From Fulvivirga ligni (GTDB taxonomy: Bacteria > Bacteroidota > Bacteroidia > Cytophagales > Cyclobacteriaceae): DNA of 64,000 bases. Both the position numbers and the translations under genes were made by a program. Below the pieces are notes generated by a model. That model was given only the letters and a program-made list of their open reading frames with translations. It was not told the origin of the DNA and did not search any database. Location: positions 3,701,001 to 3,765,000 of the forward strand of contig NZ_CP089979.1 of NCBI RefSeq assembly GCF_021389935.1, in the 5' to 3' direction. Shown piece by piece: positions 1 through 64,000 of the stretch. Numbering within the stretch: position 1 is the stretch's first letter; each line of letters opens with the position of its first letter.

Positions 1-789
1 TTTACTCACATCTATTTTACTAAGGTGAGCGTATTTCGTTTTATACCCGAAGCCATGATCTATCTCTACATAGTTTCCGTAGCCTGTCTGAAGAGCACTT
101 TTATCTTTAATTAGAGATACCTCTCCATTACCAGTGGCATAAACCGGAGTACCGCGAGGCGCTGCGAAATCTATTCCACTGTGCATTACTCTGGCTTTAT
201 GGAAAGGGTTAATCCTCATTCCATATCCAGAGGCTAATCTTGTATGATCAGGATTGGATATCGGCTGAATAGCAGGCAACGATGAAAGTCTTTCGCTATT
301 GTCTTTAGCCAGCTGCATTATTTCATCGAATGACTGATTCTGGATGCTGGCTTTTCTTTGAAGTTTATCAATTTGCTTATAAGCACCTATTACTAAGTCC
401 TCATTTTGAAGGCCTTCTTCTATGATTTGCTTATACTTTTCTGAACCACCGTGCCCGGCTTCCCTGATTGAGGGAGATAATGGCTCGGCTTCGTATATTT
501 TTCGGTATATTTTACTGTCTCTTTCTTCAAGCGCGGCAATTACCTTGTCCACTTCAGTCATTTCGCCTTGAATTTCTCCGTAGTATTTGGCTAGCTCCTT
601 GTTTTCTTTCTTTAGGCGCTTTTCAGTGGGGGATTCGAAGTAGGTGTTATATACTAATACGAATACCATTGACATTACAAATGCTACGGCCAGGAAGCCG
701 AGCATGTTTAAAATAACGTCAGAAGTGGTAACCTTTGCTCTCTCATAGCGGCAGGTTTCTGTATCGTAGTAATATTTTATTCGGGCCAT
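1..789 (-). CDS. M23 family metallopeptidase, membrane-anchored (partial, cut by window edge)
   Basis: The reading frame runs off the left edge; 263 N-terminal residues are visible from an ATG at 789. After a short basic cytoplasmic segment there is one membrane helix at about residues 27-50, then a coiled-coil-like charged stretch (about 55-150). A peptidase M23 (LytM-type) domain follows, with the zinc motif HSGID (H..D) and the conserved YAHLSK segment; the final HxH ligand motif lies outside the window. This is the usual architecture of Bacteroidota cell-wall endopeptidases that cut peptidoglycan cross-links in the periplasm. It is divergent from alaS across a 151-bp gap. The family call is firm; substrate bond and cellular role are inferred. 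Confidence 0.9.
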   Translation of the reverse strand, partial: MARIKYYYDTETCRYERAKVTTSDVILNMLGFLAVAFVMSMVFVLVYNTYFESPTEKRLKKENKELAKYYGEIQGEMTEVDKVIAALEERDSKIYRKIYEAEPLSPSIREAGHGGSEKYKQIIEEGLQNEDLVIGAYKQIDKLQRKASIQNQSFDEIMQLAKDNSERLSSLPAIQPISNPDHTRLASGYGMRINPFHKARVMHSGIDFAAPRGTPVYATGNGEVSLIKDKSALQTGYGNYVEIDHGFGYKTKYAHLSKIDVSK

Positions 790-940
790 TATTATCTAAG
801 CTAAAAACTACTATTTTTGTGCACCGCAGTGGGCTAATAGTTAAAAACAAACAGTTTAGAGCTTTGGTTTAGCTGCAATATATTAATTTTCTTGAATAAT
901 ACGCTTTCGGCGGCAAAAATATCAAATTTTTTAACAATCA

Positions 941-3562
941 ATGGATTCTAGGTCAATAAGGAACAAGTTTCTCGAATTTTTTAAGCAAAAAGGACATCAA
1001 ATAGTTCCTTCTGCTCCAATGGTAAACAAGAATGATCCTACATTAATGTTTACTAATGCTGGTATGAACCAGTTTAAGGACTATTTTCTGGGTAATAAGA
1101 AGCCGCCTTATTTAAGAGCGGCCGATACGCAGAAATGTCTTAGAGTTTCTGGAAAGCATAATGACCTGGAAGAGGTAGGTTTGGATACTTACCACCATAC
1201 CATGTTTGAGATGTTGGGCAACTGGTCTTTTGGCGATTATTTTAAAAAGGATGCTATTGCCTGGGCCTGGGAGCTACTTACAGAGGAATATGGACTACCC
1301 AAAGAGAGATTATATGTAACCGTTTTTGGAGGCGATGAAGGTGATAAGCTGGATGTTGACCAGGAAGCATACGATTTTTGGGCAGAGATAATTGATAAGG
1401 AGAGAATCCTTTACGGATCCAAAAAAGATAACTTCTGGGAAATGGGAGATACAGGGCCCTGCGGACCTTGTTCTGAAATTCATATCGACCTAAGACCAGA
1501 TGATGAGATTATAAAAACTCCTGGTAAAGACCTTGTTAATGAGGATCATCCATTAGTAGTGGAGATTTGGAATCTGGTATTTATGGAGTTTAATCGCCAG
1601 GCTTCTGGTGAGTTGGTAAGTCTTCCTGCCAAGCACGTAGATACAGGTATGGGCTTTGAAAGGCTTTGTATGGCTATTCAAAAGAAGACATCTAACTATG
1701 ATACTGATGTATTTACACCACTTATACAGTATATAGCAGATAAGGCAGGCATCACATATGGTGTTGATAGAACTAATGATATTGCTGTAAGAGTAATTGC
1801 AGATCACGTGAGAGCGATTTCTTTCGCTATTGCCGATGGTCAGTTGCCATCTAACACTGGTGCGGGCTATGTGATCAGAAGAATATTGAGAAGGGCTGTG
1901 CGTTATGGCTACACCTTCTTAAAGCAGGATTCTCCTTTTATATATGAGCTAGTTGCCATTTTGGTAAAGCAGTTTGATGGCGTATTCCCCGAGCTTAAAG
2001 CGCAGCAGGATTTTGTAGCTAAAGTAATAGAGCAGGAAGAAGCATCATTCTTAAGAACGCTGGAGAACGGGTTGAAAAAGCTTGATGGCGTAACTGAGCA
2101 AATGAAAGAAAAAGGTGCTCAGGTAATTGAAGGGAAAGTGGCCTTTGAACTATACGATACTTACGGCTTTCCATTAGATCTTACTTCACTTATAGCCAGA
2201 GAAAATGGATTTTCTGTCGACGAAGCTGGTTTTGCCGATGAAATGCAGGTTCAGAAATCAAGATCTAAGGCCGATGCCGCAAAGGAAACGGGAGATTGGA
2301 ATGTAGTTACTGAGGGTGAAGATGTAGAGTTCATCGGATATGACTATCTGGAAAGCAAGTGCCGTATTTTAAAATATAGAACTATAAAGCAAAAAGGTAA
2401 AGACATTTACCAACTTGTGCTGGATAAAACACCTTTCTATGCAGAAAGCGGTGGTCAGGTAGGAGATAAGGGATACATAGAGGCTGATGGAGAAAAGGTA
2501 TTTGTGATTGATACCAAAAAAGAAAATGACCTTATCATCCATATTACTGATCGTCTGCCGAAGAATATGGAGTCTGAGTTTGAGGCGATTGTAAACGTAG
2601 GAAAGCGAGAGCTTACTATGAATAATCACTCTGCTACTCACTTACTTCATGCTGCTTTAAGACAAGTTTTAGGAAGTCATGTGGAGCAAAGGGGTTCATT
2701 GGTGAACTCAGAAATTCTTCGTTTTGACTTTTCTCACTTTCAGAAAATGACAACGGAGGAGATCAAGCAGGTTGAAGCCATTGTAAATAGCAAGATCCGT
2801 GAGAATATTCAGTTAGACGAAAGCCGCAATGTGCCTATCGAAGAGGCTAAAAGTCTTGGTGCTATGGCGCTTTTTGGTGAGAAATATGGTGATTTCGTAA
2901 GGGTTATTACTTTTGATAAAGATTACTCTGTTGAACTGTGTGGGGGTACTCACGTAAAATCAACAGGAAGCATAGGCTTATTTAAGATAATCTCAGAAGG
3001 CTCTGTTGCAGCCGGAGTGAGAAGGGTAGAGGCGATAACTTCTGTGGCGGCTGAGCAGTATGTAAATGAGCAGCTGGATCTGATGGAAGAGGTAAAAGAG
3101 CTATTGAAAAACCCTAAAGATTTAAAATCTGCTATTTCAGGTCTGATTGAGCAAAGAAATAAGCTTGAAAAAGACATTGAAGCGCTTCATGCGGGTGAAA
3201 CTCAGAAGCTTAAGCAAGATCTTATAGCTCAGGTGAAAGCCGAAAATGGAGCACAGGTGCTTATTCAAAAAGTAAAATTACCTGCTGGTGATGCACTTAA
3301 GACTCTGTCTTTTGAATTGAAAAACGAAGTTGAAAATCTATTTATGGTGCTTGCGGCTGATATTGAGGGCAAACCTCAAATTTCAGTGGTAGTGTCTGAA
3401 GCTTTGATTCAAGATAAAGGCCTTAATGCAGGAAATATAGTAAGAGAGCTGGCTAAAGAAATTAAAGGCGGTGGCGGAGGTCAACCGTTTTTTGCAACAG
3501 CTGGTGGAAAAGATATCTCAGGGCTTGATAATGTTTTGGCGAAAGCGCGTGAGATTATTTAA
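941..3562 (+). CDS. alaS: Alanine--tRNA ligase
   Basis: The 873-residue protein has full-length bacterial AlaRS architecture: class II catalytic core (1-~250), tRNA-recognition domain, editing domain (about 550-700) and C-terminal C-Ala domain ending in a glycine-rich GGGGGQP segment. The editing-site zinc ligands are visible as H563 and H567 (in NHSATH) and C667 and H671 (in CGGTH). It charges tRNA(Ala) and hydrolyses mischarged Ser/Gly-tRNA(Ala) in the cytoplasm. It heads a tight same-strand run with gatB, which begins 9 bp after its stop. Nothing is truncated. Start is the ATG at 941, which gives the family's normal N-terminus. Confidence 0.98.
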   Translation: MDSRSIRNKFLEFFKQKGHQIVPSAPMVNKNDPTLMFTNAGMNQFKDYFLGNKKPPYLRAADTQKCLRVSGKHNDLEEVGLDTYHHTMFEMLGNWSFGDYFKKDAIAWAWELLTEEYGLPKERLYVTVFGGDEGDKLDVDQEAYDFWAEIIDKERILYGSKKDNFWEMGDTGPCGPCSEIHIDLRPDDEIIKTPGKDLVNEDHPLVVEIWNLVFMEFNRQASGELVSLPAKHVDTGMGFERLCMAIQKKTSNYDTDVFTPLIQYIADKAGITYGVDRTNDIAVRVIADHVRAISFAIADGQLPSNTGAGYVIRRILRRAVRYGYTFLKQDSPFIYELVAILVKQFDGVFPELKAQQDFVAKVIEQEEASFLRTLENGLKKLDGVTEQMKEKGAQVIEGKVAFELYDTYGFPLDLTSLIARENGFSVDEAGFADEMQVQKSRSKADAAKETGDWNVVTEGEDVEFIGYDYLESKCRILKYRTIKQKGKDIYQLVLDKTPFYAESGGQVGDKGYIEADGEKVFVIDTKKENDLIIHITDRLPKNMESEFEAIVNVGKRELTMNNHSATHLLHAALRQVLGSHVEQRGSLVNSEILRFDFSHFQKMTTEEIKQVEAIVNSKIRENIQLDESRNVPIEEAKSLGAMALFGEKYGDFVRVITFDKDYSVELCGGTHVKSTGSIGLFKIISEGSVAAGVRRVEAITSVAAEQYVNEQLDLMEEVKELLKNPKDLKSAISGLIEQRNKLEKDIEALHAGETQKLKQDLIAQVKAENGAQVLIQKVKLPAGDALKTLSFELKNEVENLFMVLAADIEGKPQISVVVSEALIQDKGLNAGNIVRELAKEIKGGGGGQPFFATAGGKDISGLDNVLAKAREII

Positions 3563-3571
3563 TTTGGTAAC

Positions 3572-5044
3572 ATGTTAGATCAATCAATAAGAGATAAGTA
3601 TACCGCGGTTATAGGGCTTGAAGTGCATGCGCAGCTAGCCACCAATACTAAGATATACAATACTGACTCTAATTCTTTCGGAGACAACCCTAATACAAAT
3701 ATTAGTGTTATTACACTAGGGCACCCTGGCACACTTCCAAAGCTGAATAAAAAGGTGGTGGAATATGCTATTAAGATGGGACTGGCCTGTAATTGCAATA
3801 TTAGCAGGGAACAGATCTTTGATAGAAAAAACTACTTCTACCCGGATCTTCCTAAAGGATATCAGCTTACTCAGGATAGAACTCCTATTTGTATGCAGGG
3901 ACATGTAACTGTTTTCCCTAAAAATGGAGAAAAGAGGGATATTCCTTTGAATAGAATTCATATTGAAGAAGATGCTGGTAAATCTATTCACCTTGAAGGT
4001 GAAACAGATACTCTGGTAGATTTTAACAGGGCAGGAGTTCCTCTTATTGAAATTGTAACTGAACCAGCCATTGCTACATCTGATGAAGCGGCCTCTTTTT
4101 TAACCGAAGTTAGAAAGCTGGTACGTTACCTGGATGTTTGTGATGGTAACATGGAAGAAGGTTCTATGCGTTGCGATGCTAACATCTCGGTGATGTTAAA
4201 CGGCTCTACCACTTTGGGTAAGAAGATAGAGGTAAAGAACATGAACTCTATCCGAAATGTACAAAGAGCCATTGATCATGAAATTGTAAGACAGATCATT
4301 GAGATAGAAAAGGGAAACCAGATTGCCTCAGAAACCAGAACCTTTGATGCTGCCACAGGCACTACTGCTGGCATGCGTACTAAAGAAGAACTTAACGACT
4401 ATAGATATTTTCCTGATCCGGATCTCAGCCCTCTTCATGTGAGTGAAGAATGGTTAAATGCTATAAAGGCATCTATGCCTAGCTTGCCTAATGAGCTTCT
4501 GGAGAAATATATTAAGGAGTATCAACTCCCAGAATATGATGCTCAGGTACTTACAGATAGTAAGGAGATAGCTTTGTATTTTGAAAAGGTTTGTGCTCAG
4601 ACATCTAATTTCAAAGCCGCTTCTAACTGGATGATGGGACCTGTAAAGTCATATCTGAATGACTCTTCGGGTAATATCAATGATTTAACTTTATCTCCAG
4701 AGCAGCTGGCTGAGATTATTGGTCTGGTAGATGATAGCAAGGTGAGTTTTTCCGCTGCCAGCCAGCGTCTCTTTCCAGCTATGATAAAGGCTAACGGTAA
4801 GTCTGCACTGCAAGTGGCAGAGGAACTAAATCTCATTCAGGACAGTAATAGTGATTCTATTGGTGGCGTAATTGATGAGGTACTGGAAGCCAATCCGGAT
4901 GAAGTGGCAGCCTACAGGAAAGGTCGTAAAAATCTTCTGGGAATGTTTATGGGTGAGGTAATGAAGAAAAGTAATGGAAAGGTAGACCCTAAACTAGCTA
5001 ATCAACTTTTAAGAAATAAGCTTGAAGAAGCTGTAAAACCATAA
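3572..5044 (+). CDS. gatB: Aspartyl/glutamyl-tRNA(Asn/Gln) amidotransferase subunit B
   Basis: The 490-residue protein matches GatB at normal length, with the signature DFNRAGVPLIEI and the downstream VCDGNMEEGSMRCDAN segment of the kinase-like cradle, then a helical and YqeY-type tail (about 340-490). GatB is the tRNA-binding, ATP-activating subunit of GatCAB, which converts Glu-tRNA(Gln) or Asp-tRNA(Asn) to the amidated form. gatA and gatC are not in this window. The gene lies 9 bp after alaS and 6 bp before the next ORF, so co-transcription is likely. Because a GlnRS gene is also present (41548-43587), its job here may be Asn-tRNA formation or redundancy; that is inference. Confidence 0.97.
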   Translation: MLDQSIRDKYTAVIGLEVHAQLATNTKIYNTDSNSFGDNPNTNISVITLGHPGTLPKLNKKVVEYAIKMGLACNCNISREQIFDRKNYFYPDLPKGYQLTQDRTPICMQGHVTVFPKNGEKRDIPLNRIHIEEDAGKSIHLEGETDTLVDFNRAGVPLIEIVTEPAIATSDEAASFLTEVRKLVRYLDVCDGNMEEGSMRCDANISVMLNGSTTLGKKIEVKNMNSIRNVQRAIDHEIVRQIIEIEKGNQIASETRTFDAATGTTAGMRTKEELNDYRYFPDPDLSPLHVSEEWLNAIKASMPSLPNELLEKYIKEYQLPEYDAQVLTDSKEIALYFEKVCAQTSNFKAASNWMMGPVKSYLNDSSGNINDLTLSPEQLAEIIGLVDDSKVSFSAASQRLFPAMIKANGKSALQVAEELNLIQDSNSDSIGGVIDEVLEANPDEVAAYRKGRKNLLGMFMGEVMKKSNGKVDPKLANQLLRNKLEEAVKP

Positions 5045-5050
5045 AACTTT

Positions 5051-6193
5051 ATGAATAAAGCATTTTTAATTTCTCTATTGTCTATAATTTGTGCCTGCTC
5101 TGGAGCTACTCAGGGAGAAAATGAAGGAGGTGATAAAACCATCACCATTTCTGGAACTGTTGGCTATCCTCAAACGGGGAGCATTATTCTAGAGAAATTC
5201 ACTGAGAACAGAACAGTGCCTATAGATACGATTACTTTAAAAGAAGATAATTCTTACAGCACACAAGTAGATGTAGAAGCAGCAGGCTATTATCGTCTTA
5301 ACTTTTATAACATACAGCTAATTCCATTAATACTCGATGATGAGAACATACAGGTAAATGTTGATGGAAATAACCCAAGAGGCTTTAAAGAAGTAAAGGG
5401 TTCCAGCGATCATGACTTTATTGAGGATACTCAGAAAATGTTTCAGGACTTTCAGGCTACCAGTGAGGTTCAAGCTATCAATCAGCAGTTTATGGAAGCT
5501 CAACAGGCTGGTGATGAGGAGAAGATCAATTCGTTAAGAGATGATTACTTAAAGCTTGATGTAAAGTTTAAAGAGAAACTGATGGCTAAAATAGATAGCA
5601 TGGGAGCCTCTTTGGGTGTGGTTGAGATTTTAAGAAGTGGAAACTTCCTTGATAAGGATAAACATATGGATTTCTATACCTCTTATGCTGAGCTTTTGAA
5701 AAAGGAAATGCCAAACTCTCCAGTTGCTCAGGATTTTGTTAAGACCGTAGAAAATTCTAAGAAATTGGCTATCGGTCAGGTTGCTCCGGATATTGCTTTA
5801 CCAAACCCTGATGGTGAGATTGTGAAATTATCTTCTCTAAGAGGTAAATACGTGTTGGTTGACTTCTGGGCAAAATGGTGCGGACCTTGTAGAAGAGAAA
5901 ACCCTAATGTGGTAAGACTTTATAACAAGTATAATGACAAAGGCTTTGAGGTATATGGTGTTTCTTTAGACAGAAAAAGAGAAGACTGGCTACAAGCCAT
6001 AGAGCAGGATGGCCTGCACTGGACTCAGGTTTCTGATCTTAAATACTGGAACTCTGATGCCGCCAAGCTTTATAATATCAGTGCTATTCCTTTTGCTGTT
6101 CTGTTAGATCCTGATGGTGTTATCATCGGTAAGAATTTGAGAGGCAGAGAGTTAGAGGTTAAGTTAGAAGAGATTTTCAATAACGAGGGTTAA
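5051..6193 (+). CDS. DUF4369/TlpA-like thioredoxin-fold lipoprotein
   Basis: The 380-residue protein begins with a lipoprotein signal (residues 1-16, lipobox IICAC). A beta-rich DUF4369-type domain (about 25-130), a helical linker, and a C-terminal AhpC/TSA-TlpA thioredoxin domain (about 238-378) follow. The redox motif WCGPC is present with cysteines C277 and C280. This arrangement is common in Bacteroidota, where such proteins act as envelope thiol-disulfide oxidoreductases that reduce secreted or cytochrome c substrates; the substrate here is unknown. It lies 6 bp after gatB and 9 bp before the next ORF, within the alaS run. Confidence 0.9.
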   Translation: MNKAFLISLLSIICACSGATQGENEGGDKTITISGTVGYPQTGSIILEKFTENRTVPIDTITLKEDNSYSTQVDVEAAGYYRLNFYNIQLIPLILDDENIQVNVDGNNPRGFKEVKGSSDHDFIEDTQKMFQDFQATSEVQAINQQFMEAQQAGDEEKINSLRDDYLKLDVKFKEKLMAKIDSMGASLGVVEILRSGNFLDKDKHMDFYTSYAELLKKEMPNSPVAQDFVKTVENSKKLAIGQVAPDIALPNPDGEIVKLSSLRGKYVLVDFWAKWCGPCRRENPNVVRLYNKYNDKGFEVYGVSLDRKREDWLQAIEQDGLHWTQVSDLKYWNSDAAKLYNISAIPFAVLLDPDGVIIGKNLRGRELEVKLEEIFNNEG

Positions 6194-6202
6194 TAAGGCC
6201 AG

Positions 6203-7399
6203 GTGGCGCCTTTAAAAAACTTTAAGCAAGAGCCGAATATTAAGATTATTCATCTAAGTATTTTATCAATACTTTATTTGGCTCTTGCTTTTTTCCTTTT
6301 TCACCAGTTAGGTGTAAAATATGTAAATGACACCCACCGCTATCTTGATTATGCCACTCGGCTCAAATCAGGATTTCAGATAGATGAGCATAACATCTGG
6401 TACATTTCTTATGTATTCTTCATTTACCTGCTAAGAGCCATTTCGGGCTCTGATAATTATCTGGTCATTATCCTGGCTCAATACTTTCTTGGTTGTTTGG
6501 CGTGTCTTAGTCTTTATCAAACAGCATATCGAATCTTTAACAACAGGTGGGCCGGTTTTACGGCAGCATTATTATATATTAGCTTCTATGAGGTGATGAG
6601 CTGGCATTCTTATTTATTGTGTGAGTCTCTTTATGTAAGCTTAGTTTGCTTCTCCCTGTTCTTCCTGAGTCATACTGTACATCGTAGATCAATCATTTCG
6701 GGGTGTCTTACAACAGTGTTCATAATATTAACATGTTTTGCTAAGCCCACAGGCATTGCATTAGTTGCTGCGGTTGTAGCCGTGCTGATTTATCAACTAT
6801 GGATAAAAGAGAAACGTAAGTATGTAAAATGGCCTCTTGCAATACTTGGTGCAGGGATAGTTTTGTATGCTGCCAACACCATGCTTTACACCTTCAACTT
6901 CATAGGAGATTATGAAACAGGTGAAATTATATATGCCATTGGTACTGTTCCATATCAGGAGGAGTTTAAGTATTTAATGATCACGGTGCCGAGTCACCTG
7001 AATTTGCCTGAAGATAACTGGCCGCCTCTTTTCCAAATGGTTTACTTCATAGTAGCAAATCTCTGGTATTTTCTAAAACTGTTTTTCATTAAAGCTTTTT
7101 ACTTTTTAGCTCATTTTAGGCCATATTGGTCGTGGAAACATAATATCTATGCAGTAGGTTTTCTAGGTGCAATCTACTTTTTTACATTTCGAGCCTTTAG
7201 CTATCAACTTCCGAAGAAGGTGATGATTTTTTGTTGTGTTTATGTTCTAGTACACATCATGAGCGTTGGTTTTACAACAGTAGATTGGGATGGTCGGTTT
7301 TTAATGCCGGTTCTACCTGTGCTTTTTATTCTGGCTTCTCAGCCCCTTATAGCCTTTATAAGTCGCTCTTTGCTAAGAGATAAGTCGGAAATGTTATAG
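6203..7399 (+). CDS. GT-C-type integral membrane glycosyltransferase-like protein
   Basis: The 398-residue protein has about ten hydrophobic helices. An acidic, aromatic loop after helix 1 (residues 37-50, with NDTHRYLDYA) is the expected catalytic loop of ArnT/PMT-like GT-C enzymes, which use polyprenyl-phosphate sugars. The family call rests on topology and this loop only, so acceptor and sugar are unknown. The start is a GTG at 6203, 9 bp after the upstream stop; no in-frame ATG lies near it. It is the last gene of the alaS-gatB run. A GTCGG motif is embedded in its last codons (7384-7388). Confidence 0.7.
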   Translation: MAPLKNFKQEPNIKIIHLSILSILYLALAFFLFHQLGVKYVNDTHRYLDYATRLKSGFQIDEHNIWYISYVFFIYLLRAISGSDNYLVIILAQYFLGCLACLSLYQTAYRIFNNRWAGFTAALLYISFYEVMSWHSYLLCESLYVSLVCFSLFFLSHTVHRRSIISGCLTTVFIILTCFAKPTGIALVAAVVAVLIYQLWIKEKRKYVKWPLAILGAGIVLYAANTMLYTFNFIGDYETGEIIYAIGTVPYQEEFKYLMITVPSHLNLPEDNWPPLFQMVYFIVANLWYFLKLFFIKAFYFLAHFRPYWSWKHNIYAVGFLGAIYFFTFRAFSYQLPKKVMIFCCVYVLVHIMSVGFTTVDWDGRFLMPVLPVLFILASQPLIAFISRSLLRDKSEML

Positions 7400-7415
7400 T
7401 CAAATCCTCAGCCTT

Positions 7416-7480
7416 GTCGGTAATGTGTAAGCCTTTGGCGGATTAGTTCTAATAATTGGTGGCAGGTCCTTTTACCTTTG
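7416..7480 (+). promoter_or_regulatory. Promoter A: two 21-bp-phased half-sites plus TACCTTTG -7 box
   Basis: Two half-sites of the form G(T/G)CGG-W4-GT(G/T) start at 7416 and 7437, exactly 21 bp apart. The second GGCGG ends 31 bp before a Bacteroidota -7 box TACCTTTG (7473-7480). No TTG lies at the expected -33 position, as expected of an activator-dependent promoter. The same arrangement recurs at 13087-13151 and 15069-15134. The -7 box ends 26 bp before the ATG of the 31-codon ORF at 7507. A further GTCGGAAAT at 7384 lies 32 bp upstream, inside the preceding gene. Confidence 0.65.
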
Positions 7481-7506
7481 TAATATCATTTAAAGTTTGG
7501 TTTATC

Positions 7507-7602
7507 ATGAAATTCAAATTTGATTTTCGAGAATTGCTAAAATCTATGGCTGTACTTTTAGTGCTTGTCATAGGATTGCTTGTTTCAAGGGGTGGGTTTT
7601 AA
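7507..7602 (+). CDS. Small single-helix membrane protein, 31 aa
   Basis: This short ORF opens with ATG at 7507 and encodes 31 residues: a mixed-charge N-terminus (MKFKFDFRELLKS) and a single hydrophobic segment of about 15 residues, ending SRGGF. It fits a small inner-membrane peptide. Support comes from context: a good TACCTTTG -7 box ends 26 bp upstream, with the two-half-site operator motif shared with the fadD-like and COG4315-type genes, and a strong inverted repeat follows it. I do not recognise a family. It could still be a chance ORF; translation is unproven. Confidence 0.45.
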   Translation: MKFKFDFRELLKSMAVLLVLVIGLLVSRGGF

Positions 7603-7624
7603 GCTAAATCCTTAATCAACCTGG

Positions 7625-7696
7625 GCAAGTGCTGCTTTTTACCTAGTGTTTGATGTCTTCAAACATGAGTGTTCTTAGGTAAATGCAGTGCTTTGC
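7625..7696 (+). terminator. Long imperfect inverted repeat, likely terminator of the 31-aa ORF
   Basis: The 72-bp imperfect inverted repeat has a central stem TTTACCTA (7638-7645) pairing with TAGGTAAA (7676-7683), flanked by weaker outer arms (GCAA.. at 7625, ..TTGC to 7696). A T-run follows on the + strand (7697-7701). It sits between two converging genes and probably stops transcription from the promoter at 7473; the opposite strand lacks a U-run. Confidence 0.55.
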
Positions 7697-7699
7697 TTT

Positions 7700-8470
7700 T
7701 TATGAATCTGCCCATTCCTTGAAATGAGATACCTTTTTCTTACTGATGATTATCTGATCAGCAGCTTCAGGATTTACTTTTATTAATAGACGGCCATTGA
7801 AATAGTTTTCAATTTCTTTTATGGCAGGTCTTGACATCAAGTATTGCCTGTTTATTCTGTAGAATCTATTGGGGTCTAGGTCATTTTCAAGCTGATCCAG
7901 GTAATAGTCCACCAGATATTCTTGTCCGCTATGGGTGACTATGAATGTGCCTTTTTCCTTCACATAGCAATAGGCTACATCACTGACATCTACCAGCACC
8001 ATTTTTTGCTTATAATTAACCAAGAAACTAGACTTATAACTTTTAGGAACGAATGAGCTTACTATAGCCTTTATTTCGTCCAATTCATAGGCCTTAGATT
8101 TGTTATGCTGCTTTAAAAATCTTTCTAAAGCACTATGGAGATCCTCCTTTTGTATTGGCTTAATGAGATAATCAATACCGTTGACCTTAATGGCCTGCAG
8201 CACATAATGCTCATAGGTAGAAGTAAATATAATGGGTATTTCTACAGTGATGCTTTTGAAAATATCGAAACTAACACCATCAGGAAGCTGAATATCCATG
8301 ATGACCAGGTCTGTTTTTGGGTCAGACTTAAAGTATTGAATAGCAGCACTTAAGGTTGAAATTTCCTTTTGAATGCGAAATTCGGCAAGGTCAGATTCTT
8401 GTAAAAGGGATTTTAAATGTTCCAGTTCATCTGGTTTGTCTTCAATAATGGTGAGGTTTATCTCATTCAT
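7700..8470 (-). CDS. LytTR-family response regulator
   Basis: The 256-residue protein has an N-terminal receiver domain (1-125) with the acidic pocket at E10/D11, phosphoacceptor D59 in VIMDIQLPDG, S/T84 region and K104 in LIKPI. A LytTR DNA-binding domain (about 148-250) carries the typical RINRQYLM segment. It should be phosphorylated by the histidine kinase encoded just upstream on the same strand (9-bp gap) and regulate transcription. Its targets are not evident. LytTR sites are usually direct repeats with about 21-bp spacing too, so this regulator must be considered as an alternative binder of the phased sites near 7416, 13066 and 15027. Confidence 0.92.
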   Translation of the reverse strand: MNEINLTIIEDKPDELEHLKSLLQESDLAEFRIQKEISTLSAAIQYFKSDPKTDLVIMDIQLPDGVSFDIFKSITVEIPIIFTSTYEHYVLQAIKVNGIDYLIKPIQKEDLHSALERFLKQHNKSKAYELDEIKAIVSSFVPKSYKSSFLVNYKQKMVLVDVSDVAYCYVKEKGTFIVTHSGQEYLVDYYLDQLENDLDPNRFYRINRQYLMSRPAIKEIENYFNGRLLIKVNPEAADQIIISKKKVSHFKEWADS

Positions 8471-8479
8471 CTCAGTAGG

Positions 8480-10975
8480 CTAAGGCTGGGTGGTTGTTGA
8501 GCTGGCAAAGATAACCTTTACAGTAGTTCCTGTACCTAATTCACTTGCAATTATTACCTGTGCCTTACTTCGCTCTGCAAATTCCATCACTAGTCTCATA
8601 CCCAGACCCACTCCGGACTCATTTTTGGTGCCTTTATCAGACGTTGCCTTCAGTTGATTAATTTCAGACAGCTTTTGAGCGGTCATTCCTACTCCTTTAT
8701 CTTGAATCATCACCGTGATGTTACCATTATCACTATAGGAGTTTATTTGAACAGAACTACCTGATTCTGAGAATTTAATAGCATTATTAATTAAGTTTCT
8801 GAAAATGGTTTTTAAGCTATTCTCATCGCCATTTAAATATATGTCAGGCTCCGTTTCAAACTCAAGGGATATCTGCTTGCTTTCGGCGTGTGCTTTAAAT
8901 AATTCAATAATTTCAATAAGAAGGTCATTGACAGAAATTACCGTCTTTGTAATTGGGAAACTGTTTTCTTTGTTTATTGACCATTGAAGCAAATTGTCTA
9001 GAAGCAACAGAGTATTTTGAGATGATCGCCTCATGTTATTGCTTAAATCCTGAATCAAATCAAGACGCTTTTGATTGGTATAGTGTAGCAGTATCCCGGA
9101 AATACTTATGAATTCCAGTACAAACCCGCGCAGATCGTGAGAGATAATGGAAAAGAACTTATTATTGATGGTTAAAGCCTGATCTAATTCTTCCTTTTGC
9201 TCTCGTAAAATTCTGTTTTTCTTTTGTCTATTATGTAGAAGATAGGCCATCAAAATGGCTATAAGTAATGCCATTATGAGAATAAGTGTAGTCCATAGTC
9301 TTCTGGATTTTTCTTTTTCTATTTTCGTTTCGAACGTAAGCTGTGCCTCCTTCTGTGCAAAAGCCAAGGAGTCTCGTTCTTTCTGAAAAGCATATTTGGC
9401 CTCAATACGACTTGTTTTTCTTATTACATCTTGATTATAAATGCTGTCTCGTAATGATAAGTGCAATGACAAGGCCTGATAAGCTTTTTGATGATAGCCT
9501 AAAGCAGAATATGCCTCCGAGAGCAGCTTATGACTTTTGCTTTCAAGCTCTTTCAACTGATTCTTTTGACAGTATTGAAGTGTCTTATTTAGATATGAAA
9601 TGGCTTTATTGTAAGCTTCTTTTTTGATATAATATTCTCCTAGTGCGCAGTGTATATCTGCTTGCAGTGCTGGAGCTACAATTTCTTTGGATAGGTCCAG
9701 GCCTTTTTCAAGTATATATTTGGAGGAATCAAGTTGACCAAGATGAATATATAGATTACTCAGATTAAGGTATATTTCAATGGTTTTGGTCTTATTACCT
9801 ACGCTTTCATTGAGTGTTAATGCATGTTCAAATGATTCCCTAGCTTTCTGAAGTTCTCCGGCTTCATCATAATAAGTGCCCAAGGCATTGTAAACTGAAA
9901 TTTCGCCATCAACATCATCGATAGCTTCTCTAATTTTTAATGACTTTAGGTAATAGCCGTATGCTGTTGAATCCTCTTTCCAATCTGTGAAAAGTAAGCC
10001 AAGGTTATAGTAGGTGGTTCCCAAACCTGTGGAATCGTTCATGTCTTGCCACATTTCTTCGGCTTTAAGGTAGTATTCCAGCGAAGAAGGGTAATCTGCC
10101 TTCTCATGAGCTATAATGGCCATATTACCTATGCAAAAAGCCATGGTTGGTTTGTTATTTAAAGATTTTGCCAGTTCGTAAGATTCATTAAAATCGCTGA
10201 GGGCTTTATCATATTCACCGAGCCTCCAGTGAGCTAATCCCATGTTGTTTAGAGCAATGGCCAAATAGGATGTATTATGCAGTCGTTTGGCTATTTGAGC
10301 AGCAGAAATAAAATTGTTTAGAGCATCTTGGAAATTCGCTTCTTTATAATAAATACCACCCAAATTAATCATACCAACAGCTACACCATTGGAATCAGCC
10401 TCATGAATTCTTTGGGTCAGAGCGGCCTCATAGTAATAAAGAGCTGAGTCTAGAATACCCATTCTGTAGTAGCTGATGCCCATATTATTGTAGATAGAGG
10501 CAAATTCACTGGAATCACGAGAGCCAAGAGCTAAACTATATGCCTGGTTAAAAATGTCAAGCGCTTGGTCAAAACTGCCTATCTTATTTTTTATATCACC
10601 TTTTTTAGATAGTGCTCTAACTACACCATTGGTATAGGAATTCTGCCTACAAAAGGAGAGTAATTCATCACATATATGCAAAGCTTCTTCAAAATTACCA
10701 GATTTCTGCTCGTATTTGGCTGTGAGCAAATGGGCAGTAACTAGCTCAGGCAGGTTATTTTCTTTAGAAGCAAGATTTATGGCTTGCTGATTAGTAGTAA
10801 GAAATCCTGTAGTATCGTTACCCAGGTATTCTGTGGATAAGGCGTTGAGTACATTTATTCTTACCGATGGCTTTAAATTCTGTTGTCTCAAAATATTCTC
10901 AAGAGAATCTACACGGTTCTGAGCATTACCTGCAGAATACACGATGAGAAAGTACAAGAGAAATAACCTTTTCAA
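8480..10975 (-). CDS. TPR-repeat sensor histidine kinase
   Basis: The 831-residue protein starts at a TTG codon (10975), justified because a signal peptide (residues 1-19, ending GNAQ) follows directly and no upstream ATG fits. About ten tetratricopeptide repeats fill residues 35-520. A coiled coil, a transmembrane helix (about 562-583), a HisKA-type dimerisation domain with phosphoacceptor H613 in SHDLRG, and a HATPase_c domain with DKGVGM and GVGLGM boxes follow. The periplasmic TPR domain is the likely sensor. The cognate LytTR regulator follows after 9 bp. This TPR-HK/LytTR pairing is common in Bacteroidota; the stimulus is unknown. Confidence 0.92.
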   Translation of the reverse strand: MKRLFLLYFLIVYSAGNAQNRVDSLENILRQQNLKPSVRINVLNALSTEYLGNDTTGFLTTNQQAINLASKENNLPELVTAHLLTAKYEQKSGNFEEALHICDELLSFCRQNSYTNGVVRALSKKGDIKNKIGSFDQALDIFNQAYSLALGSRDSSEFASIYNNMGISYYRMGILDSALYYYEAALTQRIHEADSNGVAVGMINLGGIYYKEANFQDALNNFISAAQIAKRLHNTSYLAIALNNMGLAHWRLGEYDKALSDFNESYELAKSLNNKPTMAFCIGNMAIIAHEKADYPSSLEYYLKAEEMWQDMNDSTGLGTTYYNLGLLFTDWKEDSTAYGYYLKSLKIREAIDDVDGEISVYNALGTYYDEAGELQKARESFEHALTLNESVGNKTKTIEIYLNLSNLYIHLGQLDSSKYILEKGLDLSKEIVAPALQADIHCALGEYYIKKEAYNKAISYLNKTLQYCQKNQLKELESKSHKLLSEAYSALGYHQKAYQALSLHLSLRDSIYNQDVIRKTSRIEAKYAFQKERDSLAFAQKEAQLTFETKIEKEKSRRLWTTLILIMALLIAILMAYLLHNRQKKNRILREQKEELDQALTINNKFFSIISHDLRGFVLEFISISGILLHYTNQKRLDLIQDLSNNMRRSSQNTLLLLDNLLQWSINKENSFPITKTVISVNDLLIEIIELFKAHAESKQISLEFETEPDIYLNGDENSLKTIFRNLINNAIKFSESGSSVQINSYSDNGNITVMIQDKGVGMTAQKLSEINQLKATSDKGTKNESGVGLGMRLVMEFAERSKAQVIIASELGTGTTVKVIFASSTTTQP

Positions 10976-11020
10976 TTTAATTTTTTTGTGGTCTGGGAGA
11001 GGGTTGTCTTAAATAGACTT

Positions 11021-11028
11021 CAAAAGTA
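11021..11028 (-). promoter_or_regulatory. Candidate -7 box (TACTTTTG) for the histidine kinase operon
   Basis: On the minus strand the sequence reads TACTTTTG, a full match to the Bacteroidota TAnnTTTG -7 consensus, 45 bp upstream of the TTG start at 10975. No clear TTG lies 19-20 bp further upstream. The rest of 11029-11320 shows no repeat or RNA structure that I can support. Confidence 0.4.
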
Positions 11029-11320
11029 TAAAAGTGGCCCTAGATTCCCTAGATATTTGCTTAGTCACTATGGTCAAAATGCTAAAATCAGTGTGAATTT
11101 TTCAACTTATGTATAATACACTTCAGTGGTGAAATAAGATGCTTAAGCTTGAAATCTATTTTATAGAAGCATAGAGCGGGTTAATTTCATGCCAATATGT
11201 TAGTTGAATTTTATAGTTATGTTCGGAAGCTTTAATTCTATTTCTAAGAATTATTTAAATAATAGCATCAACTTTTCTAAATTGGGAGCTAGCGGTTTGC
11301 CGCCTAATTTTAATAGAGTT

Positions 11321-12988
11321 ATGAAACCTACTACCCAGTATACTAAGAGTGGTCGTATAAGTATTGCATACCAGGTTTTTGGCTCAGGTACTACCGATTT
11401 GGTGTACATACCAGGGTGGGTGTCTAATATAGATTGGATGTGGTCATGCCCTGAGTTGGTGAGCTTCTTCATAGAACTTGGAAAAATGTTCCGCGTGGTG
11501 CTTTTTGATAAGCGAGGAACAGGACTTTCTGACCGCGTGGTGGAGTTATCTACCATAGAAGAGCGCATGGATGATATTCGGGCTGTAATGGATGCTATAG
11601 GTTCTCAAAAGGCCGTGCTTTTTGGTCACTCCGAAGGCGGATCTGTTTCAGCATTGTTTGCTGCCACTTACCCACATAGAACTATTGCCTTAATTACCTT
11701 TGGGGTTTTTGCAAAACGCAGATATTCAAAGGATTATCCATGGGCACCCACTGATGAAGAGCGTCAGGAAGTGTATGATATGATAGAAAACCGCTGGGGC
11801 TCAGGTGAAATGTATCTTGAGTCGTTAGCGCCGTCAAAAGCGAAGGATAAGGTTTTCATGGAATGGTTGGCTAATTATTTCAGATCAGGAGCTAGCCCAA
11901 GTGCGGCCTACGTGCTCACCAAAATGAACACCGAAGTAGACATCATTGATATTTTAAGTTCTATAAAAGTACCTACCTTATTAATGCAGCGAACGCATGA
12001 TGTTGACGTGAAGATCGAGGAAGGTAGATTTATAGCGGAACGAATTAAAGGCTCAAAATTCGTGGAATTTGATGGTAGTGATCACCTCTTCTGGGCCGGA
12101 AATACCAATGAAATATTAGATGAGATCAAAAACTTTATTTCTACAGTGACCCCTGTAGAAACATACGAGGAAAGGTTATTTACCATAGTGGCTGCTCGTA
12201 TTGTAACATCTCAAATGGTGCACACTGATATACATAGTGTTGTTGCTCAAAAGGTAAAACAATACCGTGGTAGATTGATAGGTTTCGATGCCGAGTCATT
12301 CATTGCTACTTTTGAAGGACCGAGTAAGGCTGCTCATTGTAGTATAGATTTGGTAGATCTAATGAGTAATGTTGATATACAACTAGCAGTAGGTATTCAT
12401 ATTAAGGAGGTGGCTGTGAATGAAGCTCATTTTATTAATGGTGAAACGCAAGATTTTATATCCACTATACTTGAGGCAGCTGAACCTAATCAAATACTTA
12501 TTACCCAGGCGGTTAAATCTCTTTTGTCTGGAGCGGGGCTTGGTTTTACGCCCTTTGTAAATACAATGTATGATGCCACTGATCAGCAGCTATCGTTGTA
12601 CATGCTTACAGATCATTTAAGTCCTAGAGAAGCTACTTATCACAAAGCTAAATCACCGCAAAACGACTCATTTTTGGAAAACGTATTGCAAAGTATAGAG
12701 TCGCACATGACTAATGATCAGTTTGGTGTAGAAATGTTATGCAGGGAGGTGGGCATTAGTGAGAGACAGCTTCAGCGAAAGCTCAAAGCCATTACCAATA
12801 AGTCTCCTAATCAGCTTATTTCTTCTGTACGACTTCATCGCGCTAAGGAGATGATGCTTATTGAAAAAGACAATATTTCAGAGATCGCCTTTAAAACAGG
12901 ATTCTCAAATCCATCTTACTTTTCTAAATGCTTTAAGAAGGAGTTCGGTCAAAGTCCTTCAGAGCTTCTTCATCAATTTGAGAATTAG
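11321..12988 (+). CDS. Alpha/beta-hydrolase - cyclase-like - AraC HTH fusion regulator
   Basis: From ATG 11321 the protein has 555 residues. Residues 1-~285 are an alpha/beta hydrolase with nucleophile elbow GHSEGGS (S104), acid D227 or D229 and H255, so the triad looks intact. Residues ~295-435 resemble the class III cyclase-like domain that follows such hydrolases, but the metal-binding FTD motif is lost (FTIV), so cyclase activity is unlikely. Residues ~445-550 are an AraC/XylS two-HTH domain. In-frame TTG (11204) and ATG (11219) starts exist, but family proteins begin near MKPTTQYTKSG. Probably a one-component regulator sensing or hydrolysing an ester-like ligand; its targets may be the phased half-sites at 7416, 13066 and 15027. 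Confidence 0.85.
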   Translation: MKPTTQYTKSGRISIAYQVFGSGTTDLVYIPGWVSNIDWMWSCPELVSFFIELGKMFRVVLFDKRGTGLSDRVVELSTIEERMDDIRAVMDAIGSQKAVLFGHSEGGSVSALFAATYPHRTIALITFGVFAKRRYSKDYPWAPTDEERQEVYDMIENRWGSGEMYLESLAPSKAKDKVFMEWLANYFRSGASPSAAYVLTKMNTEVDIIDILSSIKVPTLLMQRTHDVDVKIEEGRFIAERIKGSKFVEFDGSDHLFWAGNTNEILDEIKNFISTVTPVETYEERLFTIVAARIVTSQMVHTDIHSVVAQKVKQYRGRLIGFDAESFIATFEGPSKAAHCSIDLVDLMSNVDIQLAVGIHIKEVAVNEAHFINGETQDFISTILEAAEPNQILITQAVKSLLSGAGLGFTPFVNTMYDATDQQLSLYMLTDHLSPREATYHKAKSPQNDSFLENVLQSIESHMTNDQFGVEMLCREVGISERQLQRKLKAITNKSPNQLISSVRLHRAKEMMLIEKDNISEIAFKTGFSNPSYFSKCFKKEFGQSPSELLHQFEN

Positions 12989-13016
12989 AAAGCCCTATTA
13001 TAGAATAAAGAAAGTG

Positions 13017-13043
13017 AAGGTAGTCTTAAGGCTACCTTTTTTT
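13017..13043 (+). terminator. Intrinsic terminator after the AraC-fusion regulator
   Basis: The stem AAGGTAG pairs with CTACCTT around an 8-base loop, followed by a run of seven T on the + strand. It lies about 28 bp after the regulator's stop codon and isolates it from the next promoter. Confidence 0.8.
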
Positions 13044-13065
13044 GTGCCATATATTTCAGGTGGAT

Positions 13066-13151
13066 GTCGGTTTAGTGATAGGTGATGTCGGAAATATGAG
13101 TGCATTTGGCGGTTTTGTGCTAAAGTAGGATATAAGTCTATTGTAATTTTG
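13066..13151 (+). promoter_or_regulatory. Promoter B: three 21-bp-phased half-sites plus TAATTTTG -7 box
   Basis: Three direct half-sites start at 13066, 13087 and 13108, exactly 21 bp apart. They read GTCGG-TTTA-GTG-ATA, GTCGG-AAAT-ATG-AGT and GGCGG-TTTT-GTG-CTA. The last GGCGG ends 31 bp before the -7 box TAATTTTG (13144-13151). There is no -33 TTG at 19-20 bp. A half-site overlapping the -33 region, with others upstream at 21 bp, is the geometry of AraC-type activation. The acyl-CoA ligase starts at 13242, leaving a leader of roughly 85 bases. Confidence 0.7.
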
Positions 13152-13241
13152 ATGTTAAATAATAGAACTAAAACAACAGAATATAGGCATAACGGATAAT
13201 CTAAAATATCAATTTTCTATAGTCCTTTTTAACTCAAACGC

Positions 13242-14936
13242 ATGCAGACTGAAACATTAAGTTTTTCAAAAACCCAAACATGGAGACGCCATTATGCAGA
13301 TGGTGTTCCATTTAAAATTAACCCATTAGCTTACCATTCACTAGTTGATCTTTTTGAACAAAGTATCAATAAGTATCGTCTACTGCCGGCCTATGAATGC
13401 ATGGGCACCTGTATTACTTTCGGTCAGCTGGATTTGCTGTCGCGCAATTTTGCAGCTTACCTTCAGAATGATTTGGAGCTGAGCCCCGGAACCAAAGTAG
13501 CCATTCAGATGCCTAATCTTCTACAATACCCTATAGCACTGTTTGGGGTACTTAGAGCAGGCATGGTAGTGGTAAATACAAATCCGCTATACACTCCACG
13601 AGAAATGAAACATCAATTTGTGGATTCTGAAACCGAAGTGGTAATTATCCTGGCCAATTTTGCTCATAATCTGGAAGAGATTATAAAGGATACTGCTATC
13701 AAACATGTCATCATAACAGAATTGGGCGATCAGCTGAGAGGTGTTAAAAGGGTGATAGTGAATAAGGTAGTGAAGCATGTGAAGAAAATGGTGCCTAAAT
13801 ACAGCCTGCCAGGAGCTGTATCGTTTAACAAAGCTTTAAAGTGTGGTGAGCAACATTCCTTTCAGGCTGTAAGTATTAAAGGAAAAGATACCGCCTTCTT
13901 ACAATACACAGGCGGAACTACCGGGATTTCAAAAGGGGCCGTGCTAAGCCACACCAATGTAGTTGCTAATATTGAGCAATTTACTGCCTGGATCACTTCA
14001 TCAAAGCTTAGAGAGGGTAAAGAGATTATTATTACGGCGTTGCCGTTGTATCATATATTGGCACTGGTGGCCAACTGTCTGTCGATGCTTAAGATGGGGG
14101 CCAAGAACGTGCTGATACCAAACCCCAGAGACATGAAAGGATTTGTGAAAGAATTGAAAAAGCATCCTTTTTCTATTTTTTCAGGAGTGAACACACTCTA
14201 TAATGGCCTGCTCAATGAACCTGATTTCCATAAGGTTGACTTTTCAAACCTAAAGTTGTGCGGCTCTGGTGGTATGGCTGTGCAGACCGTTACGGCAGAG
14301 AGGTGGAAGAAAGTGACCAATGTGCCAATTTCTGAAGGTTACGGTCTTACTGAAACTTCACCCATACTTACTTTTAATGTGCTGGTAGATGGTAAAGAAC
14401 GAATCGGAACAATCGGTATTCCATTGCCAAGCACGTCATTAAAAATAGCAGATGATAATGAGCAGGAAGTGGTAGATGGCACTCCTGGTGAAATATATGC
14501 CAAAGGACCTCAGGTAATGCATGAATATTTTAACAGACCCGACGAAACTTCTAAGGTTTTTACTGGTGACGGATGGTTCAAAACCGGTGACATAGGAGTG
14601 AAAGATGAGGATGGTTTTTTCAGAATTGTAGATAGAAAAAAGGAGATGATTTTGGTTTCAGGGTTTAACGTTTACCCTAATGAAATTGAGAATATTGTAT
14701 CTCAACATGCAAAAGTAGCAGAGGTGGCAGCCATAGGTGTGCACGATGAAAAGTCTACTGAAGCGGTGAAAATATTTGTGGTTAAAAGTGATGCGTCTCT
14801 CACAAAAGAGGAGATCCTGGAACATTGTAGAAAGAATCTTACTGCATATAAAGTACCTAAACATATTGAGTTTAGAGATACATTGCCTAAGTCAAACGTA
14901 GGAAAAATACTGCGTCGCATGCTAAAAGAAGAATAG
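13242..14936 (+). CDS. Long-chain-fatty-acid--CoA ligase (AMP-binding)
   Basis: The 564-residue protein is a full-length ANL-superfamily ligase. The P-loop-like motif YTGGTTGISKGA begins at Y222. A YGLTETSP adenine-binding motif lies near 367, WFKTGDIG near 446, the hinge DRKKEMILVSG just after, and the C-terminal catalytic lysine sits in NVGKILRR near 557. It is closest to FadD-type enzymes, which activate fatty acids to acyl-CoA using ATP at the cytoplasmic face of the membrane. It stands alone between two terminators and has its own operator-bearing promoter (13066-13151). Chain-length preference cannot be read from sequence. Confidence 0.92.
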   Translation: MQTETLSFSKTQTWRRHYADGVPFKINPLAYHSLVDLFEQSINKYRLLPAYECMGTCITFGQLDLLSRNFAAYLQNDLELSPGTKVAIQMPNLLQYPIALFGVLRAGMVVVNTNPLYTPREMKHQFVDSETEVVIILANFAHNLEEIIKDTAIKHVIITELGDQLRGVKRVIVNKVVKHVKKMVPKYSLPGAVSFNKALKCGEQHSFQAVSIKGKDTAFLQYTGGTTGISKGAVLSHTNVVANIEQFTAWITSSKLREGKEIIITALPLYHILALVANCLSMLKMGAKNVLIPNPRDMKGFVKELKKHPFSIFSGVNTLYNGLLNEPDFHKVDFSNLKLCGSGGMAVQTVTAERWKKVTNVPISEGYGLTETSPILTFNVLVDGKERIGTIGIPLPSTSLKIADDNEQEVVDGTPGEIYAKGPQVMHEYFNRPDETSKVFTGDGWFKTGDIGVKDEDGFFRIVDRKKEMILVSGFNVYPNEIENIVSQHAKVAEVAAIGVHDEKSTEAVKIFVVKSDASLTKEEILEHCRKNLTAYKVPKHIEFRDTLPKSNVGKILRRMLKEE

Positions 14937-14983
14937 TTTCCATTTCATAGCATAGTTCCCATACCATTCATTTTGTATGGTTT

Positions 14984-15016
14984 AAAAGGTGTTCTCTTCG
15001 GGGAATGCCTTTTTTA
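14984..15016 (+). terminator. Intrinsic terminator after the acyl-CoA ligase
   Basis: A stem pairing AAAGGTGTTCTC with GGGAATGCCTTT around a TTCG loop is followed by a T-run. A smaller hairpin CCATAC/GTATGG lies just upstream (14959-14980). Confidence 0.75.
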
Positions 15017-15026
15017 ATGTTTACAT

Positions 15027-15134
15027 GTCGGAAAAGTGATATCATGTCTGATTTGTGCTAGATATTATGTCGGATATTTAAGCATTTTGGGCGGAATTGT
15101 GCTATCAAGAGGGCCTAATGTCATCTTACCTTTG
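15027..15134 (+). promoter_or_regulatory. Promoter C: four half-sites plus TACCTTTG -7 box
   Basis: Half-sites start at 15027 (GTCGG-AAAA-GTG-ATA), 15046 (GTCTG-ATTT-GTG-CTA), 15069 (GTCGG-ATAT-TTA-AGC) and 15090 (GGCGG-AATT-GTG-CTA). The last pair is 21 bp apart and the first and third are 42 bp apart, keeping helical phase. The second is two bases off register. The last GGCGG ends 32 bp before TACCTTTG (15127-15134). No -33 TTG is present. It should drive the lipoprotein gene at 15376 through an unusually long leader. Confidence 0.65.
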
Positions 15135-15375
15135 TATCAATGAAATTAACCTGTGGATGATTCATATATGTGCGATTGATCTGAATTAATGGTATATATT
15201 AGATTGATAATCAGGTATTTGAGAATAAAGTGATTATTGAACCTTAAGATCATTTTATTTCAAAAATAGTCACCTGATAAAGCACTGGAATAAGTTTTTA
15301 CTTTCTACAACTCTTCAGTGCTGCAAAAGCAGATTATCATTTCATACAAACAAAATTTATTAAAACCATTTACAA
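15135..15375 (+). other. Long untranslated leader of the COG4315-type lipoprotein gene
   Basis: About 240 bases lie between promoter C and the ATG at 15376 with no convincing ORF (only a six-codon ATGAAATTAACC... reading frame at 15141). A possible hairpin pairs AGCACTG (15281-15287) with CAGTGCT (15316-15322) across a 28-base loop. I recognise no known riboswitch. A second unseen promoter nearer the gene is possible. Confidence 0.3.
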
Positions 15376-16185
15376 ATGAACAAGTATTTTAAGCATTTAG
15401 GTATTATGTTTTTGGCTTTCGTAGCCATTAGTGTCATGAGCTGTCAGGATGACGAGGGTGATGAGCCAGATCTTAAGTTTAATGTTAAAGTGATCAATGA
15501 CTCAGCCTTTGGAAACATTATGGTAAACCAGAAGAATGAGACTATTTATTTCTTTGCTGGTGACATTTCAGGTGCAAGTAACTGTAATGGTGGTTGCGCA
15601 GATGCATGGCCTCCAGTAACAGGAAGTATTGACGATCTTGAGCTTGGCACTTCTTTAAGCATGGCTGATTTCAGCATGATTACCAGAGATGGTGGAGAGA
15701 AGCAACTAGCTTATAAAGGATGGCCTCTATACTATTTTGCTCCGGATAATGATGGAGTTCTGGAAACAAGTGCCAGCATAGCAGGTGATGGCCGTGGTGG
15801 CGTATTCTACATAGCTAAGCCAGATTATTCAATCATGCTAGGAAAACAATCAGTAAAAGATGGTGAAGACGCTGTTACTTATTTAGTAGATGGTGACGGA
15901 CTCACTTTATATGACTTTGTTAATGATGAAGAAAACACCAGCAACTGCTCTGGCGGATGTGCTAATGCATGGCCTCCATTTAACCCGGCAGGAACTTTAA
16001 TCATTCCTTCAACACTATCAGCTAGTGACTTTGATACATTCTTAAGAGGCGATGATCTTGGCTATCAGCTTACTTACAAAGGTCTGCCACTATATTACTT
16101 TACTACAGATGCTGAAGTAAGAGGAGTAGTAGAAGGTGAAGGCGGAGGAAACGGCAACTTCTTCGTAGTGAAGCCTGTGTTATAA
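15376..16185 (+). CDS. Lipoprotein with two COG4315-type secreted repeats
   Basis: The 269-residue protein has a lipoprotein signal (lipobox VMSC, C23). Two tandem copies of the 'secreted repeat of unknown function' follow (about residues 35-150 and 155-268). Each copy carries a Cys pair in a S-NC-GGCA-AWPP block and a downstream YKG-PLYYF segment, the latter followed by D or T-D. It is exported and probably membrane-anchored. The biochemical role of the family is not established. It is a monocistronic gene under promoter C and ends at a strong terminator. The conserved Cys pair in each repeat suggests a disulfide. Confidence 0.82.
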   Translation: MNKYFKHLGIMFLAFVAISVMSCQDDEGDEPDLKFNVKVINDSAFGNIMVNQKNETIYFFAGDISGASNCNGGCADAWPPVTGSIDDLELGTSLSMADFSMITRDGGEKQLAYKGWPLYYFAPDNDGVLETSASIAGDGRGGVFYIAKPDYSIMLGKQSVKDGEDAVTYLVDGDGLTLYDFVNDEENTSNCSGGCANAWPPFNPAGTLIIPSTLSASDFDTFLRGDDLGYQLTYKGLPLYYFTTDAEVRGVVEGEGGGNGNFFVVKPVL

Positions 16186-16212
16186 AAATATAATTGGGAA
16201 GTTTGATGAAAG

Positions 16213-16238
16213 GGCTGCATGAGAGTGCAGCTTTTTTT
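16213..16238 (+). terminator. Intrinsic terminator after the COG4315-type lipoprotein
   Basis: The stem GCTGCA (16214-16219) pairs with TGCAGC (16226-16231) around a six-base loop, followed directly by seven T. Confidence 0.85.
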
Positions 16239-16304
16239 GTTTATGGAGACTGAAGTATTGCCAATTTTAGACATGTGTTTTAAAATTCTTGATCCAAAGA
16301 GTTT

Positions 16305-17342
16305 TCATAGCTTCCTGATCAATTTCCTAATGGGTGATTCGAATATTAAATAGGTTAGTGCAGCCGTCAATAGGAGGGCTGTTAGCCTGATTATAAAAGC
16401 AGTTGCTATCTCCATGTCATATAATCCGAAGTATTTTTTTAATCTGTGGTCAGAAAAAATAAACCATACAGGTAGTTGCAGGATATATAAACTATAACTG
16501 ATTTTACCCAAAAAGACTAAAGCAGGATGAGTTAGCCAGTCTGTCCATTGGCTATTAGAGAGAGCTAAGAATAATATCAAAAGGCCAAGAATGATAGCCA
16601 GCAATCCTGTGTGTAGCGTAAGTCCCATCGGAAATCGTAAGATGACTAATAGCGCTGTTAGCAGAAGCATGATTTGGAAATGATAGCCTTTTGAATGTGT
16701 TAGTCGATTCTGTATAAAAAAGTATCCCATCAGGTTGCCTATCAGAAACTCATTAAGATGGACCACCGGGAAGTAGTAAAGATCTGTAGTACTATAGATA
16801 GGTATGTGCAAATATTCGGATTCAATTAAGTAAAATATGATTTGACTCATAGCCCAATAAATACAGATACCCACGGTTAACCATTTGATCTCCACTTTGG
16901 AATAAATAAAATTAACAAGGAAGGGGAAAATGAAATAAAAGAAGAACTCCACAGAAATAGACCAGGCAGGAAAGTTGATAGCAAAGGCTTTTTCCGGCAC
17001 CCAGCTTTGTAGCATAAGCAGGTTTAATACCATTGATGAGGTATCTGTCCATTGAAAAAGGTAGATGAGCAGATGTAGAAAAATGGCCAGCAGGTATACC
17101 GGGTAAATTCTAGCAAGCCTTTTTTTAAGAAATGAGAAGAATTTGATCTCTGATTTATTTCCATAAGCCACTACCATTACAAAGCCTGAAAGCACAAAGA
17201 AATAGCTCACAAATACATAAGCATTCTCAAAGAGAAATGATGTGTAGCGATTATGAAAAAAATCTATGTTTTCTCCAAAATGAAAGATAACAATGAATAT
17301 GGCTGCTAAAAATCGAGTAAACGTAAGTTGCTCTACTCTCAA
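16305..17342 (-). CDS. Acyltransferase family 3 membrane protein
   Basis: The 345-residue protein has about ten membrane helices. The N-terminal motif RFLAAIFIVIFHFGENI (H21) is the acyltransferase_3 (OafA/NodX-type) signature, and R and H in the first helix pair are catalytic in that family. Such enzymes transfer acetyl or other acyl groups to surface sugars. It starts at TTG (17342); an in-frame stop lies three codons upstream, so a longer start is excluded. It stands alone between an intergenic A+T-rich stretch and the end of the 15376 gene on the other strand. The acceptor is unknown. Confidence 0.85.
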   Translation of the reverse strand: MRVEQLTFTRFLAAIFIVIFHFGENIDFFHNRYTSFLFENAYVFVSYFFVLSGFVMVVAYGNKSEIKFFSFLKKRLARIYPVYLLAIFLHLLIYLFQWTDTSSMVLNLLMLQSWVPEKAFAINFPAWSISVEFFFYFIFPFLVNFIYSKVEIKWLTVGICIYWAMSQIIFYLIESEYLHIPIYSTTDLYYFPVVHLNEFLIGNLMGYFFIQNRLTHSKGYHFQIMLLLTALLVILRFPMGLTLHTGLLAIILGLLILFLALSNSQWTDWLTHPALVFLGKISYSLYILQLPVWFIFSDHRLKKYFGLYDMEIATAFIIRLTALLLTAALTYLIFESPIRKLIRKL

Positions 17343-17456
17343 TCTGATTTAAGAATTTTGTGTTTGAGGATTAATCGGAAAGATGAATTTAGTTAAAAAT
17401 TAATATATTTTAATTTTTAATATGATTTTGCTGGATTAAATATGGAAATGTAAACA

Positions 17457-18377
17457 TTATTCCATCACGGAAACCTCATAATACTTATTAGCCACCTCAA
17501 AAATCACTTTGTCCTCTAAGTTTACAACGTTATTGATGACAAGAGGAAATTTAAATTTTGTGCTCTGCTTGTTTAATTTTAGCTCGTAATAATAAAGGTT
17601 TTCAGAATTTACGGACATTACATAATGATTACTGCCTTTGAAATTGTAGTCTAAAGTTACGTAATCAAACTGATCTAAAGGACTGGCTGAGAAATAGGAC
17701 TTCTTGTCTAGTTCGTAATTGCTCGGCATACAGTCCGTAACTCCATTTAGCTTTGATTTGATAATGGTACCTCGATATAAATAGTTGCTCTGCTCTAAAT
17801 AGATTTCCTTGTTTTTATAATGAGCAATAGCCGTATTACTCTTATCTAGTTCAGTAATGCAGCGTAATCCATTGATAACATCTTCCTCAAGAATTTCATA
17901 TCTTTTATCTTCAAGGAAATCATATAAAGCATCACCCTTTAATTGTTGATTTTTTATTTCGGAGGCATATTTTTTCTCCATATTGGCATCGCTAACATAT
18001 TCCAATGACACTGTTTCTAAATATGTCAATTTGAATGCTGGTGATACATATTTGAAGGTCTTTCCCTGTTTTTCATCATACCCATAAATAGAACCAGAGG
18101 TATCAATCCTGATTTGGTTGTTTGGCAGAGCTAATGTTTTTATAAGCTTTTTCGAAGCCTTGTTATAAATCAATACTCTGGCATCGGCTATGGAATTATT
18201 GGTGAGAAAAAAAACGTATTTATCGGTATCTCTATAATAAGTAGGAACTGGCTCTATCTCTTTAAAAGTAAATTTTCCTTCCATATCAGGACTAAAAACA
18301 GCCATGTCTGGATACTTATCTTCTTCGGTGCTGCAGGAGAAAAGTAGTATCAATAGGAGTAGAGGAAGGTATCTCAT
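17457..18377 (-). CDS. Unknown lipoprotein, 306 aa
   Basis: The protein starts with a clear lipoprotein signal (lipobox LFSC, C15). The mature part is rich in beta-type segments and Tyr/Lys/Asp without a motif that I recognise. It carries segments such as YVFFLTN and repeated K-IYN/KEIYL strands that could form a propeller-like fold. An MxVFSPDMEG stretch near the N-terminus is reminiscent of 6-bladed propellers (DUF4221 or 4934-like), but this is only an impression. It lies 92 bp downstream of a LuxR-type regulator gene on the same strand. Function unknown. Confidence 0.7.
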   Translation of the reverse strand: MRYLPLLLLILLFSCSTEEDKYPDMAVFSPDMEGKFTFKEIEPVPTYYRDTDKYVFFLTNNSIADARVLIYNKASKKLIKTLALPNNQIRIDTSGSIYGYDEKQGKTFKYVSPAFKLTYLETVSLEYVSDANMEKKYASEIKNQQLKGDALYDFLEDKRYEILEEDVINGLRCITELDKSNTAIAHYKNKEIYLEQSNYLYRGTIIKSKLNGVTDCMPSNYELDKKSYFSASPLDQFDYVTLDYNFKGSNHYVMSVNSENLYYYELKLNKQSTKFKFPLVINNVVNLEDKVIFEVANKYYEVSVME

Positions 18378-18469
18378 TAGGTTAAGAATGGTTTACTGGT
18401 TAAAAGTAGCGATGTTGCTTGGTAAATTAGTTATTCTAAGGCTATAAGGAAATTAAAATTTCCCTGTTT

Positions 18470-19228
18470 TCAAATTAACTCCAGCACCTTAGCCAGTCTA
18501 TACGCTTCAATCGAATTTTTAACCCTTAGTTTTTGCAAGATATTTTGCCGATGTCTATTTACAGTATTGGGGCTAATGTTCAATGATTCAGCTATTTCCT
18601 TACTCATTTTTCCATGTGCAATTAATAAAAGTACTTCCTTTTCTCGTGATGAAAGTATATCCTGGTAGTTAAAATCATTACAATGCAGGGTTGAGCCATT
18701 AATAGAATTAATTATTAGCCCTTTCTCATGAATCAGTGTATTCATACTCTTGCCGGATACATTATAAATACAAAGGGCTAATCTCACGCTGTCACCCTCA
18801 GTTGCATAAAACATCCGATGCAATATTTTGATGTATTCACCTGATTTACTTCGAATTCTAATATTAATGGCGGTATAATAATCTGTCCATTCATCTATAG
18901 GCAAATCCTTGAGATAATAAAAGAAATAATACTCCAGAGCTTGCTTTTTCTTGAGATCATCAGGGTGCATCTTATCGAGTATTTCATCTTCCCAGATGGA
19001 AGAAATCTCATGTGGTTGAGAGCTGCTTTTTTCGGAAAGCATGGAATAGAGTCCTCCATAATATATCGTACTCTTTTTAGTCTTCAGGTCGGAAAGCACA
19101 GAAATGGCATTTTCAACCTCAGAATACATTTTAGCTATAGCTTGATACCTGGATGAAATAGAGGGTTGATTTGAAGGATTGAAATTTTGACTTAAAAGAG
19201 CCTTATCCAGTTTTGCTTTAATATTCAC
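18470..19228 (-). CDS. LuxR-type HTH transcriptional regulator with PAS-like N-terminus
   Basis: The 252-residue protein starts at GTG (19228). The N-terminal ~175 residues contain a PAS-like region (about 70-165, including the segment HPDDLKKKQALEYYF typical of a PAS_3 fold). The C-terminal HTH_LUXR domain (about 188-248) contains LSSREKEVLLLIAHG and the recognition-helix segment NISPNTVNRHRQNILQKL. It lacks a receiver domain, so it is an orphan one-component regulator. It is divergent from the DUF1349 gene at 19366 and may control it or the downstream lipoprotein; that is inference from position only. Confidence 0.88.
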   Translation of the reverse strand: MNIKAKLDKALLSQNFNPSNQPSISSRYQAIAKMYSEVENAISVLSDLKTKKSTIYYGGLYSMLSEKSSSQPHEISSIWEDEILDKMHPDDLKKKQALEYYFFYYLKDLPIDEWTDYYTAINIRIRSKSGEYIKILHRMFYATEGDSVRLALCIYNVSGKSMNTLIHEKGLIINSINGSTLHCNDFNYQDILSSREKEVLLLIAHGKMSKEIAESLNISPNTVNRHRQNILQKLRVKNSIEAYRLAKVLELI

Positions 19229-19249
19229 AAGTATGGTTATTAATAACTA

Positions 19250-19280
19250 TTGAAATCTTTTTTGTGTGACATTAGCTTTG
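19250..19280 (+). promoter_or_regulatory. Consensus Bacteroidota promoter for the DUF1349 gene
   Basis: A -33 TTG (19250-19252) lies 20 bp upstream of a -7 box TAGCTTTG (19273-19280), a full match to the TTG-N19/20-TAnnTTTG pattern. It is about 85 bp upstream of the ATG at 19366. Confidence 0.7.
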
Positions 19281-19365
19281 CGAATATATCATTTAAAAGA
19301 GTAACAGACCTTCTTAGCTTAAATCAATTGGTCGGTTATACATTCATTAATCAACAAATAATACT

Positions 19366-20019
19366 ATGAGAAAACTAGCTCTAATTCTAGGTCTGGCTTT
19401 GATGACTAATTTATCCCAATATGCTATGGCACAACGGTTAGAAAAAATGACTTGGTTTAACGAACCTGAGGAGTGGGAAATAAAGGATAATGCACTCTTG
19501 ATGTCAGTTACCCCTCAAAGTGATTATTGGCGTATATCTCATTATGGATTTACTGTGGACGATGCTCCGTTTTATTACAGCACTTACGGTGGTGAATTTG
19601 AAGTGAAGGTGAAGATTACCGGTGAATATAAATCTCGTTTTGATCAGATGGGGCTGATGCTTCGTATTGATCATGAAAACTATATAAAGTTTGGTATTGA
19701 GTATGTAGATGGTAAGTACAACTTAAGTACAGTAGTGACGCATAAAACCAGTGATTGGAGTGTTATAGAAATGGATAAAAAACCAAAATTCGTTTGGGTA
19801 AAGGCAGTGAGGAGATTAGATGCTGTGGAAATTTTCTATTCATTTGATGACAAAACGTACACTATGATGAGGAATGCCTACCTGCAAGATAATACGCCGG
19901 TAAAAGTGGGTTTAATGGCGGCAAGTCCAGATGGCGATGGCTTTAAAGCAAAGTTTGAAGAGTTTCAGGTAAAGCACCTCCCTGATCAGAGAAGGTTAGA
20001 ATGGTTGGAAAAGCATTAA
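19366..20019 (+). CDS. Exported DUF1349 (concanavalin-like) protein
   Basis: The 217-residue protein has a signal peptide (1-22, ending AMAQ). Almost the whole mature part is a DUF1349 domain (about 28-205), a concanavalin A-like jelly-roll fold recognised by LMLRIDHENYIKFGIEY and the WVKAVRRLDAVEIFYSFD segment. Related domains are found in secreted proteins around carbohydrate-degrading genes, but no catalytic activity is established. It is a single-gene unit with its own promoter and a strong terminator. The neighbour on the other strand is a xylanase, so a polysaccharide-related role is possible. Confidence 0.85.
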   Translation: MRKLALILGLALMTNLSQYAMAQRLEKMTWFNEPEEWEIKDNALLMSVTPQSDYWRISHYGFTVDDAPFYYSTYGGEFEVKVKITGEYKSRFDQMGLMLRIDHENYIKFGIEYVDGKYNLSTVVTHKTSDWSVIEMDKKPKFVWVKAVRRLDAVEIFYSFDDKTYTMMRNAYLQDNTPVKVGLMAASPDGDGFKAKFEEFQVKHLPDQRRLEWLEKH

Positions 20020-20044
20020 TCAGAAGGTTTGTAAATATTAAAGC

Positions 20045-20076
20045 ATAGGCTGCACGTAAATGCAGCCTATTTTTTT
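20045..20076 (+). terminator. Intrinsic terminator after the DUF1349 gene
   Basis: A perfect 10-bp stem ATAGGCTGCA/TGCAGCCTAT with a six-base loop is followed by seven T on the + strand. It lies between two converging genes; the minus strand lacks a good U-run. Confidence 0.88.
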
Positions 20077-20078
20077 AT

Positions 20079-21416
<1,338 letters not shown>

Positions 21417-21444
21417 TTAAGAATTAGTAAATAGTATGCGGTAC

Positions 21445-21478
21445 CACCTGCTTGTATCAGAAAAAAATACAAGAGGTG
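21445..21478 (-). promoter_or_regulatory. Hairpin in the xylanase mRNA leader
   Basis: CACCT-G-CTTGTAT pairs with ATACAAG-A-GGTG (one mismatch, nine-base loop), 41-74 bp upstream of the xylanase ATG. On the minus strand the loop reads as a T-rich tract. No U-run follows the stem, so it is more likely a leader structure or operator than a terminator. Confidence 0.45.
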
Positions 21479-21726
21479 TGATAACAACTGGTATGGATGA
21501 ACATGGCTATGCCAGGCACACCAATTATTCAGAGGGAGCTAGAAGCAGTTTTATCTCTTATCTCAGTGCATAGTCGGCGTAGAAGAGAACAGAAATTACA
21601 TGAGCTGCTTAATTAAAGACACAGAAAGTGTATTAGCTGCTGATGTAAGACATTGAAAGTCAACTATCAGTAAGGTAGTAGAGAAGTTTCATATGTGTAG
21701 GTTTAGGTTCAATATAATTGCATATC

Positions 21727-21742
21727 ACGCAATCGATTGCGT
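21727..21742. promoter_or_regulatory. 16-bp palindromic operator, LacI-type
   Basis: The perfect palindrome ACGCAATCGATTGCGT has the central CG and GCAA/TTGC arms typical of LacI-family operators. It lies 323 bp upstream of the xylanase and 218 bp upstream of the gene at 21960, in the divergent region. No LacI-type gene is in the window, so the regulator is elsewhere or the reading is wrong. Confidence 0.45.
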
Positions 21743-21959
21743 AAAGCTAATAAACGAATTAGATAATTACAACTATACCTTCGTTTCATATGGTTATTGA
21801 AAGCTTAATCTGAATTTATTATCATGAAAAAACCGGAAAAATACCCCTATTGAATATTTCGTGAATACCGAATAATAGTTGTATCTTGTTTAAGACTTAA
21901 TGGGTGGCAAGGGCAGTGCATCTTCGGTACTGACGATTAGTTAACTATCAATCTTAACC

Positions 21960-23471
21960 ATGTCACAAAAGCATATAAAGAACAAGAAAAGTTTCTTTGG
22001 CAGACCTGTATGGCAAAATAGTACCAAAACCTTAAAAGTAGAACCACTTATGTTGCTGGAGCCCTCCAGCTTGGACGAACTCATAGCAATTGTTCAGAAA
22101 GGCATAGATGATAATCTACCAGTAAAGGCGGTGGGGTCTGGTCATTCTTTTTCATCAGCCCCTAAATCAGAAGGGCTTTTGGTAAGTACCGATAAGCTGG
22201 GAAAAATAGAACAGTATCCCTATGCAGGTAATAACAATTTCATCGAGGTACAGGGCGGTATAAAACTTCGTCGCTTAAATGAAAAGTTAGAGTCTCTCAA
22301 CCTGTGCATACCCACCATGGGCGGTATTGATCACCAAAGCATTGCAGGAGCCATTTCTACTGGTACTCATGGTAGCTCTCATTTACTTGGCGGAATGTCT
22401 AAAATGGTAAGGTCTATGGTTTTGGTAACTCAAGACCTTAATGACAGCTCTAAAGCTAAAGCTTATAGAATAGAACCTGCTAGCAGACCGCTAAATGATC
22501 CTGCCACTTGCGCTGGTCCGGATCTTATTCAAGATGATGATGTATTCAATGCTGCGGTGGTTTGCTTTGGCATGATGGGCCTGATCTATTCTTATGTTAT
22601 GGAAGTAGAGCCCATGTATTACCTCAGCGAATGCCGCAAAGTGACCACCTGGTCCGATCTAAAACCAAAACTTAAATCCAGAGAAATTTTTAATGGCTTT
22701 CAGAGTGTGCTGGTGCAGATTAATCCTTACAAAGTAAATAATGAGGATAATCTGGCTCTCACATTAACTCATGAGCGATATGAGCATACGGACAAAAGCC
22801 TTCTCATGCAGCTTCTGGAGCATAAGTTTTGGGATAATATTAAAAGAATGACCCGCTCAGTTTCTTATGTGCTGGCCAGCATATTCCCTTACTTTCTCTA
22901 TATCATGATATGGCGCATTAATAAGTTTCCTGGCTTTGTGCCGCGATTTGTTAATAGTGCCATTAAGTCTCAGAGAGATGAAGATTACATTAATAAAGGC
23001 CATAAGGTAATGTACCAGGGCCTTGACTATATTAAGGAACGCGCGTATGACTGTGAGTTGGTAGTAAAAATGGATAGGCATGGTGAGTATCTAAACTTTA
23101 TTGACGAGCTCATTATGTATCTTGCCTGGTTACATAAAGAGTTTCAGGTTCATATTACATCGCCTTTGGGCTTAAGATTTGTGAAGTCATCATCGGCTCT
23201 CATTACCCCTGAGTACGGTTATGATGTTTGCTATATAGATACGCCAGTACTCAAACATATTTATGGCAGAGAAGTGCTGCTGAACAAGATTCAAAAATTT
23301 GCCCTTGCCAGAGGCGCGCGGCTACATTGGGGAAAGCTCAACTTCCAGATGGACGTAAATGATACCAAACAGCTGTATCCTGAGTATGACAAATTTTTGG
23401 AAATCATCAAAAGGTTTAACCCGAACAGAATATTCTCTAATTCCTTCACCAAGCGAGTAGTGGGTTATTAA
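21960..23471 (+). CDS. FAD-dependent oxidase, aldonolactone-oxidase-like
   Basis: The 503-residue protein has an FAD_binding_4 (PCMH/VAO-type) domain (about 20-215). It contains VGSGHSFS, where the His is the usual site of covalent flavin attachment, and GGIDHQSIAGAISTGTHGS. The C-terminal part (about 240-500) ends in the HWGKLNF motif of D-arabinono-1,4-lactone/L-gulonolactone oxidases. No signal peptide is present. It probably oxidises a sugar-lactone or related alcohol, but the substrate is unassigned. It is the first gene of the long + strand run; the amidase begins 24 bp after its stop. Confidence 0.85.
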   Translation: MSQKHIKNKKSFFGRPVWQNSTKTLKVEPLMLLEPSSLDELIAIVQKGIDDNLPVKAVGSGHSFSSAPKSEGLLVSTDKLGKIEQYPYAGNNNFIEVQGGIKLRRLNEKLESLNLCIPTMGGIDHQSIAGAISTGTHGSSHLLGGMSKMVRSMVLVTQDLNDSSKAKAYRIEPASRPLNDPATCAGPDLIQDDDVFNAAVVCFGMMGLIYSYVMEVEPMYYLSECRKVTTWSDLKPKLKSREIFNGFQSVLVQINPYKVNNEDNLALTLTHERYEHTDKSLLMQLLEHKFWDNIKRMTRSVSYVLASIFPYFLYIMIWRINKFPGFVPRFVNSAIKSQRDEDYINKGHKVMYQGLDYIKERAYDCELVVKMDRHGEYLNFIDELIMYLAWLHKEFQVHITSPLGLRFVKSSSALITPEYGYDVCYIDTPVLKHIYGREVLLNKIQKFALARGARLHWGKLNFQMDVNDTKQLYPEYDKFLEIIKRFNPNRIFSNSFTKRVVGY

Positions 23472-23495
23472 ACATCATCCTATAACTGATTAACT

Positions 23496-24320
23496 ATGAA
23501 AATTGAAAACCATGCCCTAATTGGAGATCAAGTTTCCTTCCAACAGACACCTAACTTTTACAATGGACCTTTCAGAACAGCTACCGGGCTTGCTGATTCG
23601 GTTATTGTACACTACACCGCTATGACCTCGCTGCCTTTAGCCGTGAAGGCGCTTACCACCAGAAAAGCCAGGGGTAATGCCTCAGCGCATTTGGTGGTAG
23701 GTAAGAATGGAGAGGTAGTACAGCTCGCTAAGTTCAACTTCAGAACCTGGCATGCTGGTGATAGTGAATATAATGGAAGGAAAGGCTATAACAGCTATGC
23801 CATTGGTATAGAGATAGATAATGTGGGCTGGCTTCAGAAGATGTCAGATGGAACCTACGGTAGACAGGAGCTGCAGCAGACCTACACAGAGGATGAAGTG
23901 ATGAACCTTAGACATTTTAATCCCAACGTTCATTATCAATACTGGCAAAAATATACAGATAAGCAGGTGGCTACAGTTACAGCTATTTGCGAATTGCTTA
24001 AAGAGACCTATGATATAAAGGAAATACTGGGACACGATGAAATAGCCCCGGCACGTAAGCAAGATCCAGGTCCCGCGTTTGACATGCTTCATCTGAGAAA
24101 CACGGTTTTAAATGATAGATCTGATCACCTTGATGTTGGGAAAGTGAATGCCAGTTTATTAAATATTAGATCAGGTGCAGGAGTGAATTTCGAGAAAGTC
24201 GCCCAGCCTTTGAAGCGAAATACCGAGGTGCAGGTTTTAGAGGAGCAAGGCGGCTGGTATAAAGTAAGAACATCCATTGAAGGATGGGTAAGTAAAGATT
24301 TCATTGACTTTAGCGAATAG
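23496..24320 (+). CDS. N-acetylmuramoyl-L-alanine amidase with SH3 domain
   Basis: The 274-residue protein has an Amidase_2/PGRP domain (about 25-200). The zinc ligands are H39 (VIVHYTA), H180 (GHDEIAP) and D190 (KQDPGP), the same order as AmiD/AmpD. A bacterial SH3 domain (about 207-272) with the LNIRSGAGVNF segment follows. It cleaves the lactyl-amide bond between MurNAc and the stem peptide. No signal peptide is seen, so it may act in the cytoplasm on recycled muropeptides or be exported otherwise. It sits between a flavoprotein and a DUF5675 gene (6-bp gap), an odd context for a cell-wall enzyme. Confidence 0.9.
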   Translation: MKIENHALIGDQVSFQQTPNFYNGPFRTATGLADSVIVHYTAMTSLPLAVKALTTRKARGNASAHLVVGKNGEVVQLAKFNFRTWHAGDSEYNGRKGYNSYAIGIEIDNVGWLQKMSDGTYGRQELQQTYTEDEVMNLRHFNPNVHYQYWQKYTDKQVATVTAICELLKETYDIKEILGHDEIAPARKQDPGPAFDMLHLRNTVLNDRSDHLDVGKVNASLLNIRSGAGVNFEKVAQPLKRNTEVQVLEEQGGWYKVRTSIEGWVSKDFIDFSE

Positions 24321-24326
24321 AAGGTA

Positions 24327-25031
24327 ATGAAGAAACTTGGCTTACTTATTACCATAGCTTTACTTGCCGTAGCTGTTCTTTATTTTCTGAAGAATCCAGG
24401 TGTGCTGGAAGATATTTGGCTATGGTTGATTGGTTTGATAGGAGTGGGTAAAGCGTTTATTTCCAGGCTGTTAAAGGTAGGGGATGAGCCGGTTAATGCT
24501 AAGAAAGATAATGATGGTAAGATTGTTCAGAATACAAGTGAAGACTCATTCGACGGGCTCACCATCACTGTGCTGCGCTATGCTGATGATCAGGAGACAA
24601 CCATTGGATTGCTCTATCTCAACCAGCAGTATTATTGCTATACACTGGAAGATACTTTTCATGAGCAAAAGATTGCAGATCAGACCCGTATTCCAGCGGG
24701 AACTTATCAGGTGGACTTTAATAAAAATGAAACCAACCTTACTTTAAAATACCGGCAGCGATTTCCAGAGTGGTTCAAATACCATTTAGAAGTGAAAAAC
24801 GTGCCGAATTATTCCGGAATTTATCTGCACAACGGCGGCACTCATAAGGATACCAGCGGTTGCATATTGGTCTCTGATAGCCTGAATGTTTCGACCCAAA
24901 GAACCTATTTATCCAATTCCAGAGAAACTTTTAAAAGATTATACCTATACCTAAAATCAACTATTGAAAAGGGAATACCAGTGCGGATGGTGATTAGAGA
25001 TGAGAAATGGTTTGCCCAGTCTAACGCATAA
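24327..25031 (+). CDS. Membrane-anchored DUF5675 protein
   Basis: The 234-residue protein has an N-terminal hydrophobic segment (about 4-21) and another around 31-45. A DUF5675 domain (about 72-205) follows. It contains TIPAG-type turns (TRIPAGTYQV) and the motif YLHNGGTHKDTSGCILV, where a His precedes a GC. That motif resembles the HxnG-GCI catalytic loop of L,D-transpeptidase-like folds, but activity for DUF5675 is not established. It follows the amidase by 6 bp, which supports a shared peptidoglycan-related job; this is inference. Confidence 0.75.
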   Translation: MKKLGLLITIALLAVAVLYFLKNPGVLEDIWLWLIGLIGVGKAFISRLLKVGDEPVNAKKDNDGKIVQNTSEDSFDGLTITVLRYADDQETTIGLLYLNQQYYCYTLEDTFHEQKIADQTRIPAGTYQVDFNKNETNLTLKYRQRFPEWFKYHLEVKNVPNYSGIYLHNGGTHKDTSGCILVSDSLNVSTQRTYLSNSRETFKRLYLYLKSTIEKGIPVRMVIRDEKWFAQSNA

Positions 25032-25035
25032 TTAT

Positions 25036-25797
25036 ATGAACTCAATTCATAACGATATTACCGTAAAAGAAGCCCGAAAGACTATTGGATGGCTTAATCT
25101 TCTTTTTGGCTTTGCCATTGGCATGGTGGAACTCATACTGATTGGTTTAATGCTGTACGTTACCGTATTCAAGCATAAGAAGTCAGCTACCGATTATGAT
25201 ATAGACATTTTTAGTGTAGTTGCCATAGATCTCATTTTGCTGTGGCTTGGGGTGGTCATTGGATATTACGCCTGGGCCATTTATCATTATAACATCAATT
25301 TTGGTCTTACCAATGAAGACTGGGCCAGAATAAGGGCTCAGAAAGAGCAGGGAATAGAGGTAGAGGAAATTGATGAAAACCCACACAAAGCACAAACTCT
25401 TGGTCTTCCAGAGGGTACAGTGCGGGGTACTTTGGCTTTAACCCTGGCCATCGGCGCTTTAAGTATGCTCATAGCAGCTTTGGGCATGGAAGATACTAAA
25501 CCCATTAACGTGCTGTTCATTGATGTTTTTGAGTTTTTCAAGACGGCCTTTTTAATGATGATTGCCTTTTACTTCGGCAACAAATCACTACAATATCTTA
25601 ATTATGGCTCCAATACGGTCCGAAATCCTACTGCCAATAATTCTTCCAATACACCTGCAGTAAGCCCTCCGCCAGTGAGTCCGGCTACTGAGGGGGCCAG
25701 TAAATTAAAGGATAATCTTCATCAGGAAATGATGGCATCTGAGACCGCTCCAATGGAAGATAGAACAGATTTTGATAAAGAGGGAGCCATTGGTTGA
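25036..25797 (+). CDS. Four-helix membrane protein, unknown
   Basis: I chose ATG 25036 (253 aa) rather than an in-frame ATG at 25000 that would overlap the preceding gene. Four hydrophobic helices are visible at about residues 14-40, 55-82, 131-152 and 166-187, separated by a charged loop (about 90-125). The tail after residue 195 is Ser/Pro/Asn/Glu-rich and disordered. I recognise no family. The 4-bp gap upstream and 1-bp gap downstream place it firmly in the run. Confidence 0.8.
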   Translation: MNSIHNDITVKEARKTIGWLNLLFGFAIGMVELILIGLMLYVTVFKHKKSATDYDIDIFSVVAIDLILLWLGVVIGYYAWAIYHYNINFGLTNEDWARIRAQKEQGIEVEEIDENPHKAQTLGLPEGTVRGTLALTLAIGALSMLIAALGMEDTKPINVLFIDVFEFFKTAFLMMIAFYFGNKSLQYLNYGSNTVRNPTANNSSNTPAVSPPPVSPATEGASKLKDNLHQEMMASETAPMEDRTDFDKEGAIG

Positions 25798-25798
25798 T

Positions 25799-26395
25799 AT
25801 GAGGGTTGTCATTATCATATTAGCATTCATTTGCCTTAACTTCTTGAGTTGTAAACAGGATAAGAGGTCACTGGTGATCAGTAAAATACAGGCTGCGGCT
25901 AAGCTCGCGACTACTGAAACAGTAATAGATAAAACGGTAGTCGGCTCCAAGAGCAAAAAGCTTCTAGGCTTAATTAAAGTGAGTGAAGCTAACTTTGTGG
26001 CCTATACAGAGGCCACAGTGAAAACCGGTATTGACTTGAATAAGCTGTCTCGAGATGATATAAGAATTGAAGGGAAAGAGATTTCTATTCAGCTTCCACC
26101 AGTAGAAGTGCTGGACTTTTCTTATCCATTTCAAAAGTTCGACATTGACAGCACCATACTAAAAGACTCTTGGGTAAACCGATTTGATGTGCTGGACTAT
26201 GAAGAGTTTTATAGGCAGGCCGAGCTGGATATTCGTAATCAGCTGCAGTACACCGGTATTATTGAGGCTACCCAAAATAAAACTCGAATCATGTTTCAGG
26301 GACTATTGAAAAACCTGGGTTATGAGGCTATTTTCATCAAGTTTACGCCTACCGAACAACTATTTCAACCCATAAATATGGAGGGAGAAGAGTAA
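25799..26395 (+). CDS. DUF4230 lipoprotein
   Basis: From ATG 25799 (198 aa; an in-frame ATG at 25772 would lie inside the previous gene) the protein has a lipoprotein signal (lipobox NFLSC, C18). A DUF4230 domain follows: a region resembling 'A.L.T.e.v' (AKLATTETVIDKTVVG), a FVAYTEATVKTGIDL strand and ISIQLPPVEVLDF. DUF4230 has no defined function. Its stop overlaps the ATG of the next gene by one base (TAATG), so translation is coupled with the second DUF4230 protein. Confidence 0.8.
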   Translation: MRVVIIILAFICLNFLSCKQDKRSLVISKIQAAAKLATTETVIDKTVVGSKSKKLLGLIKVSEANFVAYTEATVKTGIDLNKLSRDDIRIEGKEISIQLPPVEVLDFSYPFQKFDIDSTILKDSWVNRFDVLDYEEFYRQAELDIRNQLQYTGIIEATQNKTRIMFQGLLKNLGYEAIFIKFTPTEQLFQPINMEGEE

Positions 26396-28011
26396 TGTTT
26401 TTTACTAAGATTCTAAATGCTATTCCTTTCATATTTCAGGCCATAGTGGTGGTGGTGGCAGTGGTTGTTTTTGCCTATTTTGACCCATTTAATCTCTTTG
26501 TAGCTACAAAGCTAAAGCTCAAAGATACGCCTGTAGATGTGCAGAGCATCAAAGATATAGGGCAGCTAATTACAGCTGAGTATTATGGAGAGGTGGTGAG
26601 CTCTTATGCTCATGAGTTAAATGAGCTGGACACCACGGCAATAAAAGAGCTGAGTACAGAAATGACTGAGGTCAATAATGATTTTATTAATGCCATTAAA
26701 TTATTAAGGCAAGCCTATGATAATAAGGAATTTAAGAGAAAAAATGCCTTTGAGGAGTTTGAGAAATTTATGGGTGCAGAATACCTCACTTCCACACATT
26801 ATGGCATGTATATAACTTACATCTATGTGAAGCTGCAAGATAAAAATTATACATCAAGGCGCCTGGAAAAAAATATCAAAGACAGACAGCATAGAAATCT
26901 CATTAAGGATCTTATTACCGACAAGAATGAAGAGGCTTTCAACTCCATTAGAGAAAAAGGTTTTATGAAGACCTTATTTGATAAATACCAATCTGATTTG
27001 AAGGATGAAACCGCCAAAAGAAGCAGAAACTCTAATCTGGTAATGCTGGGACGAGGCTGGGTAAAAGCAGGCTTTGATTTCGGCAGTTTTAGTAATGACA
27101 ATTTTAGGTATAATTCAAGTAGTGGTAGATTGTATATCGTTGGCCTTCAGCCTCAAATCATTTCGGCTACCATTAACCCATGGTTTATTCCAGAGCAAGG
27201 TGTAGAAGGCTTTGAGTTCTTAATTGTGGAACGCAAAGTAAAGAGGGATTATAAAGTAGTGCAGATAGTAAAACAGCGCTGCCTGGATGAGCTTATTCGA
27301 AAAGCTAATGACAGGGAGATTCTGACCAAAGCCATGGATAATGCCAGATCCTCTTTACAAACCTTTTTCTCTCTTTTACTAGACGAACCTGTGCAAAGTG
27401 TGGAGTTCTACGATAATGAGCTGGATTATACCGCCGCCCATATTTTGGAAGATTCTGTCATTAATGGGGAAGAGTTGATACTTATGAATCATCTGATTCA
27501 GAAACAACAGATATCAGGCGTAGAAAGTAAAGACCTAATAAAGGCTAAGTTGAAGTTCCTAAGCTTAATTGAGAAGGATACAGTAAAGAAAATAGAAATA
27601 GGCAATGAGACCTACGCTGCCTGGTCGGCCAGACTAGCTATGCAGTATGAAATTACGAAAGACGGTATATATGACCAGAAAAGTGATTCTGTGAGGTTGG
27701 TTAAGTATGCTCAGTTTTATAACCATATCACTGATACTACCTTGAGAAGTCATTGCCGTTGGTCAGAAGGTGATAGTGCTTACAGTTACATTAAAGACCA
27801 TAGTAAGCTCTTTTATGGGTATAATCCTGCTTTCATTAATGATTCAACCAGGCTTGAAACACTCATCGGCTCCAAGGAATACGAATGGATCAATGATGTG
27901 GGGGGTAAAAAGGTTGGCTATGTTATTGACCTGGAGGAAAATCCGAAAGCTTTTACTCATCTGGTAGACTCTTCCGTCTTTAAAAATGCCTTTAAAAATG
28001 ACTCTCAGTAG
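26395..28011 (+). CDS. Large membrane-anchored DUF4230-like protein
   Basis: The 538-residue protein has one N-terminal membrane helix (about 12-31). A segment SIKDIGQLITAEYYGEVV matches the DUF4230 opening, followed by a helical insert (80-200) and the DUF4230-like strand block GWVKAGFDFGSF...LYIVGLQPQIISATINP (about 218-270). The C-terminal 270 residues are unassigned and charged. It is far longer than usual for the family, and lies immediately after a standard-size DUF4230 gene, suggesting a heteromeric pair. Function unknown. Confidence 0.72.
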   Translation: MFFTKILNAIPFIFQAIVVVVAVVVFAYFDPFNLFVATKLKLKDTPVDVQSIKDIGQLITAEYYGEVVSSYAHELNELDTTAIKELSTEMTEVNNDFINAIKLLRQAYDNKEFKRKNAFEEFEKFMGAEYLTSTHYGMYITYIYVKLQDKNYTSRRLEKNIKDRQHRNLIKDLITDKNEEAFNSIREKGFMKTLFDKYQSDLKDETAKRSRNSNLVMLGRGWVKAGFDFGSFSNDNFRYNSSSGRLYIVGLQPQIISATINPWFIPEQGVEGFEFLIVERKVKRDYKVVQIVKQRCLDELIRKANDREILTKAMDNARSSLQTFFSLLLDEPVQSVEFYDNELDYTAAHILEDSVINGEELILMNHLIQKQQISGVESKDLIKAKLKFLSLIEKDTVKKIEIGNETYAAWSARLAMQYEITKDGIYDQKSDSVRLVKYAQFYNHITDTTLRSHCRWSEGDSAYSYIKDHSKLFYGYNPAFINDSTRLETLIGSKEYEWINDVGGKKVGYVIDLEENPKAFTHLVDSSVFKNAFKNDSQ

Positions 28012-28106
28012 CTGAAATGGGGAAAAACACCCTGTTATATCAAATTTCAACCTATTAATTTCATGTAATTAATTAGAAAAGACTTTTACACCTAACCTGA
28101 CACCAC

Positions 28107-29117
28107 ATGAGGTTTGAAACGCATCCCTTCACCTCTTATGATGGCATGGAATGTAACTTACTTCATGCCATTTCTGATAAAACGCCTAATAAAGGACCGT
28201 TGCTTTTAGTGCATGGTGCCGGGGTTAGGGCCAACATATTCAATTCGCCAACAACCACTAACATCATTCAGTATGCCCTGGCAGAGGGCTATGACGTATG
28301 GCTGGAAAACTGGAGGGCCAGTATAGACTTTCCTGCTAACGAATGGGACCTGGATCAGGCAGCTATCAATGATCATCCTGCAGCAGTGCGGAAGGTTATT
28401 GAGCTTACTGGCAGCCCGGAAGTAAAAGCGATCATCCACTGCCAGGGCAGTACTAGTTTTATGATATCGGCGGTATTGGGTCTTATACCTGAAGTGAAAG
28501 TAATAGTGAGTAACGCTGTATCACTTCATCCCGTGGTGCCCTCATATTCGGAGTTTAAAATGAAGGTATACGTGCCTTTGGTTAGTTTACTTTTCACTTA
28601 CCTAAACCCACAGTGGGGCAAGTATGCACCTAATCTAAAATCCAAAGTCTTAAGATTCATTGTGAAGACATCTCACAAAGAGGATGATACGCTGGTAGGT
28701 AAGTTCGTCAGCTTTGTTTACGGCTCAGGCTGGCCGGCACTCTGGGAGTTGGAGAATCTAAACCCGGAAACGAAGCAATGGATACAAAACGAATTCGCTG
28801 CGGTGCCGCTCTCTTTCTTTCACCATATGAAGCGTTGCTTGCGAGCAGGTCATCTGGTGTCTAATACTGAGAAGGAAAATACATATGCTCCACATCAATG
28901 GAAAACAGATGCTCGGATCATTCTATTTGCAGGAGCTAAGAATAAATGCTTTTCATCTGATAGTCAGGTGAATACCTATAATTACCTCAACAAAATAGCT
29001 CCCGGAAAACACAGCCTATATGTGTTGGATGAATATAGCCACCTGGATATCTTCTTCGGACAAAATGCTCACAAAGATGTCTTCCCACTTATGTTTAAAG
29101 AACTTAACGCCAACTAG
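28107..29117 (+). CDS. Alpha/beta hydrolase with Cys nucleophile elbow
   Basis: The 336-residue protein has an alpha/beta hydrolase fold with oxyanion segment LLLVHGAGVR (32-41). The nucleophile elbow IHCQGST has a Cys (C112) where Ser normally sits, as in PHA synthases and dienelactone hydrolase. The expected His is in YSHLDIFFG near the C-terminus. Related hydrolase domains are found next to or fused to cholesterol-oxidase-like GMC proteins, and such a GMC gene is in this run (34378). It probably cuts or transfers an ester or thioester of the same substrate. The gap of 95 bp upstream is the largest break in the run. Confidence 0.82.
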   Translation: MRFETHPFTSYDGMECNLLHAISDKTPNKGPLLLVHGAGVRANIFNSPTTTNIIQYALAEGYDVWLENWRASIDFPANEWDLDQAAINDHPAAVRKVIELTGSPEVKAIIHCQGSTSFMISAVLGLIPEVKVIVSNAVSLHPVVPSYSEFKMKVYVPLVSLLFTYLNPQWGKYAPNLKSKVLRFIVKTSHKEDDTLVGKFVSFVYGSGWPALWELENLNPETKQWIQNEFAAVPLSFFHHMKRCLRAGHLVSNTEKENTYAPHQWKTDARIILFAGAKNKCFSSDSQVNTYNYLNKIAPGKHSLYVLDEYSHLDIFFGQNAHKDVFPLMFKELNAN

Positions 29118-29119
29118 TT

Positions 29120-30004
29120 ATGCCTCCTAAAAGAATAAAGAAATATAAGAACAGATATGCCCTGGTAGATGGCATTCCTTACACCATGCCCATCTTTGCT
29201 CAGGATTCACCCGCACTAATGGCAGGCTTTTCCTGTGACTGGGAAAAGGCCAATGCTTTGCTTCCAGGAAATGAGGTGCATGCCTTGAAGTTGCCTAATG
29301 GAAAGGCGGTGCTGCTCATAACGGTAATTAATTATCTCAAAACCAGCATAGGTAAATATATTGAATACAGCATAGCCATAGGGTGTACCCATGGTAGTAA
29401 GCCTGCTCCTAAATTCCTTAATGCTATGATGATGAAAACCTATGGTACGGGGCAGTATATCCTAGACCTACCAGTAAGCTCTGAGGTATCGGTTAAAGGC
29501 GGGAAGGGCATTTGGGGCATGCCTAAGCACCAGGCTAATCTAGACTTTAAAGATGAAGCTACTACGGTGAGCAGCCAGTACGAAAAAGATGGTCAGTTTG
29601 CCTTTAGAATAGAGATTGAGAAACCTAAGAATCCATCATTGAAGCTCAAGATTGGTACCACTAACTATTGCAGGTACAGAAACATGCTTATGGCTTCTTA
29701 TATCTATTTCCAAAGCAAGGCTGGCATCAATTTATTTAGCAAAGCCAAAGGCCGATTATATATTGGAGATCATCCCAATGTATCATACCTGAAGAATCTG
29801 GATATTAATCCTGATCCTTTCTTTACCATGTATATGCCTAAGGCTTCAGGCATATTAGATGATCATTTCGACTGCTGGTTCATGACTTATGATACTCCAC
29901 CTGAAAAAATGACCGAGGGTTTTGAGAGTGTTTACGAACTAGGCTTAAATGAAGATTGGCTGGAGGCACCTTCTGTTACTGATTATCAAAAGTATGGCAT
30001 ATGA
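29120..30004 (+). CDS. Acetoacetate decarboxylase family protein
   Basis: The 294-residue protein shows the ADC-family fold markers: YIEYSIAIGC near 75, the segment KGIWGMPKHQANLDF (about 130-146) and IGTTNYCRYRN in the second barrel half. ADC-family enzymes use a Schiff-base Lys to decarboxylate beta-keto acids, but many relatives have other reactions and I cannot place the catalytic Lys with certainty. It starts 2 bp after the hydrolase stop and overlaps the following membrane-protein gene by 4 bp (ATGA). A role on a keto-acid or modified lipid in this pathway is inference. Confidence 0.82.
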   Translation: MPPKRIKKYKNRYALVDGIPYTMPIFAQDSPALMAGFSCDWEKANALLPGNEVHALKLPNGKAVLLITVINYLKTSIGKYIEYSIAIGCTHGSKPAPKFLNAMMMKTYGTGQYILDLPVSSEVSVKGGKGIWGMPKHQANLDFKDEATTVSSQYEKDGQFAFRIEIEKPKNPSLKLKIGTTNYCRYRNMLMASYIYFQSKAGINLFSKAKGRLYIGDHPNVSYLKNLDINPDPFFTMYMPKASGILDDHFDCWFMTYDTPPEKMTEGFESVYELGLNEDWLEAPSVTDYQKYGI

Positions 30005-30474
30005 AAACGGTATATGCCCTTAATAGAACCTTATTGGCTGCTTGTGTAAGCATGTATTTTGGTACAGGCTGGTCTTTAATCTTGTTTTCGTTTCCCATTG
30101 CGCCACAGCTTACCACAGCTAATTACTATAATCAATTTGTGCCTCAGGTAGAAGCTGCTACCGAGTTTTTTACTTACATGACAATGGTGATGATGGTATG
30201 TTGTGTGGTTTGGATCATTTCAGAATGGAGAACAACGGTGAAATGGTATCCTATAATCATTTTACTGTTGGTAATACTGGCCACCTTGCTCACTACACAA
30301 TTCATATTTGAGTATAATGAAAAAATGGCCTCTCACATCACTGATCCAAACGAACTTAAGATCACATTAGATAAATGGATGACACTCAATACTATACGTG
30401 TAAGTATATGGACTTTGCAGTGGATAACAATAATGATTTATTACCTAAGGACAGATTTAAAATTATGGCACTGA
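30001..30474 (+). CDS. Four-helix membrane protein, unknown (157 aa)
   Basis: The 157-residue protein has four hydrophobic helices at about 8-32, 56-76, 82-102 and 132-150. There is a periplasmic loop with Tyr/Phe (TANYYNQFVPQVEAATEFF) between helices 1 and 2. The arrangement is like DUF1772-type proteins, but the match is not secure. ATGA overlap couples it to the ADC-family gene upstream, and its 3' end overlaps the start of the next gene by 10 bp. Confidence 0.75.
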   Translation: MKTVYALNRTLLAACVSMYFGTGWSLILFSFPIAPQLTTANYYNQFVPQVEAATEFFTYMTMVMMVCCVVWIISEWRTTVKWYPIIILLLVILATLLTTQFIFEYNEKMASHITDPNELKITLDKWMTLNTIRVSIWTLQWITIMIYYLRTDLKLWH

Positions 30475-30842
30475 TAAATAAATGGCTCAACTTAATTATT
30501 GTCATGATTTCAGTGGCAACATTAGCTTCTGGCCTCTTTCAAATGGTGGCTCCCGATGTAATTATGAATATGATAGAGGCTGATAAAACTGCTACCTCTG
30601 AGCATTTCTTTAGAATAGTGGGCATGTTCATGTTTTTGTTTGGGGGATTAATGTTGCACACTATTTATAGCACAGAGCCTGGAAAACCAGCTGTTCTATG
30701 GGCTGCATTGCAAAAGATAGGAGCCTTTGTAGGGGTTGGACTAGGGATTTTCCTGGGCATTTTCTCCATGCTGGCGCTAAGTGTAGCTCTTTTTGATCTC
30801 TTTTCTGGTGTTCTCTTTCTCTATTACTATAAAAAATTATGA
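30465..30842 (+). CDS. Small four-helix membrane protein, unknown (125 aa)
   Basis: I chose ATG 30465 (MALINKWLNLIIV) over an in-frame ATG at 30375, because the longer form adds 30 polar residues fully inside the previous gene. Helices lie at about 7-25, 43-62, 72-92 and 96-118. The FRIVGMFMFLFGGLMLHTIY segment resembles DUF4345/DoxX-like small membrane proteins. It overlaps the neighbouring genes at both ends, so translation is coupled. Function unknown. Confidence 0.75.
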   Translation: MALINKWLNLIIVMISVATLASGLFQMVAPDVIMNMIEADKTATSEHFFRIVGMFMFLFGGLMLHTIYSTEPGKPAVLWAALQKIGAFVGVGLGIFLGIFSMLALSVALFDLFSGVLFLYYYKKL

Positions 30843-31264
30843 AGACCTTAAGCTATATCCTGTTCTTCACTTATGTGGGCCTGGTAGTGATAGCTGGCTT
30901 CTGGGGAGCTTTTGTAAATCCGTATTTCGATCATAGATTTTTATTCGATATACAACTCTATAAACTACCTGATTATCAGATGATTAATCTAGTTAGTCAA
31001 TACCGATTTTTAAGAGCCCTGGAGTTAGGTTATGGCATTTTTTCCCTAATCTTTTTTAAAGAAATATTTCAGTACAAAATATATAATCACCTTTATCTGG
31101 GAATAATGTTCTTAGGAGTATTGGCTCGTTTCTTCTCCATCTTAGTCGAAGGCACGCCATCGCATCTATTTTTGTTTTTCTTAGGCTACGAATTGTTGGG
31201 TGTAGTTGTCATATTTTTCTATACCAGAGGCCGCCTTATACCATCTCACATTGTTCATGAATGA
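30839..31264 (+). CDS. DUF4345-like membrane protein (141 aa)
   Basis: The 141-residue protein has four hydrophobic helices (about 5-27, 56-76, 84-104, 106-128). The FLRALELGYGIFSLIFF and LARFFSILVEG segments fit the DUF4345 pattern. It begins by ATGA overlap with the gene before it and overlaps the patatin start by 8 bp. Together with the two preceding genes it forms a trio of small coupled integral membrane proteins, perhaps subunits of one complex. Function unknown. Confidence 0.72.
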   Translation: MKTLSYILFFTYVGLVVIAGFWGAFVNPYFDHRFLFDIQLYKLPDYQMINLVSQYRFLRALELGYGIFSLIFFKEIFQYKIYNHLYLGIMFLGVLARFFSILVEGTPSHLFLFFLGYELLGVVVIFFYTRGRLIPSHIVHE

Positions 31265-32630
31265 TCTACTGGACCATAGTGCCAATAGGGCCCTGGTGCT
31301 GGCAGGAGGAGGAATGAGAGTGGCTTACCAGGCGGGTATTCTTATGGCCCTTTCGGAAGCCGGCTATCAGTTTAATCATGTAGACGGCACAAGCGGAGGC
31401 ATATTCAATACTGCCATGTTGGCCTCAGGTTTAGATAGCCGAAATATTGCTGAACGATGGAGAACTCTTAATATTAAATGGTTCAATTCACTGCGTGCTT
31501 TTAAAAATTATCTAAAGCCATTCAAGATGCAGGGCTATGCTGATGCCGATAACATCAGAGATAAGGTATTCCCACACATGGGCATTGACTTTGATAAAAT
31601 CAAACAAAGTCCATATTCCTATAATTTCAATGTGTGCAATTTCTCTAAGAAATCAGTAGAGACAATAGCACAAGATCAGGTTACCAGAGAACATCTACTG
31701 GCTGGGGTTTCGCTACCCATTTTAATGCCTGCCTTAAAAATTGGTGATGACTGGTACATCGATGCAGTCTGGGTTAAAGATGCTAATGTGCTGCATGCCA
31801 GTAGGAAAGGAGTGAAGGAAATTTGGCTGGTATGGGCCATCGGTAATAATCATCATTATCTCAATGGTGCTTTCAATCAGTATGTTCATATGATTGAAAT
31901 GAGTGCCGGTGGTGCTTTGCTTCAGGAGTTCGATCATATTAAATCTGCCCCTGAGTTAGATGTGAAGCTACATGTATTGAAGCCCGACTTTCCATTACCG
32001 TTAGATCCGGATCTTTTTTTCAATAAAATAGATGCCCGTTCCCTCATAAACATGGGCTATGCTGATGCTAAGAACTATCTAAAAGAGATGAAGGCTGAAG
32101 GAGTTCCTATGGATGAATCGGCCACCAAAATGAAGGAGCCAGGTACACGCCTGAATATCCATGCTGGTTTCAATGGAATGATTGAATGGAAAGGTCAGCT
32201 TCAGCTGGGTGAAGTGTTCTGCTACTATCGGTTATCTAAGATTGACGGTGAGTTATTCTTAAAGCTCTTCGGCAGTCTTCGAGTAGGTGAAGAGGAGTAT
32301 CCATTTTATCAAACTAATACAGCCATTGCAGAAGTTAACGGTATAAGATATCTGATCTCTAAAGGCAGTCTCACAATTGAAGGTGAAGGGAAACAAGTCA
32401 TCATGAAAGTGAAAGCTCCTGGTGCTTTTGATGCTATGATCGGGCTGTCATTTAAGGAGGCAGAGTTAGAAATCGGGGCAGGGGCCCAATCAATGTCCAC
32501 AATTAAGATGACTCAGTCCATTGGTAGCCGCCTAAAAAATGCTTTTAGGATGAATGTGCTTACCGCCGAAGGCACACATGGTTCCTTCAGTACTAAATTC
32601 AATATGATCAATCAACTACAAGAAATATGA
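31257..32630 (+). CDS. Patatin-like phospholipase with C-terminal beta-rich extension
   Basis: From ATG 31257 (457 aa; the in-frame ATG at 31206 lies inside the preceding gene) the protein has a patatin domain (about 10-285). It shows oxyanion segment LAGGGMRVAYQAG, nucleophile S46 in GTSGG and catalytic D169 in YIDAVW (DA instead of the usual DG). Residues about 295-455 form a separate beta-rich domain (GFNGMIEWKGQLQLG...) similar in style to the C-terminal region of the GMC protein encoded downstream. Predicted lipid acyl hydrolase in the cytoplasm or at the membrane. ATGA overlap couples it to the phosphoesterase gene. Confidence 0.87.
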   Translation: MNDLLDHSANRALVLAGGGMRVAYQAGILMALSEAGYQFNHVDGTSGGIFNTAMLASGLDSRNIAERWRTLNIKWFNSLRAFKNYLKPFKMQGYADADNIRDKVFPHMGIDFDKIKQSPYSYNFNVCNFSKKSVETIAQDQVTREHLLAGVSLPILMPALKIGDDWYIDAVWVKDANVLHASRKGVKEIWLVWAIGNNHHYLNGAFNQYVHMIEMSAGGALLQEFDHIKSAPELDVKLHVLKPDFPLPLDPDLFFNKIDARSLINMGYADAKNYLKEMKAEGVPMDESATKMKEPGTRLNIHAGFNGMIEWKGQLQLGEVFCYYRLSKIDGELFLKLFGSLRVGEEEYPFYQTNTAIAEVNGIRYLISKGSLTIEGEGKQVIMKVKAPGAFDAMIGLSFKEAELEIGAGAQSMSTIKMTQSIGSRLKNAFRMNVLTAEGTHGSFSTKFNMINQLQEI

Positions 32631-34357
32631 AGTTTTCTAAAAAGCCTATGGTGAATTGGTATGACTTAAAGCAGCTTGCTGCCACCGGGGTGAAAACCGT
32701 TATCTCCGGTGTGTTCGGTAATTTTGCTGATAAAAGGGAATTCCAGGCCACTTCGGCTAGTGATGAAAAGCCATTCGACTTTTCAGATCATAAAGAAGAT
32801 GAATTTTGGTTTGACTACATATCTGACCTTGGGGATGGTTTCAACTCTACTTACACCATGGCCCATCTTCTGGCTCAAGATGAACTTCATGTACACAACT
32901 TTGTGACAAAACGTGGCCGAGTGCTAATAATGGGTGGGGATGAAGTATATCCTACTCCTGAAAAGCACGAATATGATAACCGATTGAAAGGTCCTTACTT
33001 CGCCGCTTTTCCCTGGCGGGATGATGTAGATACCAGACTTTTCGCTATTCCTGGAAATCATGATTGGTATGACGGTCTTACCAATTTTATGAAGGTTTTC
33101 TGCCAGGAACGCAGTATTGGAAATTGGAAGACACAACAGAAGAGAAGCTATTTTGCTCTTAAACTGCCTCATAATTACTGGGTTTTTGCCGTTGATATTC
33201 AGCTTCATGCAGATATTGATGAGCCGCAGCTCAAATACTTTTGCCATATCTCTCAGCATGATGTGAAGAAGGGTGACAAGATTATCCTTTGTACAGCTGA
33301 ACCATCATGGGTTTATAAAGCCTGGTCCATGGAAAATACCTCTGATCATAGAATGCAGTTCTTTATCGAATCTATCATCCTGGGTAAGTATAAAAACTAC
33401 TACGGCCGGCAGCCAGATGACGTGCAATTGGCAGCCATTTTAACAGGTGACATGCATCACTACTCTCACTATAAGGAAGAAAGTAAGGAAAAAAGTCATG
33501 ACTGCCATCTGATTACAGCAGGTGGAGGAGGGAGCTTTACACATCCAACCCATTTCCTGAAAAATTATGATGACGGACAAATAAAAAGATCATTAGTCAG
33601 CGAGCCTTTTCCTTCTAAGAGTCAGTCAAAGAAGCTTGCCTGGTGGAATCTTGCATTTCCTGTTTACAGTCCGCATATGGTGGCTCTGTTTGCTGTGCTT
33701 CACCTCATTACTACCTGGTTCTTAGTGGCTTTTAGTCAGGAGCAGGGTAATAGCTTTATACAGAATCTCGGTATGGCCGAATCGGCCAGTGAAATGTGTA
33801 GCCTTATAGGTTCTAATCTTATTTATAATCCATCTGCAGTTATACTCAACGTGGTCTTGCTGCTAGGGCTTACTTTCTTCGCAGATACACTTACAGGTAA
33901 AGGTCAATACAATCTGATTATTGGCTTTATTCATGGGTGTGTGCAAGTCTTACACTTCTATCTGGTTATCTGCTTATATGCATGCGTTGTGGCAAACCAT
34001 CTAGATACGGAGGCTTCAGGCCTTGTAAGGCTGCTCATCGGCTTTCTATTTACCCTGGGGTCTGGTGTTACTAGTGCGTTTGTTTTTGGTCTCTACCTGT
34101 TAGTAAGCACGCTCATTATTAAAAATCATCCTACGGAGGCATTTTCATCTTTCCGGTGGGAGGGATACAAGAATTTTTTGAGGATAAAAATCACAAAAGA
34201 CTCTGCTACAGTTTATGTCGTGGGCGTAAAGAAGGTGCCAACCAATTGGAAAAATAAGGGCACTGAGGATCAACCTCGGTATGAAGGTGGCCCGATTAAG
34301 ATACAGCTCATAGAAGCTCCTTTTGATATTTCACCTCAATCTAATCATTCTATTTAA
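32627..34357 (+). CDS. Membrane metallophosphoesterase
   Basis: The 576-residue protein has a calcineurin-like phosphoesterase domain (about 90-320) with motifs MGGDEVYP, AIPGNHDWYDG and TGDMHHYSHY giving the metal ligands. A C-terminal region with about five membrane helices (about 345-510) follows, then a short soluble tail. It should hydrolyse a phosphate ester near the membrane; the lipid-like context suggests a phospholipid or polyprenyl phosphate substrate, which is inference. It overlaps the patatin stop by 4 bp and is followed by the GMC gene after 20 bp. Confidence 0.85.
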   Translation: MKFSKKPMVNWYDLKQLAATGVKTVISGVFGNFADKREFQATSASDEKPFDFSDHKEDEFWFDYISDLGDGFNSTYTMAHLLAQDELHVHNFVTKRGRVLIMGGDEVYPTPEKHEYDNRLKGPYFAAFPWRDDVDTRLFAIPGNHDWYDGLTNFMKVFCQERSIGNWKTQQKRSYFALKLPHNYWVFAVDIQLHADIDEPQLKYFCHISQHDVKKGDKIILCTAEPSWVYKAWSMENTSDHRMQFFIESIILGKYKNYYGRQPDDVQLAAILTGDMHHYSHYKEESKEKSHDCHLITAGGGGSFTHPTHFLKNYDDGQIKRSLVSEPFPSKSQSKKLAWWNLAFPVYSPHMVALFAVLHLITTWFLVAFSQEQGNSFIQNLGMAESASEMCSLIGSNLIYNPSAVILNVVLLLGLTFFADTLTGKGQYNLIIGFIHGCVQVLHFYLVICLYACVVANHLDTEASGLVRLLIGFLFTLGSGVTSAFVFGLYLLVSTLIIKNHPTEAFSSFRWEGYKNFLRIKITKDSATVYVVGVKKVPTNWKNKGTEDQPRYEGGPIKIQLIEAPFDISPQSNHSI

Positions 34358-34377
34358 ATCATCTAACCTCAAGCAAT

Positions 34378-36702
34378 ATGAAACGATTATCTAAACCATT
34401 GTCTAGTCTAAAGCCTCACTATGAGGTAATTGTAGTTGGTTCCGGTTATGGGGGAAGTATCGCGGCGTCCAGGTTAGCTCGAGCGGGTATGCAAGTTTGT
34501 TTGCTGGAAAAAGGCAAGGAGTTTACACCAGGTACTTTTCCTAACAGCTATAAAGATGCACAGAAAGAAATGCAGTTTAACAAAAAGAAGCTTCAGATAG
34601 GTTCTCAAAATGGATTGTATGATTTTGTAATTGGTGATGATATTTCTGTTTTCAAAGGCTGCGGTTTAGGCGGCACCAGCCTGGTTAATGCTAATGTATC
34701 CATAGAGGCAGACCCAAGAATATTTGAAGATCCATGCTGGCCTGAGGGTATCAGAAATGATCTGTTGGCGGTTCATCATGGTGTAGAAAGAGCACGGGAG
34801 ATGCTTAGGCCCAATCCATATCCGGAAGGAAGGGAAGGCTACCCGATATTATCTAAAACGGAGGCCATGAGAAGCTCGGCCCAGCACATGGATGGTGAGT
34901 TTAGAATACTCGATATCAATGTGAACTTTAAAGCAGGGCAGAACCACGTAGGGGTTTATCAGCCCAGATGTAAAAACTGTGGCGATTGTGTTACAGGTTG
35001 CAATGAGGGTAGTAAAAACACCACGGCTATGACCTATCTGCCTGATGCATATAATCATGGTGCTGAAATATTCACTGAACTAGGAGTGAATCATTTGGAA
35101 TATAAAGATGGCAAGTGGCTGGTCCATATCACGGCATATGACACCGGCAGAGAAAAGTTTGATACTCCTCTGATGTATGTGTCTGCTGATAAGGTAATAC
35201 TTGGAGCCGGTGCATTAGGCAGCACAGAGATTTTGCTCAGATCAGCGAAGAAAGGTCTGAATTTATCCAAAATGGTGGGTAAGCGGTTCAGCGGAAATGG
35301 AGACTTTCTGGCTTTTGGCTATAATAACGATGTGAGAATCAATGGCATCGGTCGGCCAGACTCTACCAGTGGTGCCGAAATAGATGATGTTGGTCCATGC
35401 ATAACGAGTGTAATTGATACGCGCAAATCTTCTAGCCTGGAAGATGGTATGACCATAGAGGAGGGCTCTATACCCAGCCCTATTAAAAACCTGATGACAC
35501 CAGCTCTGGTAACATTCTCTCGGCTTTCAGGCAAAGACACAGACAGAGGTTTTAAGGACTTTATTAAGGAAAAGTGGCGAGAGCTTATGAGTATGCTGTT
35601 CGGCGTTTACAAAGGAGCGGTAAATCACACACAAGTGTATCTGGTCATGGCCAACGATGATGCCATGGGATCTATGGAGCTCAATAACAATGAGGTAGTG
35701 ATCAATTGGCCGAAGGTTGGTAGGCAAAAGATTTTTGAAAAGATAAGCAATCAGGTAAACAAGGTCAGCAAGGCCCTGGGCGGATATTATGTGAAAAATC
35801 CCACCTGGAGCAAACTCATGAACTTCGACCTGATGACAGTGCACCCATTAGGTGGCTGTGTAATGGGAGATGACGCCAGCAAGGGTGTGGTAAACCACAA
35901 AGGCCAGGTTTTTAATAGTGACCATGGAACAGGCGTCTATGAAGGCCTATATGTGATGGACGGATCAGTATTACCTCGTTCTGTTGGCACCAATCCGCTG
36001 CTCACCATTAGTGGTATATCTGAAAGAAATGTGGCTATCATAGTAGATGAAGCTCAAAAGCAGCTGAGTTATGAATTTCCTGCCATTCCTGATGATCAGT
36101 TTAAAGATGAGAAGAAAGTGGCAGGTGTACAGTTTACCGAAACTATGACAGGCTATTTTCTATTGGGTGAAAAGGAGAGTTATGATAAAGGCTTTTCATT
36201 AGGCAAAGAACAAGGCTCATCCTTTGAGTTTACTCTCACCATTCAGGTAGATGATATATATGGCTTTGTGAAAGATAAAAACCATGAGGCTGCCATGATT
36301 GGCACTATGACGGCACCAAAACTATCACCAGATCCATTGATGGCTGTGAATGGTATATTTAACTTATTTGTAGACGATGATAATGATGCAGGCCATAAAA
36401 AAATGCTTTATACCGCTGATTTGATCTCGTCAGAAGGAAAAAAATATAAGTTTAAAGGCTTTAAAGATATTCACGATGACAAGGGTTTCGATGTATGGAA
36501 GGATACAACCACTCTTTTTATAGATGTGTTTGAAGATGAGGCGGTTATTGGTAAAGGAAAGCTAAAAATTGAAATCATGGATTTTAAAAAACAGCTCACT
36601 ACTTTGCGTGCTCTTCATACCAATAGCACTGCAGAAGCGCTAAAAGCTCAGCTTACCTTCGGAAAATTCTTCGCAGGTAACGTTTATGAGAGTTATATTT
36701 AG
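34378..36702 (+). CDS. GMC oxidoreductase, cholesterol-oxidase-like
   Basis: The 774-residue protein has the FAD dinucleotide motif GSGYGGS (from G21), the GMC segment GLGGTSLVNANV, and the C-terminal HPLGGCVMGD and GTNPLLTISG blocks of cholesterol oxidases. A cysteine cluster C198-x2-C201-x2-C204-x3-C208 (CKNCGDCVTGC) sits in an insert, as in long GMC relatives, and looks like a [4Fe-4S] or zinc site. Residues ~575-774 are an extra beta-rich domain beginning FTETMTGYFLLG. It lacks a signal peptide. Predicted to oxidise a sterol-like or hydrophobic alcohol; no sterol-pathway gene is visible, so the substrate is open. Confidence 0.87.
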   Translation: MKRLSKPLSSLKPHYEVIVVGSGYGGSIAASRLARAGMQVCLLEKGKEFTPGTFPNSYKDAQKEMQFNKKKLQIGSQNGLYDFVIGDDISVFKGCGLGGTSLVNANVSIEADPRIFEDPCWPEGIRNDLLAVHHGVERAREMLRPNPYPEGREGYPILSKTEAMRSSAQHMDGEFRILDINVNFKAGQNHVGVYQPRCKNCGDCVTGCNEGSKNTTAMTYLPDAYNHGAEIFTELGVNHLEYKDGKWLVHITAYDTGREKFDTPLMYVSADKVILGAGALGSTEILLRSAKKGLNLSKMVGKRFSGNGDFLAFGYNNDVRINGIGRPDSTSGAEIDDVGPCITSVIDTRKSSSLEDGMTIEEGSIPSPIKNLMTPALVTFSRLSGKDTDRGFKDFIKEKWRELMSMLFGVYKGAVNHTQVYLVMANDDAMGSMELNNNEVVINWPKVGRQKIFEKISNQVNKVSKALGGYYVKNPTWSKLMNFDLMTVHPLGGCVMGDDASKGVVNHKGQVFNSDHGTGVYEGLYVMDGSVLPRSVGTNPLLTISGISERNVAIIVDEAQKQLSYEFPAIPDDQFKDEKKVAGVQFTETMTGYFLLGEKESYDKGFSLGKEQGSSFEFTLTIQVDDIYGFVKDKNHEAAMIGTMTAPKLSPDPLMAVNGIFNLFVDDDNDAGHKKMLYTADLISSEGKKYKFKGFKDIHDDKGFDVWKDTTTLFIDVFEDEAVIGKGKLKIEIMDFKKQLTTLRALHTNSTAEALKAQLTFGKFFAGNVYESYI

Positions 36703-36727
36703 TGATATAATCAACCTGACCTAACCT

Positions 36728-39700
36728 ATGAAACCTACACCCGAAACCTCGGTGAAGTCGCTATCGGCTAAGCTGGCGGTTATACCTAAAAGCAGATTTA
36801 CAGCGGTTGCTGTGGTGTTGCTGTCGTTACTGATAGGTCTGGGTACGGTTTACTATTTTCATATTCAAAAGGAGCAGGAGGCCTATATTGATTACCGATT
36901 CCACAGGCTCTCTTCCATGGCTGATAAATGGGAGAAAATGGTGGGTAATTACGAAAGGAGTGTAAAAGCTGGTTACAAGCCTTTTCTGAATAACAAAGAC
37001 ACCGCAAAAATAGAGCGTCAGGCAGAAATGAGCCCTATGGCCAATTTCCCTGTGGAGGCATCAGCACAAAATTTATACTGGAAAAAGATATTTGACGAGT
37101 TTATCATTGTGAAAGATGATGCTCCTCAGTATCAATCTTTTAAGTCTCAAATTTCCATTGGCAAGACTATCCCTAACGATTCTGCACTCTCGGTTCTGGG
37201 CGACCTAAAAGAGGTGAAGGTACGTGGGCAGATGTATTATGCTTTTGAGCATCACTTCACCATAAAGTTTAAGAACGAAACCCAACCCTGGATGATGGTA
37301 GGGCTGGTTAACCAACACAGTTTTCAGTCAGCCACCAAACGACTGGATATTTGGGTGCTACTCATTCTAGTCGCCTTGTTGTGTCTTATCATTCTTGGTT
37401 TCCCACTGATTAAACTAATTTTCATAAGTGAAATAGAAAGGTTGAAGAGAAGTGATGTGGTACTGGCGGGTATTTCTGTGGTTCTGGGGGCACCGATTAT
37501 AGTCACGCTATTTTTAAATGGCTTCTACTACATCAATCAATACTATTTTGGTGTTTCAGGCTCATTGTCAGATCTGGCGAATAAGATAGAAACCAATTTT
37601 GATAAGGACATTGATAACGAACTTACGCTTTTAGATAGCTATGACTCCAATGAGCAGTTTATAGCCATAGATACTGTTCGTAAGAAGTATACTGGTATTT
37701 TTAAAAACATCTCTCATATTCACCCGACTGATGGATTGATTGATCAGGTAGAGAATTTTCCTTTAAATCAGCAGGTGACTACCAAAAACTCTAACCTCAG
37801 CCACCGTGAATACTTTAAGGCTTATCAGAATAAAGAGTTTTGGCATCGGGAAATTGATGGTAAATCATATGACTATGTGGTGCGCCCGGTTATCTCACTG
37901 GAACAGAACGCTGAAGAGTCAGTTTTTGTACTACCCGGAAGAAACGAGCTTGAAACACCTGATCATAAGCATGAATATCCGCTAGTGGCTAGTGTGGAGC
38001 TACCGTCGGTTCATAGTGCCGTCCTGGCTCCCGGCTATAGTTTCATGATTATTGATCAGGATGGTCTGGTGTGGCATCATTTCGAAAAGGGCCGCAGTTC
38101 ATTGGAGTATTTTCTTGAAGAAACTCGTGACCATCAGTTGTTAAAGGCTTCCATCACAGGCAATATTGAAGCGGAGCATCTGATCAATTATCAAGGGAAA
38201 AACTATCTGATGAGGATAATTCCCATGAAAAGTAAGCCGCTTTTTGTAGTGACCATGTATGATGTGGAGTTCCTCAGATATCGCATATCAGAAATACTTA
38301 GTCTCGGTAGTATCGCTATCATTATTGCCTTTATTGTTACTGGCATATTCACAGTGATAACCATTCTCAGGCACAATCAATATAACGCTCATAAGTATAA
38401 ACTCTTTAGCTTTTATTTTCTGGAACCACGACTTTCAAAAAAGCATGACTATATTCTTATAACGCTGATTTTTATTTTCTTTATGCTCATATTGGCGGCT
38501 TTTGCCTTCTTTGGAGGTGGACTTAAACCATCCGCAGTTTTTGTGGGCAATATGCTTTTAATGGTGTGGGGCTATTGTATTGTGTATCAGATACTTGTGC
38601 CAGGTGAGCATTTTACCAAATTCTTGCTTTTGATTGTGATTGCTCTTATTAATTATTTCACTGAGCACAGTATCAAGATCATTGTTATTCAATTAATATT
38701 TCTAGTTACACTTGGGGTAGTTACGGTTTTTAAGGATCGCTTATTACAATGGATTGAAAGAGCAGTGGTGCACATTCCGTGGGGTAGGTACCAAAACTGC
38801 TATATCAACTTCCTTTTTGTCTGGCTCATATTTACCTCTATTTTTCCAGCCTTTAACTATTTCATAAAGGCTCGGCAAATTGAAGATATCATTTGGATGA
38901 AGTATGCTCAGGTGCAGATGGCACATGCTTACAATGATAAACTACTCAATCTGGAAGCTAAGGAAATCAGCAACTTTGATTATGTGAATAATGGCATCTA
39001 TTTCGTGAACAAAGACAATAGCTTCAGGGGTGCCGGCTGGACTGATCTGGATTCAGGTGCCGTGAAAAGTAAGTTCCGATCCATGCTGTTTAAGTATAGA
39101 CCAGTATATGGCAGCTTAACTGCTGAAACACAGCCTTTTGTATTTCTAGGTGCCGATAATGCGGCTTGGAAATGGAAGGAAAACGGTAACGAGCTACTGT
39201 TCCGGTATAAAATGAAAGTGCCTAAAGACTTTACTAATGACTTCTCAGATAGCACCTATCTATACATGACGTCCATCATACCGGGCATTCATCCGTTAAA
39301 AGGATCAAGCAGCCAGATGACGTTTGGCTTTATCATTTTGGGGTGTGCTCTTTTATTGGCCCTTCATTTTTTGATCACCTTTTTTGTGCAACGCATATTT
39401 GGCATATCTCTGCTACAGCACCTTAAAAGGAATATTGATTCTAATAGAAATGTTAATATCAGATCCAAAAATATATTACTGATAGGCGTGACTTATGCAG
39501 GTAAACATCTGCTCTGTGACCATTTGGTGAATGGAAAAAAGAGGGCTGAACTTTCTCTTCTAAAGTTGGAAGATGCAGCTGTTGATGATGTGCTGAATAT
39601 CAACCTGCTTATGAAAGGGGATGGAGCCACCGATTGGAAAGATTATGATGTTTTTATCATTAAGAACTTTGAGTATGGTTATCAATCGTTATTGCTTAAT

Positions 39701-40528
39701 GGTTTGAAAATCAAATTGTTAAAAGAACTTATTGATGAGAGAAAAAGAATAATTATCATTTCAAGTATCTATCCTAAACAGATTCTGGATTTCTATAATG
39801 CACAGTTAAAGACCTCTGAAAAACAGGAAGAACTGATTCATCAGCGAGCCACATGGAAATATCTTTTGGGATCATTTTCAGAGATTATAAAACCGCTGAA
39901 TAACAATGTGAAAAAGGTGATCAGTGCATTTAATGAAGTTGATTTAAATCTTACCGGTTGGGAAAGAAAAGAAGCTCTGAAGAAGCTAACCCAGGAGCTC
40001 GGCTGTGGTAATTTCCTGCCTACATTGACACGGCCTGTGTTGGAGATGTCTCTTAAAAGTAATCAAATTGATGATAATCAGCTGATTATAAGTGCGAATA
40101 GCCTGGCCTTTGGTTATTATAACTCTATTTGGAACTCGCTGGAACAACGTGAAAAGTTTTTGGTCTATGATATTGCTGTGGACGGTTTTGTGAACCTAAA
40201 AAATGATAAGGCCTTGTATTCATTGATGAGAAAAGGCATTGTAAAGTTTGAAGACCGCCCGCGTTTATTCAACGATAGCTTCCGTAACCATATCATGAGC
40301 TCGGTAAGGAAAAAGGAGGCCAATGAAATGGCCCAAAAGATCAAAGAGCAGGGCAGCTGGGCTTCTGTAAAAGTAATCCTGTACATTGTAATAGCGGCCA
40401 TAGCTGGCTTCTTGTTTATCGGTGAGCCCAGCTTTGTGGAGGACTTCAGCACATTTTTAAGCATACTGGCCGGAATAGCCACAGTGATGCCATTGGTGAG
40501 TGGTATGTTAGGAGGGAAGGTGGAATAG
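36728..40528 (+). CDS. 1266-aa membrane protein: dCache-like sensor plus P-loop-like domain
   Basis: Residues 24-44 form a membrane helix, then a first extracytoplasmic domain (45-205) and two helices (about 208-270). A second domain (about 275-530) contains NLSHREYFKAYQ, matching the dCache signature RDYF. A multi-helix block (about 540-690), another outer loop and a helix near 865-885 follow. The cytoplasmic part (~895-1220) has GVTYAGKHLL, a degenerate Walker A (H in place of S/T), and DVFIIKNFE and IIISSIYP strands that look like Walker B and sensor 1. Two helices end the protein. No known kinase, cyclase or methyl-acceptor output is seen. Function unknown; probably a ligand sensor controlling the run. 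Confidence 0.75.
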   Translation: MKPTPETSVKSLSAKLAVIPKSRFTAVAVVLLSLLIGLGTVYYFHIQKEQEAYIDYRFHRLSSMADKWEKMVGNYERSVKAGYKPFLNNKDTAKIERQAEMSPMANFPVEASAQNLYWKKIFDEFIIVKDDAPQYQSFKSQISIGKTIPNDSALSVLGDLKEVKVRGQMYYAFEHHFTIKFKNETQPWMMVGLVNQHSFQSATKRLDIWVLLILVALLCLIILGFPLIKLIFISEIERLKRSDVVLAGISVVLGAPIIVTLFLNGFYYINQYYFGVSGSLSDLANKIETNFDKDIDNELTLLDSYDSNEQFIAIDTVRKKYTGIFKNISHIHPTDGLIDQVENFPLNQQVTTKNSNLSHREYFKAYQNKEFWHREIDGKSYDYVVRPVISLEQNAEESVFVLPGRNELETPDHKHEYPLVASVELPSVHSAVLAPGYSFMIIDQDGLVWHHFEKGRSSLEYFLEETRDHQLLKASITGNIEAEHLINYQGKNYLMRIIPMKSKPLFVVTMYDVEFLRYRISEILSLGSIAIIIAFIVTGIFTVITILRHNQYNAHKYKLFSFYFLEPRLSKKHDYILITLIFIFFMLILAAFAFFGGGLKPSAVFVGNMLLMVWGYCIVYQILVPGEHFTKFLLLIVIALINYFTEHSIKIIVIQLIFLVTLGVVTVFKDRLLQWIERAVVHIPWGRYQNCYINFLFVWLIFTSIFPAFNYFIKARQIEDIIWMKYAQVQMAHAYNDKLLNLEAKEISNFDYVNNGIYFVNKDNSFRGAGWTDLDSGAVKSKFRSMLFKYRPVYGSLTAETQPFVFLGADNAAWKWKENGNELLFRYKMKVPKDFTNDFSDSTYLYMTSIIPGIHPLKGSSSQMTFGFIILGCALLLALHFLITFFVQRIFGISLLQHLKRNIDSNRNVNIRSKNILLIGVTYAGKHLLCDHLVNGKKRAELSLLKLEDAAVDDVLNINLLMKGDGATDWKDYDVFIIKNFEYGYQSLLLNGLKIKLLKELIDERKRIIIISSIYPKQILDFYNAQLKTSEKQEELIHQRATWKYLLGSFSEIIKPLNNNVKKVISAFNEVDLNLTGWERKEALKKLTQELGCGNFLPTLTRPVLEMSLKSNQIDDNQLIISANSLAFGYYNSIWNSLEQREKFLVYDIAVDGFVNLKNDKALYSLMRKGIVKFEDRPRLFNDSFRNHIMSSVRKKEANEMAQKIKEQGSWASVKVILYIVIAAIAGFLFIGEPSFVEDFSTFLSILAGIATVMPLVSGMLGGKVE

Positions 40529-40571
40529 TTTAATTTTTTAAATTACATTGTAACTTGAATTGATCCTATGG

Positions 40572-41495
40572 ATGAGTTCACTCAATTTAAACTACTTCCT
40601 TGTGAATAAGTTATCTATCATTATTAGCATTCTGGCCCTAGCCGGTTGGCTTATCTACGGTCAGATTAATTCTAGTCCCACTCAGACAGAGGAGTTTGTC
40701 CAGAAAAATTATTCTACATTTTATAAATATAAAGGTGAACCAAAGCTTCATCATAGGGCTGGTGATTATGAAAAATTGGATATAAAATCGATTTATGCCA
40801 ATAGGATTGCTAATTACAAGGAGAACAGTCAAAAGTTGTCATCTATCATTCAGTTTATGTCTGGGATGCTCATTGTGGGGCTGTTGATGCTTTTCTTTAG
40901 GCCTAAATCGTTGCAGCTACCCGTTGTATCAATAAATATACCTGATACTCTATTATATCTTGCTGTGCCTATTGGCCTGGTTTATTTATGGCTTCAGTTT
41001 GGTCTCATGCTTAATTCTGGTATTGATTCAAGACTGGCTTTGCAGCATATGACCGAATTGCTGGAGTTTAATGAAGAGACCAATGAGTCAGTATCTTATT
41101 TCTATAGTAACGCTAATAATTTCTCCGATAATGGAATCATAGATACCTGGTGCAATTATTACTACAAGGTTTTTAAAGAGGGTGATATTAACGAAGGACA
41201 TGAATGGCTAGGTATTTTCGGCCTTTTCGGTATTTATGGAGTGTTTATTGCCCTCATTTTTTCAGTAACGTTGCTGCTCATTGCTGAGTTTAAGCTCATC
41301 AAAAAAGTAAATGGTATTTGGGTACTTTATATATTCTGTGCAGGTATGTTTCTGCTTTCCAGCGGGGCTTTTATTGGTGAGTTTTTACATGCCTACTTGT
41401 TCATCAGTTTTGTGTGGCTATTGGTCGGTATTTTAGTGCTTATCTGGACTATTTACAGAAGGAGAGTATACCAAGGGTCAAAAATTTCGACATAA
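40572..41495 (+). CDS. Integral membrane protein, unknown (307 aa)
   Basis: I chose ATG 40572 (MSSLNLNYFLVNK), four codons inside an upstream TTG at 40560. About six hydrophobic helices are present (around residues 14-30, 94-112, 127-146, 221-246, 254-278 and 279-300). An extracytoplasmic loop with charged and aromatic residues (about 35-90) and a second loop (150-215) carrying NYYYKVFKEGDINEGHEW are visible. I recognise no family. It ends the run (43-bp gap from the sensor gene) and is followed by a terminator. Confidence 0.78.
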   Translation: MSSLNLNYFLVNKLSIIISILALAGWLIYGQINSSPTQTEEFVQKNYSTFYKYKGEPKLHHRAGDYEKLDIKSIYANRIANYKENSQKLSSIIQFMSGMLIVGLLMLFFRPKSLQLPVVSINIPDTLLYLAVPIGLVYLWLQFGLMLNSGIDSRLALQHMTELLEFNEETNESVSYFYSNANNFSDNGIIDTWCNYYYKVFKEGDINEGHEWLGIFGLFGIYGVFIALIFSVTLLLIAEFKLIKKVNGIWVLYIFCAGMFLLSSGAFIGEFLHAYLFISFVWLLVGILVLIWTIYRRRVYQGSKIST

Positions 41496-41530
41496 AAAAA
41501 GGTGTGCCAAATCAATTGATACACCTTTCT
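41494..41530. terminator. Bidirectional terminator between converging genes
   Basis: AAAGGTGT pairs with ACACCTTT across a loop that itself contains the palindrome ATCAATTGAT. A/T tracts flank both sides, so it can end both the long + strand run and glnS on the - strand. Confidence 0.7.
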
Positions 41531-41547
41531 TGTTGAGGATAAAACCT

Positions 41548-43587
41548 CTATTGGATATTTTTAGCTTCTTCTACCAGAAGTTCGTTGTCATCTTCTAAGC
41601 CCTTAGTAATGAACTCATTAATGCTTTCATTACGCTCTTGTCCATTCTTCAACAGTACTCCCAAGCTGATAGTAACACCGATTCGTGTACCTACCTTTTT
41701 AGCCGCCGTGTTAAACAATGGCTCCAACTCATCATAAGTTACTTCTTCTGCAAGCTTAGCTATATCTGCACGGGCAGCTTCCAGCTTAGCGCCAGAAAGA
41801 TTTGTGTACTTCTTACTGATCTTTTGGATCTCATTAAGCGCACTTCTCTGTGCCTGTGGTTGGTTTTTGTTCACCTTAGGCTGCGGTTGCTGCTGCTCTT
41901 TTTTCTCTGGTTGTTGCTTTGCCCATGAATCTCTTAAGCCTACAGTCTTATTGAAAATCAACTTAGAATCTGTAGCGTCTTTATCTAGAGTAAAGTATCC
42001 TAGTCTTTGGAACTGGAACTTATCATCAAGGCTAGCTTCTTGTAAAAATGGCTCTAAATAGGCCTCTTTTATTATATTTAGAGAATTCGGATTAATAAAT
42101 TCCATGAAATCTTTATCACCATGGCTATCAGGCGCTTCATCTAAAAACAAACGATCGTACTCACGAATTTCACCTTTGATGGCATGCTCTATAGAAACCC
42201 AGTGTAAAGTACCTTTTACTTTTCTCATACTGGCTTCTGTGCCGCTTCCAGATCTTGAATCGAGATCGCAAGTACAATGAATTTCAGTGATATTGCCATT
42301 GGCATCCTTCACCACGGATTCACCTTTTATGATATAGGCACTTTTTAAACGCACCTCCTTACCTAAGGATAGCCTGAAGTATTTGCTATTAGCTTCTTCT
42401 TTAAAGTCCTCACGCTCAATGTATAGCTCTCTTGAGAAAGGCACCTGATGTGTTCCGGAATTAGGATCTTCAGGATTGTTCTCGGCTTCAAGCATTTCCA
42501 CCTTTCCTTCAGGGTAGTTGGTGATTACCAGCTTCACAGGATCCAAAACAGCCATAACTCTGGTGGCGGTTTTGTTCAGGTCTTCACGAATGCAGAATTC
42601 AAGTAACGATACATCTGTTACGCTGTCTCTCTTAGTAATACCAGATACTTCACTGAATTTTCGAATGGACTCAGGAGTATATCCTCTTCTTCTAAGCCCT
42701 GAAATAGTAGGCATGCGAGGATCATCCCAGCCAGAAACGGTCTTGCTCTCTACCAGCTGAAGCAGCTTACGCTTACTCATAACGGTATAGCTCAGGTTTC
42801 TTCTGGCAAATTCGCGTTGTTTTGGTCTAAGCTTGCTGCTATCATATACCTGATCTAGTAACCAGTCATATAATTCGCGGTGAGGCTTAAATTCCAGCGT
42901 ACAGATAGAATGAGATATCTGCTCCAGGTAATCAGATTCACCATGCGCCCAGTCATACATTGGGTAGATGCACCATTCTGATCCTGTGCGGTGGTGAGGC
43001 TTATTTACAATTCTATAAAGTAAAGGGTCGCGCATGAGCATGTTTGGAGAGCTCATATCGATTTTGGCGCGCAATACATAAGCACCAGCTTCGTATTCGC
43101 CGTTTTTCATCTTTTCGAAAATCTCCAGGTTTTCTGCTACGCTAAGATCACGGTAAGGGCTTGGCGTACCTACAGAAGTAGGCGTACCTTTCTGCTCTGC
43201 CATCTGTTCTGATGACTGAGGGTCTACATAAGCTTTACCTTGCTTGATCAACTGGATAGCCCAATCGTACAACTGCTGGAAATAGTCAGAAGAGTAACAT
43301 TCTTCAGCCCATTGAAAACCTAACCATTGGATGTCATTTTTGATGGCATCTACATATTCCTGTTCTTCTTTGGTAGGATTGGTATCATCAAAACGAAGAT
43401 TTACCGGGGCATTGAATTTTTTTCCAAGACCGAAATTTAGACAAATAGAAGCGGCATGGCCTATGTGAAGATAGCCATTAGGCTCAGGAGGAAAACGAAA
43501 ACGTAATTTCTCCTTAGACAAGCCGTTAGCTAAGTCTTCTTCAACTATTTGTTCTATAAAATTAATTGATTCTGGGCTCTCTGTCAT
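41548..43587 (-). CDS. glnS: Glutamine--tRNA ligase with C-terminal extension
   Basis: I place the start at ATG 43587 (MTESPES, 679 aa). An in-frame ATG at 43635 lies upstream of a consensus promoter (43606-43635) and cannot be used from it. The class I catalytic core has the HIGH motif PNGYLHIGHA and KMSKS-like VMSKRKL, with the usual GlnRS anticodon-binding beta-barrels to about residue 550. A Gln/Pro/Lys linker (EKKEQQQPQPK) then leads to an extra helical tail of about 100 residues that E. coli GlnRS lacks. The tail is unclassified; it could aid tRNA binding like the YqeY-type tail of the Deinococcus enzyme. Expected role: charging tRNA(Gln). Confidence 0.95.
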   Translation of the reverse strand: MTESPESINFIEQIVEEDLANGLSKEKLRFRFPPEPNGYLHIGHAASICLNFGLGKKFNAPVNLRFDDTNPTKEEQEYVDAIKNDIQWLGFQWAEECYSSDYFQQLYDWAIQLIKQGKAYVDPQSSEQMAEQKGTPTSVGTPSPYRDLSVAENLEIFEKMKNGEYEAGAYVLRAKIDMSSPNMLMRDPLLYRIVNKPHHRTGSEWCIYPMYDWAHGESDYLEQISHSICTLEFKPHRELYDWLLDQVYDSSKLRPKQREFARRNLSYTVMSKRKLLQLVESKTVSGWDDPRMPTISGLRRRGYTPESIRKFSEVSGITKRDSVTDVSLLEFCIREDLNKTATRVMAVLDPVKLVITNYPEGKVEMLEAENNPEDPNSGTHQVPFSRELYIEREDFKEEANSKYFRLSLGKEVRLKSAYIIKGESVVKDANGNITEIHCTCDLDSRSGSGTEASMRKVKGTLHWVSIEHAIKGEIREYDRLFLDEAPDSHGDKDFMEFINPNSLNIIKEAYLEPFLQEASLDDKFQFQRLGYFTLDKDATDSKLIFNKTVGLRDSWAKQQPEKKEQQQPQPKVNKNQPQAQRSALNEIQKISKKYTNLSGAKLEAARADIAKLAEEVTYDELEPLFNTAAKKVGTRIGVTISLGVLLKNGQERNESINEFITKGLEDDNELLVEEAKNIQ

Positions 43588-43605
43588 ATTACGAAAATTG
43601 AAAAA

Positions 43606-43635
43606 CAAAATTACTGCAAATGCAATGAAATACAA
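43606..43635 (-). promoter_or_regulatory. Consensus promoter of glnS
   Basis: On the minus strand a -33 TTG (43633-43635) is followed after 19 bp by the -7 box TAATTTTG (43606-43613). Transcription would start close to 43600, about a dozen bases upstream of the ATG at 43587, which decides the start codon in favour of 43587. Confidence 0.75.
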
Positions 43636-43711
43636 GATTAGCCATCAGTTCTATTCACGTATTTTGAAAATAGTACGATGGGTAAAATGCCAATAAGAAA
43701 AGGCTGAGTGC

Positions 43712-44428
43712 TTATTTTGTGACTCGCTTTATTACTTCGGCGGCCATAGTCATACCAAACATGGCAGGCATGTAGCTGATGGTACCATAAAACGACTTTT
43801 TATAATTAGAACCATCAGTGAGTTTCAATGATTCTTTAATCTGAATTTCCTCAGAGTAAACGCACAATACACGCTTAACCACACCCTTGCTTTTAAGCAG
43901 TTTTCTGAGTTGCTGAGCAAACTTGCATTCACGGGTCTGGCTAATATCAGCTACTTTTATTTTTGACGGATCTAACTTGCCACCAGCACCCATAGAAGAG
44001 ATAAATTTGCATTTCATTCGTCTCAGTGTCAGTATCATAGACATTTTGGGGACAAAGCTGTCAATACAATCCAGAGCAAAGTCAAACTCATTTTCACGCA
44101 GGAAACTGTTCATTACCTCTGGTTCCATAAAGGCATCAACTACCTGAATTTTTAAATCTGGGTTGATGTCTAGAAATCGATCTTTAAGCACATGAGCCTT
44201 TTGCTTTCCTACAGTGGAATCTAGCGCCTGTAGCTGCCTGTTTTTGTTAGTAGGATCTACTTCGTCACCATCGATGATGGTTATTTTACCTAATCCGGCT
44301 CTTACCAGGGTTTCAGCAGCGTAGCTACCTACACCACCAAGTCCTACAACCAGAATGTTAGCATTTTTGAGCTTGTTTAAAGCTTCTTCTCCAATTAATA
44401 ATTCAGTGCGTTCTAACCAGTGACTCAT
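43712..44428 (-). CDS. tcdA: tRNA threonylcarbamoyladenosine dehydratase
   Basis: The 238-residue protein is a ThiF/E1-like adenylating enzyme of the TcdA (CsdL) subtype. The nucleotide-binding GLGGVGSYAAE motif is at about residues 33-43, with DGDEVDPTNKNRQ just after and SMGAGGKLDPSKI near 145. It cyclises t6A37 to ct6A in ANN-decoding tRNAs using ATP. It lies downstream of the TatD gene with a 4-bp overlap and upstream of glnS (124-bp gap with its own promoter). Length is close to that of E. coli TcdA. Confidence 0.92.
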   Translation of the reverse strand: MSHWLERTELLIGEEALNKLKNANILVVGLGGVGSYAAETLVRAGLGKITIIDGDEVDPTNKNRQLQALDSTVGKQKAHVLKDRFLDINPDLKIQVVDAFMEPEVMNSFLRENEFDFALDCIDSFVPKMSMILTLRRMKCKFISSMGAGGKLDPSKIKVADISQTRECKFAQQLRKLLKSKGVVKRVLCVYSEEIQIKESLKLTDGSNYKKSFYGTISYMPAMFGMTMAAEVIKRVTK

Positions 44429-45096
44429 TTGCTGAAAAATTCTTTTGCGTTATTGTTCATTTGCTGGCTTAGAGTAGTCATGTCTATACCAGTAGCTTTT
44501 GATACCCGCGAATATACATCCTTTATGCTAACATCGGGCATGCTATCCGTTTCTAAAAACAGCCTGTCGTGTGGAAGAGAGCTGAAGAGCTCTTTATATC
44601 GATCATCTTTTACAGTGGGCATTATGGAAAGGTAAAACCCATGATCAATGAGCTGCTGAGCCAGTATAGCGTGCCTGCCATAGCCATGAACACACCATTT
44701 GTTAATCTCTGGAAACTCCTTTTTAATATGTATGAGCTGATCATAAGCTCTAACGCAATGAATGATGACTGGTTTGTCTAATTCTGAAGCCAGCGATAAC
44801 TGACTTCTGAGCACATCCATCTGCTTTTCCATTTGAGGCCCTTTGAGATTATCGAGCCCTATTTCTCCCATTGCCAAACAATGATTTTCGTTCAATAGAT
44901 GAGTCAATACTTGCCTTTGCTCATCATTAATAGGCTCATCTGTCCACCAAGGGTGCATTCCTGCCGTGAAATATTCTCGTTCACGATCCTTTCCCGGGTG
45001 TATGGACACAATCTCCATGATTTCATCATCCTGAGTATGTTTCATTCGATGATTATGGAAATCCAGATAGGTCGTGTTAAAGATAGATGCAGCCAT
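44425..45096 (-). CDS. TatD family hydrolase (short)
   Basis: The 223-residue protein starts with the metal motif DFHNHR. It has the family segments AMGEIGLDNLKG (metal-binding E), VIIHCVRAYDQL, WCVHGYGR and FLETDSMP. It is roughly 40 residues shorter than typical TatD, with simplified N-terminal strands. Family members are metal-dependent nucleases or hydrolases; specific substrate unknown. Its stop overlaps the tcdA start by 4 bp and it follows the PrsW-like gene by 36 bp, so these three genes are probably one transcript. Confidence 0.88.
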   Translation of the reverse strand: MAASIFNTTYLDFHNHRMKHTQDDEIMEIVSIHPGKDREREYFTAGMHPWWTDEPINDEQRQVLTHLLNENHCLAMGEIGLDNLKGPQMEKQMDVLRSQLSLASELDKPVIIHCVRAYDQLIHIKKEFPEINKWCVHGYGRHAILAQQLIDHGFYLSIMPTVKDDRYKELFSSLPHDRLFLETDSMPDVSIKDVYSRVSKATGIDMTTLSQQMNNNAKEFFSK

Positions 45097-45132
45097 ATCA
45101 GGTTAACAGAAATGGAAAGGGATTGATATTAT

Positions 45133-46752
45133 TTAGCTGAATTTTAATTCATAATCCTCTCCATTGATAATAATATTACCATATGATAAATAAGATGTAG
45201 TAAACATCTCCTGTTCTGGATTCAGGTGACTTGGAATAAGCTTTAATGCACAGCGTATATGTTCGTCATGAATAAATGAAGCCTGACTATCGAGGATTTT
45301 TATAAAAATGTATTCGCTTTCAAAATCTGAAACCACGTTTAGCTGTTGGTCCAGCTTTACCTTGAACCAATAGGGGTCGTTTTTCTTTTTCTGGTTAATT
45401 AAAGTGTGCCTTTCAATAATAGTTCCCGTGCCATGTGTAAATATTTCGGCCAGGTTATGATTATAGGGAGGGCAGTGCAACACTATTTTCTTATCAATAT
45501 GATTATGTGGTATTATAATATTGTCTCTGAAGATTTGAAGTGGATACTCAGTGAAAAAGCTACTAGTGAATATTGGCCTCCAATAGCCTTTGTGTAGGTC
45601 ATAGCTGCTCACAGTAGTAGAGTAAAATATTATGATTACACTGGCCAGTGTCAGAGATCCCAGAACACCTTCTAAAGCGTTAAGTTTACCAAAAAGAATT
45701 GCGTTAACGACAAAGTTGAATAACAACAATAATGTGATGAAAATTGGAATTCTGAATTTGATGTCATTGTATTTGAATTGCACCTTATAATCAAAATACT
45801 TGGAGTTATTAATGGCATTATTAATCAATACTGCCCAAGCCTGAATCATGAAAGGGAAAAAGAATATGAATAGCCAAATGTGATTGTTAAACAATATAAA
45901 GTCGTAGAGACCGTGAATAAAGGCGCCAATCATTAGAAACAAAAAGATGAGGAATGCATCTTTCTTTTGGTGTTTATACTTATACAAAATCAAACCATAC
46001 ACCACAAAGGTGGTATCAGCCATGTGACCAACCACTGAGAGTAGGCCACGGCCAATAGAGAGATAATTTCCTAATTCTCTTAAGTACAATAGATTTTCTA
46101 TAAAGGCGAAACCTAAAGCTGACAGACAGCCATAGTATATGAAATCTATAGGTTCATCAATCTCTTCACTAAACCAAAAGATTATCAAAACTGGAACTAG
46201 TTTTATAAGTTCCTCCACCAGACCAATACCTATGGTAGAGTATACAAATAGGTTATAAAACTCATTTTCAGACCATTGTATATTCAGTTGAGAATTAACC
46301 AGGTCAGATAGAGGAAAAGTAAAGAATGTAAATAGCATACCCAGGCCTAGTCCTGAGAGTGTAAATGAAAGCTTTTCTCTGTTAAAGAAGTCCAGCGACT
46401 TTACGTAATAAAACCAAATTAGCAGAATAGCCAGACCATATAGCAAGCCTACTACATTCATTTCAGTAAATATGCTAAGTACAATGAAGAGATACTTTTC
46501 AAAGCCTGTAGAGGATAGCTTGCTTTTTACAGTTTCGGAATGAAATTGGAGAAAAGGTATATCTATACCTTTTTCAGGCAAAATAAAGTATAGGGCTGAA
46601 CCGACAAATATTAGACTGAGTATGCCTAGAAAAGCTTTGTATGATCCCTGTTTAAAGAAAAGCTGCTTGTTCCTGCTTTTTCTATATTTAATTATTGTAA
46701 TGCAGGTAATAATGATTAATATCCAAAAAAGAACAACTCCGTAAAGCAGCAT
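45133..46752 (-). CDS. PrsW family intramembrane metalloprotease-like protein
   Basis: The 539-residue protein has about ten membrane helices in its first 400 residues. It shows the three PrsW (CPBP-like) metal motifs: EELIKL near 186, FIENLLYL near 218, and a GAFIHGLYDF segment near 280. PrsW cleaves anti-sigma factors in Bacillus, and this genome has ECF/FecR systems, but a specific target is not evident. The C-terminal ~150 residues are a soluble beta-rich extension absent from short PrsW proteins. It starts the prsW-tatD-tcdA run. Confidence 0.85.
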   Translation of the reverse strand: MLLYGVVLFWILIIITCITIIKYRKSRNKQLFFKQGSYKAFLGILSLIFVGSALYFILPEKGIDIPFLQFHSETVKSKLSSTGFEKYLFIVLSIFTEMNVVGLLYGLAILLIWFYYVKSLDFFNREKLSFTLSGLGLGMLFTFFTFPLSDLVNSQLNIQWSENEFYNLFVYSTIGIGLVEELIKLVPVLIIFWFSEEIDEPIDFIYYGCLSALGFAFIENLLYLRELGNYLSIGRGLLSVVGHMADTTFVVYGLILYKYKHQKKDAFLIFLFLMIGAFIHGLYDFILFNNHIWLFIFFFPFMIQAWAVLINNAINNSKYFDYKVQFKYNDIKFRIPIFITLLLLFNFVVNAILFGKLNALEGVLGSLTLASVIIIFYSTTVSSYDLHKGYWRPIFTSSFFTEYPLQIFRDNIIIPHNHIDKKIVLHCPPYNHNLAEIFTHGTGTIIERHTLINQKKKNDPYWFKVKLDQQLNVVSDFESEYIFIKILDSQASFIHDEHIRCALKLIPSHLNPEQEMFTTSYLSYGNIIINGEDYELKFS

Positions 46753-46805
46753 GAGATTATAAAAGTAAGTTAAACCGTTAAATCTAAATCACTTAAGTGG
46801 AAATC

Positions 46806-46842
46806 AAAAACAAAGCTCAGGACAATGGTTCCTGAGCTTGTT
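46806..46842 (-). terminator. Intrinsic terminator after the SerB-SerA fusion gene
   Basis: The perfect 10-bp stem AAGCTCAGGA (46813-46822) / TCCTGAGCTT (46830-46839) is followed on the minus strand by a T-rich run. A second small hairpin AGCTGCA/TGCAGCT lies at 46866-46880. Confidence 0.75.
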
Positions 46843-46890
46843 CAATGGTTTTGTATACTTTTATAGCTGCAATGCAGCTTACAATAGCTA

Positions 46891-48786
46891 TTAATAGAGC
46901 ACTCTGAATTTGATGGTATGTTCTATATCTTTCAGTGCTTCAATTACATGCGGATCGTAGGCTTTATCAATGTCAGTGATTACATAACCCACTGTTTCAT
47001 TGGTCTTTAAGTATTGACCTACGATGTTAATATCATGATCTGCCAATACCTTATTGATCTTAGCCAAAATACCAGGCATATTCAAGTGAATATGGATAAG
47101 CCTGTGAGCATTTTCCAGCGATGGTAGTTGAAGGTTAGGGAAGTTAACACTGTTAGAAGTACTACCAGAGTTAATGTATTCCATAATCTTATTAGGCACA
47201 AACTGAGCAATGTTTTCTTGTGCTTCAATAGTGCTACCACCAATATGTGGACTTAAAATCACGTTTCTAAGGCCTCTCAGTTCAGATACAAACTCTTCGT
47301 CATTGCTCTTAGGTTCCTCAGGGAATACGTCAACGGCTGCGCCAGCAACCTTGCCACTTTCTATGTTCTTTTTAAGAGCAGTGATATCTACCACATGTCC
47401 ACGGCTTAGATTTAGGAAGATGACATCGTCTTTCATCCATCCAAATTCCTGCTCACCGATCATGTCTTTATTCTCTGGTCGGCCGTCTACATGAAGGGTT
47501 ACGATATCAGACTCATTAAGCAGCTCTTCTAAAGACTCAGCTTTACGAACATTACCTAAAGCTAGCTTTTCAGTAACATCGTAATAACTCACTATAAGTC
47601 CCAGAGATTCAGCGATTACTGAAAGCTGAGCACCAATATTTCCGTATCCTACAATACCCAATTTCTTACCTCTGATCTCGAAGCTACCTTTAGCTGATTT
47701 ATCCCATTGGCCCTGATGCATTTTGCTTGATCTATCAGCAAGCTGACGCATAAGCACGATGATTTCAGCAATAGCCAGCTCCACTACAGATCTGGTGTTA
47801 CTAAATGGTGCGTTGAATACAGCCACTCCTTTTTTAAGACATGCTTCCAGGTCTATTTGATTAGTACCAATACAGAAAGCACCCACAGCAATAAGTCTGT
47901 TAGCATTTTCAAGAACCTTGGCAGTAATATGAGTTTTGGACCTAATACCTATAATAGATACATTCTTAATCTTTTCGCAAAGTTCGTCTTCATCCAGGCC
48001 TGCTGGATAAACTTCTACGTTATAGCCTTCTTCCTTCATCAGCTCTATGGCTTTAGGGTGAATATTTTCTAAAAGAAGGACGTTAATTCTGTTCTTAGGG
48101 TAGGAGATCGCGGTATTCAAATTATTCAAATATAAAAATTCGTCTAAACTAGGTGTAATATGGTCAGCATTGGCTAGCACATTAGCACGTTCTACATTTT
48201 CAGTAAACGCATAAAACTTATTGGCTAAGCCAGAGGCTTTAATTTCATAGTCAGTGTAGCCATCACCAATAACATAAACATCGCCTTGCAGATTAAGTTG
48301 CTTCAGCTGCTCTACTTTTCCATTATTGCTGGAAAGTGCGTTGTTCTTGTCATAGCCGATGATCTCACCTTTTTCATCAAACTCAAACTCATTAGCAAAT
48401 ACATTTTCTGCTTTTATGCCATAATCAGTAACTATAGGCACTATGAAATCACGAAAGCCATTGCTAATAATAAAGATGTTATCTGAGTGAGAGGTTAAAA
48501 ACTCCTTGTTTCTTTTAAAACTCTTCGATACTTTCTTTTTAAGCGCATCTACAAGCGGCGAAAGGTGTTTTTTGTTGGCTCCCAATATCTGAACTCTCTT
48601 TTCCAGAGATTCTCTCAAAGTGAGCTTACCACTCATGCCTTCATCTGTAATGTCTTTGATCTTCTGTACTCGTTGGTCTCTTTCCGGGTTGCCTTCCAGC
48701 GCAATATCTGCCAGTACATCCAGAGCTTCTACCTGAGTGAAAGTGCTATCAAAATCTATTACAAAATACTTGTTTCCGTTCTGCAT
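46891..48786 (-). CDS. serA: Phosphoserine phosphatase - phosphoglycerate dehydrogenase fusion
   Basis: The 631-residue protein joins two serine-biosynthesis activities. Residues 1-~215 are a HAD phosphatase of the SerB type with DFDST (D11, D13), ISNGFRDF and IGDGYTDYE motifs. Residues ~230-545 are a D-3-phosphoglycerate dehydrogenase with the NAD motif VGYGNIGAQ, substrate-binding GAFCIGTNQ and catalytic SPHIGGST. Residues ~558-631 are an ACT domain, the usual site of serine feedback. The first and last steps of the phosphorylated serine pathway are thus in one chain; the middle enzyme SerC is not in this window. The gene is monocistronic and has a palindrome upstream. Confidence 0.93.
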   Translation of the reverse strand: MQNGNKYFVIDFDSTFTQVEALDVLADIALEGNPERDQRVQKIKDITDEGMSGKLTLRESLEKRVQILGANKKHLSPLVDALKKKVSKSFKRNKEFLTSHSDNIFIISNGFRDFIVPIVTDYGIKAENVFANEFEFDEKGEIIGYDKNNALSSNNGKVEQLKQLNLQGDVYVIGDGYTDYEIKASGLANKFYAFTENVERANVLANADHITPSLDEFLYLNNLNTAISYPKNRINVLLLENIHPKAIELMKEEGYNVEVYPAGLDEDELCEKIKNVSIIGIRSKTHITAKVLENANRLIAVGAFCIGTNQIDLEACLKKGVAVFNAPFSNTRSVVELAIAEIIVLMRQLADRSSKMHQGQWDKSAKGSFEIRGKKLGIVGYGNIGAQLSVIAESLGLIVSYYDVTEKLALGNVRKAESLEELLNESDIVTLHVDGRPENKDMIGEQEFGWMKDDVIFLNLSRGHVVDITALKKNIESGKVAGAAVDVFPEEPKSNDEEFVSELRGLRNVILSPHIGGSTIEAQENIAQFVPNKIMEYINSGSTSNSVNFPNLQLPSLENAHRLIHIHLNMPGILAKINKVLADHDINIVGQYLKTNETVGYVITDIDKAYDPHVIEALKDIEHTIKFRVLY

Positions 48787-48828
48787 GAGTTGCTATATAA
48801 ATTCAGAACTAAATAACGGGATATACTT

Positions 48829-48843
48829 ACACTTTGAAAGTGT
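48829..48843. promoter_or_regulatory. 15-bp palindrome upstream of the SerB-SerA gene
   Basis: ACACTTTGAAAGTGT is a perfect odd palindrome 43-57 bp upstream of the ATG at 48786. It may be an operator in the serA promoter. A T-run follows on the + strand, so a terminator reading for that strand is also possible, although no + strand gene lies before it. Confidence 0.4.
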
Positions 48844-48938
48844 TTTTATAAAAAATATTAATGTTTAAATCTCAATCGATTGAAATTGCTTTTTTGCTAA
48901 TAATATTTCCCGGCGCAGTTATTTATTCTGACTGAACT

Positions 48939-49877
48939 TTACTTTTCCAAGGTTTTCAGAACTTCTTTAAAAGGGATGATATAGATATTGTCAAATCCGT
49001 TTTCTATGCTGTTGAGTTGATCCAAAGCTGTGTTTAGGTCAGGATTTTTCTGGGAAAATGATCGCCGGTTACTGGTGAAATATAGAAAGCCATCAGGGGA
49101 GACCCAGGGGCAGTAATCAAGATATGACGAGTTGATGCCTTCGGGCAGGTGAATGGCTTTTTCCCATTTTTCATTATCACCTTTAAAGCTGATATAAAGA
49201 TCACCTCCTCCAAGATCATCACTTCTGCCATAGCCAGTGAAAATCATAAATTGCTCATCTGGAGATACAAAAGCATTGAATTCATACCCAGCAGAGTTAA
49301 TACTTTCGCTCAGGCTATAAGGTTTAGTGTACTGACCATCAGTCCATTGACTACAATAAATGTCTTCTTTTCCTTTGCCTGAAGAGTCATATTGTGCCGT
49401 AAAATAGAGGTTTTCATTTTTGGTAACTGAAGGATAAAACTCGTCTTTATCAGTGTTGATTACGTCGCCTAAGTGCTTAGGATTTTGCCATTTTCCATCT
49501 TGTTTTTCAATAACCCAAATGTCAAAATCCTTCTTTACTTGATCACCGGAAATGGGTCTTTTGCTGGCAAAGAATAGTTGCTTGCCATCAGGTGAAAAGA
49601 ATGGCTCAAGGTCTGGAAATTGACCGGAAAAAGGGGCTACCTCAGGTTTGCTCCATTCACCTTTACTTTTAGTCATCCGTAGGATAACGCTAAACTCATT
49701 TTTGTAGCTCTGGAGGGTGAAAAACATCTCATTGCCATCAGGAGAAATGGCCATGTCTCTATTCGGGTAAGCGTTAGAAACAATTTCTGGCAAAAAAAGC
49801 TGTGGTGAAATTTTGCTTTGGCTCAGAATAGGAGAAGAAATAAATATGGCCAGAAATAGTATCAGCGCAATTTTCAT
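48939..49877 (-). CDS. Exported PD40/TolB-like beta-propeller protein
   Basis: The 312-residue protein has a signal peptide (1-19, ending ILSQ). Five or so WD40-like PD40 repeats follow, each with an SPDGxxxxFTS-type motif (AISPDGNEMFFTL, FFSPDGKQLFFAS, FVSPDEQFMIFTG, WVSPDGFLYFTSN). It forms a propeller in the periplasm or on the surface. Such proteins in Bacteroidota are often scaffold or peptidoglycan-associated partners; no enzyme motif is seen. It lies between the galactan locus and serA with its own short upstream gap (64 bp). Confidence 0.85.
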   Translation of the reverse strand: MKIALILFLAIFISSPILSQSKISPQLFLPEIVSNAYPNRDMAISPDGNEMFFTLQSYKNEFSVILRMTKSKGEWSKPEVAPFSGQFPDLEPFFSPDGKQLFFASKRPISGDQVKKDFDIWVIEKQDGKWQNPKHLGDVINTDKDEFYPSVTKNENLYFTAQYDSSGKGKEDIYCSQWTDGQYTKPYSLSESINSAGYEFNAFVSPDEQFMIFTGYGRSDDLGGGDLYISFKGDNEKWEKAIHLPEGINSSYLDYCPWVSPDGFLYFTSNRRSFSQKNPDLNTALDQLNSIENGFDNIYIIPFKEVLKTLEK

Positions 49878-49941
49878 GTGATGGTATTTCTGGCCAATAT
49901 AGTTAAGATTATTACTTAAAACATCCCGTAAATGGGTTTAA

Positions 49942-52512
49942 TTATCTCTGAAGTAAAACCGTAGCTATTTCAATGGTTTTTATCTCTTTGCTATCATCTT
50001 CAATAGTACGAATTTCGAGCTTTTCTACATCAGTGAGTTTTAATTCGGCTTGTCCGGATGCTGTAAACCAAAGCGGATGAAAGCCTGGGTACGGGCGAGG
50101 CAACAATAGATATTTAGACGCTTTAAAGGCCTCGAAGTTCACTGAATGCGATTCCAATTTATCATTGAGTACTGTCGAAGCACTGAATGCATATCCATCT
50201 TTAGTGATCAACGTGATTTGGATGGGGAGCTTTTTTCCATCTGATGTTCGTCCTTTTATGGTTATTGATGAAAAGCTGTCTTTATCCGTCTGGTTCTTGA
50301 TTTCATTCCTTATGAATGTTTGAAAGCCTAAAGTTTCTGATTTATCCGTAGCAGACGAGAGTCTCAAGCTCAGCTCATTAGGTGTTGAAGTAGTCTGTAT
50401 GGATCTCTCATTAGCACTCCATAAATTAGGGTAAACCGTGATAGGTTTCTCCTGAGCAGCATCAAACAATACCACGGGAGTAGTTGGTGTTGATACCCAG
50501 AGAGAATAACTGTCATTATGGTAATTGTCCCAGGCCCATATATTAATATTATAACCGCCCGGGTAGGTGTAGGACTCTTCTTTATCTTTAATGGCAATTC
50601 TGTATTTGATAACTCCCGGCTTTAAAATATCAGCAGGAACTTCAGCAGAATATTCATAAGGAGAATCCTGCACCATATCAATGGTTTTGTAGACTCCAGA
50701 CAATGTCCTCATAAGAACGCTTACATGAGCATTACTACTCAATCCCACCACAGTGGCCTTTAACTTTAAAGGTTGCTCTGAACTGACCAAATTTGGAGAT
50801 TCATGTTTTAGATACACCGAAGTGAATTTCGACTTTGGTGCAACAAATTCAGATAAACCAAGAACACCCATTTTCTTGTTGAAATTCACCTTCTCAGCTG
50901 CTTTTTGATTGTTATAAATCAGGTATGTTCCAGGTGAAATACTGAATTTACCATCGCGTGCTTGTTCTAAACCAGAATTACCTTCATTCAAGCCTCTTAT
51001 GCTAAACTCATAGCCTAGCTCTGTTAAATGAATTGCCATGGCATTCTTTTGCCATTGAATTCTCGTAACCTCTTTTTCGAGAGAAGCCTTAGCAAAAGGA
51101 TCGTTAATAAAGATGGCGTCAGGCATTACTTCCAGTCGCCAGATACCTTTGTCTATTTTATCTAGAAAGTAAGCGCCTGTTCCTGAGTAATTTATAATAG
51201 GAGAGGAGCCCACCCCGGCAATGTGTTTCAGCTTCTTTTCTGATTTCGGTTGACTTTTGGTATTGTTAGAATAATAGAACTCAGTTTGCGAATTCATCTC
51301 GCTGAGCTCTTGTTTATAGCTTACTTTAAAGTCTCCAAAAACGCTATCTGCCGGGTAGCTTCCATAGCTTTTTGACCGGGGTAGCTGGTGAAATGCTTTA
51401 CCGGCAATCATTAAACTGATCGCCTTTTTGGGAGTATATGCCAGGTTTACATAATGAGTTTGATACTCCGTGTTAGCGTAAGCCGTGCCTAAAGGGTCAT
51501 AAGCAAACTGAGTGGCCCACTGAAAGCCGGCACCTCTGAAACTCTTAGCCATGGCTGGGTACATGTATGAACCCAAAACATCTCCGGCATCAAATTCATA
51601 GACCATCCTGGCTTTATGATGAAACTCTGGAATGGTATCGAACGGGATGGCGTAAACATCAACGTTAGGAAGAAAATTACTTTCCAATGTATGGTTAGCC
51701 ACTAATCCTGTTGGGTACCATTGAAAACTAAAACCATCTACGTTAGCTTTGGCTACGCCATCAGCATGATGAGGAGACTCGCTGATGTTGTAAAATACTG
51801 GCTTTGTCCAGCCGGTACTCCTAACGGCAGCGGCCATTCGGTTTACATATTCAGTAGTTCGGGCTTTTTTACCACTATGCTTTGGCTCATTATTAATTTC
51901 GGTCGCAATAATGTCATGATCTTCCTGAAAAGTAAGACCAGTATATCTGTTTTTATGTTTGAAAAACTGTTTTAGATAGTTTTCCTGGGCCTGAAATGCT
52001 TTTTCATTAATAACCGCCTCTTGTTTATTGTAAATATCTGAAAATGAATGTGTATGCTCATCTGGTTCAGGGTATCCATTGCCCCAAAAAGCAATGGGAG
52101 TTACTATTATCTTTATATGTCGCTCTTTAAGCTTGGCAATAAGATAATCGTACAGCTCCAGGTGCTCGTTGTTTTTAAGGTTTCCCAGTGAGTCAGATAT
52201 TTCGGTGTCCCACACATGTACTCTGAAGGCATCAAAGCCTAAACGTGCCAGGTGATATACATCCTGATCAATAGATGATTTGATGTCTAAGCCCACTTTT
52301 TGATGAGAGCGGTAGCCATAAGCAAATGGCAAAGTGTAATTAACGCCAAAAAAGGCCGCTTCCTTGTTATTACTTGTCCATCGTATAATGCCCTCTTTAT
52401 CTACATACACCGGATTGTTTTTATTCTGAGCATGTAAAGCTACCGAGCTAACCAGCATCAAAATGATTGATACTGATAGCCCTAAGGCCAATTTTATTTT
52501 TAAAAAATTCAT
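49942..52512 (-). CDS. Clan GH-A glycoside hydrolase (possible beta-galactosidase, GH147-like)
   Basis: The 856-residue protein has a signal peptide (1-29). A (beta/alpha)8 domain (about 45-400) has acid/base E209 in NNEP and nucleophile E306 in VYEFDAGD, the two-Glu arrangement of clan GH-A (GH5/GH2-type). Two or more beta-sandwich domains (about 460-856) follow. In a GH53 locus, an exo-acting beta-galactosidase would be expected, and GH147, known from galactan loci, is my best guess; GH5 or GH2 subfamilies remain possible. It follows the GH53 gene across a 95-bp gap containing a terminator-like structure, so its level may be tuned separately. Confidence 0.75.
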   Translation of the reverse strand: MNFLKIKLALGLSVSIILMLVSSVALHAQNKNNPVYVDKEGIIRWTSNNKEAAFFGVNYTLPFAYGYRSHQKVGLDIKSSIDQDVYHLARLGFDAFRVHVWDTEISDSLGNLKNNEHLELYDYLIAKLKERHIKIIVTPIAFWGNGYPEPDEHTHSFSDIYNKQEAVINEKAFQAQENYLKQFFKHKNRYTGLTFQEDHDIIATEINNEPKHSGKKARTTEYVNRMAAAVRSTGWTKPVFYNISESPHHADGVAKANVDGFSFQWYPTGLVANHTLESNFLPNVDVYAIPFDTIPEFHHKARMVYEFDAGDVLGSYMYPAMAKSFRGAGFQWATQFAYDPLGTAYANTEYQTHYVNLAYTPKKAISLMIAGKAFHQLPRSKSYGSYPADSVFGDFKVSYKQELSEMNSQTEFYYSNNTKSQPKSEKKLKHIAGVGSSPIINYSGTGAYFLDKIDKGIWRLEVMPDAIFINDPFAKASLEKEVTRIQWQKNAMAIHLTELGYEFSIRGLNEGNSGLEQARDGKFSISPGTYLIYNNQKAAEKVNFNKKMGVLGLSEFVAPKSKFTSVYLKHESPNLVSSEQPLKLKATVVGLSSNAHVSVLMRTLSGVYKTIDMVQDSPYEYSAEVPADILKPGVIKYRIAIKDKEESYTYPGGYNINIWAWDNYHNDSYSLWVSTPTTPVVLFDAAQEKPITVYPNLWSANERSIQTTSTPNELSLRLSSATDKSETLGFQTFIRNEIKNQTDKDSFSSITIKGRTSDGKKLPIQITLITKDGYAFSASTVLNDKLESHSVNFEAFKASKYLLLPRPYPGFHPLWFTASGQAELKLTDVEKLEIRTIEDDSKEIKTIEIATVLLQR

Positions 52513-52526
52513 GAGTAAAAAGTTAA

Positions 52527-52580
52527 TAAAAAAGGCTGCTCAAAAACCAGTAATCCATCTTACCAGGCTTAAGAACAGCC
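52527..52580 (-). terminator. Terminator-like hairpin between the two glycoside hydrolase genes
   Basis: On the minus strand GGCTGTTC (from 52580) pairs with GAGCAGCC (to 52534). An inner stem CCtGGTAA/TTACtGG forms a branched hairpin, followed by a run of six T. It should cause partial termination after GH53, because no separate promoter for the downstream enzyme is visible. Confidence 0.65.
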
Positions 52581-52607
52581 ATATACTAAACTACTAAAAA
52601 ACAATTT

Positions 52608-53816
52608 TTATTCTTCGTAAGAAGCTTCCATATAAGTTATTCCTTTGAGAGGATTCCCATCAAAGTCAAACAGTGCTGCATTTTCCCACGATGATCCGGT
52701 GCCCCAAAGGTCTTTCATGTTAGATGAAATCCAGGCTGGCTCCCAATAGATAATGCCTATGCCACCGCCATCTTTTACTTCCTGAGTTAATTTTACCAAA
52801 AGGTCATACTGACCAGTCTCAGAATAAGGATAACCATCCACCGCAGTTTCAGAACCGAATGAGTTATTATAGTCATCATCATAATCGGTGGTCCATGGGT
52901 AGGCTGTCTCTACCATCATAAGATCTTTGTTGTATACATCTCTAGCATTGCTGATCACATTGCTTAAATCATCTAGAGCTACTGTGGTGTGCCATAGTGG
53001 GTAGTAAGAGAATCCAATAATGTCGAAATCAGTTACTCCAGCGGTGTTTATAATGCTATTTGTGAAGCTATTAATGTTCTTAGGGTCAGCTACATGCACT
53101 ACAATTTTAATTTCTGATCCAGCTTCGCTCTCTACCTCTCGTGTGGCTTCGATACCAGCGTTCATAATCTTACCCAGATTTACCCAGCTGCCATCATTAC
53201 ACACATTTCCTGAAGGAAAGCCTGGTGCTGCATCTGTATAGAGCATGCCGCAGTTGGTTTCATTTCCAATCTGGACCATTTCTGGAAGTAGACCTTTACC
53301 ACTGAGATACGTCAACGTTTGATAAGTATAGTTGTAAACAGAATCTGCTAACACATCAATATCTGTAATATCTTCCCAGGCAGCAGGAATAGGCTGCTTT
53401 CCAGGATCGGCCCATGAGTCTCCGTAATGAAAGTCTAACAAAACTTTCATTCCCTGTGCCTTAGCTTCGGAAATTGACTTTTCTACATCATAAAGATCAT
53501 TGTACATCTGATTTCCTTCGGCACCATAGGCCTCCTCAGTCCAGGTAGGGTTATGCCAAATTCTCAGCCTTACCAGATTGCTGCCATGGTTGGCGAATAT
53601 TTGAAATGGATTAGAAACTCCATCATCCTGATATACACCATCATGATCTATGATATTGTTTACATTAGAAAGGTCTGCACCGAAATAGAAAGATGAGTCT
53701 GAAGATTGTTCTTCTTCTGCAGGGAAATCAGGAGGTGTGAGTCCTTTGTCGTCACAGCTGAATAATGCCAGACCTATTCCTGCTAGAAGTAAGGATTTAT
53801 ATATTTTAGATGTCAT
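52608..53816 (-). CDS. GH53 arabinogalactan endo-beta-1,4-galactanase
   Basis: The 402-residue lipoprotein (lipobox LFSC, C21) has a full GH53 catalytic barrel (about 43-395). The opening GADLSNVNNI is the family's typical start, with acid/base E186 in QIGNETN and nucleophile E303 in MMVETAYPW. GH53 enzymes hydrolyse the beta-1,4-galactan backbone of type I arabinogalactan from plant pectin. It lies 5 bp after the SusE-like gene, so it belongs to the same transcript, and the lipid anchor suggests a surface location alongside SusD/SusE. Strongest evidence for the substrate of this locus. Confidence 0.96.
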   Translation of the reverse strand: MTSKIYKSLLLAGIGLALFSCDDKGLTPPDFPAEEEQSSDSSFYFGADLSNVNNIIDHDGVYQDDGVSNPFQIFANHGSNLVRLRIWHNPTWTEEAYGAEGNQMYNDLYDVEKSISEAKAQGMKVLLDFHYGDSWADPGKQPIPAAWEDITDIDVLADSVYNYTYQTLTYLSGKGLLPEMVQIGNETNCGMLYTDAAPGFPSGNVCNDGSWVNLGKIMNAGIEATREVESEAGSEIKIVVHVADPKNINSFTNSIINTAGVTDFDIIGFSYYPLWHTTVALDDLSNVISNARDVYNKDLMMVETAYPWTTDYDDDYNNSFGSETAVDGYPYSETGQYDLLVKLTQEVKDGGGIGIIYWEPAWISSNMKDLWGTGSSWENAALFDFDGNPLKGITYMEASYEE

Positions 53817-53821
53817 TTATT

Positions 53822-54880
53822 TTATTTTTTAATGAAGATATATCTACCGGTTAAGTCATTAAACCTAATGGTATAAGTGCCGGCTTCTACATAAATGTCA
53901 GCTCCAGAGCCGGATGCATGTTCATACATGGCTTCAGGAGCGCCATCAGTTCCCCACCATTCGCCGTTGGGTCTGAATTTCACCTTAGTGAAGTCATCAA
54001 AAGTATAGTCCAGCGTCCAGATATGTGGGTTTAATGCAGATGAGCTCATAGCAGTTTCACCCCAGCCATTAAAGTCGCCTGAAAGTCCATTGCTGGCATA
54101 GTTGGTAGCACTGCTGGCATCGTAACTTACTATGCTGTAAGTGTTTTTCTGCACATTCATAGTCACCGTATTGTAGCCTGCGGGTACCCATAATGTTCCG
54201 GGATCAGCGTCAGCATCAGTCTCTCTAAAGGCCAAGGTGGTTTCGCTGGCCCAGCCCCACTGTGGTGCCCAGGCACCGAGAGTGCCAATGAATTTTAAAG
54301 ATCCTTCATTAAAGTTGCCGGTAAAAGTATAGGTGAAACTGTCATCAGAATCTCTGAACATGGCTGTGGCCATTGTTGCGTCCCATGCATTCTCAACGGC
54401 ATCACCCACCATGTAGATTACCGGATATGGTGACTCTGACTGATATGGTGTAACTTCAATTTCAACACTATTGGAATATACTTTTATAGCCGAAGACAAG
54501 GCTGCTTCTACTCGTAAATAAAGCTTACCCATATTACCAGCCGGTAATTCAAATCTCAAGGCAAAAGCATTGAGTTCATTGATTGTGAAGGTCTCAGACA
54601 GATCACCTTCCACGGTTGCCAGTGTCACCTCTTCAAAATCCTGACTGCTGCTCACTTGCACTTCATAGGCTTCAGCGCCGTCAAAACCAAAAGAAGCGGC
54701 AGTCCAGCTTAGGGTTAATGCTTCATCTGCTCCGGTTTCTTCAGTAAGCACAAAAGACTGGCCAGATGCAGACAGTTCAGGAGCGGTGCCATCAGTCATA
54801 ACTACTTGCTCCTCATCTTTTTCGCATGAAAATGCCATTGCTGCCAGCATGATCAATGCGTATATATTTTTTACTTTCAT
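53822..54880 (-). CDS. SusE-like glycan-binding lipoprotein
   Basis: From ATG 54880 (352 aa; an in-frame ATG at 54922 would run into the SusD gene) the protein has a lipoprotein signal (lipobox AFSC). An N-terminal SusE-type Ig-like domain (about 25-125, with WTAASFGFDGAEAYEVQVSS) precedes two SusE/SusF-type starch-binding-like repeats (about 145-230 and 245-350). The repeats contain VGDAVENAWD and LSGDFNGWGE and aromatic-rich surfaces suitable for sugar binding. It is predicted to bind galactan at the cell surface next to SusC/D. It starts 28 bp after susD and ends 5 bp before GH53. Confidence 0.85.
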   Translation of the reverse strand: MKVKNIYALIMLAAMAFSCEKDEEQVVMTDGTAPELSASGQSFVLTEETGADEALTLSWTAASFGFDGAEAYEVQVSSSQDFEEVTLATVEGDLSETFTINELNAFALRFELPAGNMGKLYLRVEAALSSAIKVYSNSVEIEVTPYQSESPYPVIYMVGDAVENAWDATMATAMFRDSDDSFTYTFTGNFNEGSLKFIGTLGAWAPQWGWASETTLAFRETDADADPGTLWVPAGYNTVTMNVQKNTYSIVSYDASSATNYASNGLSGDFNGWGETAMSSSALNPHIWTLDYTFDDFTKVKFRPNGEWWGTDGAPEAMYEHASGSGADIYVEAGTYTIRFNDLTGRYIFIKK

Positions 54881-54908
54881 AGTGTAAATATTTTTATTCA
54901 ACAAAGGC

Positions 54909-56501
54909 CTAATAGCCATCATTCTGCTTCAGGTTAGGGTTAGCGAGTCTATCTGATGATGGGATAGGGAAGAGGTCTCTATGAGTAGAAACTGATTTTC
55001 CATCCATTGTACCGCCTTTCCACGGCCATAAGTATTCTCCGCCAGTAAATTTTCCGAACCTGATTAAATCGGTTCTTCTGTGCATCTCATAGCTAAGTTC
55101 ACGCGCCCTTTCGTCAAGAATGAAATCCAGGGTAAGAGTTGCTGCTGAGATGTCACCATCTGTGCCGCCATAAGCCCGCTCTCTGATCATATTTACATAT
55201 GTTAAAGCTGTGCCTAAATTGCCACCAGCGCCGCCTCTTAAAACCGCTTCGGCATACATTAAATAAACATCCGCTATTCTAAACATGGGGAAGTCCGTAT
55301 CCGGAAATGTACCTGTAGGGTCTGAGCCAACCACACCGATAGATGAGATATTTTTATATTTGGTAATAGGATATCCATCAGTAAAGGTGGAGAGTTTTTC
55401 TATTTCCAAATTTTGTCCATCAGTATAGAACATGGCTCTTTTATCAATATTGCCGTATGGATCAGCATATAGATTCACAATGTTTTTAGTGGTTCTCATA
55501 CCGTTCCAGCCACTAGACATACCAAAATCAGCCGGATTCATAGAGCCCCCGATAGATCCTAAAATCAAATAAGCTGTGCCACCATAAGATTGTGTATGTG
55601 TGCCATCAAATGCTATTGGGAAAATGATGCCTGAAGCTGTGTGGTTGTCTGCCAGGAAAAGGTGGCTATAATCAGCATCCAATGGGTAGTTAGCATCTAT
55701 AACCTTCTTGGCATAAGTAATTGCTTCGGTGTTCTTGTCTTCTTGAATGTACACCTGAGCATTTAGATAGAGCTTGGTAAGAAGCGTCCATACTGCAGCC
55801 TGATCGGCTCGTGCATATTCATTTTGTTTAGGAGCAGCTAATTTATCTTCTATGTCTAACAGCTCAGTTTCAATATAGCTGAATAATTCCGGCCTGAATA
55901 TTTGCTCTGGAAAATAGCTGCCCACCTCATCTTGCTCAGTAACGAAGGGCACGTTACCAAACATATCCAATGCATGCCAGTAGCTTAAGGCTCTTAGAAA
56001 CCTGGCCTCAGCTCGGAAGGTCTGTGCCTCAGCAATTTGAGCTTCGGTAAGGCCTCGGCTGTTTAACTTATCATCTGATGTTTCTCTGATGAACTCATTG
56101 GTTAAGGCAATCTGATAATATATTCTGCTATACATGGTGCCGATATATTCATTTCCTGCACCCCAGTCCATTTCAACCAAATCTGGTAATGTGCCGTCAG
56201 TCCAGCCGATAACAGACTCATCTGTAGTCAGTTCCTGAAGATTGAAGTAGAGCCTTAAATAATTGGAGAAGCCCTCGTCAAGTCCTGAAATATCTGGATC
56301 ACCGCCATCTCCACCTTGCTGGCCGCTCATGGCATAACCTGCATATAGTTTGGCTAAAACACCCTTATAGTTGCCAAAATCGGCATATATCTTATTTGAA
56401 GTGATTTCATTGTAGGGTTCTAATTCTAAATCTCCACAGGATAATGAGAGTAAAGAGAAGAGGCCTACAACTAATATTTTATGTTTGAATATGTTTTTCA
56501 T
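54909..56501 (-). CDS. SusD/RagB-family outer-membrane lipoprotein
   Basis: From ATG 56501 (530 aa; the in-frame ATG at 56552 overlaps susC) the protein has a lipoprotein signal (lipobox SLSC). A RagB/SusD fold with the family's N-terminal motif LELEPYNEITSNKIY, TPR-like helices (EAQTFRAEARFLRALSYW) and the C-terminal signature RARELSYEMHRRTDLIRFG are visible. It captures oligosaccharide at the cell surface and acts as the lid of the SusC transporter. It follows susC by 40 bp and is followed by the susE-like gene after 28 bp. Normal length for the family. Confidence 0.95.
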   Translation of the reverse strand: MKNIFKHKILVVGLFSLLSLSCGDLELEPYNEITSNKIYADFGNYKGVLAKLYAGYAMSGQQGGDGGDPDISGLDEGFSNYLRLYFNLQELTTDESVIGWTDGTLPDLVEMDWGAGNEYIGTMYSRIYYQIALTNEFIRETSDDKLNSRGLTEAQIAEAQTFRAEARFLRALSYWHALDMFGNVPFVTEQDEVGSYFPEQIFRPELFSYIETELLDIEDKLAAPKQNEYARADQAAVWTLLTKLYLNAQVYIQEDKNTEAITYAKKVIDANYPLDADYSHLFLADNHTASGIIFPIAFDGTHTQSYGGTAYLILGSIGGSMNPADFGMSSGWNGMRTTKNIVNLYADPYGNIDKRAMFYTDGQNLEIEKLSTFTDGYPITKYKNISSIGVVGSDPTGTFPDTDFPMFRIADVYLMYAEAVLRGGAGGNLGTALTYVNMIRERAYGGTDGDISAATLTLDFILDERARELSYEMHRRTDLIRFGKFTGGEYLWPWKGGTMDGKSVSTHRDLFPIPSSDRLANPNLKQNDGY

Positions 56502-56541
56502 ATCATGAATATTTTTGATAGGAATTTCTTTTGTGATGTTC

Positions 56542-59500
56542 TTAAAAATCAACCGTTACGCCTAAAGAATATACTCTGGGGCGAGGGTAGAAATTATTGT
56601 CTATTCCACCTGAAATTTCAGGATCTAAACCACTGTATTTTGTGATCACAAAAGCGTTTTGAACGTTGGCATTAAGCTGTAATCCAAGCTTTTCATTGAA
56701 GAATCTGCCGGCCTGGTAGGTAAGGCTGATGTTTTCCATTCTTACAAAAGATGCATTCTCAATGTAGTAGTCCGAGAATAACCTGTTGGAATCAGTACCT
56801 CTGAAATTAGTTTCCAGAACGTTAGCTGTAAGGTTAGTTAAGTACCCGCTATATTCAAGGTTGCTGTAAACGGCATTGCCCGAATTGATGTTATTATAAA
56901 CATAGTTACCCAGGCTTCCTCTTAGCAAGAAGCTCAAACTCCACTTATCATAAGAGAAGGTGTTATTGAATCCGAAATACACCTTAGGTGCCGGAGATTT
57001 ATAACGGTATTTGTCCTGCTCATTGATCAGGTTGTCATTATTCTGATCTACATAAACTCCTTCTACTGGGTTGCCATTCTCATCATAAACCTGCTGATAT
57101 ACATAGAATGCAAAAGGCTGATTACCAACTGTATGTATCTGAATAGTATTACCCGTTCCGCCACCAATTCCGCCTACAGCTATTCCTTCAGAATCCTCAT
57201 TTTGAACTTTGCTCAAACTTGTAATTTCGGTGGTATTATAAGTAGCATTAATACCAAAGTCCCATTCAAATTTTTCACCGCTGATGGCATTGAAGTTTAA
57301 ACCTAGCTCTATACCTCTGTTTTCGATGCTGCCTACGTTAGTGAAAATCTGGTTAGTAAGATTCGTTCCTGCCGCGGGCGGAATGAAAGCCAGTAGGTCA
57401 TCGGTGCGCTTGAAGTAATAATCCAGGCTACCTGATAGTCTGTCATTCCAAAAACCAAAGTCAATACCTGCATTATAGGTTGTGGTTTCTTCCCACTTAA
57501 TTTCGCTGTCGTAACCTTCTGGTCTGAGCGTATTAATGTATTCATTGCCAAATTGGTACTGGGCGCTGCTGTTACTTTGTGTATATCTGGGCAAATAGGG
57601 GAAGTACTCACCAAAATCCTGCTGACCTGTGATACCATACCCAACTCTTAGCTTTAATTGCGAAACGGTTTTAGAGTCTACCAAGAAGCTCTCCTGATCT
57701 ATTTTCCAGGCTAAGGCTAGAGATGGAAATAACCCCCAGCGGTTGTCTTCACTAAATCTTGATGAACCATCAGCTCTCACCGTTGCCGTAAGCAAATATT
57801 TATCCTTGAAAGTATAATTAAGCCTTCCGAAATAAGATTTTAACCTATACTGCGGACGGGTAGCTATCGCTGCTGGTCTTATTGTATCTCCTTCAATATT
57901 GAGAACTGGATAAGTATCATTTTGAATTTCAAAATCCTGATAAGAATAACCCGCAGTGAAGTCAACGGCGCTGTTGAGGTTTTCTAAATCTTTTTTATAA
58001 TTCAGGTAAAAATCCAGTAATAGATTAGACTTACTCTGGCTGTATTCATTAAAGCTGCCTCCTTGTGCGAATACTGAAGCGGCATTAGCCGGAAGAGTAA
58101 TGGAACCTTCACTTTCAGATATATCATAACCCAGGTTCAGGTTTGCTTTTAGTTCCTTTAAGAATGGAAGCGTATAATCTAATTGTAAGTTACCGATGCT
58201 TCTTTTTGCTTCCCCATAATCACCTCTTTGAGCCAGGATGCTTACCGGGTTATAAGCCGTTTGCGTGTTAGGTGTACCATTTTCACCCACCCATTGGAAG
58301 TAGTTTCCAAAATCATTTTGGATGAATACAGGTTGCGTAGGATCATAAGCTACAGCACTGCTTATAGCTGTTTGATCGGCAAATCTGCTCTTAGAATAAA
58401 TTCCTTTTAGATTAAGATTTATTTTCAAACTGTTGTCAAACAAACTTGGGTTTAGGCTTAGGGCGCCTGAAGTTCGCTGTAGATTAGAGGTTTTTAATAT
58501 TCCATCCTGATTTAGATATCCTACTGATACTCTGTACGGTAAACCTTTATAAGCACCCATAACACTCAGGTTGTTATCTGAGCTTACAGCAGTTTTATAT
58601 ATTTCATCTTGCCAATCGGTATCAGCATCTCCTAATAGTGCCTGCTGTTCTTCGCTGGCGTAGGTCTGCACGGCAGTTCTAAATTCATCTGCACTGAGTA
58701 AGTCAACAGTTTTAGTAACCTGAGAAACGGAGGTTAAGGTTCTGAAGTTAACCCTCATTTCCTGATCAGCTTTTCCTTTTTTGGTATTGATGATCAATAC
58801 GCCATTGGATGCTCTTGAGCCATAAATAGCCGTAGCAGATGCATCTTTCAACACGTTTACAGACTCAATGTCATTAGGGTTTATGAAGCTTAATGGGTTA
58901 GAAGAGCCCGCTACACCGTTATTATCTAATGGCACTCCATCTAACACTATCAGCGGATCGTTGCTGGCGTTTAAAGACGAACCACCTCGTATACGGATGG
59001 TGCCACCAGAACCAGGAGCTCCACCATTGGAGGTGATCTGAACACCAGCTACTTTACCTGAAATTAACTGATCAGGAGATGTGACCTGTCCCGGGTTAAA
59101 ATCTTCTTCGGTTATACTGGCCACAGAACCCGTAACATCGCTTTTTTCCTGAGTACCATAGCCTATAACTACTACCTCCGTAAGGGATGTAACGTCAGGC
59201 TGCATGGTAATATTCAGACTTGTACGACCATCTAATGCTACTTCTTGTTTTACATATCCGATAAATGAAAATATTAGAACATTCTGATTATCAGTCATGT
59301 CCAGCGTGAATGCGCCATTGAAGTCGGTGATGGTGCCCTTGGTAGTACCTTGAATCAGAATATTAACGCCAGGCAGCGGATTACCATCTTCATCGTGCAC
59401 AGTTCCGGTAACTGTTTTTTCTACGATTACTTCTTCAATCTTGGGTTCTGCCTCCACTATGTTTCTGGCAACATCTATTTTGTTATTTACTCTCCGGAAG

Positions 59501-59811
59501 TTAAGTGAGGCCTTTTTTCCTACCTGAGTCAAAATAGCAGCAATCGATTGCTGATTGCCCTCAAAATTAAACGTAATGTCTTGAGGTAAATCTTCAGACT
59601 CATAGGCAAACTTAAAGCGCGACTGCATTTCTATTTGTGAAAAAACATCGATGACGGTGCCATGCTCTAGCTTAACAGATACATTGATTTGGTCTAACTG
59701 TTGGGATTTACTTTCTGCAGCAGCGAATGAAAAAAACACCGTATGCAATGCAAAAATGTACAAACACCATCTTGAAAGCATAAGAATTTTTTTAAGTATT
59801 TTATATTTCAT
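56542..59811 (-). CDS. SusC-type TonB-dependent transporter with STN domain
   Basis: The 1089-residue protein has a signal peptide (1-~34). An STN domain (about 45-105) allows signalling to a FecR anti-sigma factor. A carboxypeptidase-regulatory-like domain (about 130-205, TVTGTVHDEDGNPLPGVNI), a plug (about 220-345, with the VVVIGYGTQEKSDVTGSV motif) and a beta-barrel to the C-terminus follow. It imports oligosaccharides through the outer membrane using TonB energy. Its STN and the adjacent FecR/sigma genes make it the likely input of a trans-envelope induction circuit. The gap to fecR (119 bp) contains a strong hairpin. Confidence 0.95.
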   Translation of the reverse strand: MKYKILKKILMLSRWCLYIFALHTVFFSFAAAESKSQQLDQINVSVKLEHGTVIDVFSQIEMQSRFKFAYESEDLPQDITFNFEGNQQSIAAILTQVGKKASLNFRRVNNKIDVARNIVEAEPKIEEVIVEKTVTGTVHDEDGNPLPGVNILIQGTTKGTITDFNGAFTLDMTDNQNVLIFSFIGYVKQEVALDGRTSLNITMQPDVTSLTEVVVIGYGTQEKSDVTGSVASITEEDFNPGQVTSPDQLISGKVAGVQITSNGGAPGSGGTIRIRGGSSLNASNDPLIVLDGVPLDNNGVAGSSNPLSFINPNDIESVNVLKDASATAIYGSRASNGVLIINTKKGKADQEMRVNFRTLTSVSQVTKTVDLLSADEFRTAVQTYASEEQQALLGDADTDWQDEIYKTAVSSDNNLSVMGAYKGLPYRVSVGYLNQDGILKTSNLQRTSGALSLNPSLFDNSLKINLNLKGIYSKSRFADQTAISSAVAYDPTQPVFIQNDFGNYFQWVGENGTPNTQTAYNPVSILAQRGDYGEAKRSIGNLQLDYTLPFLKELKANLNLGYDISESEGSITLPANAASVFAQGGSFNEYSQSKSNLLLDFYLNYKKDLENLNSAVDFTAGYSYQDFEIQNDTYPVLNIEGDTIRPAAIATRPQYRLKSYFGRLNYTFKDKYLLTATVRADGSSRFSEDNRWGLFPSLALAWKIDQESFLVDSKTVSQLKLRVGYGITGQQDFGEYFPYLPRYTQSNSSAQYQFGNEYINTLRPEGYDSEIKWEETTTYNAGIDFGFWNDRLSGSLDYYFKRTDDLLAFIPPAAGTNLTNQIFTNVGSIENRGIELGLNFNAISGEKFEWDFGINATYNTTEITSLSKVQNEDSEGIAVGGIGGGTGNTIQIHTVGNQPFAFYVYQQVYDENGNPVEGVYVDQNNDNLINEQDKYRYKSPAPKVYFGFNNTFSYDKWSLSFLLRGSLGNYVYNNINSGNAVYSNLEYSGYLTNLTANVLETNFRGTDSNRLFSDYYIENASFVRMENISLTYQAGRFFNEKLGLQLNANVQNAFVITKYSGLDPEISGGIDNNFYPRPRVYSLGVTVDF

Positions 59812-59855
59812 ACTTTAATGAGGTTTATTAATTGAATTTTTAAACAGTAGTAAGT

Positions 59856-59891
59856 CCTGTGAATAAGAAACTGGTACTTTCTTATTCCAGG
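59856..59891 (-). promoter_or_regulatory. Long hairpin in the fecR-susC intergenic leader
   Basis: CCTG-GAATAAGAAA pairs with TTTCTTATTC-A-CAGG around a seven-base loop (14-bp stem with one bulge). It lies 45-80 bp upstream of susC. No U-run follows on the coding strand, so it is not a standard terminator; it may be a processing or stability element that lets susC-susD mRNA exceed that of fecR. Confidence 0.5.
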
Positions 59892-59930
59892 CTTATTTTT
59901 TCTAGGAGGTATTAGTTTTCATAGTATCTT

Positions 59931-60935
59931 CTATTCAAATTTTATATTGACATTTTTTCCTTCTATCTGGAAAGTAAACCTTTCTGAGAAAGCCATTCTT
60001 TCAAGTACTCTTTCCAGGCTCTGATTATCAAAATCACCGGTGTATGAAAGCCTTCTGCTATTATTTTGGCTATTGATTTTTATGCCGTACCATCTTTCCA
60101 GGGTGAGTTTAATGGTGTTGAAATCTGCTTTTTCAAAACTGATAATGCCATCTTTCCATAGCAGATCATGCAGATTATATCTAGACTTTTTTAAGCTATG
60201 TTCGGCCTTTAAGTAAGTGGCTTGCTCCCCAGGGCTGATATATAGAAGTTCATTGGCATTGTCTTCATTAGCTACCGTAACTTTTCCAGTGACTAGCATT
60301 ACGTCAATGCTTTCGTTCTCATTAAAGGCATTAATGTTGAAACTAGTGCCTAAAGCGGTAGTGATAACACCACCTGCATTTACCCTGAAAGGCTTGCTGG
60401 GGTCTTTAACCACCTCAAAAAATGCTTCACCTTCTAATTGTATAATTCTTTCATCTTGAAATTCGGAAGGGTAGGAGATCCTGCTATCGCTATTTAACCA
60501 TACCTTGGAGCCATCCGGTAAAGACACCTTAGATTTTTGTCCGACTGGGTTTTGTTTAACCACTTGTGAAATGGCCGGCGCCTCGATGACCTCCGTACTT
60601 TTATCAAGGTTTATGAAGGTAATTACAGCAGCTATGATTATAGAAGCAGCTACTGCAAACTTCCAAACTGAACGGTAGCCCGACTTCTTTGTAGGTTGTG
60701 GTTTGAGTATAGCAGCTAATAAATCTTCTTTTTCTTCCTGACTAACAGTTTCTACAGACTTAAAACGATAGCTGAGTAAGAGCTCTTTAGCCTTTTGAAC
60801 ATTGTCTTTTTGCTCTGGGTTGCTTTGCAGCCACTTCTCCCAAAAAAGCTGATCATTAGCATCTGGGTTGAGTACCCATTTCTTAAACTCTTTATCTAAA
60901 AGGAAATCTTCTATGGTATGATGCTCTCGCTCCAT
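59931..60935 (-). CDS. FecR family anti-sigma factor
   Basis: The 334-residue protein has a cytoplasmic N-terminal region (1-90), one membrane helix (about 91-110), a periplasmic FecR domain (about 120-215, with LPDGSKVWLNSDSRISYP) and a C-terminal DUF4974 domain (about 255-330). This is the standard Bacteroidota transmembrane regulator that relays a signal from the STN of a TonB receptor to an ECF sigma factor. It sits 67 bp after the sigma gene and upstream of susC, matching the sigma-fecR-susC-susD order. Confidence 0.94.
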   Translation of the reverse strand: MEREHHTIEDFLLDKEFKKWVLNPDANDQLFWEKWLQSNPEQKDNVQKAKELLLSYRFKSVETVSQEEKEDLLAAILKPQPTKKSGYRSVWKFAVAASIIIAAVITFINLDKSTEVIEAPAISQVVKQNPVGQKSKVSLPDGSKVWLNSDSRISYPSEFQDERIIQLEGEAFFEVVKDPSKPFRVNAGGVITTALGTSFNINAFNENESIDVMLVTGKVTVANEDNANELLYISPGEQATYLKAEHSLKKSRYNLHDLLWKDGIISFEKADFNTIKLTLERWYGIKINSQNNSRRLSYTGDFDNQSLERVLERMAFSERFTFQIEGKNVNIKFE

Positions 60936-61002
60936 TTATCTCTGTTGTCTACCCTTATGAGATCAAGGAGGTGAAAACACCATCACGCAAAATCAGATTT
61001 TT

Positions 61003-61617
61003 TTAAAAATTTTTTCGAAGTGCGGTTATTGCTCTATAAAGCAGGTTTCTGGTGGCTTCAACACTTTTGAATCCCATGATCTCCTTAATTTCAGAGTAGC
61101 TCAGATCGTTATAGTAGTAATAATAAATAGCCTCTTTCTGTCGGAAAGAAAGATGAGTCATGGCCTCAGACATTTTCTGAATTTGCTGTTCATTAAACTG
61201 TCTGTCAATTAAAGTCTGTTCTGCTGAAGCCTCTATTTGAAAGTCAAGAGGAGAGTCGTCAGTAAAGGAAACTTTTTTCAGCTTTTTAAGTTCCTTGATG
61301 AGATTGTTTCTGAAGGATTTTAGCAAGTAAGCCTGCACAGAGTTGACTTGAGGTAGCTTCTTTCTAATGCTTCTTATACTCACAAAAGTATTTTGAATGG
61401 AATCTTTGATCAGCTCTTTGTTGCCCGAAAGCTGCCTCCCATAGTTATAGAGAATTTGAAAGTACTTATTGTAAATAGCAACAAAAGCTGATTCGCTTCC
61501 CGTTTTAAAATCTAACCAAAGCCGCTCATCATCAGTGGCTTGATGCTTTTGACTAGCTAATGAACGGTCCTTATCAGAGCTATCAAAGGAGTGGTTGATG
61601 TGCGATACTTCCCTCAT
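61003..61617 (-). CDS. ECF RNA polymerase sigma-70 factor
   Basis: From ATG 61617 (204 aa; an in-frame TTG at 61623 adds two residues) the protein has region 2 (about 40-105, with YGRQLSGNKELIKDSIQNTFVSI) and region 4 (about 145-200, with LSFRQKEAIYYYYYNDLSYSEI). The linker is short, as in ECF factors. It directs transcription of the galactan locus when released by the FecR protein encoded next. The N-terminal ~35 residues are polar and unassigned. Confidence 0.94.
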   Translation of the reverse strand: MREVSHINHSFDSSDKDRSLASQKHQATDDERLWLDFKTGSESAFVAIYNKYFQILYNYGRQLSGNKELIKDSIQNTFVSIRSIRKKLPQVNSVQAYLLKSFRNNLIKELKKLKKVSFTDDSPLDFQIEASAEQTLIDRQFNEQQIQKMSEAMTHLSFRQKEAIYYYYYNDLSYSEIKEIMGFKSVEATRNLLYRAITALRKNF

Positions 61618-61685
61618 TTCCAACTGGAAATTTAAGCAAAAAAAAGCACTTAAGTGTTTTTATTACATTTATAAAAACTGGTAGA

Positions 61686-61715
61686 CATAAAAAAAGCGGC
61701 CGCAGCCGCTTTTAA
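61686..61715 (-). terminator. Intrinsic terminator after the 253-aa lipoprotein
   Basis: The G+C-rich stem AAGCGGC/GCCGCTT with loop CGCA (61694-61711) is followed on the minus strand by a T-run. Downstream, a 10-bp palindrome CACTTAAGTG flanked by A and T tracts (61647-61656) lies about 30 bp upstream of the sigma factor start. Confidence 0.85.
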
Positions 61716-61730
61716 TTAGATTTTTTGATT

Positions 61731-62492
61731 TTAGCTTTCCCAGGTAAAAGTTTCTGAAACTTCTCCATCTTCATAGTATATCCATGATCCAGAAGTTCCT
61801 GTGCTATTCCAGGTAGCTTTTACGTTTAGTTCACCTTCTATGAAGTATTCTATAGTTCCTGATTGGTCAGGGTTAACAACTACACTAACTCTATACCCCA
61901 TAAACTCCTCTGCTAGAAAATCAAAATAGAACGTTCCGTCAGCATCTTGTTTCCACTGATATCTCAATACGTAAGTGTCACCTCCAAATAAGTAGTCGAT
62001 AAAACCTTCTTTTCTGTTCTTGTACTCTTCTGCATGAACATAGTGAATGTAACCTTCACCGTCAAAGTCATAGAAGATATCAAACTTATATTTGTCATCA
62101 CTTTCAGAAACCTGATATGCAATGGTAATCGATTGACCTTGACCTCCATAAGACCAGGTGTAAACCAATACATTTTCTGCAGTTGCAGCTATTCTACCAC
62201 CAGTAGATTTTGCAGTGATAGGTGTAGTAGAAACCTCTGCGCCTTCAGGGATATTCTTCACTTGTTCAGCAAGATTGACGTTTATGGCACTCAACCAACC
62301 GCTAATTTGAACAGCATATTCATTGTCTGAATTCTGTAAGGCTGTTGGGATTTCAATGGGAGGATTCTCCGCGCTAAAACTTAATTCTGCTTGTTCCAGG
62401 TCATTTTCTGGTTTCACCTCATCGTCTTTAGAACATGAGGCTAACGCTACTACCAGAGCAAAACTATAAGCTAAATACTTAATTGATTTCAT
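61731..62492 (-). CDS. Unknown lipoprotein, 253 aa
   Basis: From ATG 62492 (the in-frame ATG at 62513 adds seven residues before the signal) the protein has a lipoprotein signal (lipobox LASC). A short acidic linker precedes a beta-rich domain with repeated YxYxWxxDxDGxxYFDF- and WNSTGTSGSWIYYEDG-type strands, resembling beta-solenoid or MORN/jelly-roll surfaces. I recognise no family. It lies directly upstream of the sigma/FecR/Sus locus on the same strand but is separated from it by a strong terminator. Confidence 0.75.
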   Translation of the reverse strand: MKSIKYLAYSFALVVALASCSKDDEVKPENDLEQAELSFSAENPPIEIPTALQNSDNEYAVQISGWLSAINVNLAEQVKNIPEGAEVSTTPITAKSTGGRIAATAENVLVYTWSYGGQGQSITIAYQVSESDDKYKFDIFYDFDGEGYIHYVHAEEYKNRKEGFIDYLFGGDTYVLRYQWKQDADGTFYFDFLAEEFMGYRVSVVVNPDQSGTIEYFIEGELNVKATWNSTGTSGSWIYYEDGEVSETFTWES

Positions 62493-62723
62493 AGTATGTT
62501 GAGTTGTTTGCAATAATTTACGTTTTTATGTGGTATAAACGGGGAAAGTAACCGCTGATTATAACATGTATGCTTATTGAATGTAATTCTTGTAAAAATT
62601 GATACAAGGAAAATTTATAAAAGTTTAAATTTTTAATGATTTATAATAAATAGATGTGATTATAGTTTATATAGATAAATTAATTATTCTAATAATTATA
62701 TTATTAACTAAACTTTATCTTTT
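62493..62723. other. A+T-rich divergent intergenic region
   Basis: 231 bp separate the minus-strand lipoprotein from the tandem lipoprotein pair. The part from about 62580 to 62715 is nearly all A/T. I see no consensus TAnnTTTG box and no hairpin that I would defend. Promoters for both sides must lie here. Confidence 0.4.
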
Positions 62724-63308
62724 ATGAACTTAAAAAATCTAGCTTACTTACTCCTTTTTGTGGGAGTAATGTTTTCTTGCGAAGAAAACGAAGAAACTCC
62801 AGCCGAGTCAAATGACATTGAAGCCTCTACATTCGTAACCAAACCAGCCAACACAATCACCATTGGTCGAGCCAAAGATCTCTACAATGCTTACCAGCAA
62901 CGTGCCACCGCTCTGGCCACACTAAAAGGAGAAGGAGATGCCACTTATGGCTGGCATTCCATTGATTTTTACAAGGATTACATTGCTTACCTGGAAGTTG
63001 AAGCTGAAAAAGTCGGCTATAAAATATCCGGCATTAGAATGTACTATGTGGCTTATCCAAAAGATGATGCAGGTAATCTAGCACAGGGCTACCAAACATA
63101 TATGTATGTGCCTACCTATTTTAATGAAAAGCTTGGAAAGCACATTGCCTTTGACCCACTGCTGCTGGATGAAGATGGTAAACCACTAGATGTCCATGGA
63201 ATGATTACTGGCGAGTATAAGTATTCTGATGGTAGTAAAGTAATGGATGCAGAGACCTCAAGTTCCATTGCAAATTTTGCCCAAATGTGTAAACCTCATT
63301 GTCAATAA
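62724..63308 (+). CDS. Unknown lipoprotein, tandem copy 1
   Basis: The 194-residue protein has a lipoprotein signal (lipobox VMFSC, C19). The mature region opens EENEETPAESNDIEAST and ends MCKPHC plus one residue. The body has mixed polar and aromatic residues with YKDYIAYLEVEAEKVGYKISGIRMYYVAYP; no family is recognised. The following gene, 25 bp downstream, encodes a nearly identical mature protein. The Cys pair near the C-terminus may form a disulfide or bind metal. Exported and lipid-anchored; function unknown. Confidence 0.82.
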   Translation: MNLKNLAYLLLFVGVMFSCEENEETPAESNDIEASTFVTKPANTITIGRAKDLYNAYQQRATALATLKGEGDATYGWHSIDFYKDYIAYLEVEAEKVGYKISGIRMYYVAYPKDDAGNLAQGYQTYMYVPTYFNEKLGKHIAFDPLLLDEDGKPLDVHGMITGEYKYSDGSKVMDAETSSSIANFAQMCKPHCQ

Positions 63309-63333
63309 ATTATCGAATCAAAACACGGAAATC

Positions 63334-63921
63334 ATGAAATTTAAGGACTTTAAATATTTAGCTTTGATCATAGTCATTTTCGTTCTTGGCTGCGAAGAAA
63401 ACGAAGAAACCCCAGCTGAGTCAAATGATATTGAAGCCTCTACATTCGTCACGAAACCAGCCAACACTATCACCATTGGCCGAGCCAAAGATCTCTACAA
63501 TGCTTACCAACAACGTGCCGCTGCTTTGACAACATTGAAAGGAGAAGGAGATGCCACTTATGGCTGGCATTCCATTGATTTTTACAAGGACTACATTGCT
63601 TACCTGGAAGTGGAAGCTGAAAAAGTCGGCTTTAAAATATCCGGTATCAGAATGTACTATGTGGCTTATCCAAAAGATGATGCAGGTAATCTAGCACAGG
63701 GCTACCAAACTTATATGTATGTACCTACCTATTTTAATGAAAAACTTGGAAAGCACATTGCTTTTGATCCACTGCTGCTAGATGAAGATGGTAAGCCTCT
63801 AGATGTGCATGGTATGATTACAGGAGAGTATAAGTATTCTGATGGTAGTAGAGTGATGGATGCAGAGAGCTCAAGCTCTATTGCAAATTTTGGTGAAATG
63901 TGTAAGCCTCATTGTGACTAA
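63334..63921 (+). CDS. Unknown lipoprotein, tandem copy 2
   Basis: I chose ATG 63334 (195 aa). An in-frame ATG at 63247 lies within copy 1 and would spoil the signal peptide MKFKDFKYLALIIVIFVLGC. The mature region differs from copy 1 at only about eight positions (T/A, A/T, Y/F, K/R, T/S, A/G and two Q/E/D changes at the end), while the signal peptide is unrelated. It ends MCKPHC-D. Likely co-transcribed with copy 1, and followed by a terminator. Function unknown. Confidence 0.82.
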   Translation: MKFKDFKYLALIIVIFVLGCEENEETPAESNDIEASTFVTKPANTITIGRAKDLYNAYQQRAAALTTLKGEGDATYGWHSIDFYKDYIAYLEVEAEKVGFKISGIRMYYVAYPKDDAGNLAQGYQTYMYVPTYFNEKLGKHIAFDPLLLDEDGKPLDVHGMITGEYKYSDGSRVMDAESSSSIANFGEMCKPHCD

Positions 63922-63940
63922 CTGATAATCAAATACAAAG

Positions 63941-63961
63941 AGGGGAATTTTCCCCTTTTTG
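63941..63961 (+). terminator. Intrinsic terminator after the tandem lipoprotein pair
   Basis: AGGGGAA pairs with TTCCCCT and is followed by a T-run on the + strand, about 20 bp after the stop codon at 63921. Confidence 0.85.
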
Positions 63962-64000
63962 ATTACTCCACCTATAAATTAGTTCAGATATTCATAATTT

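Follow-up and report, generated by a model that had tools for sequence, protein, structure and literature searches.

Activators of the AraC/XylS family, such as AraC at I1-I2, XylS and RhaS, bind tandem direct half-sites about 21 bp apart, with the proximal one next to the -35 element. The system described here lies in a 64,000-nucleotide stretch of the Fulvivirga ligni genome (NZ_CP089979.1, positions 3,701,001 to 3,765,000; hereafter the window). It resembles these activators in its two-HTH domain, in half-sites made of two blocks about a turn apart and repeated at ~21-bp spacing, and in a proximal half-site that adjoins the -35/-33 region. It is unlike them in its sensor, an alpha/beta-hydrolase plus a cyclase-like domain instead of a cupin, and in its arrays, which can contain as many as four half-sites at 19-22-21 spacing and go with a Bacteroidetes -7 box. 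The sensor recalls mycobacterial LipJ (Rv1900c; PDB 1ybt and 1ybu), a hydrolase joined to a class III cyclase, and the hydrolase-fold receptors RsbQ and plant KAI2, D14 and HTL, which appear among the sequence and fold matches listed for its N-terminal domain. Unlike those receptors, which act via partner proteins, the hydrolase domain here is fused to a DNA-binding domain.

The proposed cognate regulator, encoded at 11321..12988 on the forward strand and present as one full-length copy in the genome containing the window (G000), comprises a LipJ-like alpha/beta-hydrolase, a degenerate class III cyclase-like domain and an AraC-type HTH. The C-terminal two-HTH domain matched Pfam HTH_18 with 84.4 bits at residues 473-550 (cut-off 33.6) and HTH_AraC with 66.4 bits (cut-off 26.6), as in the AraC/XylS class, and the tandem direct repeats that would be its sites also follow that class, with the proximal one next to the -35/-33 region. 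This domain was highly conserved in 32 orthologues, with both recognition-helix stretches nearly invariant (L054 was dropped from A3 because of a stop in its translation). The N-terminal part matched Pfam Abhydrolase_1/6 and Hydrolase_4 and is a predicted hydrolase; the triad S104 (in GHSEGG), D227/D229 and H255 was invariant in the 32 orthologues, as in hydrolase-fold receptors. An AlphaFold2 model had a mean pLDDT of 78.8 and a pTM of 0.72. The best 50 matches listed by a fold search were hydrolases only, including RsbQ and the plant HTL/KAI2 receptors, so the search adds nothing on the middle domain. That domain was poorly conserved. Residues 306-406 matched the Rv1900c cyclase domain (1ybt) and residues 3-410 the NCBIfam LipJ model (NF058673), the latter at 252.6 bits, far below the cut-off of 800. 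Unlike LipJ, the regulator carries an added AraC domain, and the two metal-binding Asp positions of an active class III cyclase are not conserved: the second aligned to Glu in the window protein and varied among orthologues, and all 32 rows lacked an Asp where the class motif would place the first one, a position that lies ahead of the start of the 1ybt alignment.

A preliminary description of the window had placed nine half-sites ahead of three promoters, and all nine were present where it put them. Ahead of the acyl-CoA ligase gene (promoter 2), the half-sites (GTCGG/GGCGG) begin at 13066, 13087 and 13108, and the claimed 21-bp phase was measured as gaps of 21 and 21. Those of promoter 1 start at 7416 and 7437 (gap 21), and promoter 3 carries GTCGG/GTCTG/GTCGG/GGCGG at 15027, 15046, 15069 and 15090 (gaps 19, 23 and 21). 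A recount agreed that GTG continues six of the nine. The distance from the last GGCGG to the TAnnTTTG box, given as 31-32 nt, was 31, 31 and 32 nt in the three promoters, none of which has a TTG at -33, again as described; in the 7416 promoter a TTG is present about 4 nt further downstream. The description had drawn the half-site too short, as the matrix from relatives gave a consensus of ~16 bp, TGTCGGAAATGTkmTA. It had also overlooked a tenth half-site at 7383-7398 (AGTCGGAAATGTTATA).

When all window positions were scored on both strands with the relatives-trained matrix, this tenth half-site was rank 1 (score 22.6) and the nine others were ranks 2-8, 11 and 30. All promoter features lie on the forward strand. 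In promoter 1, the tenth half-site stands 32 bp ahead of the next one at 7415..7430 (score 17.7, rank 7), which is followed 21 bp on by the proximal half-site at 7436..7451 (19.5, rank 5) and by the -7 box TACCTTTG at 7473..7480, 31 nt behind GGCGG. The sole short ATG ORF behind this promoter, also on the forward strand, is a putative coding sequence of 31 aa at 7507..7602 (MKFKFDFRELLKSMAVLLVLVIGLLVSRGGF); the product is hydrophobic, a 48-aa form begins at a TTG within the promoter, and a scan found no terminator behind the ORF. Promoter 2 has distal, middle and proximal half-sites at 13065..13080 (18.4, rank 6), 13086..13101 (13.5, rank 11) and 13107..13122 (20.4, rank 4), and its -7 box TAATTTTG at 13144..13151 lies 31 nt behind GGCGG. 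The four half-sites of promoter 3 lie at 15026..15041 (21.7, rank 2), 19 bp on at 15045..15060 (16.2, rank 8), 23 bp on at 15068..15083 (weak; 7.2, rank 30) and 21 bp on at 15089..15104 (proximal; 21.2, rank 3), with the -7 box TACCTTTG at 15127..15134, 32 nt behind GGCGG.

The matrix was trained without any window sequence. Loci encoding relatives of the 11321-12988 protein were fetched from genomes (35 loci), and 33 were used, L056 and L058 being left out as partial genes. TGTCGG served as the seed for half-sites within 400 nt behind the AraC gene, which gave a matrix of 20 columns from 60 sites in 22 loci. On both strands the matrix had 64 matches in the 13.2 kb behind the gene, a count that is partly circular because this was the training region, and 153 in the remaining 511 kb, compared with 2-6 and 97-145 matches, respectively, for five matrices with shuffled columns. 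The pattern of the preliminary description formed four pairs at 21 bp on both strands of the window versus none in each of 40 first-order Markov resamplings. The relatives-only matrix likewise found four pairs, three with a -7 box at 31-32, and none in each of 40 resamplings. Genome-wide, the bare pattern TGTCGG-N15-KGGCGG with one mismatch was not enriched over its reversed form (23 vs 22 matches) and was dropped as a search tool that does not discriminate. Exact matches numbered five, every one with TAnnTTTG at 31-32. The signal sits in the exact matches and in a longer model, not in the one-mismatch pattern. The longer model, R1, is a sequence-only covariance model built from 15 relatives' promoters with no window sequence. 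When run on the 6.52-Mb genome, R1 returned the window's three promoters as its top three matches (E 3.8e-10, 9.8e-9 and 1.2e-8 in order of rank). By position, the matched stretches are 7414-7481, 13084-13151 and 15066-15136; R1 was also run on the window alone with filters off. The motif, which the preliminary description had expected to be commoner ahead of promoters than by chance and conserved in relatives, proved to be both.

In relatives, arrays typically consisted of four half-sites spaced 19-22-21, and the -7 box came 32 nt later (e.g., L028, L030, L033, L036, L037, L053, L108, L111 and L113); other arrays had two or three half-sites. Across the 33 loci, TAnnTTTG was found within 28-35 nt of 24 of the 32 qualifying 21-bp pairs, and all 24 boxes stood at exactly 31 or 32; the box was no part of the matrix that picked the pairs. 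The Flavobacterium psychrophilum -7 box extends from -12 to -5 (PMC9723704). On that numbering, the proximal half-site spans roughly -50 to -34.

In 19 of the 33 loci the AraC orthologue was followed by a 21-bp pair at a distance of 44-225 nt, and in 14 of those 19 the pair came with a TAnnTTTG box. The other 14 of the 33 loci had no qualifying pair directly behind the gene, and the idea that the proximal pair always stands there was false. Because possession of the AraC gene was the criterion for choosing the loci, finding it in 33/33 is no evidence. The next most widespread protein family nearby, a TPR sensor kinase, occurred in 12/33 loci, with no other family exceeding 12, and the genes driven by the pairs differed between loci; for these reasons the association of AraC gene and operator is informative despite the selection.

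Operator and protein also occurred together across genomes. In a sample of 241 genomes from the order, the motif (R1 E<=0.001) was found in 4/4 genomes with the fusion protein (E<=1e-100) and in 1/237 without it (Fisher p 3.6e-8, not corrected for kinship), and the three positives other than the window genome contribute no row to R1. The one protein-less genome, G076 (E 7.7e-5), showed one weak half-site only, and its match was taken as chance. None of the same-family genomes listed in this sample encoded the regulator at E<=1e-100; its distribution is sporadic, possibly through horizontal transfer. In a sample of 395 genomes from the class, the full protein was found solely in G000. R1 matched G000 and five genomes without the protein, four of them weakly (E 3.3e-4 to 4.3e-4); the fifth, G593, had a good site (E 1.7e-6) ahead of a Lipoprotein_15 gene and no fusion protein at E<=1e-90 in a fragmented assembly. 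Both samples were run with stricter filters. With laxer filters in the family of G049, which overlaps the order sample, the motif occurred in 2/2 genomes with the protein and 0/16 without. Genomes encoding the fusion protein had an R1 match in 23 of 25 cases and lacked one in two, a test that left out ten of the 35 loci (L025, L028, L029, L038, L045, L046, L050, L055, L056 and L058). Among the 11 protein-carrying genomes that gave R1 no row, nine had a match, two of these (L040 and L048) being close to training rows. A hydrolase-AraC protein of 398 aa without the middle cyclase-like domain is encoded at G544:C1:1058242 and 1066888 (L080 and L081), and R1 had no match in that genome.

Synteny and co-occurrence support the preliminary proposal that the putative reader is the AraC-type fusion rather than the neighbouring LytTR protein; with high probability the fusion is the right regulator, and it would bind these arrays. 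We consider it very probable that the arrays are operators of the 11321-12988 hydrolase/AraC fusion and that this protein most likely is a ligand-switched activator at promoters without a -33 box. The two conserved blocks of each half-site, separated by about one turn of the helix, would each be read by one HTH of the AraC domain, and the two or four half-sites in tandem would all face the same side of the DNA. The proximal half-site would end where a -33 element would otherwise be, with TAnnTTTG 31-32 nt on, and from there the regulator would most likely contact RNA polymerase. The switch would be a small molecule that is bound, and perhaps cleaved, by the hydrolase domain.

The true reader could instead be another AraC-type protein, or several with similar half-site preference. 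The genome has ~50 other AraC-type HTH matches, and a single related half-site, TGTCGG/TGACGG-TTTTGTTCAATTT, directly follows a different AraC-type ORF and precedes similar NAD-binding genes in L071 (G000:C1:75920, weak) and L083 (G372); this type of half-site may serve a different AraC protein. However, the synteny and co-occurrence are with the hydrolase fusion, and an unlinked regulator would have to have been inherited together with it every time, which makes this reading improbable. There is a similarly small chance that the fusion binds the arrays and mainly represses. Multi-site arrays can block polymerase, and AraC itself both activates and represses. Against this, the proximal site stands next to -33, its distance from the -7 box is constant at 31-32 nt and the three promoters have no -33 TTG, the anatomy of an activator-dependent promoter. 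The LytTR response regulator (7700..8470, reverse strand; Pfam LytTR 75 bits), acting with the TPR histidine kinase at 8480-10975, was rejected as a very improbable reader: its gene has an array on either side, LytTR proteins recognise similarly spaced tandem repeats and the 12 loci with a TPR kinase match the arrangement in the window, but its relatives (E<=1e-4) occurred in 5/36 loci and 3/24 pair-carrying loci, meaning that the operator does not travel with the LytTR gene, the sole close orthologue (L026, 66%) was in a locus without a pair, and the half-site does not fit what we take to be the LytTR consensus. The counts for pair-carrying loci rest on the 33-locus set, with L077-L079 excluded as loci whose array status was assigned by hand; L077 (G204) and L025, each 12848 bases long, probably represent one contig.

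For the fusion protein as an activator, a more specific reading can be offered tentatively, as possible rather than probable. It may be a one-component system, receptor and transcription factor in one protein. Its hydrolase-fold sensor, predicted to be catalytically intact, would detect an ester, lactone or lipid that diffuses, and perhaps cleave it, in the manner of D14/KAI2 or RsbQ, and the protein would itself turn on genes for antagonism and the cell surface. Coupling or dimerisation would be the role of the degenerate cyclase domain. If so, the genes under its control would include those for contractile injection systems and homologues of pore-forming proteins, for BspA-like surface proteins and lipoproteins, and for small secreted TGPxAKN-repeat proteins. 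No description of the hydrolase-AraC sensor type was found in the literature searched. The present results link this sensor type to a precise operator and promoter layout, which gives a testable regulon. In relatives, contractile-injection operons and surface and antagonism genes would be placed under a hydrolase-domain sensor, and the signal that turns them on would become open to direct experiment.

The putative regulon is wider than the preliminary description proposed, taking in secreted, surface and injection-machine genes in this bacterium and in scattered relatives. A regulon called local there comprised eight promoters spread over the genome at E<=0.001: the three of the window and five others in G000. 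These stand at 4923235, ahead of a Thiol_cytolysin homologue; 3525377, ahead of a 436-aa protein without a Pfam match; 5391698, an AMP-binding gene of the adenylation type; 3317741, a gene with a RicinB-type domain; and 5483850, a lipoprotein gene with a sub-threshold collagen-like match. In Bacteroidota, CDC-like proteins can have antibacterial activity (PMC11169675). Weaker promoters were found at 5488178 (beta/gamma-crystallin; an exact match to TGTCGG-N15-KGGCGG), 2275293 and 75920.

The earlier focus on the acyl-CoA ligase did not hold in relatives. The protein behind promoter 2 (13242..14936, forward strand) is a long-chain acyl-CoA ligase of the FadD type (Pfam AMP-binding, 286.7 bits; NCBIfam PRK08974 FadD, 807.9 bits, cut-off 884), and no close FadD homologue turned up in the neighbourhood of the AraC gene across 36 loci; the single match had 22% identity, and FadD was ruled out as a conserved target. 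The lipoprotein gene behind promoter 3 (15376..16185, forward strand; Lipoprotein_15, Pfam PF03640, 117.2 bits) is a predicted target conserved in relatives; in L031, L042, L078 and L082 homologues follow the same operator. Other genes driven in relatives encoded SprB-type lipoproteins, DUF285 and BspA-type surface proteins, and Pvc16 proteins (L047, L106 and L108). At L047:9810-17429 a contractile injection system operon lies directly behind the AraC gene and operator, with the Pvc16 gene first and then genes for sheath, three tube proteins, CIS_tube, spike/hub and gp25; L048 and L113 appear similar by sequence.

Small secreted proteins of ~50-125 aa with up to three TGPxAKN(RKPW) repeats, which had no Pfam or NCBIfam match when scanned, were also encoded behind arrays in relatives. 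As constant partners of the operator they were ruled out: A2 (TGPxAKN) matches occurred in 14/28 genomes, and 10 of 11 inspected matched loci had no upstream half-site, among them the two of the window genome (G000:C1:1777774 and 4151809). Nine relative loci do have a TGPxAKN gene behind an array (L030, L033, L036, L037, L038, L039, L040, L053 and L079), the copy in L036 being interrupted by a stop.
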